This document shows, in pieces, positions 1-64,000 of a stretch of 64,000 bases of DNA. The position numbers were made by a program, and so were the translations under genes. The DNA lies in contig NZ_CP072643.1 of NCBI RefSeq assembly GCF_018304765.1, positions 434,001-498,000 on the forward strand, given 5' to 3'. Numbering within the stretch: position 1 is the first letter of the stretch; each line of letters begins with the position of its first letter. The notes beneath the pieces were generated by a model that worked only from the letters and a program-made list of their open reading frames with translations, made no database searches and was not told the origin of the DNA. The DNA comes from Chloracidobacterium sp. N (GTDB lineage: Bacteria > Acidobacteriota > Blastocatellia > Chloracidobacteriales > Chloracidobacteriaceae).

Positions 1-2
1 AT

Positions 3-275
3 GCTCCCTCGCCGGTCTATGTCAGCCGCACGCCCTACTACCGCACGGTCTCTCCGGCGACGAACCCGATGGCCTCGCGTGTGCCAAGCTACACGCCGGC
101 TCCGCGGCAGACCATGTTTTCGTCCTCACGGATGGGGGGCGCGCGGGGCGTCGGACGCAGCAAACCAAGCGGGTTTGGACGCAGTACGGTGCGGGTGGGC
201 TCCGGCGGACGGATTACCGGCACCCGCGCCGGTCGCTCCGGCTCGTTTGGGCGTGGCGGCTTCGGCTTCGGATAA
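3..275 (+). CDS. C-terminal part of a Gly/Arg/Ser-rich protein (5' end outside window)
   Basis: An open frame enters from the left edge and stops with TAA at 273-275. The last 50 residues are a low-complexity Gly/Ser/Arg tail with repeated GFG, GRS and GSGG units ending in GGFGFG, like the flexible basic tails of exported or membrane-associated proteins. An overlapping frame starting at base 1 gives an Arg-rich translation without family character and is treated as a shadow. No catalytic domain is visible and the function is unknown. Confidence 0.5.
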   Translation, partial: APSPVYVSRTPYYRTVSPATNPMASRVPSYTPAPRQTMFSSSRMGGARGVGRSKPSGFGRSTVRVGSGGRITGTRAGRSGSFGRGGFGFG

Positions 276-325
276 CACACGGGCTGTTTTTCCAAAGACA
301 TTCTGACTTGGGGCAGGTCGACCGG

Positions 326-835
326 ATGAGCACACCAACCGACGGGCTTTTTCTCCAGAGTGACGGGAAGCACGGTATCTGTGTGGATGCGACCGGTGCG
401 CCGGGGATGCTGGCGCCGGCACTCTCGGACCTGCTGGCCGCGCTACGCGAAGCAGACGAAGACCTCCCCGATTGCCTGCGCCAGATTGGACAGGACTGGG
501 GCGAACGGATGGTTGTGCACTTTCCGGCGCTCCTGGCCGAGCGTACCGGACAGACGCTGCCACTGGCACAGTCGCCCGTTCAGCCCTTTCTTGGGCTGTG
601 CGGCGACTACCTGCAGGCGCATGGATTTGGGCGATGCGACTTCGTCGCGCAGGAACCGACCCTGGCCATCCACATTCAGGATGGGCAACCCGATGCCCTC
701 CCGCTTCTGGCAGGCTTTTTTGAAGCCCTCATCTCCACGGTTGCCGACCTGCCGGTGCAGTGCCGGCCGGTCACGGAAAACGGTCATCATCTGCGCCTGG
801 ATGTCTTCCAGCCGGCCGATGCCACTGAAAACTGA
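326..835 (+). CDS. Conserved-looking hypothetical protein, 169 aa
   Basis: The frame can open at a TTG at 308, but the ATG at 326 is the better start. The product is acidic and soluble with no signal peptide or membrane segment. It has helical N-terminal sequence (LSDLLAALREADEDLPDCLR) and a C-terminal half with a QDGQPDALPLLAGFFEALI segment. Only 40 bases separate its stop from the next gene, so co-transcription is likely. I do not recognise the family. The normal soluble composition favours this frame over the overlapping Arg/Pro-rich reading. Confidence 0.55.
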   Translation: MSTPTDGLFLQSDGKHGICVDATGAPGMLAPALSDLLAALREADEDLPDCLRQIGQDWGERMVVHFPALLAERTGQTLPLAQSPVQPFLGLCGDYLQAHGFGRCDFVAQEPTLAIHIQDGQPDALPLLAGFFEALISTVADLPVQCRPVTENGHHLRLDVFQPADATEN

Positions 836-875
836 TCTGTTGACCGTGGGTGTTTCTGCCTTGATACTACCCGGC

Positions 876-1529
876 ATGGTGCGTGTGTCCCGTTCCCGTT
901 GGTCAGTTCTGGTAACGATGGTGGTGCTGTCGGCGCTGTGCGTGACACCACTGGCCTGTGTGCTGAACTGCCTGCTGGGTGGCTGCATGCATGCGGCTCA
1001 GGTGCAAGCCCAGCCGGCAACGGCCCACATTGCCCTGCCCGTCGGCGGCACCGTTGCCACGACGACGCCAGCCACACCGGACACCCTCACCCCCACGCCA
1101 GCCGTACCTCGGTCAAAACACCACTGCTGTGCGGTCAAAAAGCAGGAGCGGCTCCCGCAGCCGGGGGTTGAAGCCCCGGCGACGCCAGCCACACCGGCAC
1201 CAGCCACACCGGCATCAGTCGCATTGGCAGCGAAAGCCATTTCCGGGCAGCCAACGCTTCGTCTGGAAACAAGCGGACTGACGGCCGGAAGCACGGCGGC
1301 CCTTGTTGGTGCTGACGATGCACGTTGTGGCTGCCACCCTGCCGAAACGCCAGACCGGTTCACGGTGGCGTCGCTCTTTACTTTTGAGGCGCCGCTGGCC
1401 GCAACGACCTGCCTGCCGGTTCGCCTTCCCGTTGTCCGGCGTCCCACGGCTCTCCAGCCGCCGGTGGTCGTGGCGTACCAGCCTTCCCGCCGGGACACCT
1501 ATCTCAGGTGCTGTGTCTTCAGGATTTAG
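876..1529 (+). CDS. Exported Pro/Thr-rich protein with Cys/His clusters, 217 aa
   Basis: The chosen start is the ATG at 876. An N-terminal hydrophobic segment (about residues 10-30) following RVSRSR looks like a signal peptide or membrane anchor, and small Cys-containing patches sit around its end (CVLNCLLGGC). A low-complexity Ala/Thr/Pro linker with ATPATPAPATPA repeats lies near residues 105-118. HHCC at about residue 83 and CGCH near 150 look able to bind metal. The next gene encodes a 12-Cys peptide, so the pair may handle a thiophilic metal. This is inferred from composition only, and no known family is recognised. The frame could extend upstream inside the previous gene, but 876 puts the signal sequence at the N-terminus. 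Confidence 0.5.
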   Translation: MVRVSRSRWSVLVTMVVLSALCVTPLACVLNCLLGGCMHAAQVQAQPATAHIALPVGGTVATTTPATPDTLTPTPAVPRSKHHCCAVKKQERLPQPGVEAPATPATPAPATPASVALAAKAISGQPTLRLETSGLTAGSTAALVGADDARCGCHPAETPDRFTVASLFTFEAPLAATTCLPVRLPVVRRPTALQPPVVVAYQPSRRDTYLRCCVFRI

Positions 1530-1626
1530 TCTTCGGAAGTGGATTGTCCTTCGCTTTGACGGCTTATGCGCTCCATGCTGAGCGCCTGGACTTCACACCT
1601 TCGTTGACACAAAAAGGAGACACATC

Positions 1627-1896
1627 ATGTTGAAAGTTATCGTTCCAGCCCTGTTCCTCATGACCACGTTCTTCGGCGGTGACCTGGCCACGGCCAAGAC
1701 CCCGAAGGCCACGAAGAAAGCCCCGGCCGCCTGCTGCGCCACCAAGAAGAAAGAAACGGCTTCCTGCTGTGCCAAGCCCAACTGCTGCGCCGATCAGGCC
1801 TGCGGCATGGGTGCGGACTGCTGTGCGCCCGGCAGCGACTGCTGCGTGGATGGGCAGTGCACCGCTGGCAAGAAGGCCAAGAAGACAGCCCGCTGA
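1627..1896 (+). CDS. Small exported Cys-rich (metallothionein-like) protein, 89 aa
   Basis: The ATG at 1627 follows an AAAAAGGAG Shine-Dalgarno sequence with good spacing. Residues 1-23 form a signal peptide ending in an Ala-containing cleavage site (TATAK region). The mature part is Lys/Ala-rich with 12 Cys, ten of them in five adjacent CC pairs, the arrangement expected of a peptide that chelates Zn, Cu or Cd or is heavily disulfide-bonded. A basic KKAKKTAR tail ends the protein. A strong terminator follows 48 bases downstream, so this is the last gene of its transcript. The metal role is inference. No sequence match to a defined metallothionein family is claimed. Confidence 0.7.
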   Translation: MLKVIVPALFLMTTFFGGDLATAKTPKATKKAPAACCATKKKETASCCAKPNCCADQACGMGADCCAPGSDCCVDGQCTAGKKAKKTAR

Positions 1897-1943
1897 ACCG
1901 GCCGGCATCCGCAACCGAGCCTTTCGTGTTCACCTCTTTTCCA

Positions 1944-1974
1944 CGCGCGGGGGCGCTCCCCCGCGCGTTTTGTC
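1944..1974 (+). terminator. Rho-independent terminator after the Cys-rich gene
   Basis: A perfect 10-bp GC stem (1944-1953 with 1958-1967), a CGCT tetraloop and a TTTT run starting at 1968. The T-run lies on the plus-strand side only, so it serves the plus-strand gene rather than the convergent rluD. Confidence 0.85.
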
Positions 1975-2018
1975 TTGTTGCACACCGCCTGTTCGGGCCA
2001 ACAAGCCGGAAAGCGCCG

Positions 2019-3017
2019 CTAGGCCAAACGGGCTTCCGAGCCGGCAAAGGCCACAAGACAGCCTTGAAGGTCTGGCGGTAGCGGCGACACAAAACGCATC
2101 GGCTGCGCCGATACGGGATGCACAAATGCCAGATGCGCCGCGTGGAGAAACTGCCTTCCCAACCGCTCGACGGCTTGACGCTGGGACGGATGGCGCAGTT
2201 GCTGGTCACGCCCCAGACCGTAGAGCGGATCGCCCACGACCGGATGCCGGATGTAGGCGCAGTGAACCCGAATCTGGTGCGTCCGCCCGGTCTCAATCCG
2301 TACCTCAAGGAGCGTCACCGGCCCGAACCGCTGCCGAACCACGTAGTGGGAACGCGCCGGGCGTCCGCCCGGGTCCACTGTCATCTTCAGGCGGTGTTTG
2401 CGGTCACGGGCAATGGGCGCATCAATCGTGCCGGCACCGACGACATCGCCGTGAACCAGCGCCAGATAGCCCTTTTCGACCGTGCGGGCGCGAAACTGCC
2501 CGGCGAGGTGTTCCAGCGCCGCGTCGGTTTTGGCGACGACCATCAGGCCCGAAGTATCCCGGTCGAGCCGGTGTACAATTCCCGGACGCAACGGCTCCGC
2601 CCCCGGCCGCTGCTGGCCGAAGTGGAACGCCAGCGCATTGGCCAGTGTCCCGTGCGTCACACCTGCCGCCGGATGGACGACCTGCCCGGCGGGTTTTTCC
2701 AGCACCAGGATCGCTTCATCTTCAAACCGAATCGTGAGCGGCAGGTCCTCCGGCACGAGGTCCGTTGTCACCGGCGCCGGAACATCCGCCTCGATGTCGT
2801 CGCCCGGCTCCACACGGTAACTTGCGCGCCGCACCTGTCCGTTGACCCGGACTTCGCCGTCGGCAATGGCCCGCTGGATACGCGCCCGGCTGACGGACAG
2901 AACCTCGGCCAGAAACACATCGAGCCGGAGACCAGCCGCTGTTTCCGGCACCCGACACAGCACCGTCTCGGCCGCCGACAGGTCCAGGGCGCTGACAGTG
3001 GAAGGGGCTGCATCCAT
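2019..3017 (-). CDS. rluD: RluA/RluD-family 23S rRNA pseudouridine synthase
   Basis: The product is 332 aa. An N-terminal S4 RNA-binding domain (about residues 28-75, LRLDVFLAEVL...SRARIQRAI) is followed by the RluA-type catalytic domain. The signature HRLDRDTSG is at residues 149-157, and its first Asp (D152) is the family's catalytic nucleophile. ETGRTHQIRVH near residue 235 is the second conserved motif. The architecture and length match enzymes that make pseudouridines in helix 69 of 23S rRNA, although exact specificity (RluD or RluC/A) cannot be read from sequence alone. The ATG at 3017 overlaps the stop of the upstream zinc-ribbon gene as TAATG, which argues for translational coupling and fixes this start over a longer frame. 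Confidence 0.88.
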   Translation of the reverse strand: MDAAPSTVSALDLSAAETVLCRVPETAAGLRLDVFLAEVLSVSRARIQRAIADGEVRVNGQVRRASYRVEPGDDIEADVPAPVTTDLVPEDLPLTIRFEDEAILVLEKPAGQVVHPAAGVTHGTLANALAFHFGQQRPGAEPLRPGIVHRLDRDTSGLMVVAKTDAALEHLAGQFRARTVEKGYLALVHGDVVGAGTIDAPIARDRKHRLKMTVDPGGRPARSHYVVRQRFGPVTLLEVRIETGRTHQIRVHCAYIRHPVVGDPLYGLGRDQQLRHPSQRQAVERLGRQFLHAAHLAFVHPVSAQPMRFVSPLPPDLQGCLVAFAGSEARLA

Positions 3018-4270
3018 TACGGGAAGCTCAAACCCGGAAGGAGTTTGGCAATCTCCTGAAATGTTTTCTGAAGCCAATCACCAAATTGCTCGGTGGGTAA
3101 CTCTTCGTCGTAGGAAAGGTGATAGACAACGCCGTTCGGCGTTGACTTGCACTCCCCGCCCAGACTTTTCGTGCGTTCCTCGCGCAGCCGGGGTGATTCG
3201 CCAATCTCGTAGAGATCAACCGACGTAATCAGGTCATAGACCGGCTTGCGCTGCAAAATGACGACCAGCGGAAAGGTCCGCTGCGATGCCAGATACCGGA
3301 AAGTGAGGTCATAGCGGTGCATCAGCAACTCTTCCTGATTGCTGTGCCCCTCGGTGATGGTCACGCACCTTGGGTCCAGCCCGTGGACAAACTGCTGCAT
3401 GACTTTTTTGCGCTCGTTGAACAGCTTGAAATACTGCACGGCGGTGCGCCGTTTGAGGGTGGGGGAAGGAGGTGTCACCAGCGACGGAACGGCTGAGGGC
3501 GTCAGATTCCGCCCAACCGGTGACGCCGTTCCACCCGGCGGCGGCTCCGTTGCCTGGGGTGGCGGCGGCAGGCGGGTGCTGCTTTTCTCCAGGTCCAGAA
3601 TAAACCCGACATCGTCACCGGCGGCTGCCGCCGGAGGTGGCGCGGACGCCGGCGGCTTCACCGGCTCCAGCTCCATGCACAGCAGGTGGTGTGTCGCCGA
3701 AGGGTCCACCAGCGCCGTGGGTATGGCGTCCACCTTGCCCGTCACGGGGAGGGCTTCCGCCTCTGGACGGGAGGTGACTGGAAGCGACGCGCCAGCCTGC
3801 GCCCGCAGGATGGCTTCCACCTCGGCCGGGGCAACGACGACCGTTGGGGGAATGAAGGTGTCTGTCACGGAAGGTTTCGGTGCGGCTTCCGTTTGTTCCG
3901 GTGGAGTTGCCGCCGGCGACACGATGACGGTCGGAGGAATGACCGTGTCGGGTTCCGGCGGCGGCTTCTGACGCTGCGACTTGAGTGTTGGCGGGTCATC
4001 CACGGACCAAACTGCCGCTTCCGATGAAGCTGTCGTTTCAGACGGCGTGGCTGACGCCGGGGCGGCCAACCGACCCGACGAAGGCGACTCCGCAATGGGA
4101 AACTGCGGCGTGAAGAGCTGTGCCCGCTCCTGTTCACTCATCCGGGCGGTCACTTCCGCATCCACCGGTACGGGTGCCGGCTCTGGAAGGGGCACCAGCG
4201 GCAGCCCGTGATAGGGACAAAACCGCTTGCCGTCATCCCAGGGGGTTTCACACTTCGGGCAGGCCTTCAT
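3017..4270 (-). CDS. Zinc-ribbon protein with Pro-rich linker, about 417 aa
   Basis: The N-terminus carries a zinc ribbon (CPKCETPWDDGKRFCPYHG: two Cys pairs, the second with a His). Residues roughly 20-260 are a Pro/Ala/Thr-rich linker with repeated 'IPPTVIVSPA' type segments (PDTVIPPTVIVSP, DTFIPPTVVVAPA). The last 150 residues form a compact domain that I do not recognise (ERKKVMQQFVHGLDP, then IEYASQR-like alpha/beta sequence). A GTG at 4282 could add four residues. The gene is in a four-gene minus-strand unit and its stop overlaps the rluD start. A ribbon plus flexible tail is common in regulators and scaffolds, but no function is assigned. Confidence 0.7.
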   Translation of the reverse strand: MKACPKCETPWDDGKRFCPYHGLPLVPLPEPAPVPVDAEVTARMSEQERAQLFTPQFPIAESPSSGRLAAPASATPSETTASSEAAVWSVDDPPTLKSQRQKPPPEPDTVIPPTVIVSPAATPPEQTEAAPKPSVTDTFIPPTVVVAPAEVEAILRAQAGASLPVTSRPEAEALPVTGKVDAIPTALVDPSATHHLLCMELEPVKPPASAPPPAAAAGDDVGFILDLEKSSTRLPPPPQATEPPPGGTASPVGRNLTPSAVPSLVTPPSPTLKRRTAVQYFKLFNERKKVMQQFVHGLDPRCVTITEGHSNQEELLMHRYDLTFRYLASQRTFPLVVILQRKPVYDLITSVDLYEIGESPRLREERTKSLGGECKSTPNGVVYHLSYDEELPTEQFGDWLQKTFQEIAKLLPGLSFP

Positions 4271-4343
4271 GAAGGTATCCACTCTCTTGCCGGCGTCGGC
4301 CGTCCGGTATGGACACAGCCGGCGCCGGGCGGGATGGAGGCAC

Positions 4344-4868
4344 TCAACGAGTGGGTATCTGTCCCAAAGTTACATCCAGCGGCGGATGATTCGGTACGAG
4401 ATCACAGAGATAACGTTCAACGACCCGGCCATTGCCGTCAATCAGAAATTGTGCCGGGAGCGGCACGCCCAAAGCGGCCCCCGTGCCATAGCCCTTGAAG
4501 ACCGTCCACTCCGGGTCACTGAGCAACGGATAGGGCAGCGCCAAATCCCCGGCGATAAGCTTGGATGTTGGCACATCGGTTGTGGTCACGACCACCACTT
4601 CGGCTCCTCGTTCCTGAAAAGCTGGGTATTGTTCGCGCAACTCGACCAGTCGCGGATAGCAGAACGGTCAGATAAAGCCCCGGTCCACGATGCGGGTCAA
4701 GTAGAGCAGACACCACCGGGGCGCCACCGCCGACAGGGTAAAGGGCTGCCCGTGAATGTCGGGCAGCGTAAAGTCCGGCGCCAGTTGCCCCAGTTCCACG
4801 ACCGACCGGCTCGGATAGGGAATGAAGTTTCCCTTGAAAGGCAGCTCCAGCAGCTTGGCAAGGTTCAC
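4344..4868 (-). CDS. Peroxiredoxin-like (AhpC/TSA) thioredoxin-fold protein, probable selenoprotein (TGA at 4668-4670 read as Sec)
   Basis: One reading frame of 174 codons is interrupted by a single TGA at codon 67. Before it lies the redoxin signature GQLAPDFTLPDIHGQPFTLS (residues 27-46). After it comes PFCYPRLVELREQYPAFQ, then EVVVVTTT, PLLSDPEWTVFKGYGTG and LPAQFLIDGNGRVVERY, which are all normal AhpC/TSA elements. With the TGA as selenocysteine the active site reads U-P-F-C. Related redoxins as I remember them have C-P-F-C there, so the TGA sits exactly on the catalytic Cys. No other stop or frameshift occurs. A SECIS-like hairpin follows. The GTG start at 4868 has AAGGGGG seven bases upstream. 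The gene lies 24 bases after the preceding minus-strand gene. The alternative is a recent nonsense mutation. Confidence 0.72.
4636..4654 (-). promoter_or_regulatory. Candidate bacterial SECIS element just downstream of the in-frame TGA
   Basis: Reading on the minus strand, bases 14-32 after the TGA form a stem of 7 pairs (CGCGACT with AGTTGCG, one G-U) closing the loop GGTCG. Bacterial SECIS hairpins lie within the coding region about 16-37 bases after UGA and need a G in the first two loop positions. The E. coli fdhF hairpin has GGUC in its loop. Here GGTC starts 21 bases after the TGA. Folding was done by eye. Confidence 0.65.
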
Positions 4869-4892
4869 GGCCTGTCCCCCTTCTCGATGTCC

Positions 4893-5369
4893 TTATTCGT
4901 CACTGCCACCTTCGGGATGGAAGCCACGGGTTTTCCGGCTCTTGTAGGCTTCACCGTACAGCTTCAGCCGCGTCCGCAGGCCCGCCAGGCGCTCACTATA
5001 GTTCGGGTAGCGCCGGATGAGTTTTTCGAGGTTGACCATGTACCACGGTCCGAACATGTCGCGCAGTTCCGGCAAAAACGGCTCCATTTTGGCAAACACG
5101 GCAAAACACTCCGTGTTGGTGTCAAAAAACAAGGCTTCGTCCAGCGCCCCGTGGTTGACCAGCGCGGCGGCCATGTCCCAGTACGTCGTCACCTGCCGCC
5201 AGTAAGCGCCATACACCGGGTTGCGCTTGTCAAACAGCAGGTCCTTGATGTCCTGGGCCGATTCCGGGAAAAACTTGAAAGCCACGAAATCCCGTGCCTC
5301 GCGCATCACCGGGTCGCGGCGCAGTTCGTAGAGTTTCAGAATCAGTTGCGCGTCTTCATGGGTCGCCAT
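4893..5369 (-). CDS. Hypothetical soluble protein, 158 aa
   Basis: The start chosen is the ATG at 5369 (MATHEDAQLILKLYELRRD). The open frame could begin 15 codons earlier, but that extension has no protein-like character. The protein is helical, charged and aromatic-rich (NPVYGAYWRQVTTYWDMAA, FFDTNTECFAVFAKMEPFL), without signal peptide or membrane segment. It is the first gene of a minus-strand unit that continues with the redoxin, the zinc-ribbon protein and rluD. I do not assign a function. Confidence 0.65.
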   Translation of the reverse strand: MATHEDAQLILKLYELRRDPVMREARDFVAFKFFPESAQDIKDLLFDKRNPVYGAYWRQVTTYWDMAAALVNHGALDEALFFDTNTECFAVFAKMEPFLPELRDMFGPWYMVNLEKLIRRYPNYSERLAGLRTRLKLYGEAYKSRKTRGFHPEGGSDE

Positions 5370-5583
5370 GCCACAGCCTCGTGGTTGATAGGAAGAAATG
5401 TCTGTCGCCGGCACTGTATCACAGCCAGTGCGAAACGGTGGGCGCGAAAGTGCAGCGTCCGGCCCGGTGCGCTGGCCTCCAACGCCCTGTCAGCCCCGGA
5501 AGCACTGCCAAACTTCTGTAGCTTTCGTTCAGAACAAGCTTTACACTTTGGCGGTTGTACCTTGTGCCAGCCCCACCTGCCTG

Positions 5584-8500
5584 ATGTCGGTTTACGACTG
5601 CGTACCACCTGGCTATATCGTGGCTGCCGAAGTGTACCGCAGCACCCGGACCCTGGTGCTGCGGGCACAGCGGGCGGACACGGGTGCTTTCGTCGTCCTC
5701 AAAACGACGGCCGAAGCCATGCCGCCGGCCGCCCTGATGCAACGCTACGACCACGAGTGGAACCTGCTTTCCTCGCTGGCCGCCCAGGCCGGGGAATGTT
5801 CCAGCATCATCTGCGCCCATGAACTGACGCGCGTCGGACATCGCCCCGTTCTCATTGTCGAAGACTTCGGCGGACAGGCGCTGCGCCACCTGGTGGCATC
5901 GTACGCACACCTGCCGCTGACGGAACGGCTCACCATTGCCCTTGCCGTCCTCGACGCATTGGAAGTCATCCACGCGCACAACATCCTTCACAAGGATGTG
6001 AATCCTTCAAATATCGTCGTCAATCGCACCACCGGGCAGGTCAAGCTCATTGACTTCGGCATTGCCGTCCGCAGCCGTCGCTTCGCAGTCCGGCATACCG
6101 CGACAGATATGTTCGAGGGGACGCTCGACTACCTCGCGCCGGAGCAGACCGGCCGCATGAGTTGCCCGATTGATGCGCGCGCCGACCTGTACGCTTTCGG
6201 CGTGCTGCTCTACGAGTTGCTGACGGGCAGCCTGCCGTTTCGGGCGCACGACCCACTGGAAATCATCCATGCGCACCTGGCGCTCGTGCCGCCGCCCGTC
6301 CGGCAGCGCAATCCCCAGATACCGGCGCCCCTCTCCGACATCGTGGCCAAGCTTCTGGCCAAATCTCCCGACGACCGCTACCAGACGGCCGCCGGCGTCC
6401 GGGCCGACCTGCTTGAGTGTCAGCGCCAGCTTACCGGCGACGGTCAGCACCCGCCACCCACCATTGATCCCTTTCCGCTGGGACGGCATGACGCCCGCAC
6501 CTTTGTCATCCCCAAACGGCTGTATGGACGCGAGCGCGAAGTTGCCCTCCTGCGGGAAGCCTTCGACCGCATCAGCCAGAACGGATGTGAAATGGTTCTC
6601 GTCACCGGGCCTTCCGGGATTGGGAAAACCGCCCTCATTGCCGAACTGCACGTGCCCGTCACGGCGCGGCGCGGTTTTTTCATTACCGGCAAATATGAGC
6701 AGTTGCGGGGAAGCACCCCCTATTCGGGGTTGGGACTGGCGCTCCGGCAGCTTGTCCGGCAACTGCTGGCGCGCAGTGACGCCGAACTCCAAAGCTGGCG
6801 GGAAGCCATCCGCACGGCCCTTGGCGCATCCGCCGCCATGCTGTTGCCGATTGTTCCCGATCTGGCGCTCATCGTGGGCGAGAACATGCCGGCGTATGAA
6901 ATCTCCGGGATGGAAGCCCGCCACCGCCTGGAGCGCGCCTTTGAAGGGCTGCTGAGTGTTTTTGCCGCCAGACATCACCCGCTGGTGCTGTTCCTGGATG
7001 ATGTCCAGTGGGCCGATGCGGCCTCACTCGAACTTCTTGCCGCGCTGGCCCGCAACCGGCAGCGGTTACAGGCGCTCATCATTCTGGCCTCCCGTGAGCA
7101 GGCAGAAAGCGCCGGGCATTCGCTCACGCTGGCCCTGGACACCTTTCGCAGCACGGGCATTCCCCTGACCTACATCCCCCTCAAGCCGCTGGAATCCGAC
7201 AGCGTGGAACAGCTTACGGCGGCGGCCATGGGTGCCACGGAGGATGTTGCGGCCGTGGCGGCCATCGTCCATCGCAAAACCGGTGGCAACCCCTTCTTCG
7301 TCCGTGAGTTGCTGGAGCGCCTCGCCGCCGATGGCTGGCTGACCTTTCACCCGGGCCAGGGCTGGCGGGCCGACCTGGAAGGCATCGCCACGGCTGCGCT
7401 GACGGAAAATGCCGTCACCTTTCTCATCGAAAAACTCCACCGCTGCCCGGCTTCCGTCCAGCAGGTCCTGCATGCCGCCGCCTGTCTTGGCAGCACCTTT
7501 GATGTGGCACAGGCCGCGCTGGCGGCGGAAACCGATGTGTCCACCGCACAGGCTGCCCTGGAAGCGGCGGTTGCCGCCGACCTCGTGCTGGGCGAAGCCA
7601 CCGCCGGGCGTCGGACGGACCGTTTTGCCTTCGTTCATGACGGCGTACAGCAGGCGGCTTACGAACTGGCGCCGGAAGCGGAACGGCGCGCGCGCCACTG
7701 GCGCATCGGCTGGCGCCTGCTGGCCGCGGCCCACCCCCTCACCCCGGACACTTCGCTGGCCAGCTTCACGACCCGCCTCTTTGACATCGTCAACCACCTC
7801 AACCGGGGCCGGGAGCAAGCCACTGCAGAAGAACGTGAAGAACTGGCGCACCTCAACCTGCACGCTGGACGCGCCGCCAAAGCCGCGGCCGCCTTTGCGC
7901 CAGCGCTGGAGTATTTGCAGGTTGGGCTGGAACTCCTGCCCCCGGATGCCTGGGAACACCACTACGAACTCGCCCTGCATCTGCACCTCGAAGCGGCCGA
8001 GACAGCCTTTTTCAGCGCCAACCCAAAGGTTGCCCAGACGCTCACGCAGACCGTGTTCCATCATGCCCGGACGCTGCCTGACGCCCTTCTGGCGCATGAA
8101 ATCGCCATCCTGTCCCACTCGGCCCAGTACCAATTCCACGCGGCGCTGGCCCATGCCCGGACGGTTTTGCAGCAGCTTGGCATTCCCCTGCCCAAACACC
8201 CGACGCCAGCCGACATTGGTGCCGTCTGGGGACGCCTCGGCCCCCATATCGCCTCCCTCGACACGGATGCGCCGCTGAACCTGCCGGAAATGCAGGACCA
8301 TCAGGCGCTGGCGGCCTCCCGTCTGCTGTACCGGATGTCGGTGCCGGCGTTTCTCAGCAACAGCCCGTTGTTTACGCTGGTTGTGTTGTGGCGCGTGGCA
8401 CTCGTTCTCGAACATGGCCTCAACGACCTGGCGGCCTCGTCCTTTGTGGCGCTGGGGCTCGTGTTGTGCAGTGGTTTCAACGACCCGGCGCAGGGGTATG

Positions 8501-10917
8501 CCACGGGGCGCTTTGCCCGCCGCCTGCTCGACCAGCGGCCCACGAGTGAAGCCCGCGCCCGGGCGCTGATTTCCTACTATTTCTTTCTCAGCGTCTGGCG
8601 GGAACCGGCCCGGGATTCCATCGCGCCGCTCCGCGCGGCCTATCAGGAAGGGGTTGAGACGGGCGATCTGGAGTTTGCTTCGACGGCGCTGCTGGCGGTC
8701 ACCTGGCTTGGTATCTTCATCGGCCAACCACTCGACAGCCTGGAACGCGACGCCCAAAAGCACAGCGAAGCCATCCGCGCCCTGCGCCAGGAACGCAACT
8801 ACCGGACGAACAACCTCTGCCTGTCCTACGTCCGCAACCTGCGCACCCAGACGGATGACCCGATGCAGATCACGTGGGGCGAGGGCGACCAGGCCATGGA
8901 CGATGCCGCCGTAGCGGCCACCGGCGACCAGGGAACCCTTGGCACCCTGGCCTATCTGCGGATGAAGCTTGCCTATCTGTTTGGCGACAACCAGCGGGCC
9001 TACGAACAGTCCCTGCTGTGCGAAGCCAACATGACCGGTTTGCAGTCATCCTGCCTCCAGCCGAACGTGTATCTGTTCGGCGCGCTGACTCGCCTGGCCC
9101 GGTTGCGCACCGGCCGTGTGGCGGAGCCGGAGGCCGAGGCCATGTGGAACTGGCTCGACGCCGCCCGCCGCCGCATGGCCCGGTGGGCCGAGCTGGCGCC
9201 GATGAACTATGGTCAGAAACTTCACCTGATAGACGCGGAACTCCACGCGCTGCGGGGTGACATCGGAGCCGCCCTGGAAGCATACGACCGGGCCATTGCC
9301 ACGGCGCGTGAAAATGGCTTCATCCACGAGGAAGCCCTGGCCAACGAGTGTGCCGCGCGCTTTTTCCTCGACCAGAAACGCACCAAAATCGCGCGCGCCT
9401 ATGCCCAGGATGCACGCCGCGCCTATGTCCGGTGGGGGGCGACGGAAAAGGTCCGGTATTTCGATGAGCAGTACGGCGCGCTGCTGACGGAGCCGGACTT
9501 CATGCGCTCAACCGGCACCCACATGGCGCTGACCACCACCAGCATCCCGACCTCCTCGACCAGCGGTGGCGGCTCACTCGATATGGCCAGCGTCATGAAA
9601 GCGGCCCGCGTGCTGGCCGGGGAAATCGTCCAGGAACGCCTCCTCGATGCCCTGCTGAGAATTGCCCTGGAAAATGCCGGCGCCACCCGTGGCGTCCTGA
9701 TGCTCCCCCGGGAAGATGGCCGCTGGTACGTCGAAGCGGAGCGGGATGTCCACCGCCCGGCGCCGGCCACGCCGACGCCGCGCCCGTTGGAAGAAGTTGA
9801 CGCGCTGCCGTTGAGCATCATCCACGTCGTCCTGCGCACCGGTGAAGGTATTTTCCTCGAAGATGCCACGGAATCCCCGGACTTCAGCCATGACCCTTAC
9901 GTTCAGTCCGTCGGGCTGCGGTCAGCGCTCTGCCTCCCGGCCCGGCATCGGGGGCAGGTACGCGCCCTGCTTTATCTGGAAAACCGCGCCGTCGCCAATG
10001 TCTTTCATGCCCAACGCCGCGAAGCCCTGACGATTCTCACCGCCCAGGCCGCGGTCTCGCTGGAAAATGCCCGCCTCTATGCCAACCTGGAGGAGAAGGT
10101 CCGGCAGCGGACGGAAGAGCTGGCCGAAAAAAACCGGCGCCTGGAACAAACCACGACCGAAATCCTGGATGGAATCCGTTATGCCGAGCGCATTCAGCGC
10201 GCCATCCTGCCCACACCCGAAGAACTCACCCGGGCCTTTGCCGAGCATTTCGTTCTCTGGCGACCGCGGGACATCGTCTCCGGCGATTTCTACTGGCTGC
10301 ACTGCTGGTGCACCGCCGGGCGCGAGACACGCTGGCTGGCCGTGGCGGACTGTACAGGCCATGGCGTACCGGGTGCGCTGATGTCCATGATTGGGAATGA
10401 ACTGCTCAACCAGATTGTCATTGAACGGGGCATCGAGTCGCCGGCGGCGATTCTGGAAGCCCTGGATACCGGCATCCGTACGGCATTGCGTCATGACGCG
10501 CGTCAGGATGCGCAGCGCGATGGCATGGACGTTGTGCTGTGCCAGCTTGAACCAGACGGCATTGTGACCTTTGCCGGGGCCGGGCGTCCGCTGTACGTCG
10601 TGGAACAGGGGCTTTTGCGCGAGATACGCGGCGACCGGGGCGGTGTCGGGAGCAGCAAACGGCAGCGTCTTTTCACCGGGCACCGCCTCCACCTGCCTCC
10701 CGGCGCGATGTTGTATCTGAGTTCGGATGGTTTTGCCGACCAGAACAATCCCCAGGGACAGCGTTACGGGTCTTCGGCGCTCAAACAAACGCTTCAGGAA
10801 GTGGCTTCCCAGGCGCTTCCTTTGCAGCAGCGGCACCTCGAATGGTGTTTTGACACGCACCGCAGCGGCGAGCCACAGCGGGATGATGTCACGCTGGTTG
10901 GCATCCGCATCTCGTAA
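5584..10917 (+). CDS. Multidomain Ser/Thr kinase - AAA ATPase/helical repeats - GAF - SpoIIE phosphatase, 1777 aa
   Basis: Domains in order: a protein kinase (about residues 10-275) with HKDVNPSNI at 136-144 and DFG at 157-159; an NTPase of the predicted-ATPase/AAA_16 type with Walker A GPSGIGKT at 342-349 and Walker B LFLDD ending near 472; a long helical repeat region to about 1330; a GAF domain (about 1350-1500); a short coiled coil (EEKVRQRTEELAEKNRRLEQ); and a SpoIIE/PP2C-type phosphatase (about 1555-1775) with SGDFYW, DCTGHGVPGALMS and SSDGFADQ metal-site motifs. It joins kinase and phosphatase outputs in one cytosolic polypeptide, as in multisensor hybrids of large-genome bacteria. The HRD triad is HKD. 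The start at 5584 gives the first kinase strand; upstream in-frame codons lack conserved character. Confidence 0.9.
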   Translation: MSVYDCVPPGYIVAAEVYRSTRTLVLRAQRADTGAFVVLKTTAEAMPPAALMQRYDHEWNLLSSLAAQAGECSSIICAHELTRVGHRPVLIVEDFGGQALRHLVASYAHLPLTERLTIALAVLDALEVIHAHNILHKDVNPSNIVVNRTTGQVKLIDFGIAVRSRRFAVRHTATDMFEGTLDYLAPEQTGRMSCPIDARADLYAFGVLLYELLTGSLPFRAHDPLEIIHAHLALVPPPVRQRNPQIPAPLSDIVAKLLAKSPDDRYQTAAGVRADLLECQRQLTGDGQHPPPTIDPFPLGRHDARTFVIPKRLYGREREVALLREAFDRISQNGCEMVLVTGPSGIGKTALIAELHVPVTARRGFFITGKYEQLRGSTPYSGLGLALRQLVRQLLARSDAELQSWREAIRTALGASAAMLLPIVPDLALIVGENMPAYEISGMEARHRLERAFEGLLSVFAARHHPLVLFLDDVQWADAASLELLAALARNRQRLQALIILASREQAESAGHSLTLALDTFRSTGIPLTYIPLKPLESDSVEQLTAAAMGATEDVAAVAAIVHRKTGGNPFFVRELLERLAADGWLTFHPGQGWRADLEGIATAALTENAVTFLIEKLHRCPASVQQVLHAAACLGSTFDVAQAALAAETDVSTAQAALEAAVAADLVLGEATAGRRTDRFAFVHDGVQQAAYELAPEAERRARHWRIGWRLLAAAHPLTPDTSLASFTTRLFDIVNHLNRGREQATAEEREELAHLNLHAGRAAKAAAAFAPALEYLQVGLELLPPDAWEHHYELALHLHLEAAETAFFSANPKVAQTLTQTVFHHARTLPDALLAHEIAILSHSAQYQFHAALAHARTVLQQLGIPLPKHPTPADIGAVWGRLGPHIASLDTDAPLNLPEMQDHQALAASRLLYRMSVPAFLSNSPLFTLVVLWRVALVLEHGLNDLAASSFVALGLVLCSGFNDPAQGYATGRFARRLLDQRPTSEARARALISYYFFLSVWREPARDSIAPLRAAYQEGVETGDLEFASTALLAVTWLGIFIGQPLDSLERDAQKHSEAIRALRQERNYRTNNLCLSYVRNLRTQTDDPMQITWGEGDQAMDDAAVAATGDQGTLGTLAYLRMKLAYLFGDNQRAYEQSLLCEANMTGLQSSCLQPNVYLFGALTRLARLRTGRVAEPEAEAMWNWLDAARRRMARWAELAPMNYGQKLHLIDAELHALRGDIGAALEAYDRAIATARENGFIHEEALANECAARFFLDQKRTKIARAYAQDARRAYVRWGATEKVRYFDEQYGALLTEPDFMRSTGTHMALTTTSIPTSSTSGGGSLDMASVMKAARVLAGEIVQERLLDALLRIALENAGATRGVLMLPREDGRWYVEAERDVHRPAPATPTPRPLEEVDALPLSIIHVVLRTGEGIFLEDATESPDFSHDPYVQSVGLRSALCLPARHRGQVRALLYLENRAVANVFHAQRREALTILTAQAAVSLENARLYANLEEKVRQRTEELAEKNRRLEQTTTEILDGIRYAERIQRAILPTPEELTRAFAEHFVLWRPRDIVSGDFYWLHCWCTAGRETRWLAVADCTGHGVPGALMSMIGNELLNQIVIERGIESPAAILEALDTGIRTALRHDARQDAQRDGMDVVLCQLEPDGIVTFAGAGRPLYVVEQGLLREIRGDRGGVGSSKRQRLFTGHRLHLPPGAMLYLSSDGFADQNNPQGQRYGSSALKQTLQEVASQALPLQQRHLEWCFDTHRSGEPQRDDVTLVGIRIS

Positions 10918-10966
10918 GAGTTCGGGTCATGGCAGGACTGTGCGCTTTGGGATTGGAAATCGTTGC

Positions 10967-11208
10967 TCAGGGTTCTTCAGCTTCGAGGCGCTGCAAGAAT
11001 CGCTCAACTGCTGATTTCAGGGCCGGTATGTCACGCTGCACGGTATGCCAAACAACGTCGGTGTCTATCTCGAAGTAGCCATGCACCAGGACGTTGCGCA
11101 TACCGATGATTTTGGTCCAGGGAATCTCAGCCGCCAGCATCCGAACCTCTTCTGGCAAGGCGCGGGCTGCCTCACCAATGATTTGAAGATGCCGAAGAAA
11201 CCACGTTT
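10967..11208 (-). pseudogene. hepT: hepT 3' part (HEPN toxin of a MntA-HepT pair), cut by IS insertion
   Basis: The fragment reads KTWFLRHLQIIGEAARALPEE and then MRNVLVHGYF, which includes the HEPN active-site pattern R-N-x(3)-H, and ends with ALKSAVERFLQRLEAEEP. It lacks the N-terminal helix of HepT, which is found beyond the insertion element at 12578-12688. HepT proteins are HEPN RNases paired with the nucleotidyltransferase antitoxin MntA. Removing the element joins ELL and QTWFLRHL exactly, as in intact relatives. Confidence 0.82.
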
Positions 11209-12577
11209 TTGACATACTCCCCTGCCTAAAGGCAGGGGATTCTTGTTCTTGGTTCTGCGAGCGCACTTACTTCATCAGGTTGCCCCTCTAAAGCAGCGGT
11301 GCATCTCTCCCCAAGCGTTCCCTCTTTCGAGGCAGTTCCCTTTTGCCCAAAGGTACTGTTTTGCCACTCCATTCCCAAGATGCTTAGTCCCTTCTTGAGG
11401 ATGTTCAAAGCCGCATTCTGGTCTCTGTCTGATTCAAATCCACATTTAGGACAACTATGGGTTCTGGTGGATAGGGTTTTTACTACCCTATGCCCACAGT
11501 TACTACAGTCCTGTGTGGTGTACTGCGGTGGTACGCTGACTACTGCCTTGTCCCATACCTTACCGTAGTAGTCTAACCACTGGGTGAACTGCGACCAGCT
11601 AGCATCATGAATGGATTTGGCAAGATGATGGTTCTTGACCAGGTTCTTCACCTGCAAGTCTTCGTACACCACGACATCGTGAGATGCCACCACGCACCGA
11701 GCTAACTTAATCACCCAGTCTTTACGCTGGCGTTGGACTTTCAGATGTGCTTTGCCTAGTCTTTTCTTTTGCTTGTGGTAGTTCTTAGATTGAGGTTTCG
11801 CCCCTTTCTTGAACTTCCTACTCAACCTGCGCTGGTGGCGCTTTAGCCGCTTCTCTGCTTTCCGCAGATACTTAGGACACTCTACAGGGTTGCCGTTCTG
11901 GTCGGTGTAGAAAGCCTTCAAGCCCAAGTCAATGCCAATAACATTGCCTGTGTATGCTCCCTGCTCTTTGCGCTCCACATCCAAGCAGAACTGAGCATAG
12001 TACCCATCTGCCCTGCGTATCACCCGCACCCGATTGATTTTGGATTCAAGAATCAACCGTCTTGCTTCACCATTGCAGTACAGAGCAAACGAGCCAGCAT
12101 TGAAGCCATCGGTGAACGAGATAGTCATCCCATCCCCTGACAGCTTCCAGCCAGATACCTTGTATTCCACAGAACGGCAATGCTTCTTGAACTTGGGATA
12201 CCCTTTCTTGACCGCCTTGTTTCTGCAGTTGGTATGGAACCGGGAAATGGAAGCCCAGGCTCGCTCTGCACTTGCCTGCCTTGCCGCTGAGTTTAACTTC
12301 CTGGCAAAGTCAAACTCTTTGGCCAGGTCTTTGCAGTGGGCATAGAGAACAGCTTTGTTGACGCTCTTGTTGTCCATCCAGTACCGCACACATTTGTTTC
12401 TGACAAACTGTGCGGTACGGATGGCTTCATCCAGAGCCTGATACTGCTCTGCTGTCCCGTTGAGTAGCTTGGCTTCCATTACTCTCATACTGCTATTTTA
12501 TCACAGGTTTGGCTTGATAAAACAGCGTGCGCCTTATATCCCTGCCCTAAAGTGCAGGGCTTTACGGCGTTTTTTCG
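11209..12577 (-). mobile_element. IS200/IS605-group element with tnpB only, inserted in hepT
   Basis: Boundaries were deduced by restoring the hepT frame: the left end follows TTAC (minus strand, 12581-12578) and the right end is at 11209, giving 1369 bp. There is no terminal inverted repeat or target duplication. Subterminal hairpins are present: CCCCTGCC/GGCAGGGG at 11219-11237 and CCTGCCC/GGGCAGG-like sequence near 12541-12560. No TnpA (Y1 transposase) is encoded, so mobility would need one in trans. Base composition is visibly lower in GC than the neighbours. Confidence 0.8.
11226..12488 (-). CDS. tnpB: TnpB RNA-guided nuclease (IS605 OrfB), 420 aa
   Basis: N-terminal helix-turn-helix OrfB domain, then a RuvC-like nuclease with three acidic sites: GIDLGLKAF (about residue 186), VYEDLQVKNL (about 277) and DRDQNAALNI (about 362). 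The zinc finger CSNCG...CPKCG lies between the last two. All catalytic residues are present, so the nuclease looks intact. The omega RNA of such elements overlaps the 3' end of tnpB and the right end, and its guide would be the flanking hepT sequence. Lower GC than neighbouring genes supports horizontal origin. Confidence 0.9.
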   Translation of the reverse strand: MRVMEAKLLNGTAEQYQALDEAIRTAQFVRNKCVRYWMDNKSVNKAVLYAHCKDLAKEFDFARKLNSAARQASAERAWASISRFHTNCRNKAVKKGYPKFKKHCRSVEYKVSGWKLSGDGMTISFTDGFNAGSFALYCNGEARRLILESKINRVRVIRRADGYYAQFCLDVERKEQGAYTGNVIGIDLGLKAFYTDQNGNPVECPKYLRKAEKRLKRHQRRLSRKFKKGAKPQSKNYHKQKKRLGKAHLKVQRQRKDWVIKLARCVVASHDVVVYEDLQVKNLVKNHHLAKSIHDASWSQFTQWLDYYGKVWDKAVVSVPPQYTTQDCSNCGHRVVKTLSTRTHSCPKCGFESDRDQNAALNILKKGLSILGMEWQNSTFGQKGTASKEGTLGERCTAALEGQPDEVSALAEPRTRIPCL

Positions 12578-12688
12578 GTAAGAGTTCATCTTGCTCAAAT
12601 GGTTTCCTGTTCGCGATCCGCATAGCGCTCAATGGCAGCAAGGGATGTCAGTATGTCGCGCAGTCGCTCTCTCTCTGCTATCCCTCAT
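12578..12688 (-). pseudogene. hepT: hepT 5' part with +1 frameshift
   Basis: The ATG at 12688 overlaps the mntA stop (ATGA). The frame reads MRDSRERERLRDILTSLAAI and then ERYADREQET, which is typical HepT start sequence, then hits TGA. Dropping one C from the CC near 12601-12602 restores REQETFEQDELLQ, which leads into the C-terminal fragment beyond the IS. The gene is therefore inactivated twice, by a single-base insertion and by the element. Confidence 0.78.
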
Positions 12689-12835
12689 ACGGGCACGGCC
12701 TCCTGAAGGACGCGCTCCCGAATGCGTGACTTCAAGTCTCGTTCCGTCACCACATCCACGCGGCAACCCAAAAGCTGCTCCAGGTCATACTGGAGCCCTC
12801 CGAGATCAAAAAGCGACCGTCCGGTTTCCAACTCC
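12685..12835 (-). pseudogene. mntA: mntA 3' half (MNT-type nucleotidyltransferase antitoxin)
   Basis: From the GGAG breakpoint at 12832-12835 the frame reads [20 protein letters not shown], then [14 protein letters not shown], and ends AVPV before TGA overlapping the hepT ATG. This is the standard C-terminal half of minimal nucleotidyltransferases, including the third acidic motif (VDVVT). The N-terminal half with the GS...D-x-D motif lies 23.1 kb away at 35940-36098. MntA in intact systems neutralises HepT by nucleotidyl transfer. Confidence 0.85.
12832..12835. other. Left breakpoint of the 23.1-kb insertion (GGAG core)
   Basis: On the minus strand hsdS ends in ...GACCGGAG and mntA resumes with GGAGTTGGAAACC. 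The same four bases GGAG occur at the other breakpoint (35940-35943). Swapping partners at this core gives uninterrupted mntA and hsdS. Confidence 0.75.
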
Positions 12836-13394
12836 GGTCCATGTAATCGAGGAAGCGGACGATGGCGGTTTGTTCGGGGAGGGGTGGAACAGGGACATAG
12901 AATGACCCAAGTCGCCCCTCGGCAATTGCCGGGTAAGCCGTGCCAACCGATTCGGCAGTTACACGATCAGTGAAAGTATTGCTCTGCACCAAGTAGCTCA
13001 CGTATTTCGGCTGTGTGCTGGGTCCTGGCGTCAAAACAGCAAAGCCGGTCGAACACACTAGAGCCTTTGCGTCTTTGTCCACATAATAGACCGCCTTCAG
13101 GTAAGTTCGAACGGTTGAGATAATGGTAACTCCCATATGGAGAACTCGTCTGGCGCGGGAGGGGGCGTTACCAAATCGCAGCCGTTGTGGCTCTCTGGTT
13201 AGAAAACCTGTGCCCACCGTACCTATGTCAATGTACCGGAATTCATAGTCAGCAGGAGTAGTGTCTGGCAGGACACTCGCATTTAACCGTACCAACCGTT
13301 TGAGCGGCTTGAGCTCCCAATGCTCCGGCACCTTGCCAAGCCAGGGGACGCCAGAGTCTTTGTAGGCGGGGTACGGCTTGAGTTCCTCGATCAT
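12836..13394 (-). pseudogene. hsdS: hsdS N-terminal half (TRD1), type I R-M specificity subunit
   Basis: The frame starts with ELKPYPAYKDSGVPWLGKVP (residues 4-23), the usual HsdS start, continues through one target-recognition domain and ends with the conserved segment [18 protein letters not shown] at the insertion joint. Past 12836 the frame runs into mntA sequence out of frame, so the product as now encoded has a foreign tail. The missing linker and second TRD are at 35036-35943. The start ATG overlaps the stop of the DUF262 gene (ATGA), implying translational coupling. Confidence 0.82.
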
Positions 13395-15181
13395 CAGAGC
13401 ACCTCAAACCAGCGTTTGATGCGAAGGGCCATGAGCCGGCGTCGCTCGGCAAGGAACGTTTCATAATCCGGCACCTGGCCGTTGAGCAGACTCTCTGGCA
13501 GGCAGTTCTCCTCGAAGTTCTGCCGCAGAACCTCCGGGTCGGTGATGCCGCCGTAGCGCTTCGGGCCGCCGTTCACCTGCTCGGCGATCTCCTTGAAGTA
13601 GACTTCCGGTGGCTTGTCGCCAATAGCGATATTGATTTCACTTTGCGCCATGACGAAGTTGGCGATCTGGTTGTACTGGCCACGGCTCAAGCCCTGCTGC
13701 TGAAGGTATCGCCGCGGGAAAATGTGGTGCTTGTCGCCGCGGTTGAGCAAGAGATCGCGCACGGTGATGTCCTTGGAGAGGAAACCCTTGTCGCCAAGCC
13801 GCGCTTGGGCGGCAAGATAGGCGATGAAGTACGGGGACTGAGCCGAAGAGGTCTCCATGAGCTGAGGCAACATTCCCGTCCAAAAGCTGTCCGGCAGTTC
13901 GGTCGCGATGACGGCGTCGGCATAGCTTCGCAGTCCTTGCGCTTCGAGCTGGCGGATGTCGAGGTCAAAGGCCGTCTCGGGACTGCCGGTATAGCGGCTG
14001 GTAAGGATGGACATTGCATACCAGCGGCGCACCAACCGCTCGATGTCGTCGGCCGCAAGCCCTTCGCGCCGGCCGCGCAGGTAGACAATGTAGACGAAGT
14101 TGACCGCGTTGCGGGAGGTGATCAGGTCACTGGTGACAAAGCCGGCCGACCGCAGGATCATGGTCAGGCGATCGAAATGGGTTTTGTTCATGAAGGCCAG
14201 AATGCCCGACTTGAGTTTAGCGAAGGACTCCTCAGCAATTGATTCTTCATACTGCTTGGTCTCGAAATTGCGCCCCGAAAGCAGCGCCACCAGGTCCTGC
14301 AGCTTGCCGCGGCCAAACTCGTAGGTGAACGCCACGCGCAGCATGTCCGTATAGGTGGGGTCGTAGAGGTCGTCGTTGACGTCCTTGAGCCAGCGCATGG
14401 CCGGCCAGAACTCGGACCGTACGAAATCCGGATCACCATTTTCGATCTTCGAGGCGAATTCGGGAGCGACCGCGAGGTGGCAGAAATAGTCAATCGCCTT
14501 GCGCAGGAGGTTGCCCCCGTATTTTTCGTTCACCGCGATCTTGGACATGGCAAAGTCGGCTTGGGAAAGCTCCACACCCGCCGAGTTCACACGGATAAAA
14601 ATCTCGGTGACCGTCTCGATGTCCAAATCGTCAGCCAGCTCGATCACGCCGACGTGGTTGTGAATGATCTTCCGTAGCCGCTCGAGGGTGGCGAACACGG
14701 CATCTTGTGAGGTACCCGCATTCCGTTGGCAATAATCTGTCACGATCTGGAAAACGCTCGCGGAGGGCGAGAACAGCTCGGCAATATCTGCCAACCACGC
14801 GGGATCTTTCGCGATGGCGGGGTTGCTGACCTCAAAGCGCTCTTCTTGCGGATGAAAAGCAATCCGGATGCGGACGGTATCGTAGTCCTTGGTGATGACC
14901 TTCCTGCCCAGGAGGGCGGCCATCAGCGCCGTGATCCGTTGCTGGCCATCAATCAGAATGCGCTTGCCGGCGGATAACGAGCCATCCTTGAGCTTGACCG
15001 TGGGGTTGCGCCAAGTGATCAAGTAGCCTACGGGATACCCACGGTAAAGGGAATCGAGCAGGTTGCGCACCTTGGTGGCATCCCAGACGAAGGGCCGTTG
15101 GATTTCGGGTATGGCGATCTCGCCGGATTTCACCCAAGTCAATAGGGTTTCAATGGGATGCGGGGTGACTGAGTAGCGCAT
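13394..15181 (-). CDS. DUF262/HNH (GmrSD-like) protein, 595 aa
   Basis: The N-terminal DUF262 (ParB-like) domain has the family motif [10 protein letters not shown] near residue 74 and EIQRPFVWD before it. The C-terminal part has [10 protein letters not shown] near residue 484, the HNH/His-Me finger motif of DUF1524-type nucleases. Proteins with this architecture include the GmrSD type IV restriction enzymes and related anti-phage nucleases. In those, DUF262 binds and hydrolyses nucleotide and HNH cuts DNA. The start at 15181 ([10 protein letters not shown]) is preferred over a slightly longer frame. The stop overlaps the truncated hsdS start. It is separated from the res gene by 180 bases, so it probably has its own promoter or is a separate module. 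Confidence 0.82.
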
Positions 15182-15361
15182 CGCGAATATTCTCTCCAAG
15201 AAAGTTCACAGAGAAAAGAGCAATGCTGGAATGAACGTCCAGCTCTCGACCTTCTCCGAAATTATGCCATCGCCCATTCTGCAGAAAGCAGCTCCGCCTG
15301 CTCCAGCACGGTCTCTGTCGCTTTCTCCTGCTTGTCCGGCGGCAGAATGGTTCGTCTGCAA

Positions 15362-18166
15362 TCAGGACGCTGACACGAGGTCATCTAAAGCTTCTGCTGC
15401 AGATCGATCGAATTCGGCCTGATTGATTCGCGCGTAGCGCCACACCGCTCCGGTCGCCGTGTTGATTCGCTCGCACCACGTCTTGAGTGCCTCGTCCTTC
15501 GTCGCTGTGCCTTCCCACACGCGGCCCTTCGTCTCGATGATCCAGTTGACCTCACCCGCCTCGGTCTTCTGCACCACCACCCAGTCCGGATGATAGAAAC
15601 CAATGGCGCCGCTCGGCTTCAGGTAGTCCACCCGAAACTGGGTACCGGACTCGCCCTGCTCGGTCGTGCCGAGCGACGCGAAGCGGTCCACGTCGTTCGC
15701 CTTGTCGAGGAACTTCGCGAAGCTCCGCTCGAAGCCGTTATACGTGGCGACGTAGTTGAAGACGGTCTTCTTGGCTTCGAGCAGTGGCAGGTTGCGCCGC
15801 CAACTGAAGGGCTTCGTCTCGGAAAGCTTGAAGTCGGCCTTGTCGAACTCCACTGCACGGCGTTCGACCGTGAGCTCGGCGATTTTGCGGGCGAGGTACT
15901 TGGCGATGCCTTCCTGCAACTCGAGCCGCGAGAGATGGGAGCGAAGCGCGTCGGTATCGAGGTTGACCGTCTTGCCGAAGCAGCGGGTCGCGACGTAGCC
16001 CCGCACTGCCGGGTACAGCTCGGCGAAGCGATTCGGCAGCTTCGCGCGGTCAATGGCCTTGTTGGTAATGCTGGCGAGCAGCTCCTGCGCGGGCGGCAGC
16101 TCGCCGGCTGCGATGTCGGCCTGGTGCACCTCGGTCTCGGTGGTGGCGAACTCGAGCTTCAGCTTTACCCGGAACGGCTCGGCGAGATCCTCCTGCTCGT
16201 AGATGGCGTCGAGTGCCTCCACCTTCAGTTCGGACAGCTTGCGGATGTCGTGCACCAGGCTCGGCTTCGTGATCGGGATCGCGATGTCGTACTTCAGGCG
16301 CTCCTGCAGCGGCGCGATGATGACCGGCGGCGGTGGATCGGTCTTGGTGCTGGCGACACCCACGCCTTCGGCTTCGAGCTGGCTGCGCAGCACGTTCAGC
16401 AGGTTGCGCGTGCCGAGCACCTCCAGCGTCTGCGTCCGGTCCGGGCTCACCTGGGTCATCAACCGCAGGCCGCGCCCGATGACCTGCTCGGGCAGGATCT
16501 CGGCCTTCGCCGTGAACGGCCGCAGGCCGAGGACGACGGTCACGTTGCGCACGTCCCAGCCCTCGCGCAGCATCATCACGCTGACGATCGCCTTGATCTT
16601 GCTTTCGGCCTTGTCGATGTCGCGGGCCGCCTCGCGCGCCTTCTCGAGGTCCTTCTTGGTGATCTCGCCCGTGCTGTCGGTGTGAATCACCAGCACCTCG
16701 GACTCTTTGAACCCGAACTCCTTGGTCTTCCACAGGTACTCGCCGATGGCGTCGGCGTACACGTTCTTCTCAGCCATGATGAAAAGCACCGGGCGGGTGC
16801 CAAGCTTCCTGTAAACCTCGTAGTGCTCCTTCCAGCGCTGCACAGCGGCCCGCAGCCAGTAGCCGTACTTTTCGGCGATATTGTCCGCGGTGACGCCGTC
16901 CGGGTCGTCCTTCGGCTGCTTCGGGTCGTCCTCCTTGGTGACGATGAGCGGCGCCTTGACGATGCGGTCCTCCACGGCCTGGGCGAGCGGGTAGTCGCAC
17001 ACGGTCCAGGGGAAGTACATGCCGTTCTGGTCCTTAGGCGTCGCCGAGAAGTCAAGCCAGAGGGCGAGGCCATTGGGCAGCGCGCGGTGGATCGCGAGCA
17101 GCGACTGGTTCCAGGCGAGGTCATCGTCATGGACGTGGTGCGCCTCGTCGTTGATCACCACGAGGTCCTTGAGCGATTTCACCCGCTCCAGCATCGAACG
17201 CTGGCCCGAAGCAGCGAGGTCTTGCGCAGGCTTCTTGCCGAGCAGCGCCTCGATGGCGTTGGCCGGTGTCCACTCCTCGTCGCGCCACTCGTAGAGCTGC
17301 TGGATGTTGGTGAGGAACAGGTTGCCGGACGGGTCGGGCTCCGTCGCCTCGCCACGCAGGATCACCTTCTGCGAGAACGCGCCGCGCCACTCCGGCGGAA
17401 TTAGCGGCAGCTCGTAGAAGATACGGTTGGCGGCAAAGTCCTTTTCGAGCCGCTGATACACGATCACGTTCGGCGCGACGATGAGGAAGTTAGTCGAGAG
17501 GTCGGAACGAGGCACCTTCTTCTTGTGGAAGTAAGACCAGACCACTGCCATCGCCATGACCCAAGTCTTCCCCGAACCGGTTGCCATCTTGAAGGCGAAG
17601 CGCCGGAGGTTCTCGGGCGGGAGGTCCTGCACACCCTCGGCGTTGAGTTCCGGCACGTAGCGGCGGAGCTGTCGCTGGCCGTCCATTGTAGTCTGGAAGG
17701 TGATGTTCTTGGTGAAGAGGTCCTTCTCGAAGGTCGTGGCGTAGGCCTGGATGAGCTTCTGAGCATCAAGCTTCTGAGCGTCACGCTCCTGAGCGTCACG
17801 CTCCTGAGCGTCACGCTGGCCGGCGATCTCCACCAGCCACGCCAGCGTCTCGATGGCCTCCCGCTGACAGAAGTAGTAGCGGAAGGGAACGCCAAAACCG
17901 GGGACCTCGTGGTCCTCCTCGAACCAGTACTCGAAGAGTCGCCGTGTGACGTCGGACGCACGCTCATAACCGCTTTCCCGCCATGTGTCCACCTGCTCGC
18001 GGATCTTTGGGACGAGCAAGAGCTTGCTCGGGCGGCGGCCATCGGCGACGGCCCAGCCCGTGGGTGCGTTCTGGTCCTTTACGAGGTGCTGTGTCGGCTT
18101 CTCCCAGGGCTGGCGGCCCGGGATCTCCGGCAGGTCTTTGTCGTAAGAGATGACGGACTTGGCCAT
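15362..18166 (-). CDS. res: Type III-like restriction subunit Res (SF2 helicase/nuclease), 934 aa
   Basis: The SF2 helicase core has Walker [10 protein letters not shown] near residue 192, motif II INDEAHH near 335, SAT (LDFSATP) as motif III and QVIGRGLRL as motif VI. A C-terminal PD-(D/E)xK nuclease is indicated by HPDWVVV followed by IIETKGRV near residue 879. Length is in the Res range. Res works with Mod, encoded two bases upstream on the same strand, to cut DNA at a distance from the recognition site. A stretch of RDAQE/LDAQK repeats (17755-17814) lies between the N-terminal region and the helicase core. The gene appears intact. Confidence 0.9.
17755..17814 (-). repeat. 4 x 15-bp in-frame tandem repeat inside res
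   Basis: The unit is GCTCCTGAGCGTCAC (plus strand). Two copies are identical and two are variants (GCTTCTGAGC...). It encodes five-residue RDAQE-like units. A 15-bp unit keeps the frame, so changes in copy number would alter only linker length. Confidence 0.85.
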
Positions 18167-18168
18167 GG

Positions 18169-20103
18169 CTACTTCACCTCCACATCAAACGCCTGCGATG
18201 TATCATTACCGAAGATGTCGATCACCTTGACGAGGATGCGGTACTTGCCCGGCTTCTCGTAGATGTGCGTGTCCGAGACGAGCGGGAGCCCGCGCTCCCT
18301 GCGGGTGCGGTAGGCCACCCAACCCTGCATGAAGGTGTCGTTCTGGAAGTCCCAGTCCACCGCCCAGTAGTCGATGTAGTCCGACCACTTCTTGACCTTG
18401 CTCCGCACGTCCTCAGGGATGAGGTCCGCGTTGGGCATGGCGAAGTCCGTGAGCTCGACCTGGACGGTCAGCGTCTTGGGCTGGATGATCTTCGCCTCGA
18501 AGTACGCCAGTTCAAAGAAGCGCACGTCCCCTTTCTCCACCGCCTGCTGCTCCATCACCTCACGCGGGATCTGCAGGAGCAGGAGCTTCACATCCTTCTG
18601 CCTGGCGATCTCGTGCATGGGGCTACCCTTGCGCACTTCGTTGTTCGGGCCCGCAAGGCCCATCTCCCATTCCCAGCCGAGCACGTGCAGCTCGGTTTGC
18701 TTAAGGGCAACGCACTCGTCGAGCGCCTGGTTGATTTCGTCAATGGTCACCGGCGCGTCCACGGCCCCGATGTGGACCATGGCCTTGCCCTTCTTGCCGT
18801 GCAGGTGCGCCATGCCCGCCACCGGCTGCGCGCCGTAGAGCTTGAGGATGAAGGCCAGGTACTCGTAGAGCGCCCGCTCGGCGAGCGGCTTGTCCTTCGC
18901 CTCGCCGAAGGTCACGCCCTGCCAGTACTGGCGCTCATACTTGCCGAGGTTCAGCACCTCGAAGGGCTTGCAGTTGGGGATGGAGAGCAGCCGCTTGCGG
19001 GTGACGTGGATCGCCCAGCGCCCAAGGTCACAGCCGATCCACCGCCGTCGGTGTTGGGCAAGCCCAAGAGACTTCTCGCTCTTCTCGCCTCGGAGTACGC
19101 GAAGACCCTCAGCGACCACGAGGGTGGTCCCGCTGCCGCAGAACGCATCAAGTACAAGCCCATTGGGGGGCGCTGAAGAGTCGACGATTCTCTGGAGAAG
19201 CTCAACGGGCTTTTGCGTAGGATAGTAGCAGACACTTCTCTCTTGTTTCTCGGAGGGCATGATTGGCTGGATGGTCCACCAGTCCTCAGGATGCTTGCCG
19301 AGCTCGTTTGGTTCGTAGTTGCGGTAGACCTTGTCGCCGCGGAAGACATTCGCCTTGTTCTGCAGACGCTCAGTGCTCGCATCCGAGTAAGGAATCCGCA
19401 CTGGATCAACATCGAAATAGTAGGTCGGCCCCTTGCTGTACCGAAAGATCACGTCGTGCTTCTCCGCGAAGTCATTTTCCGGAGTTCCTCCGCCCCGATA
19501 GCACCACACGATCTCGTTTCGTAGGTTGTCCTTGCCAAACACTTCGTCAAGCATCGCCCGCATCAGATAGTTCACTCGTGAGTCGCAGTGGACGTAGATG
19601 ACGCCAGTCGGTGCCAGAAGGTCGCGCATTACGAAGAGGCGGTCGTAGATCATTGAGAGGTATGATTCGATGCCTCGTCCCCACGTATCCCGATATGCCT
19701 TCTCCTCAATGACCGACTGTTCTTTGAACACTTCCTCGCTGGCTTCACCAATCGGCGCAGTAAATGAAAAATCCGCCCCCGTCGCAAACGGCGGGTCGAT
19801 GTAGATGAGGTCGATTTTCCCCGCGAACTTCTCTAAGAGCGAGCCCATCACCAGCAAGTTGTCGCCCCAGATGAGCTTGTTCCGCCACCCCGCCTCGAAG
19901 GTGTCGCCCTCCTTGCCCTCCCACACATCGAAGAGCGTGCCTTGCACGCCGCTCTTCTTCGCCTCGCGCGTGGCACGGCTCTCGTTCACGCGCTCGACGA
20001 CCTGGAAGGGCAGGCTCACGCGCGGCACTTCCTTGAGCGTGCCGTCCTCGTTGTACTTGCCGGGCCAGACCAGCTCGGTCTTGGTGATTTCGATCTTTGC
20101 CAT
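18169..20103 (-). CDS. mod: Type III-like Mod adenine/cytosine-N DNA methyltransferase, 644 aa
   Basis: Motif order is DPPF (near residue 102, in IYIDPPFATG) then FCGSGTT (near 321), the beta-class order of type III Mod enzymes. AEKHDVIFRYSKG and CYYPTQKPVELLQRIV are further conserved MTase segments. After the catalytic part, roughly 290 residues form an extra C-terminal region ending in a beta-rich segment (GKYRILVKVIDIFGNDTSQ) that may be a PKD/Ig-like fold; this is inference. Only two bases separate it from res, so the two are translated together. It sets target recognition and protects host DNA. Confidence 0.9.
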   Translation of the reverse strand: MAKIEITKTELVWPGKYNEDGTLKEVPRVSLPFQVVERVNESRATREAKKSGVQGTLFDVWEGKEGDTFEAGWRNKLIWGDNLLVMGSLLEKFAGKIDLIYIDPPFATGADFSFTAPIGEASEEVFKEQSVIEEKAYRDTWGRGIESYLSMIYDRLFVMRDLLAPTGVIYVHCDSRVNYLMRAMLDEVFGKDNLRNEIVWCYRGGGTPENDFAEKHDVIFRYSKGPTYYFDVDPVRIPYSDASTERLQNKANVFRGDKVYRNYEPNELGKHPEDWWTIQPIMPSEKQERSVCYYPTQKPVELLQRIVDSSAPPNGLVLDAFCGSGTTLVVAEGLRVLRGEKSEKSLGLAQHRRRWIGCDLGRWAIHVTRKRLLSIPNCKPFEVLNLGKYERQYWQGVTFGEAKDKPLAERALYEYLAFILKLYGAQPVAGMAHLHGKKGKAMVHIGAVDAPVTIDEINQALDECVALKQTELHVLGWEWEMGLAGPNNEVRKGSPMHEIARQKDVKLLLLQIPREVMEQQAVEKGDVRFFELAYFEAKIIQPKTLTVQVELTDFAMPNADLIPEDVRSKVKKWSDYIDYWAVDWDFQNDTFMQGWVAYRTRRERGLPLVSDTHIYEKPGKYRILVKVIDIFGNDTSQAFDVEVK

Positions 20104-20113
20104 AAACTACTCC

Positions 20114-21472
20114 TTACTTTGCAAGATAGTATTTCCGTTTCGGATCCTGGGGCCCTCGGCCCACTTCCTGCACCAGCCCCCGGGCAACCATGGAGGCCAG
20201 GCGCGCCCGCGTCGCGCGCGGCGTGCGGCGGATGACTTTCGCCACCTGCGCGGTGGTATAGCCGCTGCCATCGGCCAGCAACTCGAAAATCGCCTTTTCG
20301 ATGGGGTCGGGCGCCTCGGCAGGCGCCGGCGTCTTGTAGAGCGTGACGCGAAAGTGCAGGCCCACTTCTTCAAAAACCGGTTCGGGCAGGCCTGCTTCCT
20401 TGCATACGGTGATCATTCGGCCGATGCCGCTGCCCCACTGCTCGATGAGTCCCAATTCCTTGAAGACGCGAGCGATCACGCGGTTGCGCAGCTTTGAGAC
20501 GCCCGCCCGGATGTCCTCGATGGTCAGGCCGAAGGGCAGGAGGCCGGGATTTTCGACCTCGATGCGGTCATCGAAGACGGCCAGGCGGATCGGCGCGCCC
20601 CGCTGGGCATAGTCGGCGTGAACCAGCGCGTTGATCAGCGCCTCGCGGATGGCGATCAGCGGAACGGGCCACCGTTCCTGATGACGGGGCGCCTTGATTT
20701 CGATGGCGACGGCCTCATGCTTGCGCAGAAAGCCGATGGCTCGATCCGCCAGGGCCGGAAGCGGTCCATCGAAATCCGCCGTGTCGTGAATGCGTGTCCG
20801 ATTGGTTCCACCGAAGCGAGCGGCCTGAAGGTAGGCGTCCGGGAACAGCCGCAACCGGTTCTTGCCGAACAGCAGCATGCCGCCCACCGTCGGGACTAAC
20901 TTGCTACGGTGGCGCACGGTGAGCCCCAGGATTTCAAGGTCCTGCTGCGAGAGCCTCCGCACAGGCGCAAACAGCTCGGAAGCAGCTCGGAAGTCGATGG
21001 CTTCCGAGTCAAGATCCAGCAACGGTTCCTCATCGAAGGAACGTTGAGCCGCCAATCGGCGCATTTCGTCGAGGATTACGCGATCGGCCTGGCGGTTGCT
21101 GGAGCCTACACGGATGAAAACGCCATTTTCCGGTCCGAGTGCCCGCACATAATGCGGCATGACAGGGCTCGGGTAAACCCGGACCACCAGGAGGTGCGTG
21201 CGCCGCCAGGGATGAATCTCGATGTCAGGGGCAAGCTTGGGACGGATGCCGTCACTGACCAGGTTTGCCAGCCTGGCTTCCAGCTCGAGCGGGTCGTCCA
21301 CTCCCAACACGCGGCGCGTTTTATCCTCAACTCCGAAAATGATCGTTCCTCCTGCGGAATTGGCAAAGGCAACCAAGGTTTTCAGAAAAGGCAACGGCTC
21401 GGCAAGACAAGCCTTGAACTCCAGCGTCTTGCCCTCGTGCTGCGCCAACAATTGTTCGACCTTGGCCGTCAT
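20114..21472 (-). CDS. AlbA_2/HATPase_c_4 (Schlafen-like) ATP-binding DNA-associated protein, 452 aa
   Basis: The N-terminal AlbA_2 domain starts with EGKTLEFKACL and AFANSAGGTIIFGVED (residues about 13-49), the usual signature of this putative nucleic-acid-binding fold. A C-terminal GHKL-type segment follows (REALINALVHADY..., IEVENPGLLP, EQWGSGIGRM), and a winged-helix tail (YTTAQVAKVIRRTPRATRA) ends the protein. Members are often called transcriptional regulators and are frequent beside R-M genes. It lies three bases after the helicase gene and ten before mod, so it belongs to the same operon and could regulate or assist it. Function otherwise unknown. Confidence 0.8.
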   Translation of the reverse strand: MTAKVEQLLAQHEGKTLEFKACLAEPLPFLKTLVAFANSAGGTIIFGVEDKTRRVLGVDDPLELEARLANLVSDGIRPKLAPDIEIHPWRRTHLLVVRVYPSPVMPHYVRALGPENGVFIRVGSSNRQADRVILDEMRRLAAQRSFDEEPLLDLDSEAIDFRAASELFAPVRRLSQQDLEILGLTVRHRSKLVPTVGGMLLFGKNRLRLFPDAYLQAARFGGTNRTRIHDTADFDGPLPALADRAIGFLRKHEAVAIEIKAPRHQERWPVPLIAIREALINALVHADYAQRGAPIRLAVFDDRIEVENPGLLPFGLTIEDIRAGVSKLRNRVIARVFKELGLIEQWGSGIGRMITVCKEAGLPEPVFEEVGLHFRVTLYKTPAPAEAPDPIEKAIFELLADGSGYTTAQVAKVIRRTPRATRARLASMVARGLVQEVGRGPQDPKRKYYLAK

Positions 21473-21475
21473 GGA

Positions 21476-24394
21476 TCAGTCCGTTTTACTCGGAAGAGGT
21501 CGTGAAGGTCGAGTTTTAGAGTTGTTTGAAGCGCGACCCATGTCACCGGCGCCCACGATACCCTCCGCATGGCACAGTAGCCTCAAGTCGCATTCTCTGC
21601 AGATTGCCGGCTCGGGCGGCGTGGTCACCACGAACTCGCGCGCCTGGATGCGACGCACAGTTTCGTCGAAGTAGCGGCCGGCCTCCTCGACGCGCTTCGG
21701 GTCGTAGGGCAGGACCATCAGCGCGTCCTCTTTGCGCGGTTCCGAAGTCCAGTAGAGCATCAGCCGATCCACGCGCTTGCCGTGCCGCCGTTCCAGAATA
21801 TGGGCGTAGGTGCAGAGCTGGCGCTCGTAGGCGGCAATCAGCTCAGGGCTGTCTTTCGGACGTGGCGAGGTCTTGAAGTCTAAAAGCTCCAGTTTCCCAT
21901 CCCCGCCGAGCAGGAGGTCCACCTTGCCGGCGAGGATGTAGCCGTCCTTCTCTAGGGACACGTCCACCTCGGTCTGGATCACGCGCCGCATCTCGTCGCG
22001 GTTCTGGCGAAAATAGTTCAGCACCTGCGTGAACGCCGCCTCTTTTGCCGCGTCGCCGATGGGCCGCACGTCGCTGAGGCACAGGAAGCGGAACGTGCGC
22101 TCGAAAAGCTCGCGGATGCGGGGCTCGTCGAGTGTGTCGAGCTTGCCGTCAAGGGCGATGCGGTGGATCTCCTCGATGGTCTGGTGCACGAGCAGACCGA
22201 AGAAGATTACCGCCGAGCGCGAGGGCGTGAAGTCGTACTCGCGGAAGAACTGGTATTGGCGCGGGCAGGTCTCGTAGATCTTGAGGTCGCCGGTGAAGCT
22301 GTAGGTCTTCTTCACCGGCATCCGCTCGCGTGCCTCGAAGCGCTGAGCGGCCAGCAGGTCCTTCTGTACGTAGGGCCACTGCGGCAGTCCCTCCCAGATG
22401 GGTGCGAAGTGGTCCTTCGGGGTCTCGTGGGCGGTGAGCACGAGCAGCTTCTGCGGCCGCGAGAAAGCCACATAGTGCAGGCGCATCCGGTCGAAAAGGG
22501 TGATGCGATTCTCCGGCTCGAAGGGCGGCCGGTGGTAGAAGGGTGTGAGGTCGCGGTCGATCTGCTTGGGACTTGAGAGCTGTGTGCTGAGCGAGCCGAC
22601 GACCACCACCGGGAACTCAAGCCCCTTAGCCTGGTGGATCGTCATCACCTGCACGTGTCCCTTGGGGAAGGGCTGGTCCGGGTCTTCGTACTCGTTGATC
22701 CCGCCGTCGTAGAGCAGGCGCAGGAAGCTGTTGAAGAAGTGGAAGCGGAGGAACTCGCGGTTCTTGTGGGTTACTACGGTGTAGTGGTAGTAGCTTTGGA
22801 AGATGCTGAGGAGCTGGGAGAAGATCGCGAGGTTGCGGGCGGTGTTCTCGTTCCGCACCGCAGTCTTAAACGGGTCGAGCGCGAGCAGGCGGTAGAAGTA
22901 GTCGGCTGGGCGAAGGTCGAGCGTCTCGCTTTTCTCGGGCGTCTCGATCTCGCCGGTCCATCGTTGGAGGGCGTCGGCCAGAGGATGCGGAGCGCCGAAG
23001 CGACGGCCGAGTTGGACGATGGCGTCGTCCACGTAGGCAGCGAGTTCGGCCACTGCACCGCCTACCTGCCCGCGGCCGTTGCCGTGCCATCCGAACAGTA
23101 CGGCGAAGCAGGCAACCAGGTCACGGACTTCCGGAATCTCGAAGTACGCGCGGGCACGGGGGCAGAATGCCGGGATCCCTTTGGCCGCGAGCGCGGCCAG
23201 ATAGGGGCCACTGTGCTCCTCACGAACGCTATGCAACAGGAGCGCAACCTGGCTGTAGTCCGCGATGACCTCATTTTTCTTAAGGAAGTCAACTAGGTCG
23301 GCGAAACGGGCGGCCTCGTCGCGCCTGTCCTTGCCCCAGATCGCGATGACGGCCGGATAGGAGGGATGGGCGGCCGCTGGATCGGCCTCGATGGTCTTGT
23401 CGTACCGGAATGACGGGCCGTGTGGGTTGGACCAGTCGGCCGAAGCCATCCAGCGGTCATAGCGCTCTACGATCGCGCGGTGCGAGCGGTAATTGGTCGT
23501 CAATTTCACCACCTTGCAACCCGGCATCCGCTGCGGGAACTCGAGGATGTTGCGCACGGTGGCCCCGCGAAAGCGATACAGGCTTTGGTCCTCATCCCCC
23601 ACTACGCAGAGATTGCGTGTCTTCTCCGTGAGCTTGAGGAGAAGCTGCTCCTGGATGTAGTTGGTGTCCTGGTACTCGTCCACGAGGACGTAGCGCAGGT
23701 CACGAGTCACGGCGTCCGCAGTGTCTGGATCGCTCAGCAGGTCGTACACGAGACGCTGCAGGTGCGCAAAGTCGGTCCGGTTGGCGTTGAGAAGCGCGCG
23801 CTCGTAGCGACGGTATGCATGGCCGATAGCCACATGGAACGGGTCAGCGGAGGCGATGAGCTGTGCTGGATCGACGAGCTCTTCAGTAATCTTGTTGAAG
23901 TAGCCGCGTGCGCCCTCAATCGCGGTCCAGCGAGTCTTCCAACGCCCAAGAAAAAAGCCGTTCTCCGCCGGCCCGATGATCTCATCGAAGTGTTCGAAGA
24001 TAAAGAGAAGCTGCGTGAGCTCGTCGAGCGTATCGAAGCCATGACCAAGGTTGGTGCGATGGCGATGCTGCAAGAGGATGCGATTGCAGAAGCCGTGGAT
24101 CGTGGAGACGGTCAGCTCCGAAAGATCGCCGGTGTAGCCGACCTTGCGAGCGGCGGTGGCCAAGCGGTCGCGCATCTCGAAAGCGGCCTTCTCGGTGAAC
24201 GTGCAGAGCACCAGTTGCCGCGGCAGCGCTTTCCCCAACAGCAGCAGATTCAGCGCACGAAGCACGATGCTGTAGGTCTTGCCGGAACCGGGGCCGGCGA
24301 TCACGAGGAGCGGGCCGTCGAGATGAGCGACGATGGTCCGTTGTGCGTCGTTGAGGTCTTGGTAGTGTTTCGTGATGGTGGGCGCGATGTTCAT
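21476..24394 (-). CDS. UvrD/Rep-family helicase with C-terminal RecB-like nuclease and Fe-S cysteines, 972 aa
   Basis: SF1A helicase motifs: Walker A AGPGSGKTY near residue 34, VDEYQDTNY (motif II), GDEDQSLYRFRGA, TNYRSH (motif IV) and VMTIHQAKGLEFPVV (motif V). The C-terminus is a RecB/Cas4-type PD-(D/E)xK nuclease: CPRQYQFF, LLDFKTS and the CRECDLRLLC cluster, giving four Cys likely to bind a 4Fe-4S cluster as in AddB. It is thus a helicase-nuclease. The start ATG overlaps the radC stop as ATGA. It probably unwinds and degrades DNA for defence within the radC-to-res operon. Confidence 0.88.
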   Translation of the reverse strand: MNIAPTITKHYQDLNDAQRTIVAHLDGPLLVIAGPGSGKTYSIVLRALNLLLLGKALPRQLVLCTFTEKAAFEMRDRLATAARKVGYTGDLSELTVSTIHGFCNRILLQHRHRTNLGHGFDTLDELTQLLFIFEHFDEIIGPAENGFFLGRWKTRWTAIEGARGYFNKITEELVDPAQLIASADPFHVAIGHAYRRYERALLNANRTDFAHLQRLVYDLLSDPDTADAVTRDLRYVLVDEYQDTNYIQEQLLLKLTEKTRNLCVVGDEDQSLYRFRGATVRNILEFPQRMPGCKVVKLTTNYRSHRAIVERYDRWMASADWSNPHGPSFRYDKTIEADPAAAHPSYPAVIAIWGKDRRDEAARFADLVDFLKKNEVIADYSQVALLLHSVREEHSGPYLAALAAKGIPAFCPRARAYFEIPEVRDLVACFAVLFGWHGNGRGQVGGAVAELAAYVDDAIVQLGRRFGAPHPLADALQRWTGEIETPEKSETLDLRPADYFYRLLALDPFKTAVRNENTARNLAIFSQLLSIFQSYYHYTVVTHKNREFLRFHFFNSFLRLLYDGGINEYEDPDQPFPKGHVQVMTIHQAKGLEFPVVVVGSLSTQLSSPKQIDRDLTPFYHRPPFEPENRITLFDRMRLHYVAFSRPQKLLVLTAHETPKDHFAPIWEGLPQWPYVQKDLLAAQRFEARERMPVKKTYSFTGDLKIYETCPRQYQFFREYDFTPSRSAVIFFGLLVHQTIEEIHRIALDGKLDTLDEPRIRELFERTFRFLCLSDVRPIGDAAKEAAFTQVLNYFRQNRDEMRRVIQTEVDVSLEKDGYILAGKVDLLLGGDGKLELLDFKTSPRPKDSPELIAAYERQLCTYAHILERRHGKRVDRLMLYWTSEPRKEDALMVLPYDPKRVEEAGRYFDETVRRIQAREFVVTTPPEPAICRECDLRLLCHAEGIVGAGDMGRASNNSKTRPSRPLPSKTD

Positions 24395-25080
24395 AACAGT
24401 CCCGCCTTCCGAAAGCTGAATGTGTCTTGTGCCGATACGATCAGATGATCGACCACTTTGAGATGCACCGTCTCCGCGGCGAGGACGATGGCCCGAGTGA
24501 GCACCTTGTCGTGCTCGCTCGGCTTAAGGTCGGCGTTCGGATGGTTGTGCGCGAGCACGATCGCTGCAGCGCCGCGCTTGAGCGCCGCTTCGATGACCTT
24601 GCGTGGGTAGACAGTCGCGCGATCGATTGTGCCCTCCTCCAGCCTTTCCACGCCGTCGCGCAATAGCCGATAGCCCGAGTCCAGATAAGCGACCTCGAAG
24701 ACCTCGTTCTTCAGTGCGCCGATCCGCATGCGCCAGAACTCGGAAAGCCGTTCCGGATCCGCGAACGAGTCAAGCCGCTCGGCACTCTGCTGGAGATAGA
24801 GCGTCGCAGCCGCCTTGATGATCTGCAGCGCAACCGGCGTGACGCTGCCGATGCCGGGCACCGCCCGCAGCTCCTCAATGGGCGCGTCCAGGATGCCGCG
24901 GAGATTGCCGAACCGCGCGATCAGCGCCTTGGCCGGCTGCTTCACATCGGCACGAGGAATCGCCAGCGTCAGCAGCAGCTCGACCACCTCATAGTCGGCA
25001 AAGCCAGCCAGCCCTGACCTAAGGAAGCGATCACGAAGACGCTGTCGGTGACCGCGATAGTTCCGTTCGCTTTCATTCAT
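24391..25080 (-). CDS. radC: RadC/MPN (JAMM) domain protein, 229 aa
   Basis: An N-terminal helix-hairpin-helix UPF0758 region ([19 protein letters not shown]) is followed by the MPN domain with the JAMM metal motif [15 protein letters not shown] (two His, a Ser and an Asp). The length fits RadC-like proteins, which have often been linked to defence islands. The ATG at 25080 was chosen because the sequence upstream is a different, decayed gene. It is the first gene of the operon, coupled by ATGA to the helicase. The catalytic role of RadC is unsettled. Confidence 0.85.
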
Positions 25081-25295
25081 ATTTCCCCCACGCGAAGTTG
25101 GCGTTGCCCGTCGGTGGCACACCGTATTTCCAGCGCTTGTCGTCGCGGAGGCACTCGCCGCCCCACTTGGAGACGTTGGAGGGCGGGGTTGTCGCGTTCG
25201 ATGGCGGTCATGGCGTCGGCCATCCGCCAGAGCTGTGCTTCGTAGCCCAGCGTCGCGGTGCTTGAAGCTCCATCTCGATTGCGTTGCGATGTCAT
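25077..25295 (-). pseudogene. hsdM: hsdM remnant (type I R-M methyltransferase)
   Basis: The N-terminal segment LGYEAQLWRMADAM matches how HsdM begins. In a shifted frame the same stretch ends [20 protein letters not shown] followed by [11 protein letters not shown] and a stop, a late HsdM motif as I know it. A large deletion plus frameshift has removed the whole catalytic core. It explains why the split hsdS has no working HsdM partner in this window. Confidence 0.7.
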
Positions 25296-25436
25296 GGTGT
25301 GTTTTCTTCGAAGTGCAATGCAAATTTCGCCACAAGAGCTATTGCTGTTCCCACTTCGGGCACAGGACTATGGGGATGCAGCCGAGATGGTGCTGTCCCG
25401 CACCACTAAGGTAATGCTGTAGCCCAAGCGCGAGAA

Positions 25437-25778
25437 TTAAAAGTGGGTGTACTTATCATTGAAGTGGCTTTGGCTATAAATGTCGTCACCGTGAGGCATT
25501 TGTGGATGCTGAATCTCAACGTTGAGCGCTCGGCCATCATCTACCGTGGTGTCGTAGGTTCTCAACCGATTCGTGATCGTTGTCTCGTGCCTTTGGGAGT
25601 CACGGGTAGTGAGCGAGAGCTTAAGTTCTCGAATGTAGGCGCCAAAAAATTCCATCTCCTCAAACCGCGCGGAAATGGTAATTTCAGCCTTGTGCTTTTT
25701 GGGTGGTTGCATGGCTATGCAAATAGATGGTGGAACAACGATAATGGCAATTGTGAAACGAACAAAGTAGGATTCCAT
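25437..25778 (-). CDS. Small hypothetical protein, possible lipoprotein or membrane-anchored, 113 aa
   Basis: The ORF has a hydrophobic N-terminus (VRFTIAIIVVPPSICIAMQPP) that could be a signal or anchor, then a polar region (KAEITISARFEEMEFFGAYI...). The stretch is less GC-rich than the flanks. No family is recognised, and the reverse strand also has an open frame of equal length, so coding status is uncertain. Confidence 0.35.
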   Translation of the reverse strand: MESYFVRFTIAIIVVPPSICIAMQPPKKHKAEITISARFEEMEFFGAYIRELKLSLTTRDSQRHETTITNRLRTYDTTVDDGRALNVEIQHPQMPHGDDIYSQSHFNDKYTHF

Positions 25779-26065
25779 TGAGAGAGCGCTTTCGCACCCA
25801 CTGTCCGATAGGAGCAGCGTGGATATGCCGCGGTAGGTTGTGTTCTGTGCGTTGGCAAAATGAAAACGCTCACCGGCATTGATGCTGACCGAAAGGGTAC
25901 TCCACAGGCAAAATTACCCGAACATGTAGAGAATTTCGCAAGTAGGCACGTGCCAATCCGAATGGAAGGGGATAGTGCACCAGATAGTGGGAGGAAATCG
26001 CAAGTGGTGGGAGAGAGTGACGCGACCCTTCCGAACAGGGCGCACTCTACGCGAGCAGAACACGA
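25779..26065. other. Intergenic, no feature recognised
   Basis: 287 bases between the small hypothetical ORF and the chimeric gene. Open frames exist on the plus strand but have no protein-like signature, and I see no RNA gene, repeat or clear terminator. Confidence 0.4.
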
Positions 26066-26884
26066 TTATGCACGATCCCACCAGGCAACGATGTGGGCAG
26101 GCTTGGGGAGAATCCTGTTGGCGAGCCAATCGACGAGTCGCCATAGCCAGTGTGGAACGCATCCGAGCAGAACATGCGTCCGTGCAATGAGCAAGGCTTT
26201 GTTCCCAAACGTTGTATAGCCGAACCGTCCCTGGCGCAGATACGAGGCGAGTCGGTGTTCGTCGAAACTGTTCAAGTGAGCGTGGATCGGTGTGGGCTGG
26301 TTGCAGTGGATGCAGAGGACGTAGCGAATGCGCTCCCGATACGGTGTGGAGATGAGCACACGTCCACCCGGCCGGACAACACGCCACATCTCGTCGAGCA
26401 CTCGCTCCGGTTCTGGGAGATGTTCGATTACTTCGGACGCAACAGCACAGTCGAACGTAGCGTCGGCAAACGGGAGTCGCTCGCCGTGTGCGACGACTGC
26501 TTCGAGCTGCGCCCATTTCGTCTTGAGTCCTTCCTTGCGCTCGATTTCCTCGCCCTCGGTCACCTCCTCAAATTCCGCGTCAAGCCGCGGCTTGAGTTCC
26601 TCCGGCAGATCGAGCTTGGCCAAGCGGCTTTCGTAGTAGATGGGCACGGTCGCGCCGTCCTCGACCGCGCGCTGAATGTCGTAAATGCTGATGTAATCGC
26701 CGAACACGGCCCGCGTGTTGGCGTCGGCCAGCTCGATCGGCGTGCCGGTGAAACCTATGAACGAGGCGTGCGGCAGGGCGTCCCACATGTGGCGCGCGAA
26801 GCCGTCAATGAAGTCGTATTGGCTCTTGTGCGCCTCGTCGTTGATGACCAGGATGTTTTGCTTGTTGCCCAGCTCTTTGAGCAC
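26066..26884 (-). CDS. Chimeric ORF: HsdR helicase fragment fused to the C-terminal half of a SAM methyltransferase, 272 aa
   Basis: Residues about 1-130 contain the HsdR motif segment [20 protein letters not shown], then [20 protein letters not shown] and [19 protein letters not shown], clear SF2 restriction-helicase sequence. The second half contains [20 protein letters not shown] and [20 protein letters not shown], a class I methyltransferase of the Methyltransf_11 type that lacks its SAM-binding N-terminus. The joint is in frame around [14 protein letters not shown]. Neither domain is complete, so activity is unlikely, but the fusion is open throughout. It is treated as an ORF formed by deletion. 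Confidence 0.6.
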
Positions 26885-26889
26885 CCGCC

Positions 26890-27408
26890 GAAGAACGCTG
26901 TATCACTTTCCACGCCGCGTTGCACGACGCTTTTCGAGCGGCTGTCGTCCTGCGGCTGGAAAAGATGCCAATTGGTGATTTGGAAGCGCCCCTGCTGCAG
27001 CCGTTCCAGCATCGCGCGCGGCACCAGGTCGAATTTTTCGTAGTAGTTACCACTTTTCCAGGGGAGAAGCACTTGCAGGCGTTCGCGGATGGTGAGATTG
27101 GGGCATACCAGGAGCACCGCATCGGAGAATCGCCGGTCCTGAGGGTTGGCCAGCTTGTTGAGCACCTGGTGGGCGATCACCAGCCCATGCTGGGAACCGA
27201 AGCTGATGGCAACGCGCAACACATTCCCATTCTGCCGACATTCGGCTTCGGCATGCAGGTAGCCCAGGTTGAGCGGGCGGATGCTCTCCAGCTCTAACCT
27301 CTTGCCGGTGGGAAAGAGCACGTCGCCCTGCTGTTTGAGCAGGTTGATCATCGGCGTGAGATAGTCACCGCCGCCCTGACAGTTGCTTGGAAAATGGATG
27401 GCCTTCAC
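26890..27408 (-). pseudogene. Mosaic of restriction-gene pieces (Mod-like and Res-like)
   Basis: The first part (LNLGYLHAEAE, VLRVAISFGSQHG) looks like the C-terminus of a type III-like modification gene. Then comes a Res-like helicase segment ([49 protein letters not shown]). Near 26895-26910 a one-base shift moves into the frame [22 protein letters not shown] that becomes the HsdR-like chimeric ORF. The pieces are joined without their normal intermediates and are decayed. Confidence 0.55.
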
Positions 27409-27486
27409 GGCTGCGTGCTTGAGGTCCCGGTGCTCGAGATGGAACTTGCGTGGTGGCGTGACCAGATTTACTATCGCATAATCCCA

Positions 27487-29169
27487 TTAGTCTTGAATTC
27501 CCTCTTGCAAGTACGCTGGACGCGGGAACCGGATTTTCACCGGCTGACGAAATGTGGCGTGGCTAATCACGAGTTCGCCTTTCTGCAAGCGTGAGACGTT
27601 GGCTTTGACGGCTGGGTCAAGAAAACGGTACGCTGGCGAGGAAAGTTCAGCCGAGCCGCTGCGACCGATGACCATCGTCGAACAGTTGCCAACGACGCGC
27701 TCGTGCACGGCGCTCATGAATTGTTCCGCACCTAAGAGCACAACTCCAAGCGAACGCCCGCGCTCGGCAATGTCTAACACCTGCTCAATGATGGGTGATC
27801 CTTTTTCGCGGGCAGGCGCATACTTGTTCAGTTCGTCCACAAAGATGATCACCTTCTCCGGCAAATTCTCGTTCTCGCTCCCTTCCTCGGCGTAGAGGGC
27901 GTAGATGGTGCGCAGGATGTCTCCGAAAACGAGCGTCTGTTCATCATCGGCCAGGCGGGCGATGTCAACGACGATTGTCTCCCCGCCGCGTATCCTGGCG
28001 ATCTCCTGGCTCAGATTCTTGACGTCCCGGGGACGGTGGTCGACGAAAATCCCGGTCTGGCGGGTCTCTACGGTGCGCCTCAGCAGGCGTCGAAACCGGC
28101 CGACGGAGACGGCGCGGACGTCGCCTACTTGCTGGGCCTGGCCGTCCTTGACCAGTGGTTCGCCGTTCAGCAGGCTGTTCCAATCGGTTACACCTTTCCA
28201 TTTGCCTGTTGGCCCCCACTGTCCCGTTTTAGGATCGGAAAGCCCCTGGTTAATCTCGCCGATCAGTGCGCCGACGGTGTCCCACGGATCGGGAATGTTG
28301 GAGAGGAGCAAATCCAGTTTGTTGTACGTGTCCGCCAGCGAGTAGGCATAGAGATACCAGTCGCGCTCCGGGAGGCGGAAACTGTTCGGCCTGCCGTCAT
28401 TGTGCGTCGTCTTGCCGTGTGGCAACAGATAGCGCACGTTGCTGAACGGCTGGGGCGTTAGACCAAGCGCTTCCCAAAGCTGATGCTCCTCCGGAGGAAG
28501 CCTTGCGCGCGGGGGCTGGTCAATCGTGAGCAGGTCGCCGTGCTTGACGTTCAGAATGATGACGCCGATGCGATCGCGGTTTTGGGCCTTTTGCAAGATG
28601 GACTGAATGAGAAAGATGGCATAGGACGTCTTCGTGGCCAACCCTGAGATGCCGGTGATGTTGACGTGCGCGCCCTCGGGTCCGAGAATGTAGCGACTGT
28701 CGAGATAGACGACGGCACGGGTTCCGTTGGACATCTCAATCAGCCCTGCCGGCACGCGATACCGCTCCGGCACCTGGTCAACGCCCAACGCCGTGTGAAT
28801 GCCCGTCTCATCGGCAAAGCGTACCGGCCGGTCATTCATCACAGGCATGTAGATGTCTCGATCGTTTGAGAGGACAGCCGCGTGCGCAACGGTCGTGCCT
28901 TGGCGCACCGTGTTCGGCTCAACCGACACCTGCCCAAAATCGTTCGAGATGAAGTTGGACAGATGCGTCGGCGCATCGGTGCTGTGCTCCAGCGTGGTGA
29001 CGATGCCAAACGTGCGACTTGTCCCATCAGGAGCCACTTGCTCTGCCTCCACAATATCGAAGGGGTTGACGATGACCCCTGGCGCAAGCCAGAAGCAGAA
29101 ACTATCGGATGTGGTTGGCTGATTGGCTGTTGCCGAAGAAAGTCCAATCACTGGGTGCTCTGCGGACAT
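27487..29169 (-). CDS. herA: HerA-type DNA-translocating ATPase, 560 aa
   Basis: An N-terminal barrel-like HAS domain (WLAPGVIVNPFDIVEAEQV) is followed by the HerA/FtsK-type ATPase core: P-loop GISGLATKTSYA near residue 171, VIIFVDELNKYAP (Walker B) near 441, and LGAEQFMSAVHERVVGNCST. Length and motifs fit HerA, a hexameric bidirectional DNA translocase that works with NurA nuclease. A good ribosome site (GGAGGTG) sits just upstream of the ATG at 29169. The gene is 6 bases after the NurA-like gene and third in the operon with the Eco57I-type methylase. Confidence 0.85.
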   Translation of the reverse strand: MSAEHPVIGLSSATANQPTTSDSFCFWLAPGVIVNPFDIVEAEQVAPDGTSRTFGIVTTLEHSTDAPTHLSNFISNDFGQVSVEPNTVRQGTTVAHAAVLSNDRDIYMPVMNDRPVRFADETGIHTALGVDQVPERYRVPAGLIEMSNGTRAVVYLDSRYILGPEGAHVNITGISGLATKTSYAIFLIQSILQKAQNRDRIGVIILNVKHGDLLTIDQPPRARLPPEEHQLWEALGLTPQPFSNVRYLLPHGKTTHNDGRPNSFRLPERDWYLYAYSLADTYNKLDLLLSNIPDPWDTVGALIGEINQGLSDPKTGQWGPTGKWKGVTDWNSLLNGEPLVKDGQAQQVGDVRAVSVGRFRRLLRRTVETRQTGIFVDHRPRDVKNLSQEIARIRGGETIVVDIARLADDEQTLVFGDILRTIYALYAEEGSENENLPEKVIIFVDELNKYAPAREKGSPIIEQVLDIAERGRSLGVVLLGAEQFMSAVHERVVGNCSTMVIGRSGSAELSSPAYRFLDPAVKANVSRLQKGELVISHATFRQPVKIRFPRPAYLQEGIQD

Positions 29170-29175
29170 GGCGAT

Positions 29176-30303
29176 TCACCTCCATTTGAGAAACTGTTGC
29201 ACGGCCTCTCGTGAGAAGAGGCTCTCTTTGACGGCGCGCTCGGAGAGAAAGATGGGGTACAGATGCGCATGCCAGCGGCGATCTTGTCCATGTGGAGTGA
29301 CGTTGCGCTCCGCTACCAGGGCGCGCGAGATTTTGTCAATCAGATCAGAAGGAACCGGCTGCTGAGAAGGGTTCGCCAGTTCGACTTTGACGACGCCCAT
29401 CAGCGGGTAATCCAGGTACGTTTGCTCTCGCAGACGGACGTACCAGAATACCACCTTGCCGCCGCGCGCACTGAATGCGGCGGTGCGGTGTTCCGCTTGC
29501 AACTCCGATAGCAGTTTGTAGATAGAGCGGCGCTCGGCGCGCGGCCCTCGACCAAATACGAACTGCGGGTCTTTGCGGAAGTTCTTGGCTACGCCGACTA
29601 CAGGCTTGATTTGGTTGCCGCTGCCTAGCTGCGCCAAGGTCGGCTCAAACAGCAGAGAGCCATCTACCACGAGCCACTGCTCTTGTGAAAGTTGTGGCAA
29701 GATCTCCTTGATGATCTCTGCTTCTAACTTGTGCATAGCGAAACGCACTTTGCCGGCCGCCTTATTTCGTAGATCGAAATCCGTCAGCACGCCGCTCACG
29801 ATATCGCGCTCGGTGAGGTCCACCAGGTCTATCTCCGCCTGCTGGGCAAGTGTTTCCAGCTTCGTCCACACTTCTTGGGAAAGGCGGTCTTTACCCGCGA
29901 GCAGGATGTTTCGTATCTGGAGAGCCTCACGGCGCACCGAGCCGTCGTCCTCGCGGCGCAGCACGCACGCGCCGATTTGCGCATAGTGCACTGGCGATTC
30001 GCGCTCGTTTTCCAGTACCGTGCCCAGAAAGTACGAGCGGAACGAGCCATCGAGGAAGTAGCGAAAGAGATGGTGCTCGGTGCGCTTGAGCGGTGGCACA
30101 GGGCGATACAGACGCGGAGGGCCCGAGGGATCGCGCTCGAAAATCGTCTCAAAGACTTTTTCCTCCTCGTTCAGCGCCTGGTCCTCGCGCTCCTCGAAGT
30201 CGGGACGTTCCAGGTCTTCCACGGCACCGCCGACGGCGGGGAGCGTCTCCACGTCCTGAGCGATTTCCTTCAGCATGTGACGCAGGTGTTGCAGGGCTCT
30301 CAT
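29176..30303 (-). CDS. NurA-like nuclease, 375 aa
   Basis: RYFLDGSFRSYFLG near residue 86 is the D-G-S motif that starts the RNase H-like NurA fold, and WLVVDGSLLF near 225 supplies a second acidic motif. It is encoded immediately before herA, the classic NurA-HerA arrangement, though in the archaeal pair they act in DNA-end resection while here they accompany a methylase. The start ATG overlaps the methylase stop as ATGA. The NurA assignment rests on the motif and on context rather than on a full alignment. Confidence 0.65.
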   Translation of the reverse strand: MRALQHLRHMLKEIAQDVETLPAVGGAVEDLERPDFEEREDQALNEEEKVFETIFERDPSGPPRLYRPVPPLKRTEHHLFRYFLDGSFRSYFLGTVLENERESPVHYAQIGACVLRREDDGSVRREALQIRNILLAGKDRLSQEVWTKLETLAQQAEIDLVDLTERDIVSGVLTDFDLRNKAAGKVRFAMHKLEAEIIKEILPQLSQEQWLVVDGSLLFEPTLAQLGSGNQIKPVVGVAKNFRKDPQFVFGRGPRAERRSIYKLLSELQAEHRTAAFSARGGKVVFWYVRLREQTYLDYPLMGVVKVELANPSQQPVPSDLIDKISRALVAERNVTPHGQDRRWHAHLYPIFLSERAVKESLFSREAVQQFLKWR

Positions 30304-33300
30304 GGTTGCTCCTCGGCTTGCGGCTCTTCTTGTCCTGCCAGCTCGCGCAGGCTCTGCTGGATTTCGCGCAGCTCGTCATCGCTCAAGCCCCAAAGTTTCG
30401 CCGCCTGGCGGTCAATCTCCGCCTCAATCTCCCGCAACCGCATCTCATCGCCGGCTTTCGCCGCCTTATGTGCCTGCTTGGACAACTCCGCTAACTGAAG
30501 GTGCACGGGATTTTTCGGGTCAAAACGAGGGATGCGGATGTGTTTAAGGATGTGGGGGTCTCCGAAACTTTTTCCGCCTTCTTGCGAATATGCCCTCGCA
30601 GCAAAGTTAGCCGAAGAAGAGTTGAGCAGCGCACAGATATAATGGGCTTCCTCTTCGCTCTCGCAGGCAACCAGTGTCACGATATGCTGGGGGACAATGA
30701 TTTTGCCTTCAGCCGATCCTACAACAGCCGCCTTCAACGCAGAAGCTATGTTCGGCCACACCACCTTCCACGGGGCGAAAGTGTAGTCGCCGACATCAAA
30801 CAGGGAGTAGAACGGTCCTGTTTCCACGATGCGACCGTTTTTGTCCTTGCGGGTGAAGTAGCGCTTTAAGGCGGCGCGCTCCCGCAACACCTCCTCAAAG
30901 CGCTTCAGGTAGCCGTAGGTGCGGGGGTATTGAGTCTGCATCTCATTTTCGGGGATTGCCTTAAGCCCCATTCCCGGCAAGTGAGTAATCAAAATCCATG
31001 CCGACGGTTGGGCTTTCCAACGACGGACATCCCGCCCGCGCAGGAGCGGGTAGAGCAGGTCAGGCTCAATCGGTTCGGTCACCTCCTGCACTTTCACCTT
31101 TGCGCCTTCGGTGATGTTGCGAACTACTACCAACCCATCGGGACGCTTATTGATATTAACCCAATAAACGGCGTTGGCACCGCCGGTGTAGGCGCCTGCG
31201 TGGGCCTGGTAGTCCGACATACCAAGCACCCTGCGGATGGCTTTGAGCGCCTTAGGGCGTGCGGTCAGCCAGGGGGATGTTGGGTCCTTTGGGTCAACGG
31301 GTTCAGCTTTAAAATGCAGGCGTTTCGTGGCAGCTTCGACTTCGTTCAGCGTGCTGTCGTATGTAAAACGAGCCCCTTTGGTCTTGCGCCACAACGTGTA
31401 GGCGACGGGATACTGGGTTGGCTTCCCTTTCTCCAACACCATCACCGCCGTTCGGTTGGAAGCGCCCTCGAACGGATTGAGGCTCACCATGTCGTCCACG
31501 TGCACCACGCGCAGAGGCGTCGCCTTTCCCTTGCCTTGGGGAATCTGAAGGCGGCGGAAGCCTTGTCCTCCCCCACCTGTCTTGAACACAGACTGGGTGA
31601 TGACAAAACCGAGCCGGCCATTGTCCTTGAGTAACCTGTCCATCACAGTGTACGTCATCAACACTGAGATGTCGTCTTTGGACTTGCCCAAAATGGCGTC
31701 GAAACCCTTATGGCGAAAGAGGTCATAGCGTGCCCACAACGGCACAATAGATCGCCGATACCCATCGGGTAAATGCTCCCAATTGACCCACGGCGGATTG
31801 CCGACGATGTAGTCGAACTGTCCGACGGCGAGCGGGGCAAAGTTGTTCTTCAAGAGGCGTGCCCACAGCCCGTTCATCCCGCGGCGGTGGAGCTCGAGCA
31901 TCTTCTCGTAGAGCTCGCGTGTGAGGGAGACGGCGCGGTCGTCCCACCCCCACTCCGACCCGCTACTGGGAGACACTCCGTGCTCGACCCGTTTGATGAA
32001 ACTATCCGCCCCCAGACCGGCGCGCAGGCTGTCTTCCAAGATGTCACAGAAGCGATCAAAACGTCCCGGCACGCAAAGAACGGCGGGCACCAGGAACTGC
32101 CCGACTGCGGTGGGGAATTCATAGGCGTCGTGGCTAAAGAGTTCCTCGCCCAGCGTCGGTGTGCGCACCGAATCGGCCAGATAGATTGGGATGGTGACTT
32201 CGCCTTTGCGATATTCAAGCAGGTCAGCAATCGCCAGCAGATAGTTCACGCGCGCCGTCAGCACCGCCAGCGGGTTTAGGTCAAAGCCGACGACGTTGTG
32301 TAGGATGCTTTCCAGCAAGTCGCTTTCCTGCACCAGCAGCGTCCGGCCCAACTCCAGCATCCGCGCGATGATGAGAATCGGAAATGTACCGGAGCCGCAA
32401 GCCGGGTCAAGGAAGCGCGTGCGTAGGACCTTCTGGCGCAGCACAGCCTCTGTAACTTTCCTTCCAGGTTCGAAAAGGTCGCCAGCCACTTGCACGAGTA
32501 ATCGTTGCGCCAGCCAGTCCGGGGTGTAATACTCGCCCAAATTGTGGCGGATCTCGCGTGGCAGGAGGTAGTGATAGAGTTTCTTAAATAGGTCGCGCGT
32601 CTCTTCTGGCAGCAGGGTCAGCGTTGTGGGATCGTATTCGTCCAATCGTTTGATGATTTCCCGCAAGGCAGCTTCGATTTTGTCGTTCCAAGCGTAGAGA
32701 TACCAGGCGAAAAAGTCTCCTTCGAGCAGGTTGAGGATGCCATAGGCGCGGAAGATGCCGCCGGATTCCATCTCTTGCAAACTGCGGTAAATCGTCTCGC
32801 CATCTGCGGAGGTCAGGCTGGCAAACGAAGGCGCGCCCATTTTGCCCCCCATGTGCCGCGAGAGCGCCAGCCAGGCGAGCAGTTTGACGAGCAGGGCGAA
32901 GTAGGTGTGCAGAACAAAAAAGAAACGTTCTGCCTCTGCCGGGGTCTCGATTTTTAATCCAGCCTTGCGCACCCACTTTTTCAGCGGCTCCAGCTTGCGA
33001 CCGCCGAATGCCTCAGAATAATCAATCGCCTCGCTGAAAAAGAGCCGCCACTGTTCGAACAATTTGGCAACCAAGCCATCGGTAGACTCGAGGGCGGGAC
33101 CAAGCGCCCGGAACAAGCCTCGCAGGATATTCTGCGTGCGCAGTTGCTCGATGGCAAAATCGCGGGTGAGGTTTTCGGGGGTCAGGGCGATGCCTGACGA
33201 CAGACCTGCTAACCAGGTCAGGAAGCGCTCCAGTGAGTGCAGGTTCACATCAACAGGGGTCTCTTCTGTCAACCTCCCGTTGACGTAGCGGACGAAGATA

Positions 33301-33677
33301 AGGAGGCAACCATCAAAAGCGACCCCAGCCAGACGCTCGATTTGATGACGCTCTTTTTTCGCCAGCCCTTCAAGATAGTCTTTGACCTGCTGGACCGCTT
33401 GGCGCGTGGCGGCGTCGGGAATTTTCTTGAGCTTGCCGGGGCGTTCATACTCGATTACCATGCGATTAAAGACGGCGTCGGCTCGTCCGGTGGCAAGGGT
33501 ATACTCCGCACGGGCCAGAGAAGTGTCACCGATCTGCTCGCAAAACTGCACTAACAGCGGATCAATCACCCGACGAAAATCCGCTTCGCTCAGCTTGGAG
33601 CGGTGCACGTCTTGCAATGCATCGTGCATCTTTCGGCTCCATTGACGAACCTTTAGCTCTAAGGCTTCAGGCTGCAT
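30300..33677 (-). CDS. Eco57I/YeeA-type DNA methyltransferase (type IIG-like, possible N-terminal nuclease), 1125 aa
   Basis: SAM motif DPACGSGTFPI near residue 422 and catalytic NPPWVNW near 626 define a gamma-class N6-adenine MTase. An N-terminal domain (ADAVFNRMVIEYERPGKLKK near residue 60-80) resembles a PD-(D/E)xK-type nuclease as in type IIG enzymes. The C-terminal third resembles a target recognition region (LLRGRDVRRW, LALLNS-type segments). ATG at 33677 is preceded by GGAGAGG. First gene of a three-gene operon with the NurA-like and HerA genes, coupled by ATGA. It probably modifies self DNA while the other two degrade unmodified DNA. Confidence 0.88.
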   Translation of the reverse strand: MQPEALELKVRQWSRKMHDALQDVHRSKLSEADFRRVIDPLLVQFCEQIGDTSLARAEYTLATGRADAVFNRMVIEYERPGKLKKIPDAATRQAVQQVKDYLEGLAKKERHQIERLAGVAFDGCLLIFVRYVNGRLTEETPVDVNLHSLERFLTWLAGLSSGIALTPENLTRDFAIEQLRTQNILRGLFRALGPALESTDGLVAKLFEQWRLFFSEAIDYSEAFGGRKLEPLKKWVRKAGLKIETPAEAERFFFVLHTYFALLVKLLAWLALSRHMGGKMGAPSFASLTSADGETIYRSLQEMESGGIFRAYGILNLLEGDFFAWYLYAWNDKIEAALREIIKRLDEYDPTTLTLLPEETRDLFKKLYHYLLPREIRHNLGEYYTPDWLAQRLLVQVAGDLFEPGRKVTEAVLRQKVLRTRFLDPACGSGTFPILIIARMLELGRTLLVQESDLLESILHNVVGFDLNPLAVLTARVNYLLAIADLLEYRKGEVTIPIYLADSVRTPTLGEELFSHDAYEFPTAVGQFLVPAVLCVPGRFDRFCDILEDSLRAGLGADSFIKRVEHGVSPSSGSEWGWDDRAVSLTRELYEKMLELHRRGMNGLWARLLKNNFAPLAVGQFDYIVGNPPWVNWEHLPDGYRRSIVPLWARYDLFRHKGFDAILGKSKDDISVLMTYTVMDRLLKDNGRLGFVITQSVFKTGGGGQGFRRLQIPQGKGKATPLRVVHVDDMVSLNPFEGASNRTAVMVLEKGKPTQYPVAYTLWRKTKGARFTYDSTLNEVEAATKRLHFKAEPVDPKDPTSPWLTARPKALKAIRRVLGMSDYQAHAGAYTGGANAVYWVNINKRPDGLVVVRNITEGAKVKVQEVTEPIEPDLLYPLLRGRDVRRWKAQPSAWILITHLPGMGLKAIPENEMQTQYPRTYGYLKRFEEVLRERAALKRYFTRKDKNGRIVETGPFYSLFDVGDYTFAPWKVVWPNIASALKAAVVGSAEGKIIVPQHIVTLVACESEEEAHYICALLNSSSANFAARAYSQEGGKSFGDPHILKHIRIPRFDPKNPVHLQLAELSKQAHKAAKAGDEMRLREIEAEIDRQAAKLWGLSDDELREIQQSLRELAGQEEPQAEEQP

Positions 33678-33809
33678 AATCCTCTCTCCTCTCAGCAGGC
33701 ACCTGGAGCAAGGAGTTCGCACAGCCAACTTCACGCTTGCAGAATTGAATCTGTCTGTCAGCGGACAGGGACGTCTCACCGAAGAGGTCGAGTTGCGGCT
33801 CCGGCTTCT

Positions 33810-34076
33810 TTACCGCCTCCACGATCGCCCGCGGGAGATGCGTTCGTGGATGTGGAGCGGCACCACGTCCACCTCGAACGAGGTGTGTTCGGCTTTGCCA
33901 GCCCAGACGAGCTGCGGGTCCAGGTGGGGCTCGTAAGTGTAGTGCGTGGTCTGCCGCTCGCGGACTTCGTACGTGGGCGCGACGCCAGCGGGCGGGTTGT
34001 TCGGGCGCCGGGCGTCAGCGTGGCGGAAGTCGCGCACGCCGTTCGGGTCTATCTGATGCGTCTTCATTTTGCGTGG
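33810..34076 (-). pseudogene. Type III-like mod 5' fragment
   Basis: The fragment starts with MPRKMKTHQIDPNGVRDFRH and continues with YTYEPHLDPQLVWAGKAEHT and VDVVPLHIHERIS, the N-terminal region of large type III-like methylases as I recall them. It ends in frame soon after and lacks all catalytic motifs. A Mod-like C-terminal piece lies at 26890-27408, so the three-gene HerA operon may have landed in this gene. That link is inference. Confidence 0.6.
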
Positions 34077-34133
34077 CATTGAACTCACTCCATGGCAAAA
34101 CTATGGCACTGCAGTCTCATTGCACGGATGTTC

Positions 34134-34250
34134 CTATCCAGAGTTATCCCAAGGTTGCGCTCGAAGCAAGCGTTTGAGCACCTCTTCGTGCTGTTGCATC
34201 GTCGAGAGCAACAGGCCGAAGCCGCGCACGATTTCCTCCCGATTAGTTTT
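34134..34250 (-). other. Decayed coding remnant, unassigned
   Basis: The minus strand carries an open stretch reading EEIVRGFGLLLSTMQQHEEV and LLRAQPWDNSG then stop. It looks like the helical C-terminus of a lost protein, but no start or family can be assigned. Confidence 0.3.
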
Positions 34251-34409
34251 TCAGAAGCTTCTCACCCGCCATAGTCCAGTTCCTTGGAGTTGGCGGCGCG
34301 GATCGTCGCGCGGCCACAGCGGCAACCCACGTTGCCGCAAGAAGTCCTCGTAGTCTCGGCGCAGCTCCTCCAAACTGGTGCGGGCAACGTTGGTCAGTTT
34401 CATTTCCAT
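34251..34409 (-). pseudogene. Four-helix-bundle suffix protein, N-terminal fragment
   Basis: MEMKLTNVARTSLEELRRDY followed by EDFLRQRGLPLWPRD matches the start of the four-helix-bundle proteins often found beside R-M genes (normally about 150-200 aa). It loses similarity after about 45 residues, so it is truncated. Confidence 0.5.
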
Positions 34410-34484
34410 GTTCTTCGATGTACCGGAGACGACGCTGCCTTTGGCAATAGTTTGCACGCCCGTTCGCGCTGCTTGCACATTTGA

Positions 34485-34548
34485 TCATGAGTGCGGCAGG
34501 GCGTCGCACATGTGGCGGGCGAAGCCATAGCTGAAGTCGCACTGGCAA
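34485..34548 (-). pseudogene. hsdR micro-fragment
   Basis: The stretch reads CQCDFSYGFARHMCDALPHS, related to the [20 protein letters not shown] segment of the HsdR fragment at 26.8 kb, then stops. It has been joined directly downstream of the rhuM-like gene. Confidence 0.55.
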
Positions 34549-35049
34549 TCACACGCTGTGGCCTTCGCCGCTCAGTGCTCGCCGGTCCGCAAGCGTGGAA
34601 ACCAACCGGATCGTCTGTTGCAGTTCCCTGAGGCGGCGCTCATTGACCGTGTAGCCCTTGAGGATGTGGTCACGCAGCACCTGAGTAGCTCAGATACGGA
34701 ACTGGGTGCCGCGCTTGGAGTTGACCCGGTAACCGACCGAGATGATGGCGTCCAGACTATAGAACGCGACAGGCTTGTCCGAACCGGGAATGTGCATTTT
34801 TTGCACATTGCTTTTTTCTTCAAGCTCTCCGCTTTGAAAGATGTTGCGCAAATGCTTTGTGATAACACTTCGTTCCGTATCGAAAAGGAGAGCCATTTGC
34901 TTCTGGCTGAGCCAAATGGTATCCCTTTCCAGGCGGACGTCCAGCTTGACCGAGCCGTCGGGCGCCTGATAAAGCACAATCTCGCCGCCTTGGGCAGCCA
35001 GCGGTTCTCGGATCACCTGATGCTTCGATGTTGATTTACTCTTCGCCAT
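34549..35049 (-). pseudogene. RhuM-family protein gene with internal TGA
   Basis: The N-terminal 119 codons read IVLYQAPDGSVKLDVRLERD, TIWLSQKQMALLFDTERSVI and VNSKRGTQFRI, typical RhuM/Fic-associated sequence found beside type I R-M genes. A TGA at 34690-34692 follows TQFRI at a position where relatives have Trp (TGG). The same frame then continues ATQVLRDHILKGYTVNERRL to a stop at 34549. The TGA is taken as a TGG-to-TGA nonsense mutation. The C-terminus is also cut short where the hsdR fragment joins. Confidence 0.65.
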
Positions 35050-35943
35050 TCGCCTCTTCCTGCGAATCTACGGTTGCGAGCTCTTCGGCAACAGGCTCTT
35101 CTTCCTCAGTTCCAGCCTCCTCCTCAGGCGGCTCATAGGGCAACTGTACCGCGACCTCGCGCACATCCACCTTGCCGGTGACCACGTCGGCGATGAGCCG
35201 CTCGCGGTATTCGCGCAACAGTTCGATTTCCCGGCGGGCGGCGGCGATGGCGGCGTCGAGCTTGGATGTCTGGGCGTCGAGGTACTCGACGATGGCGGTT
35301 TGTTCGGGGAGGGGGGGAAGAGGCACACAGAATCGGCCAAGCATGCTGCGGCTGACACGGTCTCTAGTACTTCCGCGAACAAGCGAGCCTATCCACTCTA
35401 GGTAGACTGGTGATGACATCGCATACACCAGGAATGCCGCGATTGCACTTTCGTTCGGCTTCAGAATGCACACATCGACCGACGCGATCATGCGTACTCC
35501 GAGGTTGGGCGCCAAACACGCTCGCCCAACCGGATCACCGAGGCGGCAAATTAGAACGTCTCCCGGCATGATCTCAGTGCACCTGAATGCAACAAACGTC
35601 TCTTCGTCGATGAAGCGGAATTCCTTCTCCCTGTAGTGACCGATACCAATGTTTCCTGTCTGAATCAGTCGGATTCCTTCAGCTCTTATATATGGACTCT
35701 CGATCCAGTCGCCGTCTACAAAGGTCTTGTATCCCTTTCCCGCAAGGCTCTTGATTGTGCGTACCTCCCAATGCTCCGGCACGTGGCCCAGCCACGGGAC
35801 GCCGGAGTCCTTGTAGGCCGGGTACGGCTTGCCGGTGCGGACGTCGATCTTGCCGGTGACGGCCTGGTGGATGAGGGCCTGACGGTATTCTTCGAGCAGC
35901 TTGATCAGCTTCTGCTTGGCGCGGGTGTAGCGCCGAATCCTCC
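35036..35943 (-). pseudogene. hsdS: hsdS C-terminal half (linker plus TRD2)
   Basis: From the breakpoint the frame reads RIRRYTRAKQKLIKLLEEYR, then YPAYKDSGVPWLGHVPEHWE, then a second target-recognition domain ending [20 protein letters not shown] and a Glu-rich tail. Joined to the half at 12836-13394 it makes a normal two-TRD HsdS of about 486 residues. It has no start of its own because the upstream sequence is mntA in another frame. Its end overlaps the rhuM start by 14 bases. Confidence 0.82.
35940..35943. other. Right breakpoint of the 23.1-kb insertion (GGAG core)
   Basis: On the minus strand mntA reads ...CTCGTGGAG and hsdS resumes as GGAGGATTCGGCGC. The GGAG is shared with the left breakpoint at 12832-12835. 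Confidence 0.75.
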
Positions 35944-36098
35944 ACGAGAAAATCAATATCGCTTCGTTCGTCAGCCTCACCCCGGATAACGGAGCCGAAA
36001 ACCCGCACATACCGTGCGCCGTGCCTTGCCGCAATACGCAGTATTTCTTCCCGCTGGGCTTTCAACCGTTCTCCCGGTTTCATGGACAGCTTCCTCAT
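35940..36098 (-). pseudogene. mntA: mntA 5' half
   Basis: The frame reads MRKLSMKPGERLKAQREEIL, then YVRVFGSVIRGEADERSDID and FLVE at the breakpoint. GSVIRG-x(4)-SDIDFLV is the nucleotidyltransferase active-site motif of MNT antitoxins. The ATG at 36098 overlaps the TGA of a copy of the ABC-transporter 3' end (ATGA), while a second in-frame ATG at 36083 is possible. The C-terminal half is at 12685-12835. Confidence 0.85.
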
Positions 36099-36226
36099 AC
36101 AGGCGACCGGACGGCCGTGGCCGCGCTGGCGGAGCGTGGCGGCGGCGTGGACTCGCGGTACTGCAACTCGTACAACCGGCGGTAAATCCCATCCGCGCGC
36201 ACCACGAGTTCCTGATGCGTCCCCAT
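36071..36226. repeat. Direct repeat copy A: ABC-transporter 3' end plus mntA start
   Basis: Nearly the same as 40542-40698: six substitutions and one indel in about 150 bases by eye. It encodes the last 43 residues of the exporter (MGTHQELVVRADGIYRRLYE...) in an intact frame. Together with copy B it flanks the 4.3-kb HEAT/methyltransferase/IS607 segment. Confidence 0.85.
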
Positions 36227-36273
36227 GTGACGAAATCTCCAAAGACACAACACGGTTCATCCCCATGGATTGA

Positions 36274-36869
36274 CTATGGTTCGCCCGTGGCGGCCTGCTC
36301 AAATAACTTAGGCGCACCCGACAGGTCCACCGGGATAGACTTCTGACCTGCGGACAGCCGGGCAAAATAGTCCCTCACTTCCTGCTCAGAAAGATGGTTC
36401 AGGAACCGAAGCGCCGAACTGGCAACATACTGCGGATTGATTTCCATCGCCATCCACCTCCGTCCAAACTGCTCGGCCACACTTCCTGTGGTGTTTGATC
36501 CGGCAAAGATGTCCAGCACCAGATCATCTTCCGTCGTGAGGAACCGGATGAAGAATTCAGGCAAGGCAGGTGGGAAACGGGCTGGATGGGTTTCCGCACC
36601 TACAAGCTTCGAGAGGCGCAGGTAAGGAGAGTTGCTTTCGGTATTGGGAATCTGGAGCAGATTCGAGGGGATGGCGCCACCATTGTCCACGGCAAACCCT
36701 TGGCTGATGTCGTGACCGGATGGCCGCTCCTTGAGTTGGTAAAACGCCTGCGGATTCTTCAACAGTGTTTTCATACGCCCGGAGTAGGGAACCAGAACCT
36801 GTCGGGCGTCCGCCTTCGGCCACTCAGATTTTGAGAACCACTACACGGTGTTGACGGCGTCCTTCACGC
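36274..36869 (-). pseudogene. Beta-class DNA methyltransferase, C-terminal part
   Basis: Conserved MTase segments WFSKSEWPKADARQVLVPYS, ARFPPALPEFFIRFLT and DLVLDIFAGSNTTGSVAEQF are all in frame to a stop at 36274. Upstream in the same frame is DAVNTV followed by a TAG where relatives have an aromatic residue, so there is also a nonsense codon. The fragment meets the IS607-type element at 36870. The N-terminal part is on the other side of the element. Confidence 0.75.
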
Positions 36870-38870
36870 GGAGCCGGACTCTAGCTTGCCGTATAGTACG
36901 CGATAGTGTATAATAATGCTCATGGAAAGCACTATAAGCACAGGCAAGGCGGCAAAACTCCTTGGTGTCTCGGTCAAGACGTTGCAGCGTTGGGAACGCG
37001 AAGGAAGGCTAATTCCGGTGGCCCGAACGGACAGCAACCGCCGCCTCTACACTGAGACGCAGATCCGTGAGTTCATCGGTTTGCGGCAGGCCAACCATGC
37101 GCCAACAAAGCTTGTCGCCTACTGTCGGGTATCGAGTGCGGCGCAGAAGCCGGACCTGGCGAATCAGCGCAAAGTGCTGGAAGCGTTCGTGGTGGCGAAG
37201 GGATTGGCGGGGGTCGAGTTTATCGAGGAAGTGGGCAGCGGGCTGGACTTCAGGCGCAAGCGGTTTCTGGCCCTTATGGACGAGATTGGGCGACGGGAAG
37301 TCAGGATGCTAATCCTCGCTCACCGGGACCGCCTCACCCGTTTCGGCTTTGAGTGGTTCGAACATTACGCCCAAACCCATGGCTGCGAAGTGCTGGTACT
37401 CAACCAGGAACGGCTGTCTCCCGAACAGGAAATGGTGCAAGACTTAATGACCATCGTGCGCTGTTTTTCGTCTCGGCTATACGGTTTGAGGAACTATCGA
37501 AAGAAGTTGGATGAAGCGCTGAAACAGGATGCGAATGACGTCAAAAAGGCCCAACAATGCAACTGACCCACAAGATTGCTCTTTGTCCGACTCCTGAGCA
37601 AGTGGACTACTTCAAGCGCGCCTGCGGCACGGCGCGGCGTGTTTGGAACTGGGCGCTCAATGAGTGGAACAGGCAATACGCAGCAGGCGGCAGGCCAAAC
37701 GCCATGGCGCTCAAAAAACAGTTCAACGCCATCAAGTACACCGACCCGCAGTGGCTCGATGAGAACGGTCGGCCTTGGTTGCAGGACATTCACCGGGATG
37801 CCCACGCCCAGCCGTTTGCCCATCTCGCCAAAGCCTGGGAAAGATTCTTCACCGACCTCAAGGCTGGCAAAGAGGCACACGCACCGCGCTTCAAGAAAAA
37901 GGGGCGCTGCCGCGACAGCTTTTACGTAGCCAACGACAAGTTCCGTCTGGTCGGTAAGACGATCCGCCTACCCAAGATCGGCGAAGTCGCCATGACCGAG
38001 GAACTGCGATTCAAAGGAAAGATACTGGGCGCAACGGTTTCTCGCACCGCGGATCGTTGGTTTGTGGCAATACAGGTCGAGGTGCCTGATGCGCAATTCT
38101 ATCGGCGTCGCACGTCGCACGAGGTCAACGGCATCGACCTGGGCATCAAGGCTGCCGCAACGATCTCCAGCGGTGAAGTCATCGAGGCGCCAAAGCCGCT
38201 CAAAGCAGCGCTGCGCCGTCTGGAAATCCGTAGCCGACGTCTCAGCCGCAAGCTGGAAGCCGCCAGGAAGGCAGCCGGATTTGAACGCCATGCCCGCCTG
38301 CCTGAAGGAACGCGCCTGCCGGTATCGAACAACCGGCAGAAGTCCGCTGCGATATTGGCACGGCTCTATGCCCGCATGGCCAATATCCGAGCGGATTTCA
38401 CCCACAAGCTCACGACTCGACTCTGCCGCGAAAACCAAGCGTTGGTGATCGAGGATTTAAACGTCAAAGGGATGCTGCAGAACGAGAAACTCGCCCGCGC
38501 CATCTCTGACGTGGGTTTTGGGATGTTGCGCTCGCAGTTGGAATACAAGGCCCGGCGCTACGGTACTCATCTTACCATCGCTGATCGCTGGTATCCAAGT
38601 AGCCGACTGTGCTCCATCTGTGGCTGGAAGAACGAGGCGCTGACATTGAGAGATCGAACATGGGTGTGTGCTCAATGTGGTGCGCACCATGACCGTGACC
38701 TCAATGCGGCGCTGAACCTGAAACGGCTGGCAACCGAAACTGCCCTACCCGTGGCGAGTCCGTCCAGCAATGGCGGCGCTGCGGCGGGGACCGTCCCCGC
38801 CGTAGTCGGGAAAGTCACGCCTGTCAGATACGACGGTGGTCAACAGGACACGTCGGGGCAGGAAGAGAAC
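36870..38870 (+). mobile_element. IS607-type element, copy 1 (2001 bp), inside the DNA methyltransferase gene
   Basis: Ends were set by comparison with copy 2: shared sequence starts GGAGCCGGACTC and ends GGAAGAGAAC, then both copies diverge. Length is 2001 bp in both. No terminal inverted repeats or target duplication, as expected for the IS607 family with its serine-recombinase TnpA. It carries tnpA and tnpB, whose coding regions overlap by ten bases. A short-spaced array of ATAGT-type repeats before tnpA may be the TnpA binding region. Confidence 0.9.
36916..37566 (+). CDS. tnpA: IS607-family serine recombinase TnpA, 216 aa
   Basis: An N-terminal MerR-type helix-turn-helix (TGKAAKLLGVSVKTLQRWER) precedes a serine resolvase domain with YCRVSSAAQKPDLANQ (catalytic Ser in CRVSS) and MLILAHRDRLTRFGFEWF. 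The order (DNA-binding domain before catalytic domain) is the reverse of ordinary resolvases and is diagnostic of IS607 TnpA. The last codons overlap the start of tnpB. It looks intact. Confidence 0.92.
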   Translation: MLMESTISTGKAAKLLGVSVKTLQRWEREGRLIPVARTDSNRRLYTETQIREFIGLRQANHAPTKLVAYCRVSSAAQKPDLANQRKVLEAFVVAKGLAGVEFIEEVGSGLDFRRKRFLALMDEIGRREVRMLILAHRDRLTRFGFEWFEHYAQTHGCEVLVLNQERLSPEQEMVQDLMTIVRCFSSRLYGLRNYRKKLDEALKQDANDVKKAQQCN

Positions 38871-38897
38871 CGTGCGCACTTTTGCGCACATTCTTGA
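37557..38897 (+). CDS. tnpB: IS607-type TnpB, 446 aa
   Basis: OrfB N-terminus ([20 protein letters not shown]) then RuvC-like motifs [26 protein letters not shown] and [12 protein letters not shown], with the zinc finger CSICGWKN...CAQCG between the last two. All acidic residues are present. The frame runs past the element end at 38870, so its last nine residues (RAHFCAHS region) come from flanking DNA. It overlaps tnpA by ten bases, which suggests coupled translation. Confidence 0.9.
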   Translation: MQLTHKIALCPTPEQVDYFKRACGTARRVWNWALNEWNRQYAAGGRPNAMALKKQFNAIKYTDPQWLDENGRPWLQDIHRDAHAQPFAHLAKAWERFFTDLKAGKEAHAPRFKKKGRCRDSFYVANDKFRLVGKTIRLPKIGEVAMTEELRFKGKILGATVSRTADRWFVAIQVEVPDAQFYRRRTSHEVNGIDLGIKAAATISSGEVIEAPKPLKAALRRLEIRSRRLSRKLEAARKAAGFERHARLPEGTRLPVSNNRQKSAAILARLYARMANIRADFTHKLTTRLCRENQALVIEDLNVKGMLQNEKLARAISDVGFGMLRSQLEYKARRYGTHLTIADRWYPSSRLCSICGWKNEALTLRDRTWVCAQCGAHHDRDLNAALNLKRLATETALPVASPSSNGGAAAGTVPAVVGKVTPVRYDGGQQDTSGQEENRAHFCAHS

Positions 38898-39011
38898 TAG
38901 CAGAAGCCTGAGAAGGTCCAAGGCATCACCAAGATAGCAGGCACCCTGCCGTGTGGTATAAACCGGCGTCGGTAGCACCCGAAAAGGTGTCGTGGCGGCA
39001 ATTCCGGTCAT
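38871..39011 (-). pseudogene. Beta-class DNA methyltransferase, N-terminal part
   Basis: ATG at 39011. It reads PVYTTRQGACYLGDALDLLR, the usual start of this methylase group (GDALDLL precedes the DPPF-type motif). The frame then continues with sequence that belongs, one frame over, to the later segment KNVRKSAHGVKDAVNTV. A deletion has therefore removed the catalytic motif region out of frame before the element inserted. The start overlaps the stop of the HEAT gene. Confidence 0.7.
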
Positions 39012-39951
39012 GGCATGGCTCCCGGCGTCCAGTCGGCAGCAATCCAGCTCTCCAGGAAATTCCAGAGCACGGAGACTGCGTAGTGAACCTCCGGCCGTTT
39101 GCTTTGCAAGGCGGCGACGTAGGGTGTGACGGCTTCCTTCGGAAAATGTGCCAGAGTCCAGGCGGGCCAAGTCGAGCTGGTTTGCTCTGCGAGTTCCGCA
39201 ATCCTCCCTACTGGTATATTGGGAATCCGGCGCAATGCTTCGGCAACTCCCGCAGCGATGTCGGCAGAGGGATTCTCCAACCCTTTCACGAGCGGGTCCA
39301 ATCCGATAGCTCCAAGGTCCTGCAGTGCGTGGAGTGCTTCCTGACGAATTTCAGGAGCCACATCTGCAAACGCCTGGACGAGAACCTCTGCGGCTTCTTT
39401 GGTTCCGTGACACCCGATTCCCCACGCACAGGCGCTCCGCAGAAAAAGTGGCTGATTGGTGTCGTGAAGGACGGTACACAAAAGATCAAAAGCCGTCGGT
39501 GTGTGCGTCTCAGCCAAGGTTACGACGGCCTCCAATCGCATTTCCTCATCAGTGTCTTTCAAGATGGCATCGAACTGTTCTTCAGCAGAGTCTCCAACCA
39601 CTTCACAGAGGTAAGCTTTCGCCTCCATGCGAACATAGGCATCTTCTTCCCTGTCTTCTGCCAAAGCCCTGACAACACCCTCAAGCTCAGTGGCCTTTGC
39701 CAGCCTGGCGAGTTTGCATCCAGTAAAACGAACGGTGCGCTCGCGTGAAGCAAGCAGCCTTGCCATGTCACATCTGCCCGCACAGCGGGATTCGTCAGAT
39801 GTCAGGGGTTTGACCTGACCGGCAAGTACCTGGTGACGCTGAAAGCGGTCTCCGGCCGCCAGGAATGGGCGTACGTCTTCGGCAAGCCTGAAATGCCAGC
39901 GCCTGCCTGGGTTGTCGTCCAACAGATATTCAAGGTGTTCCTTACCTTAAC
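39008..39951 (-). pseudogene. HEAT-repeat protein, C-terminal part of a frameshifted gene
   Basis: The sequence carries several HEAT-like helical repeats (EMRLEAVVTLAETHTPTAFD, APEIRQEALHALQDLGAIGL, DPLVKGLENPSADIAAGVAE). Upstream in the same frame it reads GKEHLEYLLDDNPGRRWHFR, which continues the protein encoded at 39945-40509 in another frame. The joint lies at a tandem AAGGTAAGG where slippage by one base is easy. If translated alone, the likely start is MARLLASRERTVRF at 39766. Confidence 0.6.
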
Positions 39952-40509
39952 GACGTGGCTGCTGCCGGATGCGAAGCGGGCTTTCCACTTCACCTGAACC
40001 TCTGCCCCTTCGCTAATTCCCTTCGGCTTGAGCTGTTCCGGTGTGACCTGCTTGAAAGACTGTACTGTGAACAGGTTTATCCAGTCTTCGACCTGCCAGG
40101 CCGTCAAGTGACGTTCTCTCCAGAGGGAACGCTGTTTATGCAGACGGCCTGCGCTCCAAACGCTTTCGTCCGCTGACAGAATGGGAAAGGCAACCCAGTC
40201 CGAGTCAAGCATCCCATAGTGCCAGGCCCGCTCCGCCTCACCAGGTGAGTGCGACCTGCTCAACTCTGTCTTTGTCTTTGCTCGCGATTCGATACGAACG
40301 CCACATCGTGTGCAACACAGGTCCGGGATGCGAACCCGCTTTCGCTTCACACCACGCCAAATCCGGGTCGAGAGCGCCCCACGCTCCAGCTCAACGATGT
40401 TGTGCCCAAGGGAATTCAGATGTTGCTGCACTGCACGGGCGCCAACGGCGCCGGCTGCAAGCATCCGAAAAAAGCTGGAATCCGTCTTGAATACCTGACG
40501 CCGTGACAC
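39945..40509 (-). pseudogene. N-terminal part of the frameshifted HEAT-repeat gene
   Basis: Begins (GTG at 40509) with SRRQVFKTDSSFFRMLAAGA, then IVELERGALSTRIW and RIPDLCCTRCGVRIESRAK (a possible zinc site), and DSDWVAFPILSADESVWSAG. After HVVKV the frame runs into unrelated residues to 39802 while the neighbouring frame continues the protein. With the C-terminal part it would be about 500 aa. Its place beside a DNA methyltransferase hints at an R-M or defence partner, but that is inference. Confidence 0.55.
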
Positions 40510-40541
40510 TGGCTCTTCGCGCTGGGTTCAAACAGAGGATC

Positions 40542-40698
40542 CTGCCGGGTTTCATGGACAGGCTCCTCATACAGGCGACCGGACGACCGTGGCCGCGCTG
40601 GCGGCGCGTGGCGGCGGCGTGGACTCGCGGTACTGCAATTCGTACAACCGGCGGTAAATCCCATCCGCGCGCGCCACGAGTTCCTGATGCGTCCCCAT
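40542..40698. repeat. Direct repeat copy B: ABC-transporter 3' end plus mntA start
   Basis: This is the resident copy: it ends the full exporter gene at 40567 and then shows the first codons of an mntA start (MRSLSMKPG) before similarity to copy A stops near 40541. Confidence 0.85.
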
Positions 40699-42459
40699 TT
40701 CACGAATCTCACCCCGGTGCAGCACAATGATGTTATCCGCCCGGCGCACCGTGGAAAGCCGATGGGCAATGACCACACAGGTGCGCCCCACCAGCAGACG
40801 CTCAATGGCTGACTGGATGAGCGCCTCGGTTTCACTGTCAATGCTCGCCGTGGCTTCGTCGAGAATCAGAATCCGGGGATCGAACGCCAGCGCCCGCGCC
40901 AGCGCCAGAAGCTGCTTCTGCCCCACCGACAGCGTTGCGCCCCGTTCTTTGACTTCCACCTGATACCCACCCGGCAGACGCCGGATGAACGCATCCGCCT
41001 GCACCTCCTGCGCCGCCGCAATCAACCGGTCTTCGGAAATATCCTTCGCGCCCAACCGGAGGTTGTCCGCAATCGTGCCGGCAAACAGCGTCGGGTCCTG
41101 CAATACCACTCCAAAGTAACGGCGGAGTTCTGTCAGGTCGAACTCCCGTACGTCCACGCCGTCAACCAGAATCTGCCCGCGCTGCACATCGTAAAAACGC
41201 ATCAGCAGACTCGTGATGGAGGTCTTTCCCGCGCCCGTCGCCCCAACGAGCGCCACGGTCTGCCCCGGCGCCACGCGAAACGACACGTCCCGCAACACCC
41301 AGTTTTCCCCCTTGTAGGCAAACCACACGTTCCGAAACTCGATTTCGCCACGCATAACGGCCGGCCGTTCGGGCGCCGGCGGAGAAGTTATCACCAGCGG
41401 CTCATCGAGCACCTTGAACACCCGCTCCGCCGCAGCCATCGCCGCCTGAAGGATGTTGTACTTCTCGCTGATGTCCTGAATCGGCTCGTAAAAACGCTGC
41501 ATCGCCTGAATGAAAAAGAAAAGCGCGCCCAGCGAAAGCGTCCCGGTCAGAACCTGCCCGCCGCCGTACCAGATGACAAGCGCCACGCCCAGATTGCTGA
41601 CAAAACCAATCGCCGGATAAAACACCGCGTAGTAAAAAATCGTCTCGATGTTGATCTGCCGGTGCGCATCGTTGATGGCTTCAAACGCCTGCCCTTCGCG
41701 GGCTTCACGGTTGAACAACTGTACCGTCGCCATGCCCGAAAGATGTTCCTGCAGAAAGGCGTTGATGCGGGCCAGACGGGTGCGTACCTCGCGGTAGGTA
41801 CGACTGGCGTGGCGACGAAACCAGGCCGTAATCGCCGCCAGCAGCGGGACGACAACAAGGCTCACCAGAGCCAGTTTCCAGTTGACCAGAAAGAGAAAGG
41901 TCAGCAGCCCGACCAGCACGACGACATCGCTCAACAGGGTGACGAAACCCGAAGTGAACAGCTCGTTGAGGGCGTCCACATCCGAGGTCAGGCGGGTCGT
42001 CATGCGCCCAATCGGCGTGCGGTCGTAGTAACTCAGCGGCAGCCGCTGAAATTTGGCAAACAGCTCCCGGCGCAGGTCGTACATCACGAACTGCCCCGTG
42101 CCGTTCAACAGCAGTGTCTGCCAGTAGGTCAGTGCAAAAACGACGACCATCAGGCCCAGATACAGGCTGCCGATGACGGCCACGCCGTCCATCGGTGCCG
42201 GACGCCCGCCCAACGCCTCGAACCCCGCCGCCAACAGGCGGGAAAACAACCCCAGCCGCTCCGGGGCCGGCGGCAGCAAAAACAGGTCAATCGCCGCCAT
42301 GGTCAGGTTGAGCGCCAGCAACTCGAAACCGGCCGTAAGTGCAATGAGCGGAATGGCCAGCGCCACCCGTCCCCGGTAGGGCTTCAGATAGGTCAGAAGC
42401 CGCCGCGCCAAGCGGTGATCATAGGCTTTTCCAAGAACCTCGTCGTCGGGCTGACTCAT
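40567..42459 (-). CDS. ABC exporter half-transporter (MsbA/Sav1866 type), 630 aa
   Basis: Six predicted membrane helices in the N-terminal 330 residues, then an ATPase domain with Walker A GATGAGKTS near residue 400, signature LSVGQKQLLALARAL near 511 and Walker B ILILDEATASIDSETE. The start ATG at 42459 (MSQPDDEVLGKAYD) fits the usual N-terminus. Upstream in-frame codons are without family character. It likely exports lipid, peptide or drug as a homodimer or with a missing partner. The stop overlaps the start codon of the old mntA gene. Confidence 0.9.
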   Translation of the reverse strand: MSQPDDEVLGKAYDHRLARRLLTYLKPYRGRVALAIPLIALTAGFELLALNLTMAAIDLFLLPPAPERLGLFSRLLAAGFEALGGRPAPMDGVAVIGSLYLGLMVVVFALTYWQTLLLNGTGQFVMYDLRRELFAKFQRLPLSYYDRTPIGRMTTRLTSDVDALNELFTSGFVTLLSDVVVLVGLLTFLFLVNWKLALVSLVVVPLLAAITAWFRRHASRTYREVRTRLARINAFLQEHLSGMATVQLFNREAREGQAFEAINDAHRQINIETIFYYAVFYPAIGFVSNLGVALVIWYGGGQVLTGTLSLGALFFFIQAMQRFYEPIQDISEKYNILQAAMAAAERVFKVLDEPLVITSPPAPERPAVMRGEIEFRNVWFAYKGENWVLRDVSFRVAPGQTVALVGATGAGKTSITSLLMRFYDVQRGQILVDGVDVREFDLTELRRYFGVVLQDPTLFAGTIADNLRLGAKDISEDRLIAAAQEVQADAFIRRLPGGYQVEVKERGATLSVGQKQLLALARALAFDPRILILDEATASIDSETEALIQSAIERLLVGRTCVVIAHRLSTVRRADNIIVLHRGEIREMGTHQELVARADGIYRRLYELQYRESTPPPRAASAATVVRSPV

Positions 42460-42753
42460 CAAACAGGCTAATTTGCAGAAGGTCCGGGAAGATCGGGCCG
42501 GTGCTTTCTTCCTTTCGCTGGAACCAGACGCCGGCTCTGCGCTAAGGTAGCGAATCAACATTCCCCTGAACAGGCAAATCGCCAGCCCCCGGCGTCCGGT
42601 CGCCCCTGCTGAGGTATGTCTCCGCGAAACGTTGAAAATTTCGGTTTTCCGTGTATTTTCACGGTTTTTTCCAAGCTCTGTGCGGTTTTCAGCGGCAGCG
42701 GTTTGGTTTAGCCTCGATTTACACGGACGCCACAGAAAGGTTACGCAACACCT
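42460..42753. other. Divergent intergenic region between the exporter and prfB
   Basis: 294 bases with an AT-rich stretch at 42632-42670 (AAAATTTCGG, TTTTCCGTGTATTTTC) that could hold promoters for either gene. No clear box is claimed. AAAGG lies 14 bases before the prfB ATG. Confidence 0.4.
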
Positions 42754-43888
42754 ATGCCCGACACCCTGGAACTTCGTCACACCTACGACGCGCTGCTTGA
42801 ACGCATCACCCACCTGCGGAGGTTTCTTTGACCCGGAAAGCAAGCGTCCGCGGCTGGAGACAGTAGAAGCGCGCATTGCCCAGCCGGACTTCTGGAATGA
42901 CCAGGAGCAGGCCCGGAAAATCCTCAAGGAACGTCGCCGACTGGCCCAGGCCATCGAAACCGCGGCCTTTTATGACCGCGAGACAGCCGACCTGGAGGTG
43001 CTCTTCGAGTTTGCCGAAGCCGACCCGGCCTCGCTGACAGAACTGGAACAACGCCTGCGGGTGCTCCAGCAGAAAGTTGAAGCGGACGAAACCCAGATGC
43101 TGCTGTCGGGGCCGAATGACGCCAACAACGCCATCGTCCGTATTCAGTCGGGAGCGGGCGGCACGGATGCCCAGGACTGGGCCGAAATGCTGCTGCGCAT
43201 GTACCTGCGGTGGTGCGAACGCCGTGGCTTCAAAACCAGCCTGCTCGATGTCCAGCCGGGCAAGGAAGCCGGCATCACTTCGGCAGAATTCACGGTCGAA
43301 GGCGACTATGCCTACGGCCTGCTTTCGTGTGAGAGCGGCGTGCACCGGCTGGTGCGGATTTCGCCGTTTTCTTCCGCTGGAACCCGCGAAACGAGCTTTG
43401 CCTCCATTTTCGTCACCCCAGAGGTCGAGGACGACATCGAGATTGAAATCAACGAAAAAGACCTGCGGATCGACACCTACCGTTCCTCCGGGGCCGGCGG
43501 CCAGCACGTCAACGTCACCGATTCCGCCATCCGCATCACCCACCTGCCGACCGGCATCGTCGTGTCGTGCCAGAACCAGCGGTCACAGCATCAGAACCGT
43601 GAAGTGGCCATGAAAGTGCTCAAATCACGGCTCTATGAACTCGAACTCGAACGCCGGCGGGCCGAGAGCGCCAAGCTGGAGGCCGCCAAGCGGGACATCT
43701 CCTTTGGTTCCCAAATCCGCAATTACGTGCTACACCCCTACCGCCTGGTCAAAGACACCCGCACCAAGCTGGAGCGTAGCGATGTGGAGAGTGTACTCGA
43801 CGGCGATCTGGATGACTTCATCAAGGAATACCTGGTTGCCAGGAGCCGCCAACCCGATGGCGTCCTCGTGGCTGGCGATGACGAATGA
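42754..43888 (+). CDS. prfB: Peptide chain release factor 2, with programmed +1 frameshift
   Basis: The first 25 codons (MPDTLELRHTYDALLERITH...) end at TGA at 42829-42831 in the context AGG TTT CTT TGA C. The main frame begins with GAC at 42830, giving LDPESKRPRLETVEARIA and the remaining 350 residues. The SPF codon-recognition motif is in VRISPFSSAGT and the peptidyl-hydrolysis GGQ motif in RSSGAGGQHVNVTDS. The product terminates translation at UGA and UAA. The slip site with upstream GGAGG is the classic autoregulation of RF2: low RF2 lets ribosomes shift and make more RF2. Confidence 0.95.
42815..42832 (+). promoter_or_regulatory. prfB +1 programmed frameshift site
   Basis: GCGGAGGTTTCTTTGAC: a Shine-Dalgarno-like GGAGG, then CTT TGA C. 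The CTT codon slips to TTT, skipping one base at TGA. The E. coli site has the same CTTTGAC heptamer after AGGGGG. Confidence 0.93.
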
Positions 43889-43924
43889 GCCTCAATCGTG
43901 GTTGGGGTTCCCTCTGGCGGTCGT

Positions 43925-46738
43925 ATGACGATGATGAACGCAACGACGACGGACAGTTTTCCACCCCCTGTAGCGCACAAAGGGCCGACCTGGTTCTTCT
44001 CCTCACGCTTTGGGGAAGCCCTTGGCATCGTCCTTGGACTGTGCGCCCTGACCCTGGCCATTGCCCTGCTGTCCTTTCATCCCGATGACGTGGCTTGGAG
44101 CGTCAGTGCCCGGACTGACCAGCGGCACAATGCCGTCGGCGTTGTTGGTGCCAATCTTGCCGACGTGCTCTTTCAGGGTTTAGGGCTGTTAGCCTACGGC
44201 TTGCCGGTGCTGCTCGGCTGGCATGCCATTCAGGTCTTTCGGGGGAAAGCCCTGCTGGTGTCCGCCGAACAGGCAACCGGCATCTGTGGTGTTCTGCTGT
44301 CGCTGGCCGGCTTTTTGTCCCTGTTTCAGGAACTGCCGCTGTTTTATGACCGCATCCGTCTGGGGGGCTTCATCGGTTTTGCGCTTGAAAAGTGGCTGGA
44401 ATCAGTGCTCAACCCGGTTGGTACGGGGCTGCTTCTGAGTGGGACAGCGGTGCTGTCGCTGATGCTGGCGACGACCTTCTCCCCCCGCCGCTGGTTGCTG
44501 CGGTGGTGGCAGGAACTCCCGTTTGGCCGGGCCAAGCCCGCCCCGGAGACGAATGACCATCCGGCAACGGTGACGACCAACGGCGTCCCTTCGCTCACTT
44601 CCCTACGCCAACGCACCAAGGTCAGCGGTACTACGCCCTCCACTGAAACGACGGACGACAAAAGCTGTGATGAGCAGCGGATTGCTGAAGCTCTCTATGG
44701 CGACGAAGCGCCCGGCATCGTCTCTCCGGTCAAGCGGACGCCACACGGGATACCGGCAGTTGATCCGGAAGCCCTGTCACCGTCCCCGGCGACGCCTCCG
44801 GCCGCGGATGCGCCGGGTGGCGCACCACCGGGCGCGCCCATTGCCCCTCCCCTGCCCGCCACACCACCGGTTGCCCCGCCCGTCCCGGCTGCGGCGGCAT
44901 CTCAACCCCAGCCGGAGCCACCGCAGGGCCCCGTTTCGGAAGTCCGGCGACTGGCCCGTGAAGCCATCGAACGGCGCAACAGCGGCAACAATCCCCTTGT
45001 CCGCGATAAAGACCGTGACAGAAACGGCAGTCCGGCCGAAGTTTCCGCCGCCCGCCGCCGGCTGGCCGCAGCCGAACAACAGCTTGCCGCCAACGCCGAG
45101 CAGGAAGTGGCCAAAATGGTACAGGCGGTGCACATCGTCCGCCGCCAGATGACGCCGCCGACGCCAGCACCGGCCGTGCCGGCGCCACCCCCTGCCGCCG
45201 GACAGCGCCCGGTGTCCACCGGTGCGGCCGCGGCGGCGGCTGCCGCGGCCAAGGCCGTCGAAGAAACGGTCTATGCCCTGCCGGCCGTGGAGATGCTGAC
45301 CCCGGCGCCGCCCCAAACCAGCCAGTCCGATGAAGAACTCCGCGCGCGGGCCCGCCTGCTGGCGGAAAAGTGCCGTGAATTCAATGTCATCGGTGAAATT
45401 CTCGAAATCGAACCGGGTCCCGTGGTCACGACCTTCGGTTTCAAACCTGACCCCGGCGTGAAGTACAGCCGGGTGGCCGGACTGGTGGATGACCTCTGTC
45501 TGGGGCTTCAGGCGGAGTCGGTACGCATTGATCGCATCCCCGGCAAGGCCACCATCGGGATTGAAGTCCCCAACGCGCGCCGCGACACCATTTACCTGCG
45601 CGAAATCATCGAATCGGACGTGTTCCGCGACAACCCCGGACGCCTGCCCATCGCGCTCGGCAAAACCATCAACGGTGAGCCATACGCGACCGATCTGGCC
45701 AAAATGCCCCACCTGCTCATTGCCGGTTCGACGGGTTCGGGCAAGTCCGTCATGATCAACTCGCTCATCTGCTCGATTCTGTTCAAATCCACGGCCAATG
45801 ATGTACGGCTCATCATGGTGGACCCGAAGCGTGTCGAACTGGAGCTGTACGCCGGGATTCCACACCTGCTGACACCCATCATCACCGACCCGAAGCGGGC
45901 GGCCAACGCGCTCAATTGGGCCGTGGGTGAAATGGAAAACCGCTACAAGCTGCTGGCGAGCGTCGGCGTACGGAACATCGAAGGCTTCAATCGCGCCGTG
46001 ACGGAAGCCCCCGATCCGACGCGCTTTCCCGACGGGCCGCCGCCGCGCCTGCCCTACATCGTCATCATCATTGACGAGCTGGCCGACCTGATGATGGTGG
46101 CCTCGAACGAAGTCGAAACCGCCATTGCGCGGCTGGCGCAGATGGCACGCGCCGTGGGGATTCACCTCGTCATCGCCACGCAGCGGCCCTCCGTGGATGT
46201 CATCACCGGCCTCATCAAAGCCAACTTTCCGGCGCGGATTTCCTTCCGGGTTTCTTCCAAGGTGGACTCCCGCACGATTCTCGACACCAACGGGGCCGAA
46301 CAGTTGCTCGGTCAGGGCGACATGCTCTTCTCACCCGGCTCCTCACGGCTCATCCGCATCCACGGGGCGTACGTCAGCGAAACCGAAATCAACCGCATCA
46401 CCGACTTCATCAAGCAGCAGGGCGCGCCGCAGTACGACGAAAGCGTGCAGATGTCGGAAGAGGAAGTCGAAGCGGCCGAAGCCGGCGTGGGCGAGCGCGA
46501 CGCCCTCTATGACGAAGCCGTACGCATCGTCGTCCAGATGGGAAAAGCCTCCACGTCGGTGCTTCAGCGCCGGTTGCGGATTGGCTACGGCCGGGCCGCA
46601 GCCATTCTCGACATGATGGAACGGGAAGGCTTCATCGGCCCGATTGACGGCAGCCGCCCGCGGGTTGTCAAACAGGCGGCTTACGACTACGTGGAAATGC
46701 TCGATGGGCACGCGCTGATGCCCGAAGACGATGAGTGA
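43925..46738 (+). CDS. ftsK: FtsK/SpoIIIE DNA translocase, 937 aa
   Basis: An N-terminal membrane domain with about four segments (LGIVLGLCALTLAIALLSFH, QGLGLLAYGLPVLLGWHAI and two more to residue 180), then a Pro/Ala-rich linker (about 270-440). The motor has Walker A AGSTGSGKSVMIN near residue 601 and Walker B IIIDELADLM, followed by IGIHLVIATQRPSVDVITG. The C-terminal gamma winged-helix (RIGYGRAAAILDMMEREGFI) recognises KOPS-type sequence. Role: chromosome segregation and dimer resolution at the division septum. The ATG at 43925 is preferred to a GTG at 43898. Confidence 0.93.
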   Translation: MTMMNATTTDSFPPPVAHKGPTWFFSSRFGEALGIVLGLCALTLAIALLSFHPDDVAWSVSARTDQRHNAVGVVGANLADVLFQGLGLLAYGLPVLLGWHAIQVFRGKALLVSAEQATGICGVLLSLAGFLSLFQELPLFYDRIRLGGFIGFALEKWLESVLNPVGTGLLLSGTAVLSLMLATTFSPRRWLLRWWQELPFGRAKPAPETNDHPATVTTNGVPSLTSLRQRTKVSGTTPSTETTDDKSCDEQRIAEALYGDEAPGIVSPVKRTPHGIPAVDPEALSPSPATPPAADAPGGAPPGAPIAPPLPATPPVAPPVPAAAASQPQPEPPQGPVSEVRRLAREAIERRNSGNNPLVRDKDRDRNGSPAEVSAARRRLAAAEQQLAANAEQEVAKMVQAVHIVRRQMTPPTPAPAVPAPPPAAGQRPVSTGAAAAAAAAAKAVEETVYALPAVEMLTPAPPQTSQSDEELRARARLLAEKCREFNVIGEILEIEPGPVVTTFGFKPDPGVKYSRVAGLVDDLCLGLQAESVRIDRIPGKATIGIEVPNARRDTIYLREIIESDVFRDNPGRLPIALGKTINGEPYATDLAKMPHLLIAGSTGSGKSVMINSLICSILFKSTANDVRLIMVDPKRVELELYAGIPHLLTPIITDPKRAANALNWAVGEMENRYKLLASVGVRNIEGFNRAVTEAPDPTRFPDGPPPRLPYIVIIIDELADLMMVASNEVETAIARLAQMARAVGIHLVIATQRPSVDVITGLIKANFPARISFRVSSKVDSRTILDTNGAEQLLGQGDMLFSPGSSRLIRIHGAYVSETEINRITDFIKQQGAPQYDESVQMSEEEVEAAEAGVGERDALYDEAVRIVVQMGKASTSVLQRRLRIGYGRAAAILDMMEREGFIGPIDGSRPRVVKQAAYDYVEMLDGHALMPEDDE

Positions 46739-46763
46739 CCGGCCTGGAAGTCACCCGAAAGTC

Positions 46764-46798
46764 GTTGGGGAAACGGCTGGCTTTTCCGTTTCCCCAAC
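46764..46798. terminator. Hairpin in the convergent ftsK/gap intergenic region
   Basis: A perfect 13-bp stem (46764-46776 with 46786-46798) and a 9-base loop. There is no T-run on either side, so it may work as a bidirectional hairpin terminator between the convergent genes, but intrinsic termination is uncertain. Confidence 0.5.
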
Positions 46799-46833
46799 CT
46801 GGCCCAGACGGCATTGCCGACAGTGCCTAAGCC

Positions 46834-47847
46834 CTAGAGACCCTTTTCGGCCATGAACTTGATGAGGTCGCGCACGCGGCAGCTATAGCCCCACTCGTTG
46901 TCGTACCACGACAGCACCTTGACCAGATGACCGCCGATGACGCGGGTGAAAGAGCCGTCCACGATGGATGAACGGTCATCGCCCCGGTAATCAATCGAAA
47001 CCAGCGGTTCTTCGGAGTAACCCAGAATCCCCTTGAGTGAACCTTCGGCGGCTTCACGCAACGCGGCATTGACGCCGGCCTTGTCGGTTGCCTTGGCGAC
47101 TTCAAACGTCACATCCACGAGCGAGACATTTGGCGTCGGAACGCGCACGGCAATGCCATCGAATTTGCCCTTGAGTTCCGGCATGACGAGTTCGACGGCC
47201 TGGGCTGCGCCCGTCTTGGTGGGAATCATCGAAAGGGCTGCGGCCCGCGCCCGGCGCAGGTCGTCGTGCGGCAGATCGAGAATCCGCTGGTCGTTCGTGT
47301 AACTATGCACGGTCGTCATGATGGCTTTTTCGATACCAAATGCCGTATGGATGACTTTGGCCACCGGAGCCAGGCAGTTCGTCGTGCAGGACGCATTCGA
47401 GACGACGTGGTGCTGCGCCGAATCGTAAGCCGACTCGTTGACCCCCAGCACGATGGTCAGGTCTTCGTTTTTAGCCGGGGCCGAAATGATGACCTTCTTG
47501 ACGCTGTCACGCAGGTGGCCCACGGCTTTGTCCTTGTTGGTGAACAGACCCGTGGACTCGACGACGATTTGCGCCCCGGTCGAAGCCCAGTCAATCTCGC
47601 CCGGACTGCGCACCTTGAACACCCGGATGGGATGCCCATCCACGGCAATGGTGTTCTCATCGGGCGCCGTCACGGTGTGGTTGGTCAGGTTGCCCAGAAT
47701 GGAATCGTACTTGAGCAGGTGTGCCAGGGTTTTGGCGTCGGTCAGGTCGTTGACCGCCACGAACTCGATGTCTGTGTGCCCCAGCGCCGTCCGCAGAATG
47801 TTGCGCCCAATGCGCCCGAACCCGTTGATGCCGACTTTGACTGCCAT
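46834..47847 (-). CDS. gapA: Glyceraldehyde-3-phosphate dehydrogenase, type I
   Basis: 337 aa, normal length. The N-terminal Rossmann motif [11 protein letters not shown] is followed by D34 in NDLTD, typical of NAD-preferring enzymes. The active-site [12 protein letters not shown] places catalytic Cys at 154, and H181 in [10 protein letters not shown] is the general base. [11 protein letters not shown] ends the catalytic domain. Catalyses reversible oxidation and phosphorylation of glyceraldehyde 3-phosphate in glycolysis. The start (ATG at 47847) gives [12 protein letters not shown] longer frame upstream is not protein-like. Confidence 0.96.
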
Positions 47848-47982
47848 AATGCCTCCGTGTGGGATGTAAGGGGTTGAAGCGTCAGGAAAGGAACTCATGC
47901 TCCGTGCCGAAACTAACACATCCGGCCGCCAAATGCGGCCTTGCGGGGAGATTCCCATCCGTAGCCTGCCGGAGGTCTGCTG

Positions 47983-48450
47983 ATGTCCGGTAGTCTGGCC
48001 TGGTGGGTGCTGAGCCTCAACACGGCAACAGCGCTCTACATGACGGGCGTGATCTGGCTCATACAGCAGGTTCACTATCCGCTGTTTCGCCACGTCGGGA
48101 TGGACGCCTTCACCGACTATCATCACCGGCACGTGGCGGCCATTTTCCCGGTCGTTGCCCTGCCCATGCTCATCGAAGGACTGTCCGCGGCCTGGCTTGC
48201 CTTCCAGCCGCCGCCCGGCATTGCACGCGGGCTGCTCTGGGGCGGGCTGGCCTGCGTCGGGCTGGCGTTTGGCGTCACCGCTCTGGTTTCCATACCGTGC
48301 CATGACCGGCTGGCTGCGGGCTTTGATGCGACGACGCTCCAGACGCTGGTGGCCACGAACTGGTGGCGTACCCTGGCCTGGACGCTCCATGGCATCCTGA
48401 GTCTGGCGGCGCTGGTGCAATTCGGTTGCCAAAAACCGCCGGCCGACTGA
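47983..48450 (+). CDS. Four-helix integral membrane protein, 155 aa
   Basis: Hydrophobic segments: about residues 5-25 ([20 protein letters not shown]), 52-72, 84-105 and 128-147. A His-rich stretch ([10 protein letters not shown]) lies before the second helix. It is divergent from gapA, with a 135-base gap. No enzymatic motif. I do not recognise a family. Confidence 0.65.
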
Positions 48451-48496
48451 CGATGCGCGCCATACATCGGGGACGCCGGGACGGTTGCCCCGTTCG

Positions 48497-49819
48497 TCAA
48501 TCTGCGTTCTCTTCCTGCCCCGACGCGTCCTGTTGACCACCGTCGTATCTGACAGGCGTGACTTTCCCGACTACGGCGGGGACGGTCCCCGCCGCAGCGC
48601 CGCCATTGCTGGACGGACTCGCCACGGGTAGGGCAGTTTCGGTTGCCAGCCGTTTCAGGTTCAGCGCCGCATTGAGGTCACGGTCATGGTGCGCACCACA
48701 TTGAGCACACACCCATGTTCGATCTCTCAATGTCAGCGCCTCGTTCTTCCAGCCACAGATGGAGCACAGTCGGCTACTTGGATACCAGCGATCAGCGATG
48801 GTAAGCTGAGTACCGTAGCGCCGGGCCTTGTATTCCAACTGCGAGCGCAACATCCCAAAACCCACGTCAGAGATGGCGCGGGCGAGTTTCTCGTTCTGCA
48901 GCATCCCTTTGACGTTTAAATCCTCGATCACTAACGCTTGGTTTTCGCGGCAGAGTCGAGTCGTGAGCTTGTGGGTGAAATCCGCTCGGATATTGGCAAT
49001 GCGGGCATGCAGCCTTGCCAATGCCGCAGCGGACTTTCGCCGGTTGTTCGATACCGGCAGGCGCGTTCCTTCAGGCAGGCGGGCATGGCGTTCAAATCCT
49101 GCTGCCTTCCTGGCGGCTTCCAGCTTGCGGCTGAGACGTCGGCTACGGATTTCCAGACGGCGCAGCGCGGCTTTGAGCGGCTTTGGCGCCTCGATGACTT
49201 CACCGCTGGAGATCGTTGCAGCAGCCTTGATACCCAGGTCGATGCCGTTGACCTCGTGCGACGTGCGACGCCGATAGAATTGCGCATCAGGCACCTCGAC
49301 CTGTATGGCCACAAACCAACGATCCGCGGTGCGAGAAACCGTTGCGCCCAAAATCCTGCCCGCGAAGCGCAGTTCCTCGGTCATGGCGACTTCACCGATC
49401 CTGGGCAGACGGATCGTCTTGCCTTTCAGGGTGAACTTGTCGTTGGCAACATAAAAGCTGTCGCGGCAACGGCCCTTTTTCTTGAGCCGTGGCTCGTGCG
49501 CTTCTTTGCCCTCCTTGAGGTCGGCGAAGAACCGTTCCCATGCTTTGGCGAGATTCCTGAACGGCTGGGCGTGGGCATCCCGGTGAATGTCTTGCAACCA
49601 AGGCCGACCGTTCTCATCGAGCCACTGCGGGTCGGTGTACTTGATGGCGTTGAACTGTTTTTTGAGCGCCATGGCGTTTGGCCTGCCGCCTGCTGCGTAT
49701 TGCCTGTTCCACTCATTGAGCGCCCAGTTCCAAACACGCCGCGCCGTGCCGCAGGCGCGCTTGAAGTAGTCCACTTGCTCAGGAGTCGGACAAAGAGCGA
49801 TCTTGTGGGTTAGTTGCAT
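48497..49819 (-). CDS. tnpB: IS607-type TnpB, copy 2, 440 aa
   Basis: Nearly identical to the TnpB at 37557-38897 (differences such as [12 protein letters not shown] for LKAGKEAHAPRF). RuvC motifs [26 protein letters not shown] and [12 protein letters not shown] and the zinc finger are intact. The frame also runs out of the element: its last codons (AD region) and stop at 48497 lie outside the end at 48506. Confidence 0.9.
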
Positions 49820-50506
49820 TGTTGGGCCTTTTTGACGTCATTTACATCCTGTTTCAGCGCTTCATTCAACTTCTTTCGATAGTTCCTCAAACCGTACAGC
49901 CGAGACGAAAAACAGTGCACGATGGTCATTAAGTCTTGCACCATTTCCTGTTCGGGAGACAGCCGTTCCTGGTTGAGTACCAGCACTTCGCAGCCATGGG
50001 TTTGGGCGTAATGTTCGAACCACTCAAAGCCGAAACGGGTGAGGCGGTCCCGGTGAGCGAGGATCAGCATCCTGACTTCCCGTCGCCCGATCTCGTCCAT
50101 AAGGGCCAGAAACCGCTTGCGCCTGAAGTTCAGCCCGCCGCCCACTTCCTCGATAAACTCGACCCCCGCCAATCCCTTCGCCACCACGAACTCTTCCAGC
50201 ACTTTGCGCTGATTCGCCAGGTCCGGCTTCTGCGCCGCACTCGATACCCGACAGTAGGCGACAAGCTTTGTTGGCGCATGGTTGGCCTGCCGCAAACCGA
50301 TGAACTCACGGACCTGCGTCTCAGTGTAGAGGCGGCGGTTGCTGTCCGTTCGGGCCACCGGAATCAGCCTTCCTTCGCGTTCCCAACGCTGCAACGTCTT
50401 GACCGAGACACCAAGGAGTTTTGCCGCCTTGCCTGTGCTTATAGTGCTTTCCATGAGTATTATTATACACTATCGCGTACTATACGGCAAGCTAGAGTCC
50501 GGCTCC
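48506..50506 (-). mobile_element. IS607-type element, copy 2 (2001 bp), intergenic
   Basis: Same ends and length as copy 1, opposite orientation. It lies between the four-helix membrane protein gene and the SDR gene, with no gene visibly broken. Several amino-acid differences from copy 1 show the two have diverged and were not copied from one another very recently. Confidence 0.9.
49810..50454 (-). CDS. tnpA: IS607-family serine recombinase TnpA, copy 2, 214 aa
   Basis: Starts with the same HTH (GKAAKLLGVSVKTLQRWER) and resolvase motifs (YCRVSSAAQKPD, HRDRLTRFGFEWFEH) as copy 1. It differs at a handful of positions (QVREF for QIREF, EFVVAK for AFVVAK, GGGLNF for GSGLDF). It overlaps the tnpB start. 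Looks intact. Confidence 0.9.
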   Translation of the reverse strand: MESTISTGKAAKLLGVSVKTLQRWEREGRLIPVARTDSNRRLYTETQVREFIGLRQANHAPTKLVAYCRVSSAAQKPDLANQRKVLEEFVVAKGLAGVEFIEEVGGGLNFRRKRFLALMDEIGRREVRMLILAHRDRLTRFGFEWFEHYAQTHGCEVLVLNQERLSPEQEMVQDLMTIVHCFSSRLYGLRNYRKKLNEALKQDVNDVKKAQQCN

Positions 50507-50538
50507 CGTGCCCCTACTCCCGTGAATGAGGAAAAGCG

Positions 50539-51375
50539 ATGCCTTCACCGCAAACGTGGTTCATCACCGGCGTTTCGACCGGTTTCGGTCTGGAACTTGC
50601 CAAACTTGCCCTTGAACAGGGCCACACCGTGGCCGGAACGGCGCGGCGACCTGCTGACCTGGCCGCCTTTGAAGCACTCGCGCCCGGTCGCGCCCATGCG
50701 TTCCATCTCGATTTGACAGAAGCCGGCACCGTGCCGGGGGTCGTTGCCCAGGTCATCGAACGGCTCGGACAGGTGGATGTTGTCGTCAACAATGCCGGCT
50801 ACGGAACGGCTGGCGCCATCGAGGAAGTCACCGACGAGCAGATTCGCCGCCAGATGGAGGTCAACTTTTTCGGCGCGTTGGCCGTGATGCGGGCCTTTCT
50901 GCCCTACCTGCGCCGCCAGCGAAAGGGCTGGATTCTGAACCTGTCTTCGATTGCCGGTGTGCTGGCCAATCCCGGACTGGGGCTGTACTGCGCCAGCAAA
51001 TTTGCCCTTGAAGCCGTCTCGGAGGCGCTGGCGAAGGAAGTTGCGCCGCTGGGCATCAAGGTTGTCATCATTGAGCCGGGCCCCTTTCGGACGGATTTTG
51101 CCGGGCGCTCGCTGGTTGTTGCGCCGGCCATCCCGGACTACGCCGCCACGGCCGGTGCCATGCGCCGTTACTTTGAGCAGGCGAATGGCAGGCAGGCAGG
51201 CGATCCGGTCAAAGCTGCACGCGCCATGCTGGAACTGGTCACTATGGAGAACCCACCTCTGCGGCTGGCAATGGGCAACCGTGCCGTGGACCTCATTCGG
51301 AACAAGCTCGAAAGCCAACTGGCCGAACTGGCGCAGCATGAAAGCTGGGCCCGTTCCCTTGATTACGACGCCTGA
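50539..51375 (+). CDS. Short-chain dehydrogenase/reductase, 278 aa
   Basis: Rossmann motif TGVSTGFGLELAK near residue 10 (TGxxxGxG), NNAG at 93, catalytic Tyr150 and Lys154 in YCASK and a Ser in LSSIAGV. The length is typical for the classical SDR group. An NAD(P)-dependent oxidoreductase of unknown substrate. The gene is 33 bases beyond the end of an IS607-type copy and is followed 19 bases later by efpL. RBS: GAGGAAAAGCGATG. Confidence 0.85.
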   Translation: MPSPQTWFITGVSTGFGLELAKLALEQGHTVAGTARRPADLAAFEALAPGRAHAFHLDLTEAGTVPGVVAQVIERLGQVDVVVNNAGYGTAGAIEEVTDEQIRRQMEVNFFGALAVMRAFLPYLRRQRKGWILNLSSIAGVLANPGLGLYCASKFALEAVSEALAKEVAPLGIKVVIIEPGPFRTDFAGRSLVVAPAIPDYAATAGAMRRYFEQANGRQAGDPVKAARAMLELVTMENPPLRLAMGNRAVDLIRNKLESQLAELAQHESWARSLDYDA

Positions 51376-51393
51376 CGCACGGGAGGAGCCATC

Positions 51394-51966
51394 ATGCTTT
51401 CAACATCTGACTTCAAACGCGGGGCCTACATTCTGGTGGATGGCGAACCCTACACCGTCCTGGACTGGACGGTTCAGACGCCCTCGGCGCGGGGCGCGGC
51501 AACGCTTGTCCGCACGCGCGTGCGCCACGTTCTGACCCAGGCCGTCCTGGAAAAAACCTTCAAATCGGGTGACAAATTCGATGAACCCGACATTGACCAG
51601 CGGGAAGTGCAGTTTTTGTACGAATCTGGCGGCGAGTATGTCTTTCTTGACCAGGAAACCTATGAGCAGTACACCCTGCCGGCTTCGGCGATGGAGCGGC
51701 TGACGCCCTATCTGACCGAAAACGCGCAGCTCAAGGCGCTGTTTTACGAAGGCAATCTGGTCAGTGTGGAACTGCCGCAGTTTATGGAGTTTGAGGTTGT
51801 GGAAACCGAACCCGGCGCGCGCGGCGACACGGCCGCCGGCAAGGTGACGAAACCGGCGCGCATCAGCACCGGCGCGAGCGTCAAAGTGCCGCTGTATATC
51901 GAAGTCGGAGAACGTATCGTCGTGGATACCACGACCGGCGAGTTTGCCCGCCGCGCCAAATCCTGA
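51394..51966 (+). CDS. efpL: Elongation factor P-like protein (EfpL/YeiP type), 190 aa
   Basis: Three-domain EF-P fold. The domain I loop that reaches the ribosomal P-site tRNA reads TPSARGAATLVR, the SPTARGAAT-type loop of YeiP/EfpL, rather than the KPGKGQA loop with a modifiable Lys. It therefore has an Arg but no Lys34 equivalent. Downstream segments YESGGEYVFLDQETYEQYTL and FEVVETEPGARGDTAAGK are typical of EF-P. The GGGAGG ribosome site precedes the ATG. Role: rescue of ribosomes stalled at polyproline or similar. Whether this organism has a second, canonical EF-P elsewhere is not known. Confidence 0.8.
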   Translation: MLSTSDFKRGAYILVDGEPYTVLDWTVQTPSARGAATLVRTRVRHVLTQAVLEKTFKSGDKFDEPDIDQREVQFLYESGGEYVFLDQETYEQYTLPASAMERLTPYLTENAQLKALFYEGNLVSVELPQFMEFEVVETEPGARGDTAAGKVTKPARISTGASVKVPLYIEVGERIVVDTTTGEFARRAKS

Positions 51967-52169
51967 ACGCTTTGTCCGGCAACGTTTCCGGCAACATCAC
52001 CCGCCACCGGCCGCGGCTGGCGGACGTTTCGCCCGAAAGCGTGCCGTTGTAAAAAAATGTTTTCGGTCTGGTCAGGGGGGAGCGGGTGCGCCATACTGAA
52101 CATTTCCCACCCCCTGTCACACACCCAGGACGGGGCTGAATCTCCAGTCTTTTCTGCTGACCAGAATCA

Positions 52170-54185
52170 ATGCGCACATCCACGTTTTCTGTCCTGCTTT
52201 GTCTGGCGTTGGGCAGCGCCCTGCTGACGCCGGCCGCCGCCCAGTCCGAGCGGCCCGGTGAGGTTGCACCGGCGCGCAGCTATGCCATCGTCAATGCCCG
52301 CCTGGTTCCGGTTGCCGGTCCGCCCATTGAACGGGGCACGGTTGTCATGCGGAATGGCCTCATTGTCGCCGTTGGCGCGGATGTCAAACCGCCGGCCGAT
52401 GCGCGCCAACTGGATGGCACGGGCCTGACGGTCTATCCCGGTCTCATGGAAGCCGTTGGGCACCTCGGTTTTGCGCCAGCGCCGCTGGCCACACCGCCGC
52501 TGGCGGGACCCGTCCGGGCCACACCGGGGGCGACGCCTCCGGCCGTACCGGTTGGCGGGCTGGCCAACTCGACCCGTCCAAACGGTTTCCAGCCGGAGCT
52601 TCTGGCGGCCGAACTTGTCCGCCCGAACGGGGACGGACTGGAAGCCGCCCGGCAGGCCGGCTTCACCACGGCGCTGACCATTCCGCGCGACGGCATCGTT
52701 CTGGGGCGGTCGGCCGTCATTGCCCTGGCGGCCGATTCGCCCCGCGAAATGGTCATCCGCACGCCTGTGGCGCTGCATATTGCCTTCCGGGTGGTTTCCG
52801 GCAGCGGTTATCCCAACTCCCTTATGGGCGTTTTTTCCATGGTGCGGCAGGCATTTCTCGATGCCCAGCAGTACCAGGCGCACTGGGCGGCCTACCGCGC
52901 CAACCCACGGGGCATGAAGCGGCCGGCGGATGACCCGTCGCTCGAGGCCCTGCTTCCGGCGCTCAACCGCGAACTGCCCGTGGTCTTCCACGCCGACACC
53001 GAACGTGAAATCATCCGGGCACTCGACTTTGCCCGCGAATTCAACCTGCGCCCCATCATTGCCGGTGGGCGTGAAGCCGAAAAGGTGGCCGACCGCCTGA
53101 AGGCGGACCAGGCGGCTGTGCTGCTGTCGCTGAATTTCCCCAAGCGCACCACGGCCTTTGCGCCCGAAGCTGATCCGGAACCGCTTTCCCTGCTCCGGGC
53201 GCGCACAGCGGCGCTCAAAACGGCGGCGGCACTGCACAGCGCCGGCATTCCCTTTGCTTTCCAGACCGGCGGGCTGTCCCCGGCGGAAGCCCTGTCAAAC
53301 GTCAAAAAAGCCACTGAGAACGGCCTGCCGGCTGAGGCGGCGATTCGCGCGCTGACGCTTCGGCCGGCAGAAATGTTCGGTCTGGCCGACCGCCTTGGAA
53401 GCCTCGAAGCTGGTAAGGTCGCCAACCTGGTGGCCGTGCGGGGAGACCTTTTTGATGCCAGGCGCAAAGTGGCCTTCGTCTTCATTGACGGGGCCATGGT
53501 CAACCTGCGCAGCTCCAACGTCACGCCAGGCGAGATCGCCGGCACGTGGGAGACAAAAGACCTGAAGCTCACCTTCAGCCGTGAGAACAACGAACTCAAG
53601 GGCAAGGTGCGCGTGGGTGACACCGACGTTGAGGTACGTGAACTGCGTCTCGGTCTGGATGAAGACGCTTCTCTTTCCACCGTACGGTTCGTTGCTGACC
53701 TGCCACGGGATGGCGCAACCAGGGCGGCGATCTTTACCGGCAAGTACACGAGTGACGAACTGCGCGGAACCTTCACCGTGGACGGGAAAGCCGAACCCGA
53801 ACGCCTGTTCAAACGGGGCACGGCTCCGCCGGCGACGCCGGGCGCAGCGGCAACCGGCACAGCCAATGGGTCGGGAGCGGTCTTTGACTTTACCGGTACC
53901 TGGAACCTCACCATTTCCTTCGGACCGCAGAGCCTTCCGGCAACGATGACGCTCCGGCAGGAAGGCACGAATGTGTCAGGGACGTTGAGCCTGGGGCCGG
54001 TCGGCACCGTGGAGTTGAGCAACGGACGTGTCACCGGCAACCGCATGGAAGCCACGGCCCGCGTGGATTTCGGCGGCCGCAGCGTTGAACTCCAGCTCAG
54101 CGGCACCGGCAACGGCAACAGCCTCGAAGGGACGGTGACTTCTCCGCAAGGTACAGCGGCTTTCAGCGGCACACGCCCCCAGTAA
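52170..54185 (+). CDS. Exported amidohydrolase-like protein with C-terminal lipocalin-like repeats, 671 aa
   Basis: Signal peptide (about residues 1-25, ending AAAQSE). An N-terminal amidohydrolase composite domain starts LVPVAGPPIERGTVVMRNGL, but the usual D-x-H-x-H metal motif is replaced by LMEAVGHLGF, so the first metal site is missing. LRPAEMFGLADRLGSLEAGK and VANLVAVRGDLFDARRK close the domain. After about residue 450 come two beta-rich repeats starting GTWETKDLKLTFSRENN and GTWNLTISFGPQSLPATMTL. The stop overlaps the PhyH-like start (TAATG). Likely periplasmic, perhaps non-catalytic. Confidence 0.75.
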   Translation: MRTSTFSVLLCLALGSALLTPAAAQSERPGEVAPARSYAIVNARLVPVAGPPIERGTVVMRNGLIVAVGADVKPPADARQLDGTGLTVYPGLMEAVGHLGFAPAPLATPPLAGPVRATPGATPPAVPVGGLANSTRPNGFQPELLAAELVRPNGDGLEAARQAGFTTALTIPRDGIVLGRSAVIALAADSPREMVIRTPVALHIAFRVVSGSGYPNSLMGVFSMVRQAFLDAQQYQAHWAAYRANPRGMKRPADDPSLEALLPALNRELPVVFHADTEREIIRALDFAREFNLRPIIAGGREAEKVADRLKADQAAVLLSLNFPKRTTAFAPEADPEPLSLLRARTAALKTAAALHSAGIPFAFQTGGLSPAEALSNVKKATENGLPAEAAIRALTLRPAEMFGLADRLGSLEAGKVANLVAVRGDLFDARRKVAFVFIDGAMVNLRSSNVTPGEIAGTWETKDLKLTFSRENNELKGKVRVGDTDVEVRELRLGLDEDASLSTVRFVADLPRDGATRAAIFTGKYTSDELRGTFTVDGKAEPERLFKRGTAPPATPGAAATGTANGSGAVFDFTGTWNLTISFGPQSLPATMTLRQEGTNVSGTLSLGPVGTVELSNGRVTGNRMEATARVDFGGRSVELQLSGTGNGNSLEGTVTSPQGTAAFSGTRPQ

Positions 54186-55225
54186 TGACGGGTAAGCCGC
54201 CCGCAAACCAGAGAGCAATGCTTGGATCGTGGCTGAAAACGTTTCTCCCCGGACGCCGCAGCATCCCGGACAAGGCGGCGGAACCTGACTTTGATCCCCA
54301 GACGCTGCCCTGGATTGACCGCCCGGAAGCCGATCTCGAAGGCTATCTTCGCGGCCTTTCCAAGGCGGAACAGGACATGTTCGGGCCGGCACTGCGGTCG
54401 TGGCGCGATCTGGGCTATGCCATCTTTCCCCAGGCGGTCAGCCACGAGTTGATTGACGCCTACCTGGCCGACATCGAAGAACTCTATGCACAGCGGCGCT
54501 GGCGGGCGCTCGTTCTGGGAGAAAGTTTTGGCGTCCAGCCGGTGCAGGCGTTGTCCCGGGAAACACTCGAAGGCGAACATCACCTTCGGCTCATGGACTT
54601 TCACAACCACTCGGTGGCCGGGAAGAAACTGGCCCTCAACGCCAAGGCCGTGACGTTTCTGCGCCATGTGTTTCAGGACGAGGTTGTGGCCATGCAGTCG
54701 CTGACCTTCATCCACGGCTCGGAACAATGGACGCACCAGGACTTTCCCTACGTCGTGGCGCAGATTCCCAGCCACCTGGCTGCTTCCTGGATTGCGCTGG
54801 AGGACGTGCACCCGGACGCCGGCCCGCTCGGTTATTTCCCCGGCTCCCACCGGCTGCCCAAGTTCAACTTCGGGAACGGTCTCTTTCTGACGCCGGAATC
54901 GCCGCTCCGGGAAGATGCTTTCCGGGAACACCTGGAAAGACACTGCGCGGCACGGGGCATCGAACGCCAGGTTTTTCTTCCCAGGAAGGGCGACATGTTC
55001 GTGTGGCACGCTGCGCTGGCCCACGGCGGGACGAAGGTCAACAATCCCAACCTGACACGCAAATCGTTCGTGACGCACTACTCATCGCTGCGCGCCTACC
55101 CACGCGACCGCCGCGCGCCGGAGGTTATCCCCAGGCGTTGGACATGGAATGGCGCACACCTGTACGAAAACCCCCTGCTCCCGGAAGAAGAAAACGCCTT
55201 TCGGCGCGGAGAAGCCGTCGAATGA
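54185..55225 (+). CDS. Phytanoyl-CoA dioxygenase (PhyH)-family Fe(II)/2-oxoglutarate oxygenase, 346 aa
   Basis: The HxD motif THQD has His184 and Asp186, and distal His candidates are H275 and H280 (VWHAALAHGG). Segments AASWIALEDVHPDAGPLGYF and PGSHRLPKFNF are typical of PhyH. These enzymes hydroxylate substrates using Fe(II), O2 and 2-oxoglutarate. The start ATG overlaps the stop of the upstream amidohydrolase-like gene. Substrate unknown. No signal peptide, so cytosolic. Confidence 0.8.
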   Translation: MTGKPPANQRAMLGSWLKTFLPGRRSIPDKAAEPDFDPQTLPWIDRPEADLEGYLRGLSKAEQDMFGPALRSWRDLGYAIFPQAVSHELIDAYLADIEELYAQRRWRALVLGESFGVQPVQALSRETLEGEHHLRLMDFHNHSVAGKKLALNAKAVTFLRHVFQDEVVAMQSLTFIHGSEQWTHQDFPYVVAQIPSHLAASWIALEDVHPDAGPLGYFPGSHRLPKFNFGNGLFLTPESPLREDAFREHLERHCAARGIERQVFLPRKGDMFVWHAALAHGGTKVNNPNLTRKSFVTHYSSLRAYPRDRRAPEVIPRRWTWNGAHLYENPLLPEEENAFRRGEAVE

Positions 55226-55334
55226 GGGAGCTTGTCAACAACCTGACGAACCGGCCGGCCCTACGTGGCGGCATGACACCGCCCCGGTCTGGCAACCTGT
55301 CTATCCCCCTGCTCGGAGGTCCGAGGACGTTTGT

Positions 55335-56765
55335 ATGCTGAACACCACACCCTTACGCTTTGCCCTCGCCTGTGGGCTGGCCACGGCGCTCGGCTTCGGA
55401 ACGCTGGCCCAGACACCGGCCCGGCAGCAAGCCCAGACACCAACGCTCATCAGGAACGCCACCCTGCTGACCGTCACCAAAGGCACGCTGGAAAACAGTG
55501 ACCTGCTCATTGAGAACGGCAAGATTGCCAAAATCGGCAAGGGTCTGACGGCTCCGGCCGGCGCGCGGGTCATTGACGCCACGGGGAAGTATGTCCTGCC
55601 GGGCATCATTGACTGCCACTCGCACTCGATGCTCGATGCGGTCAATGAAGGTTCGCTTGCGGTGACTTCCATGTGCCGCATCCGCGATGTGCTCAACCCG
55701 AACGACGTGGATTTGTACCGCGCTCTGGCTGGCGGCGTTACGGCGCTGAACCTGCTGCACGGCTCGGCCAACGCAATTGGCGGGCAAAACCAGGTCGTCA
55801 AGATCAAGTACGGGCGGCCCATCGAGGAATTCCTGTTCCCCGACGCCCCGCCAGGCATCAAGTTTGCCCTCGGCGAAAATCCCAAGCGGTCGAACTTCCG
55901 CTTTCCGGGACAGACGCAGCGGTATCCCAACTCACGCATGGGCGTGGAGGAAACCATCCGTGATGCCTTCGTGCGGGCGCGGGATTACAAGCGCCAGTGG
56001 GATGACTACAACGCCGCCAAAGCCCGTGGCGAAAATGTCGTACCGCCCCGGCGGGACTTGCAGCTTGAGCCGCTCGTTGAGGTGCTGGAAGGCAAACGCT
56101 ACGTGCATGCGCACTGCTACCGCGCCGAAGAAATCCTGATGCTGATGAATCTGGCCGAGGAGTTCGGCTTTCGGGTGCGGACGCTCCAGCACGTGCTGGA
56201 GGGCTACAAAATTGCCCGTGAAATTGCCAAACACGGCGCCGGCGCTTCCGCCTTTGCCGATTTCTGGTCCTACAAGGTCGAAGCCTACGACGCCATTCCG
56301 CATGACGCCGCCCTGATGACCCGCGCCGGTGTCATTGTCTCGCTCAACTCGGATGATGACGGACGCGCGCGCCGGCTCAACATGGAAGCCGCGCGCGTCA
56401 TGAAGTACGGCGACCTGACCGAAAACGAGGCGCTGCGGCTCATCACCATCAACCCGGCCATTCAGTTGGGCATTGACCGGCGGGTTGGCTCACTGGAAGT
56501 CGGCAAGGATGCCGACCTGGCGATCTGGACGGCGCATCCCCTGAGCGTCTATGCCCGTGTTGAGACGACGTTCATAGACGGCGAAGTGTTCTTTGACCGG
56601 CAAGCCGACCTGGCGCGGCGCGAGGCACTGGCCAAGGAGCGCGCCGAACTCGAAGCGGCGGAAGTCAACCGTCCACAGGGTGGCGGCGCACCGCCGCCGG
56701 CACCGGCCCGCCGTCGTCCGGCCTACAGCTTCGGCGACAACTGCATGCAGATGACAAAGGAGTAA
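55335..56765 (+). CDS. Exported amidohydrolase, intact metal motif, 476 aa
   Basis: Signal peptide (about 1-25, LACGLATALGFGTLAQ). YVLPGIIDCHSHSMLDAV near residue 88 has the H-x-H metal motif (H95, H97). Later segments EVLEGKRYVHAHCYRAEEI, QHVLEGYKIAREIAKHGAGA and VSLNSDDDG supply further candidate metal and catalytic residues, and LEVGKDADLAIWTAHPLSVY is the family end. It looks a working periplasmic hydrolase, probably acting on cyclic amides or peptides (imidazolonepropionase/dihydroorotase-like). Start chosen to include the signal peptide. Overlaps nothing; 109 bases after PhyH. Confidence 0.82.
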   Translation: MLNTTPLRFALACGLATALGFGTLAQTPARQQAQTPTLIRNATLLTVTKGTLENSDLLIENGKIAKIGKGLTAPAGARVIDATGKYVLPGIIDCHSHSMLDAVNEGSLAVTSMCRIRDVLNPNDVDLYRALAGGVTALNLLHGSANAIGGQNQVVKIKYGRPIEEFLFPDAPPGIKFALGENPKRSNFRFPGQTQRYPNSRMGVEETIRDAFVRARDYKRQWDDYNAAKARGENVVPPRRDLQLEPLVEVLEGKRYVHAHCYRAEEILMLMNLAEEFGFRVRTLQHVLEGYKIAREIAKHGAGASAFADFWSYKVEAYDAIPHDAALMTRAGVIVSLNSDDDGRARRLNMEAARVMKYGDLTENEALRLITINPAIQLGIDRRVGSLEVGKDADLAIWTAHPLSVYARVETTFIDGEVFFDRQADLARREALAKERAELEAAEVNRPQGGGAPPPAPARRRPAYSFGDNCMQMTKE

Positions 56766-56773
56766 GCGCGACG

Positions 56774-58120
56774 ATGAGAGCTGTTGGTCAACTTCGTTGG
56801 TTTCGTCTGGCAGCGGGACTTGGCTTTTGCCTGGCCCTGACACTTGACGCCCTTGCCCAGCAAAAGCTGGATATTGCGCCGCGCGTGACCGTGGCCATCC
56901 GCGACGCCCGACTGGTGACGGTCAGCGGAGAAACCATCGAGCGCGGCACGCTGGTCATCCGGGACGGCCGGATTGCCGCCGTCGGTGCCACGGCGGCCAT
57001 TCCCTCCGGGGCGCAAATCATTGACGGCAAGGGATTGACGGTCTATCCCGGCATGATTGACGCGGCGACATCGCTGGGCCTGGTTGAAATCCCGGCCGTA
57101 GCCGCCACGGTGGATCAGGGCGAAGTCGGCGATTACAACCCGAACGCGCGCGCCATCGTGGCCGTCAATCCGCACAGCGCCCACGTGCGCGTCACCCGCT
57201 ACAACGGCATCACGAGCGCGGCGACGATGCCCGATGGGGGCGTCATCTGTGGGCAGGCGACCTTTATCAACCTCTACGGAACGTCGCCCCAGGAAATGGC
57301 GGTTGTACCGTCGCTGGGGTTGGTCATCAACTTTCCACGGCTGAACCTGGGCGGCGGGGGGCCGTTTGCAGCGTTTCGCCAGCCGCCGCCGGCCAACATT
57401 GCCGAGGCCATTGCGACGCGCAACCGGCGTGTCGAGGAACTCCGGCAGGTGCTGCGCGAAGCGTCTGATTACGGCCGCGCCAAAGCCGCCGCAGCCGCCG
57501 ACCCGAACATCCCGCGTCCAGCGACGAACGTTGTGTATGAAAGCCTGCTGCCGGCGCTGCGCGGTGAAATGCCGGTGTTTTTCCGGGCTGACCGGGCGCA
57601 GGACATTCGCGCCGTGCTGGCCTTTGCCGAGGACATGGGGCTGCGCCCGATTATCGTTGGGGGCAATGACGCATGGATGTGTGCGGCGGAACTCAAAGCC
57701 AAAAACGTCCCGGTCATTCTGACAGGCGTGCTCGACCTGCCCAGCCGGGAAGATGATCCCTACGATGTGCTCTATGAAAATGCGGCCAAGCTGCACCAGG
57801 CGGGTGTGAAGTTCTGCATCTCGACAGGCGACAACGGGGCGCACGTCCGCGATCTGCCCTATCACGCCGGGATGGCGGCGGCGTTTGGCCTCAGCCCCCA
57901 GGCGGCTCTGCGGGCGGTGACGCTTTCGGCGGCCGAAGTGCTGGGCGTCAGCGACCGTCTGGGATCGCTCGATGTGGGGAAAATGGCGAACGTCGTGGTC
58001 GCGGATGGCGACCTGCTCGAACCCCGGACGCGCGTCAAATATGCCTTCATTGACGGCCGTCCGGCACAACTGACGAGTCGCCACACGGAACTCTACGAGC
58101 AGTTCAAGGAACGGAAATAG
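56774..58120 (+). CDS. Exported amidohydrolase-family paralog with degenerate metal motif, 448 aa
   Basis: Signal peptide (about 1-27). The domain starts VAIRDARLVTVSGETIERGT and VYPGMIDAATSLGLVEIPAV, where the expected H-x-H is replaced (DAATSLG). It keeps SDRLGSLDVGKMANVVVADG and STGDNGAHVRDLPYHAGMAA. It begins eight bases after the active paralog, so the pair is co-expressed, and may be a non-catalytic partner in a heteromeric complex. That partnership is inference. Confidence 0.75.
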   Translation: MRAVGQLRWFRLAAGLGFCLALTLDALAQQKLDIAPRVTVAIRDARLVTVSGETIERGTLVIRDGRIAAVGATAAIPSGAQIIDGKGLTVYPGMIDAATSLGLVEIPAVAATVDQGEVGDYNPNARAIVAVNPHSAHVRVTRYNGITSAATMPDGGVICGQATFINLYGTSPQEMAVVPSLGLVINFPRLNLGGGGPFAAFRQPPPANIAEAIATRNRRVEELRQVLREASDYGRAKAAAAADPNIPRPATNVVYESLLPALRGEMPVFFRADRAQDIRAVLAFAEDMGLRPIIVGGNDAWMCAAELKAKNVPVILTGVLDLPSREDDPYDVLYENAAKLHQAGVKFCISTGDNGAHVRDLPYHAGMAAAFGLSPQAALRAVTLSAAEVLGVSDRLGSLDVGKMANVVVADGDLLEPRTRVKYAFIDGRPAQLTSRHTELYEQFKERK

Positions 58121-58226
58121 CGCCAGTTTCCGATAATCATCGGATGTGTCAGGATTTGGTGTGCGTCCGCCACAGGGCTTATTCCAAATCCCCGCATCCT
58201 GTGGATTCGCGGGACTGAGGGCAGGC

Positions 58227-59195
58227 ATGCTGGAACCCGACGCGAAAGGCAGCATCCATCTGGCTGACAACCTGGACGTGCTGGCTTGCCTGCCGTCGGC
58301 TTCGGTGGACCTCATCTACATTGACCCGCCGTTCAATACCGGCCGGGTTCAGCGCCGGACTCAGCTTCGGACGGTACGCTCGGACACCGGCGACCGGATT
58401 GGTTTTCAGGGGCGGCGCTACGCCAGTCAGGTCATCGGCAGCCGGTCTTTTGGCGACGACTTTGACGATTACCTGGCCTTTCTGGCACCGCGTCTGGTGG
58501 AAGCGCACCGGGTGCTGGCCGCGCACGGCTCGCTGTATTTCCACGTGGACTACCGCGAAGTTCACTACTGCAAAATCCTGCTCGATGGCATCTTCGGGCG
58601 GGAGAACTTCCTGAATGAAATCATCTGGGCGTATGACTACGGCGGCCGTCCGCGCCGCCGCTGGCCCGCGAAGCACGACAACATCCTGTTCTATGTCAAA
58701 GACATTGAGGGGTATGTGTTCAATCAGGAGGCCATTGAGCGCATTCCCTACATGGCGCCGGGACTGGTTGGCCCGGAGAAGGCGGCGCGGGGAAAGCTTC
58801 CCACGGACACGTGGTGGCACACGATTGTGCCGACGAACAGTGCCGAAAAGACGGGCTACCCGACCCAGAAGCCGCTGGGTATTCTGCGGCGCATCATCCA
58901 GGCGTCATCGCTGCCCGGCGCGCTGGTACTGGATTTCTTTGCCGGCAGCGGCACGACCGGCGCAGCGGCACTCGAACTCGGCCGCCGTTTCCTGCTCGTG
59001 GACAACAACCCGGAGGCGCTGGCGGTGATGGCGCAGCGGTTTGACGGCGTGGAAGGCATCACGTGGGCCGGCTTCGACCCAACGCCATACCAGAAAGACC
59101 GGACAACAGCCACTCCGGTTTTGAGCAGCGGGACAAACGGCGGAACGCAAACCGTACGGGCGAATGTTCATTTGCCCCAGAGACTTCCCGGCTAG
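58227..59195 (+). CDS. Beta-class (CcrM-like) DNA methyltransferase, 322 aa
   Basis: Motif order IYIDPPFNTG (near residue 33), then DFFAGSGTTGAAAL near 238, the beta-class arrangement. KHDNILFYVK and TGYPTQKPLGILRRII are further MTase motifs. The start MLEPDAKGS at 58227 is preferred to an upstream ATG at 58146. It lies outside the defence island without a partner nuclease, so it may be an orphan methylase used for regulation or protection. Its TAG and the TAG of the convergent membrane-protein gene share the palindrome CTAG at 59192-59195. Confidence 0.85.
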   Translation: MLEPDAKGSIHLADNLDVLACLPSASVDLIYIDPPFNTGRVQRRTQLRTVRSDTGDRIGFQGRRYASQVIGSRSFGDDFDDYLAFLAPRLVEAHRVLAAHGSLYFHVDYREVHYCKILLDGIFGRENFLNEIIWAYDYGGRPRRRWPAKHDNILFYVKDIEGYVFNQEAIERIPYMAPGLVGPEKAARGKLPTDTWWHTIVPTNSAEKTGYPTQKPLGILRRIIQASSLPGALVLDFFAGSGTTGAAALELGRRFLLVDNNPEALAVMAQRFDGVEGITWAGFDPTPYQKDRTTATPVLSSGTNGGTQTVRANVHLPQRLPG

Positions 59196-59803
59196 GTATC
59201 CATTGGATGCCGCCGTTCAGCCAGAAGGGCCAATCCAAAGGCCAGCGCCGCCTGAACCAGAAGCCACGTCCGGGCGGTGTCCCCCCGAATCAGAAACGCA
59301 TCCGGCAGAAAGACAATCGGCGTGCTGGGGCTTTGTGTAATGGCGTCCCAGGCGAGATGACTCGCCACACCGACGGCCAGACCATAGCCGACCGCACGCC
59401 ACAGCCGATGCTCGAACGTCAGCCCAACGACAATCAACGGAATGAGCACCGAGTGCGTCAGAAACCACCGGTGCCAAGGCATTCCCAGCCACAGAATGTC
59501 CCAGTCCGGTACGGGGTAGTGCGTAAACTGCCAGAGCCAGTCAGCCCACGTCCCCGGACGGTCAATGTGCCCCGGCAGAAAAAACAGCGCACTGGACCCC
59601 ATCAGCAGCGCCAGCCAGAACCCTGCCTGTGACAGCCGTACGGGCGAGGGGTCTGCGTCCGCACGTGCGGAGGCGGCTTCTGACGCTGGCTCCAGCCGTG
59701 GTGATGCGGTCGCCTTCAGTTTCTTCGCCAGCGCAAAAAAGCCCCACGCGCACGCCAGACCAGCCAGCGCGTGTTGCAGCCCGTTCCAGAAGTAGGGGTT
59801 CAT
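59192..59803 (-). CDS. Membrane-bound metal-dependent hydrolase-like protein (DUF457/YdjM type), 203 aa
   Basis: Several membrane segments (residues 7-26, 60-78, 112-130, 134-152 and 177-195 approximately) with His/Asp residues in HYPVPDWDI, HRWFLTHS and SHLAWDA. This is the pattern of YdjM-type proteins, and it begins with MNPYFWNGLQHALAG. A function in membrane lipid or phosphate metabolism is possible but unproven. Convergent with the DNA methyltransferase, with stop codons overlapping. A GGCAAGGGAACGG ribosome region lies upstream. Confidence 0.6.
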   Translation of the reverse strand: MNPYFWNGLQHALAGLACAWGFFALAKKLKATASPRLEPASEAASARADADPSPVRLSQAGFWLALLMGSSALFFLPGHIDRPGTWADWLWQFTHYPVPDWDILWLGMPWHRWFLTHSVLIPLIVVGLTFEHRLWRAVGYGLAVGVASHLAWDAITQSPSTPIVFLPDAFLIRGDTARTWLLVQAALAFGLALLAERRHPMDT

Positions 59804-59832
59804 GGCAGATGCCGTTCCCTTGCCAGTCCGGG

Positions 59833-60222
59833 TCAGTAGCCAAGCCCACGGTTCGCCAGCGCCGAATTCAGAAACAGCTTGACGCCAATTGCCATGAGGA
59901 AGGCAGAGACGAGAAACTCAAAAAGTGTCGTCGGGAGCAGTACGGCGCGCCCGGAAAAGACGACCAGAATACCGCTCAGCCCCAAAAGACCAGCTCCAAT
60001 CCAGCGGGCCTGCCCGCGCAAAAACACCACGGCCAGCAGTCCGGCCAGTGCCAGCAGCACCGTGCCGGCGGCGGCAATGCCATACCACCAGCCATACCAC
60101 CAGCCGCGGCCACTGCTGTAAAACAAGCCCCCGCTGCCGGTTGTCAGGACAATTTTGCGTCCGAGTCCGTAAATACCCGCCAAAAAGCAGCCGATGCCGA
60201 TCAGTCCAGGTATTCCGCGCAT
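59833..60222 (-). CDS. Small integral membrane protein, 129 aa
   Basis: Four hydrophobic segments: IPGLIGIGCFLAGIYGL (residues 4-20), WYGIAAAGTVLLALAGLLAV (45-64), WIGAGLLGLSGILVVFS (73-89) and LFEFLVSAFLMAIGVKLFL (99-117). Glycine-rich loops (SGGLFYSSGRGWWYGWWYG) between the first two. It precedes the YdjM-like gene with a 29-base gap and probably shares its transcript. Family not recognised. Confidence 0.6.
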   Translation of the reverse strand: MRGIPGLIGIGCFLAGIYGLGRKIVLTTGSGGLFYSSGRGWWYGWWYGIAAAGTVLLALAGLLAVVFLRGQARWIGAGLLGLSGILVVFSGRAVLLPTTLFEFLVSAFLMAIGVKLFLNSALANRGLGY

Positions 60223-60460
60223 AGCCGTTTCCTTTCAGGATGATTCCGGGCCGTGCCCGCGAGCGTTGAACTTCGCCCAGTACAAGCTGGAAATGTGTCG
60301 CCATTATGACGGAGGGACAAGACGGATACAACCGGAGAAACCTCCCGGCGCCGGAAAAACCGTGACCCGACCGGCAAGCCAGGCCGACAACGGGAAAGCT
60401 TCAGGAACGACACCGCTACGGCTTGCGTTTTCCCGCCGACCGTCATTAGCTTTTCCACCT

Positions 60461-61222
60461 ATGACGCAGCCGGAATCTGCCGCCCCAACCCCCGCTGCCC
60501 TGGCCGGTGAAGACTGGTTCGGAAGCCCATACTACGCCCTGCTCTACCACCACCGGGACGAAACCGAAGCCTGTTTCTTCATTGCCAACCTCGTACGACA
60601 TCTGGAGCTGCGCCCCGGCGACCGCGTGCTTGACATCGGCTGCGGACGCGGCCGCCACGCCACCTGCCTCCACGAACACGGCCTCGAAGTGGACGCCTTC
60701 GACATCTCCCCGGACTGTATTGCCGTCGCCCAACGCTATGCTGATGAAACTCTGCGGTTTCACGTCCACGACATGCGGCTGCCCTTTGCCCATGGCGGCT
60801 ACCGCAGCGCCTTCAACATGTTCACCAGCTTTGGCTACTTTGCCGACGACAACGAAAATGCGCGCGTCGTTGCCGCTGCCGCCCAGGCGCTTGATGCGGG
60901 TGGCTGGTTCGTCCTCGATTTTCTCAACGCCCACTGGGTTGTTCCCCGCCTGACGCCCTTCAGCGTACAGGTCATCGGCGGCATCCGCTTTGAAATCCAA
61001 CGCGAATACCGGGATGGCTTCATCCTCAAGACGATTGCCTTTGAAGATGGCGGCCGGTCGTTCCGCTTTGTCGAGCGCGTCAAGGACATCCGCCTGCCCA
61101 TGCTGAAGGATTTTTTTGCAGCCGCCGGTTTGCACGTCCAGTCCATTTTCGGCGACTATGACCTTTCGGCATACGTGGCAGATGCTTCGCGCCGGGTCAT
61201 TCTCATCGGCCGCAAACCCTGA
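60461..61222 (+). CDS. SAM-dependent class I methyltransferase, 253 aa
   Basis: SAM-binding motif VLDIGCGRGRHA near residue 56 and FDISPDCIAVAQRYADE. The start ATG at 60461 was chosen over an upstream open frame without protein character. It lies 9 bases before the ABC permease gene. Substrate unknown; the Methyltransf_25 type is usual for small molecules. Confidence 0.75.
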   Translation: MTQPESAAPTPAALAGEDWFGSPYYALLYHHRDETEACFFIANLVRHLELRPGDRVLDIGCGRGRHATCLHEHGLEVDAFDISPDCIAVAQRYADETLRFHVHDMRLPFAHGGYRSAFNMFTSFGYFADDNENARVVAAAAQALDAGGWFVLDFLNAHWVVPRLTPFSVQVIGGIRFEIQREYRDGFILKTIAFEDGGRSFRFVERVKDIRLPMLKDFFAAAGLHVQSIFGDYDLSAYVADASRRVILIGRKP

Positions 61223-61231
61223 CCTTTCCCG

Positions 61232-62326
61232 ATGCTGTTTCAACTTGTCTGGTCAAATCTACGGCACCGGCCCGTGCGGACGGCGCTCAGCGCCTTTGGC
61301 GTGGCGCTGGCCGTCACCCTCATTCTGGTCAATGCCGGTCTGGTCAACGGCTCCCAGCGCGGACGCGCCCAGCGGGAAACAAACGTCCGGGCGGAACTGA
61401 TGTTCTGGCGCGATTTCAACCTGACTTCCACCTCGGCGCTGGTCATGCCGATCCAGTACACCGACCGCCTGCGGCAGATTGCCGGCGTGGCCGACGCGGC
61501 TCCGGTAGGGCAGTATCTCAAACCAAGTGACTATGGTATCGGCGTGGAAATCATCGAGGGCATCGAGTGGGAAAGCTACCAGCGCCTGACCGGTATCCGC
61601 CTTCAGGCCGGGACGCCGCCGGTTGATGAGTACGACGCTGTTGTGGATGCCGAGTTCATCCGTACCCGGCGGGCTGCCATTGGCGATACGGTCCGGGTTT
61701 TTGAACGTCCCTTCCGGATTACGGGCGTGTATGCGCCGGAAGCCGGTACGGCCCGCTTCAAAATGCAGCTCGCCACCATGCAGAAACTGCTGGCGGCCCC
61801 GGAACGGTGCACGTTTATCTATGTCAAGTGCACCAACCCGGCTGAACAGGAAGCCGTCGCCGCCCACATCGTTGAGGAACTGCCCGACAACACGGTGATT
61901 CTCATCCGCGACCTGCCGGCGGCTTACGAGCAGGGCATTCCGGCGCTCAACACCTTTCTCAAACTGGTCATCGGGCTGGCGGTGGCCGTCGGCATCACGT
62001 TTGTTTTTCTGACGATGTACACCACGATCGCCGAACGCAAGCGGGACATCGGGATTCTGAAATCGCTTGGCGCGTCGCCGTGGTGGATTATTCGGGCCAT
62101 CGAAGCCGAGGCGCTGTTTGTCGGCCTGCTTGGTCTTCTGCTGGGGATTGGAGCCGCGTATCTGGCCGTTGCCGGCATCACGACGTTTACGGCCCTGCGC
62201 CCGGAGATCGAACTCCGCTGGCTGGGCCTGGCGGCGCTCATCAGCCTGCTCAGTACGGCGCTGGGCGCACTGTATCCGGCCTGGCGGGCGGCGCGGCTTG
62301 ACCCGGTGGAAACTCTGGCTGAATAA
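61232..62326 (+). CDS. MacB/FtsX-type ABC transporter permease, 364 aa
   Basis: An N-terminal membrane segment (LSAFGVALAVTLILVNAGL, residues 19-37), a long extracytoplasmic domain (about 45-240) and three C-terminal helices (LKLVIGLAVAVGITFVFLTM, ALFVGLLGLLLGIGAAYLAV, LGLAALISLLSTALGALYP). AERKRDIGILKSLGASPWWI is the coupling segment of MacB permeases. No ATPase gene is in view, so its partner is elsewhere. It may export lipoprotein or peptides. Confidence 0.8.
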   Translation: MLFQLVWSNLRHRPVRTALSAFGVALAVTLILVNAGLVNGSQRGRAQRETNVRAELMFWRDFNLTSTSALVMPIQYTDRLRQIAGVADAAPVGQYLKPSDYGIGVEIIEGIEWESYQRLTGIRLQAGTPPVDEYDAVVDAEFIRTRRAAIGDTVRVFERPFRITGVYAPEAGTARFKMQLATMQKLLAAPERCTFIYVKCTNPAEQEAVAAHIVEELPDNTVILIRDLPAAYEQGIPALNTFLKLVIGLAVAVGITFVFLTMYTTIAERKRDIGILKSLGASPWWIIRAIEAEALFVGLLGLLLGIGAAYLAVAGITTFTALRPEIELRWLGLAALISLLSTALGALYPAWRAARLDPVETLAE

Positions 62327-62484
62327 CACTGGTTCGGAAAACGAAAGGCTGCCGGAACAGACGGACGGGAAAGGTATAAACGGCACTCGTGCGTCCGGCC
62401 GGACGCTACGCTATAGTGACCGGGCCAGGCGTAACCTGTCCTGCGCTCCCAAGTTCATCTCCACACAACTGAGGACCTTTTCTG

Positions 62485-63690
62485 ATGGGCTTCATCTCCG
62501 GCAATCCACCCCTGACCCGCCCGGATGCCACGTTTGCCGTTCCGACCGAAATCAAGTACGGGATTGGCAAAGTCGGCAACCTGACCGTTGAACTCCAGCT
62601 TGCTCCCGATTTGGCCGAACGCACCCGCCTTGCCGTCTTTACGGACGCTGGCGTGGCGGCTGCCGGTTTGCTTGATGTCGTCCGGCAGGCCTTTGCCGAT
62701 TCGGATTACACCATCGTGGCCGTCATGGACGACGTACCGGCCGAATCGGACACGGAGTTTGTCAAGCGTGCGGCCGCCAAACTCAACGAAGCACAGGTGT
62801 CGCTCATCGTGGCCGTGGGCGGCGGCAGTGTCATGGACACGGCCAAGATTTCGGCTGTCATTGCGGCTTATGGCGGGGAAGCCAGTGAGTATGAAGGTGG
62901 GTTTATGGTGCCCGGCCCCATCACCCCGATTCTGGCCATTCCCACCACGGTTGGCACGGGCAGTGAAGTCACGCTGGCAGCGGTTGTCAAAGACAACGTT
63001 CAGCGCCGCAAACTCACCATTGCCAGCCCGTTCCTGTTTCCGCGCATGGCGATTCTCGACCCCAACATGGTGGCGACGCTACCGGCCAGACTCGTCGCCT
63101 GGACGGGATTTGACGCGCTCACCCATGCCATCGAGGCCTATTCCTGCGTTGAGCGCGAACCCATTTCGGCCGCGCTTGCCCTGAGCGCCATCGAACTCAT
63201 TGCCGACAATCTGGAAGCGGCTGTCCGGGAGCCAGGGCCGACCGAAGCCCGCGCCAAAATGCAGTATGCGGCAACCATGGCCGCCATGGCGTTTTCCAAC
63301 TCGCCGGTCGGCGCGGTGCACGCCATTGCCCACTCCGTCGGCGCGCTGTTTGGCGTGCACCACGGGCTGTCCAACTCGATTGCCCTGCCCTTTGTCATGG
63401 AGTTCAACCTGCCGGCGGTGGCGACCTACTACGCCGCCGTTGCCCGCGCCATGGGCATTGCCGACACCGGGCAATCCACCGAGGCGTTGGCAACGGCCGC
63501 CATTGCCGCCGTACGTGAGCTGAAGCAACGGTGCGGCGTCCCGATGCAGTACCGGGAAGTCGGCGTGCCGACGGATGCCGATACAGCGGCGGCAATTACC
63601 GACCTGACTTTGGAAGACATCTGCCTGTCCTTCAATCCGGTGAAAGGTGAACGTGAGGACATTCTCGCCCTGGTGATGCGCACCCTGTAG
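62485..63690 (+). CDS. Iron-containing alcohol dehydrogenase, 401 aa
   Basis: Fe-ADH signature GGGSVMDTAK near residue 113 and metal-binding His residues in AIAHSVGALFGVHHGLSNS (residues about 275-296), with D210-type residues in GFDALTHAIEAYS. Length 401 aa is normal. It reduces aldehydes or oxidises alcohols with NAD(P)H. A CAACTGAGGACCTTTTCTGATG context precedes the ATG at 62485. A 158-base gap separates it from the permease gene. Confidence 0.9.
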   Translation: MGFISGNPPLTRPDATFAVPTEIKYGIGKVGNLTVELQLAPDLAERTRLAVFTDAGVAAAGLLDVVRQAFADSDYTIVAVMDDVPAESDTEFVKRAAAKLNEAQVSLIVAVGGGSVMDTAKISAVIAAYGGEASEYEGGFMVPGPITPILAIPTTVGTGSEVTLAAVVKDNVQRRKLTIASPFLFPRMAILDPNMVATLPARLVAWTGFDALTHAIEAYSCVEREPISAALALSAIELIADNLEAAVREPGPTEARAKMQYAATMAAMAFSNSPVGAVHAIAHSVGALFGVHHGLSNSIALPFVMEFNLPAVATYYAAVARAMGIADTGQSTEALATAAIAAVRELKQRCGVPMQYREVGVPTDADTAAAITDLTLEDICLSFNPVKGEREDILALVMRTL

Positions 63691-63740
63691 CCCCGCGCCG
63701 GCGCGGGTGGCCGAACAGTGAATCGAGGGAGCACCGCCCC

Positions 63741-64000
63741 ATGAGTCAAACCCTGGATGATCCCTTTGCCTTTGATCTGTTTGCCCAGCCCGTGGCCCCG
63801 GTTGAACCGGAAGCGACGCCCCCACCAACGGAGGAGCCGCTGGCCCGCGAGCGGCACTGGACGGACGCGCTGCCCAAATGCTCCCGGGCCGAGGTCGAGG
63901 CCAGCCGCAGACTGGGCAGCGTTCCGACCTGGCTTTTCGGAGCGATGTTCCGGGCAGCCGCGCCCCGGTTGCTGACCATTCTCCGTACGCCGCCGGAACT
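63741..64000 (+). CDS. 5' end of a gene running off the window
   Basis: Opens with MSQTLDDPFAFDLFAQPVAP and stays open to the last base (86 codons). It is Pro-rich and soluble, then ERHWTDALPKCSRAEVEASR. GAGGGAG lies 11 bases before the ATG. The product is not recognised from this part. Confidence 0.55.
   Translation, partial: MSQTLDDPFAFDLFAQPVAPVEPEATPPPTEEPLARERHWTDALPKCSRAEVEASRRLGSVPTWLFGAMFRAAAPRLLTILRTPPE

Follow-up and report, generated by a model that had tools for sequence, protein, structure and literature searches.

A gene in the genome of Chloracidobacterium sp. N very probably encodes a 174-residue selenoprotein of the AhpC/TSA fold, in which selenocysteine (Sec) is inserted at the UGA of codon 67 by means of a hairpin in the messenger. 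The gene lies in a stretch of 64,000 nucleotides that was analysed as a whole, hereafter called the window, and the host genome comprises 3.7 Mb on two contigs. The first-pass annotation of this DNA had regarded the gene as a likely selenoprotein, and the conservation of the TGA, the frozen hairpin and the complete selA–selD set of the host support that view. In the present study, the gene, the conserved UGA, the invariant hairpin, the decoding gene set and the fold family were all obtained by computation.

Translation of the minus strand from 4868 to 4344 gives 174 residues and a stop; the only TGA inside the frame is codon 67, within the motif RGFI-U-PFC (Table 1). This agrees with the first-pass description of a 175-codon gene open save for one TGA within U-P-F-C. 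The coordinates 4344–4868 proposed there also stand, but the strand had been left unstated, and the plus-strand translation of 4344–4868 contains no redoxin of this kind. The start codon is GTG here and ATG in five of the seven orthologues of the genus. Codon 175 is a genuine stop, since it is TGA in six of the seven genus genomes and TAA in the remaining one. The read-through protein matches PF00578 (AhpC-TSA) over residues 27–151 (5.6e-23, 81.7 bits against a cut-off of 26), and therefore the AhpC-TSA domain spans the TGA, in line with the earlier remark that redoxin sequence continues past it. The match to PF08534 (Redoxin; 4.9e-14, 52.8 bits) is above its own cut-off and below the score of PF00578. 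PF00578 was found at 16 places in the host genome, and only the gene with the TGA at codon 67 has a stop inside the match.

Table 1. Features of the Prx-like gene and its neighbours (window coordinates)
Feature	Position	Strand	Details
Predicted Sec-containing Prx-like gene	4344..4868	-	174 aa, GTG start at 4868, TGA stop at 4346-4344
In-frame TGA, codon 67, U of UPFC	4668..4670	-	TGA in 7/7 genus genomes
Cys70 codon, second residue of UxxC	4659..4661	-	aligns with the Cys of TPxC in BCP/PrxQ-type peroxiredoxins
Cys155 codon	4404..4406	-	invariant in 7/7 orthologues; possible third redox Cys (putative role)
SECIS hairpin (putative)	4636..4654	-	7 bp stem CGCGACU/AGUUGCG, apical loop GGUCG (4647-4643)
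20-nt run identical in 7/7 genus species	4636..4655	-	codons 72-77 whole and two bases of codon 78
DUF4760 gene, upstream	4893..5372	-	PF15956, 3.9e-25; 24 nt before the start codon
421-aa gene, downstream	3017..4282	-	no Pfam match at E<=0.001

All seven Chloracidobacterium genomes searched, the host included, carry one TGA in the gene, always at the same codon and never replaced by a Cys codon. The proteins of the six other orthologues are 82–98% identical to that of the host, and the pairwise nucleotide identity among the seven ranges from 0.74 to 0.95. In each of the 21 pairs, synonymous codon changes are more numerous than amino-acid replacements on either side of the TGA (plain counts, not dN/dS), and for this reason the half of the gene downstream of the TGA looks selected as protein. 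A search of named genomes gave five loci, three of them at 82–84% identity and two weak ones at 27–30%.

A hairpin with a GGTC loop had been noticed 14 bases past the TGA at the first pass, and seven pairs around GGTCG were indeed found there. The hairpin starts at the 14th base past the TGA, and 20 nt separate the UGA from the loop; in the E. coli fdhF gene, used as a control, GGTCT lies 18 nt past the UGA. Both a G in the small apical loop and a position directly downstream of the UGA, by which bacterial SECIS elements are described in the consulted part of PMC1088965, are present. When 50 nt (bases 4–53 past the TGA) were folded, the hairpin appeared in 7/7 orthologues; in a 70-nt fold that included the TGA, it belonged to the minimum-energy structure of four of the seven, and alternatives won in L021, L022 and L024. 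No covariation was seen in the stem among the seven orthologues, because no pair varies within the genus and all seven are invariant.

Taken on its own, the hairpin is weak evidence. Under a loose rule, a stem of at least seven pairs follows 83 of the 1868 TGA trinucleotides on both strands of the window (the gene's own TGA included), and a stem of at least six pairs follows 219. A loop starting with GGT, situated 16–24 bases away and closed by at least six pairs, follows five of the 1868, among them the TGA of codon 67. The contiguous-stem rule used for these counts is crude, as it credits the true fdhF element with only four pairs. It is the conservation of the TGA and of the synonymous sites of the hairpin within the genus that raises this hairpin above chance. 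Across the seven species, 16 of the 118 degenerate codons with an invariant amino acid are also invariant in nucleotide sequence; six of these form an unbroken series (codons 72–77) inside the hairpin, and a run this long arose in 22 of 100000 permutations.

The host genome contains all four genes of the Sec decoding system. The selA match has an E-value of 9e-130 and the selD match one of 9.7e-116 (386.6 bits, cut-off 125); SelD is apparently of the Cys form (GCAAK, judged by eye). SelB has 629 aa and possesses the GTPase, SelB beta-barrel, SelB-wing_2 and SelB-wing_3 domains. ARAGORN reported a tRNA-SeC with the anticodon TCA, which scored 62.4 bits with the tRNA-Sec model against a cut-off of 47; because a tRNA-Leu (L004, 47.8 bits) passes this cut-off as well, selC was identified by its higher score combined with the TCA anticodon. 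SelA is present in 38 of the 39 genomes searched (the host and its relatives), so that the Sec trait looks general in the lineage of the host.

The look-up of further selenoproteins in the host genome was confined to the PF00578, Fdh-alpha, CMD and Rdx profiles. The Fdh-alpha profile gave nine places, none above the cut-off and none with a stop inside, the CMD profile gave one place without a stop inside, and the SelW-like Rdx profile gave no match. In addition, a base-composition scan of the window for coding-like stretches joined by a TGA returned 25 of 156 frames as raw candidates, including the gene with the TGA at codon 67.

Several readings dispense with selenium. The TGA is one base away from a Cys codon, and the window alone could not exclude that an ordinary CPFC redoxin gene has here suffered a nonsense mutation or a sequencing error. 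However, the same TGA stands in 7/7 genomes at 74–95% nucleotide identity, with synonymous changes prevailing downstream of it, and a TGA at codon 67 also occurs in 15 more distant homologues. A private mutation or error is practically excluded, since selA–selD are present and the TGA is found in all seven genomes, and we consider this the least credible of the explanations weighed here. Hardly more credible is a protein that ends after 66 residues, the rest being non-coding or a separate ORF of 98 aa beginning at the TTG at 4640. The mechanical ORF table does give ORFs of 66 and 98 aa, as automatic annotation might, but the AhpC-TSA domain (residues 27–151) crosses the TGA, and the residues between the TGA and the TTG (PFCYPRLVE) are conserved in 7/7 orthologues. 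In the predicted model, such a split would also strand the β-strand at 52–58 from the helix at 70–86.

Bacteria show some UGA readthrough, and the codon could thus be read as Trp or Cys by a near-cognate tRNA without selenium. This is very improbable in view of the complete Sec gene set and the frozen hairpin. Besides, UGA serves as the stop at codon 175 in six of the seven orthologues, and the residues aligned at codon 67 are Sec, Cys, Thr or Ser and in no case Trp. Decoding of UGA 67 as Sec is by far the preferred reading.

For a wider comparison, a genus-profile search collected AhpC/TSA proteins at 72 loci (host genome, class and phylum), which were then aligned. The column of codon 67 holds TGA, Cys, Thr or Ser, with Thr and Ser occurring in peroxiredoxins that have a TPxC or SPxC motif. 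The class search at E<=1e-20 revealed no close Cys orthologue; its matches came from 7 of 162 genomes, each of them Chloracidobacterium, with at most 21 candidates per genome among the matches listed. The phylum search at E<=1e-13 gave matches in 63 of 396 genomes, three of which belong to the genus, with at most eight candidates per genome among the matches listed. Outside the genus, the phylum matches are distant only, and many of the listed places have no assigned locus, so stops there are unplaced. In a tree of 57 rows, the branch of the genus is long and leaves an open fork with no firm sister group. Judging by the class and phylum searches and this long branch, the gene is a genus-restricted branch of a broader phylum set of UxxC redoxins. 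Viral contigs gave 61 pattern matches and no relative among them.

The occurrence of the hairpin among these relatives was counted by one rule, with one row per distinct downstream sequence and with the seven orthologues left out. A stem of at least six pairs with a G in the loop follows the codon in 14 of the 15 rows with TGA, in one of the seven with Cys, in nine of the 26 with Thr and in neither of the two with Ser; some of the 15 TGA rows are near relatives, and they do not represent 15 independent events. The signal may partly stem from the protein sequence, since the Thr rows (9/26) exceed the TGAs of the window (219/1868). One Cys row, L052 (CPT-), which is included in the tree and in the hairpin count, appears to be an AhpC that was misaligned. 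In the phylum, six Prx-like genes with UxxC (L077, L079, L080, L083, L087 and L095) have a common stem, gcagctc/gagctgc, after the TGA, with a GTN or GGT loop that lies at 21 nt in all of them; the related CPYC genes L073 and L086 are without this stem. Two peroxiredoxin matches of the same class, L088 and L093, contain a stop inside the match (TGA and TAG, respectively), and their active sites read TPVC and SPVC. The TGA of L088 sits elsewhere, as Thr occupies the column of codon 67, and the stops in both loci are perhaps match edge effects or signs of broken genes rather than Sec at the codon-67 site.

By its domain and motif, the predicted protein is best filed as a member of the known selenoprotein family 'Prx-like thiol:disulfide oxidoreductase (UxxC)'. 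The motif leads to this assignment because U67 meets the Thr and C70 the Cys of the peroxiredoxin TxxC; the gene combines a PF00578 domain with UxxC, not TxxU, at the Prx active-site position. As far as the family is described in the consulted parts of PMC1088965 and PMC13188914, the Prx-like UxxC/UxxU selenoproteins likewise have PF00578, Sec where TxxC has its Thr, and a hairpin directly after the UGA. The Chloracidobacterium gene differs in forming its own genus-restricted branch and in having a conserved extension, some 22 residues long, at the N-terminus. The example given for the family is WP_010940744.1, and the likeness drawn here is to the family's domain, motif and description. PMC13188914 lists the family as a high-confidence prediction. 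The study of the Sargasso Sea set (PMC1088965) describes bacterial 'Prx-like' selenoproteins that have UXXC instead of TXXU, 32 such proteins from 28 organisms are given in PMC5029168, and an extract of PMC9312934 sets them apart from a UGC-containing Prx-like subfamily.

Other families were compared and set aside. The Redoxin family selenoprotein, a separate row in PMC13188914 known to us from its description there, shares UxxC and the PF08534 match, but it needs PF08534 as the best domain, and PF00578 scores higher here. PrxU has the same AhpC/TSA fold, but its Sec occupies the other position of the motif (TxxU, which is absent here), and its model NF040737 reached only 28.7 bits against a cut-off of 270. 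The SelL-related redox protein (NF040769) shows a weak sequence match of 35.3 bits against a cut-off of 120, and one Sec and one Cys are present here. The thiol-disulfide oxidoreductase ResA resembles the protein in fold and has its CxxC region opposite UPFC, but its score was 44.2 against a cut-off of 170. No NCBIfam model exceeded its cut-off for the protein or for the first of the seven orthologues, the PrxQ and thiol peroxidase models being far below theirs. PF13911, which we take to be AhpC-TSA_2/PRXL2, was not among the two Pfam matches of the protein at E<=0.001.

The AlphaFold model of the protein has a mean pLDDT of 84, and of 74 for residues 61–70. The best solved relatives include peroxiredoxins (5enu, with an E-value of 1.1e-13, and AhpE) and the disulfide reductase ResA (4nmu, TM 0.88 by target length). 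The name peroxiredoxin, given at the first pass, holds for the AhpC/TSA fold and does not hold for a classical peroxiredoxin, which requires Thr or Ser in TxxC; Sec stands in that column in 7/7 orthologues.

SelB binding, Sec insertion, the catalytic cycle and the substrate are proposed here by analogy with the named families. SelD and SelA would make selenocysteyl-tRNA, and SelB would bind the hairpin 14 to 32 bases past the UGA (loop GGUCG) and deliver tRNA-Sec, which would decode the UGA at codon 67 as selenocysteine. Sec67, at the position of the N-terminal Cys of thioredoxin-like proteins, is probably the residue that attacks the disulfide or peroxide substrate; Cys70 would resolve the intermediate as a selenenylsulfide. 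A reductant of the thioredoxin type would then reduce the selenenylsulfide and restore the enzyme. Cys155, invariant in the genus, might take part.

Both protein disulfides and peroxides are conceivable substrates; the absence of the peroxiredoxin Thr inclines us towards thiol:disulfide exchange. It is quite possible, if somewhat less probable, that the same selenoprotein acts as a peroxidase, with Cys70, in the peroxidatic position, or Sec67 reducing hydroperoxides. Peroxiredoxins (5enu, AhpE) stand beside ResA among the best solved relatives, and Cys70 aligns with the Cys of TPxC; on the other hand, Sec replaces the Thr of TxxC, and the PrxU, PrxQ and thiol peroxidase models of NCBIfam are far below their cut-offs, but so is ResA.

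In the N-terminal region (window 4868-4803, minus strand, residues 1–22), the stretch LELPFKGNFIPYPSRS (residues 7–22) is invariant in all seven orthologues, and residues 1–14 were modelled with a pLDDT below 50. The stretch may be a partner-binding tail.

At all 10 genus loci that were compared, three of them apparently from the same genomes as another three, the Prx-like gene is flanked by the DUF4760 gene and the 421-aa gene, and the DUF4760 protein is 90–97% identical across the other genus loci. The adjacency of the DUF4760 and Prx-like genes on the same strand, 24 nt apart, in each locus suggests that the two may form an operon. Elsewhere in the window, a 420-aa ORF at 11226-12488 on the minus strand contains the motif DRDQNAALNIL and looks like a transposon protein, presumably of the TnpB/OrfB type. 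It is followed by an ORF at 10967-11266 on the same strand, which we take to be HepT/DUF86-like. A Cys-rich ORF of 89 aa at 1627-1896 on the plus strand has an apparent N-terminal signal, as judged by eye.

A 2006 paper, in the portion consulted, reported four selenoproteins of three families for Acidobacteria (PMC1794560), and a method paper of 2025 mentions one acidobacterium with three known selenoprotein genes (PMC12013277). In the open-access literature as searched by these terms, 'selenoprotein' and 'Chloracidobacterium' co-occur only in a review on ergothioneine and related alkaloids. The finding is conceptually expected, because both the family and the decoding system are already known; what is new is the member, and the kind of selenoprotein is known.

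We regard it as a speculative and rather unlikely extension that the protein is a Sec-only redox enzyme particular to phototrophic Chloracidobacterium, possibly serving a specific partner, a thiol or a peroxide, in phototrophy under exposure to oxygen. It could also belong to a very small number of selenoproteins for which the genus keeps its Sec machinery, and might be the chief one among them. The absence of a Cys orthologue at E<=1e-20 in the 155 other genomes searched in the class and the conserved N-terminal extension are the basis for this suggestion.

An annotation based on stop codons would split the gene or call it a pseudogene, and the Sec reading explains it as one intact gene. With this reading, Chloracidobacterium, a phototroph living with oxygen, would gain a selenoprotein, and Sec would enter the redox biology of an oxygen-living phototroph. 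The frozen hairpin of the genus, together with the contrast between TGA and Cys across Acidobacteriota, offers a natural set for following the gain and loss of Sec in UxxC redoxins.
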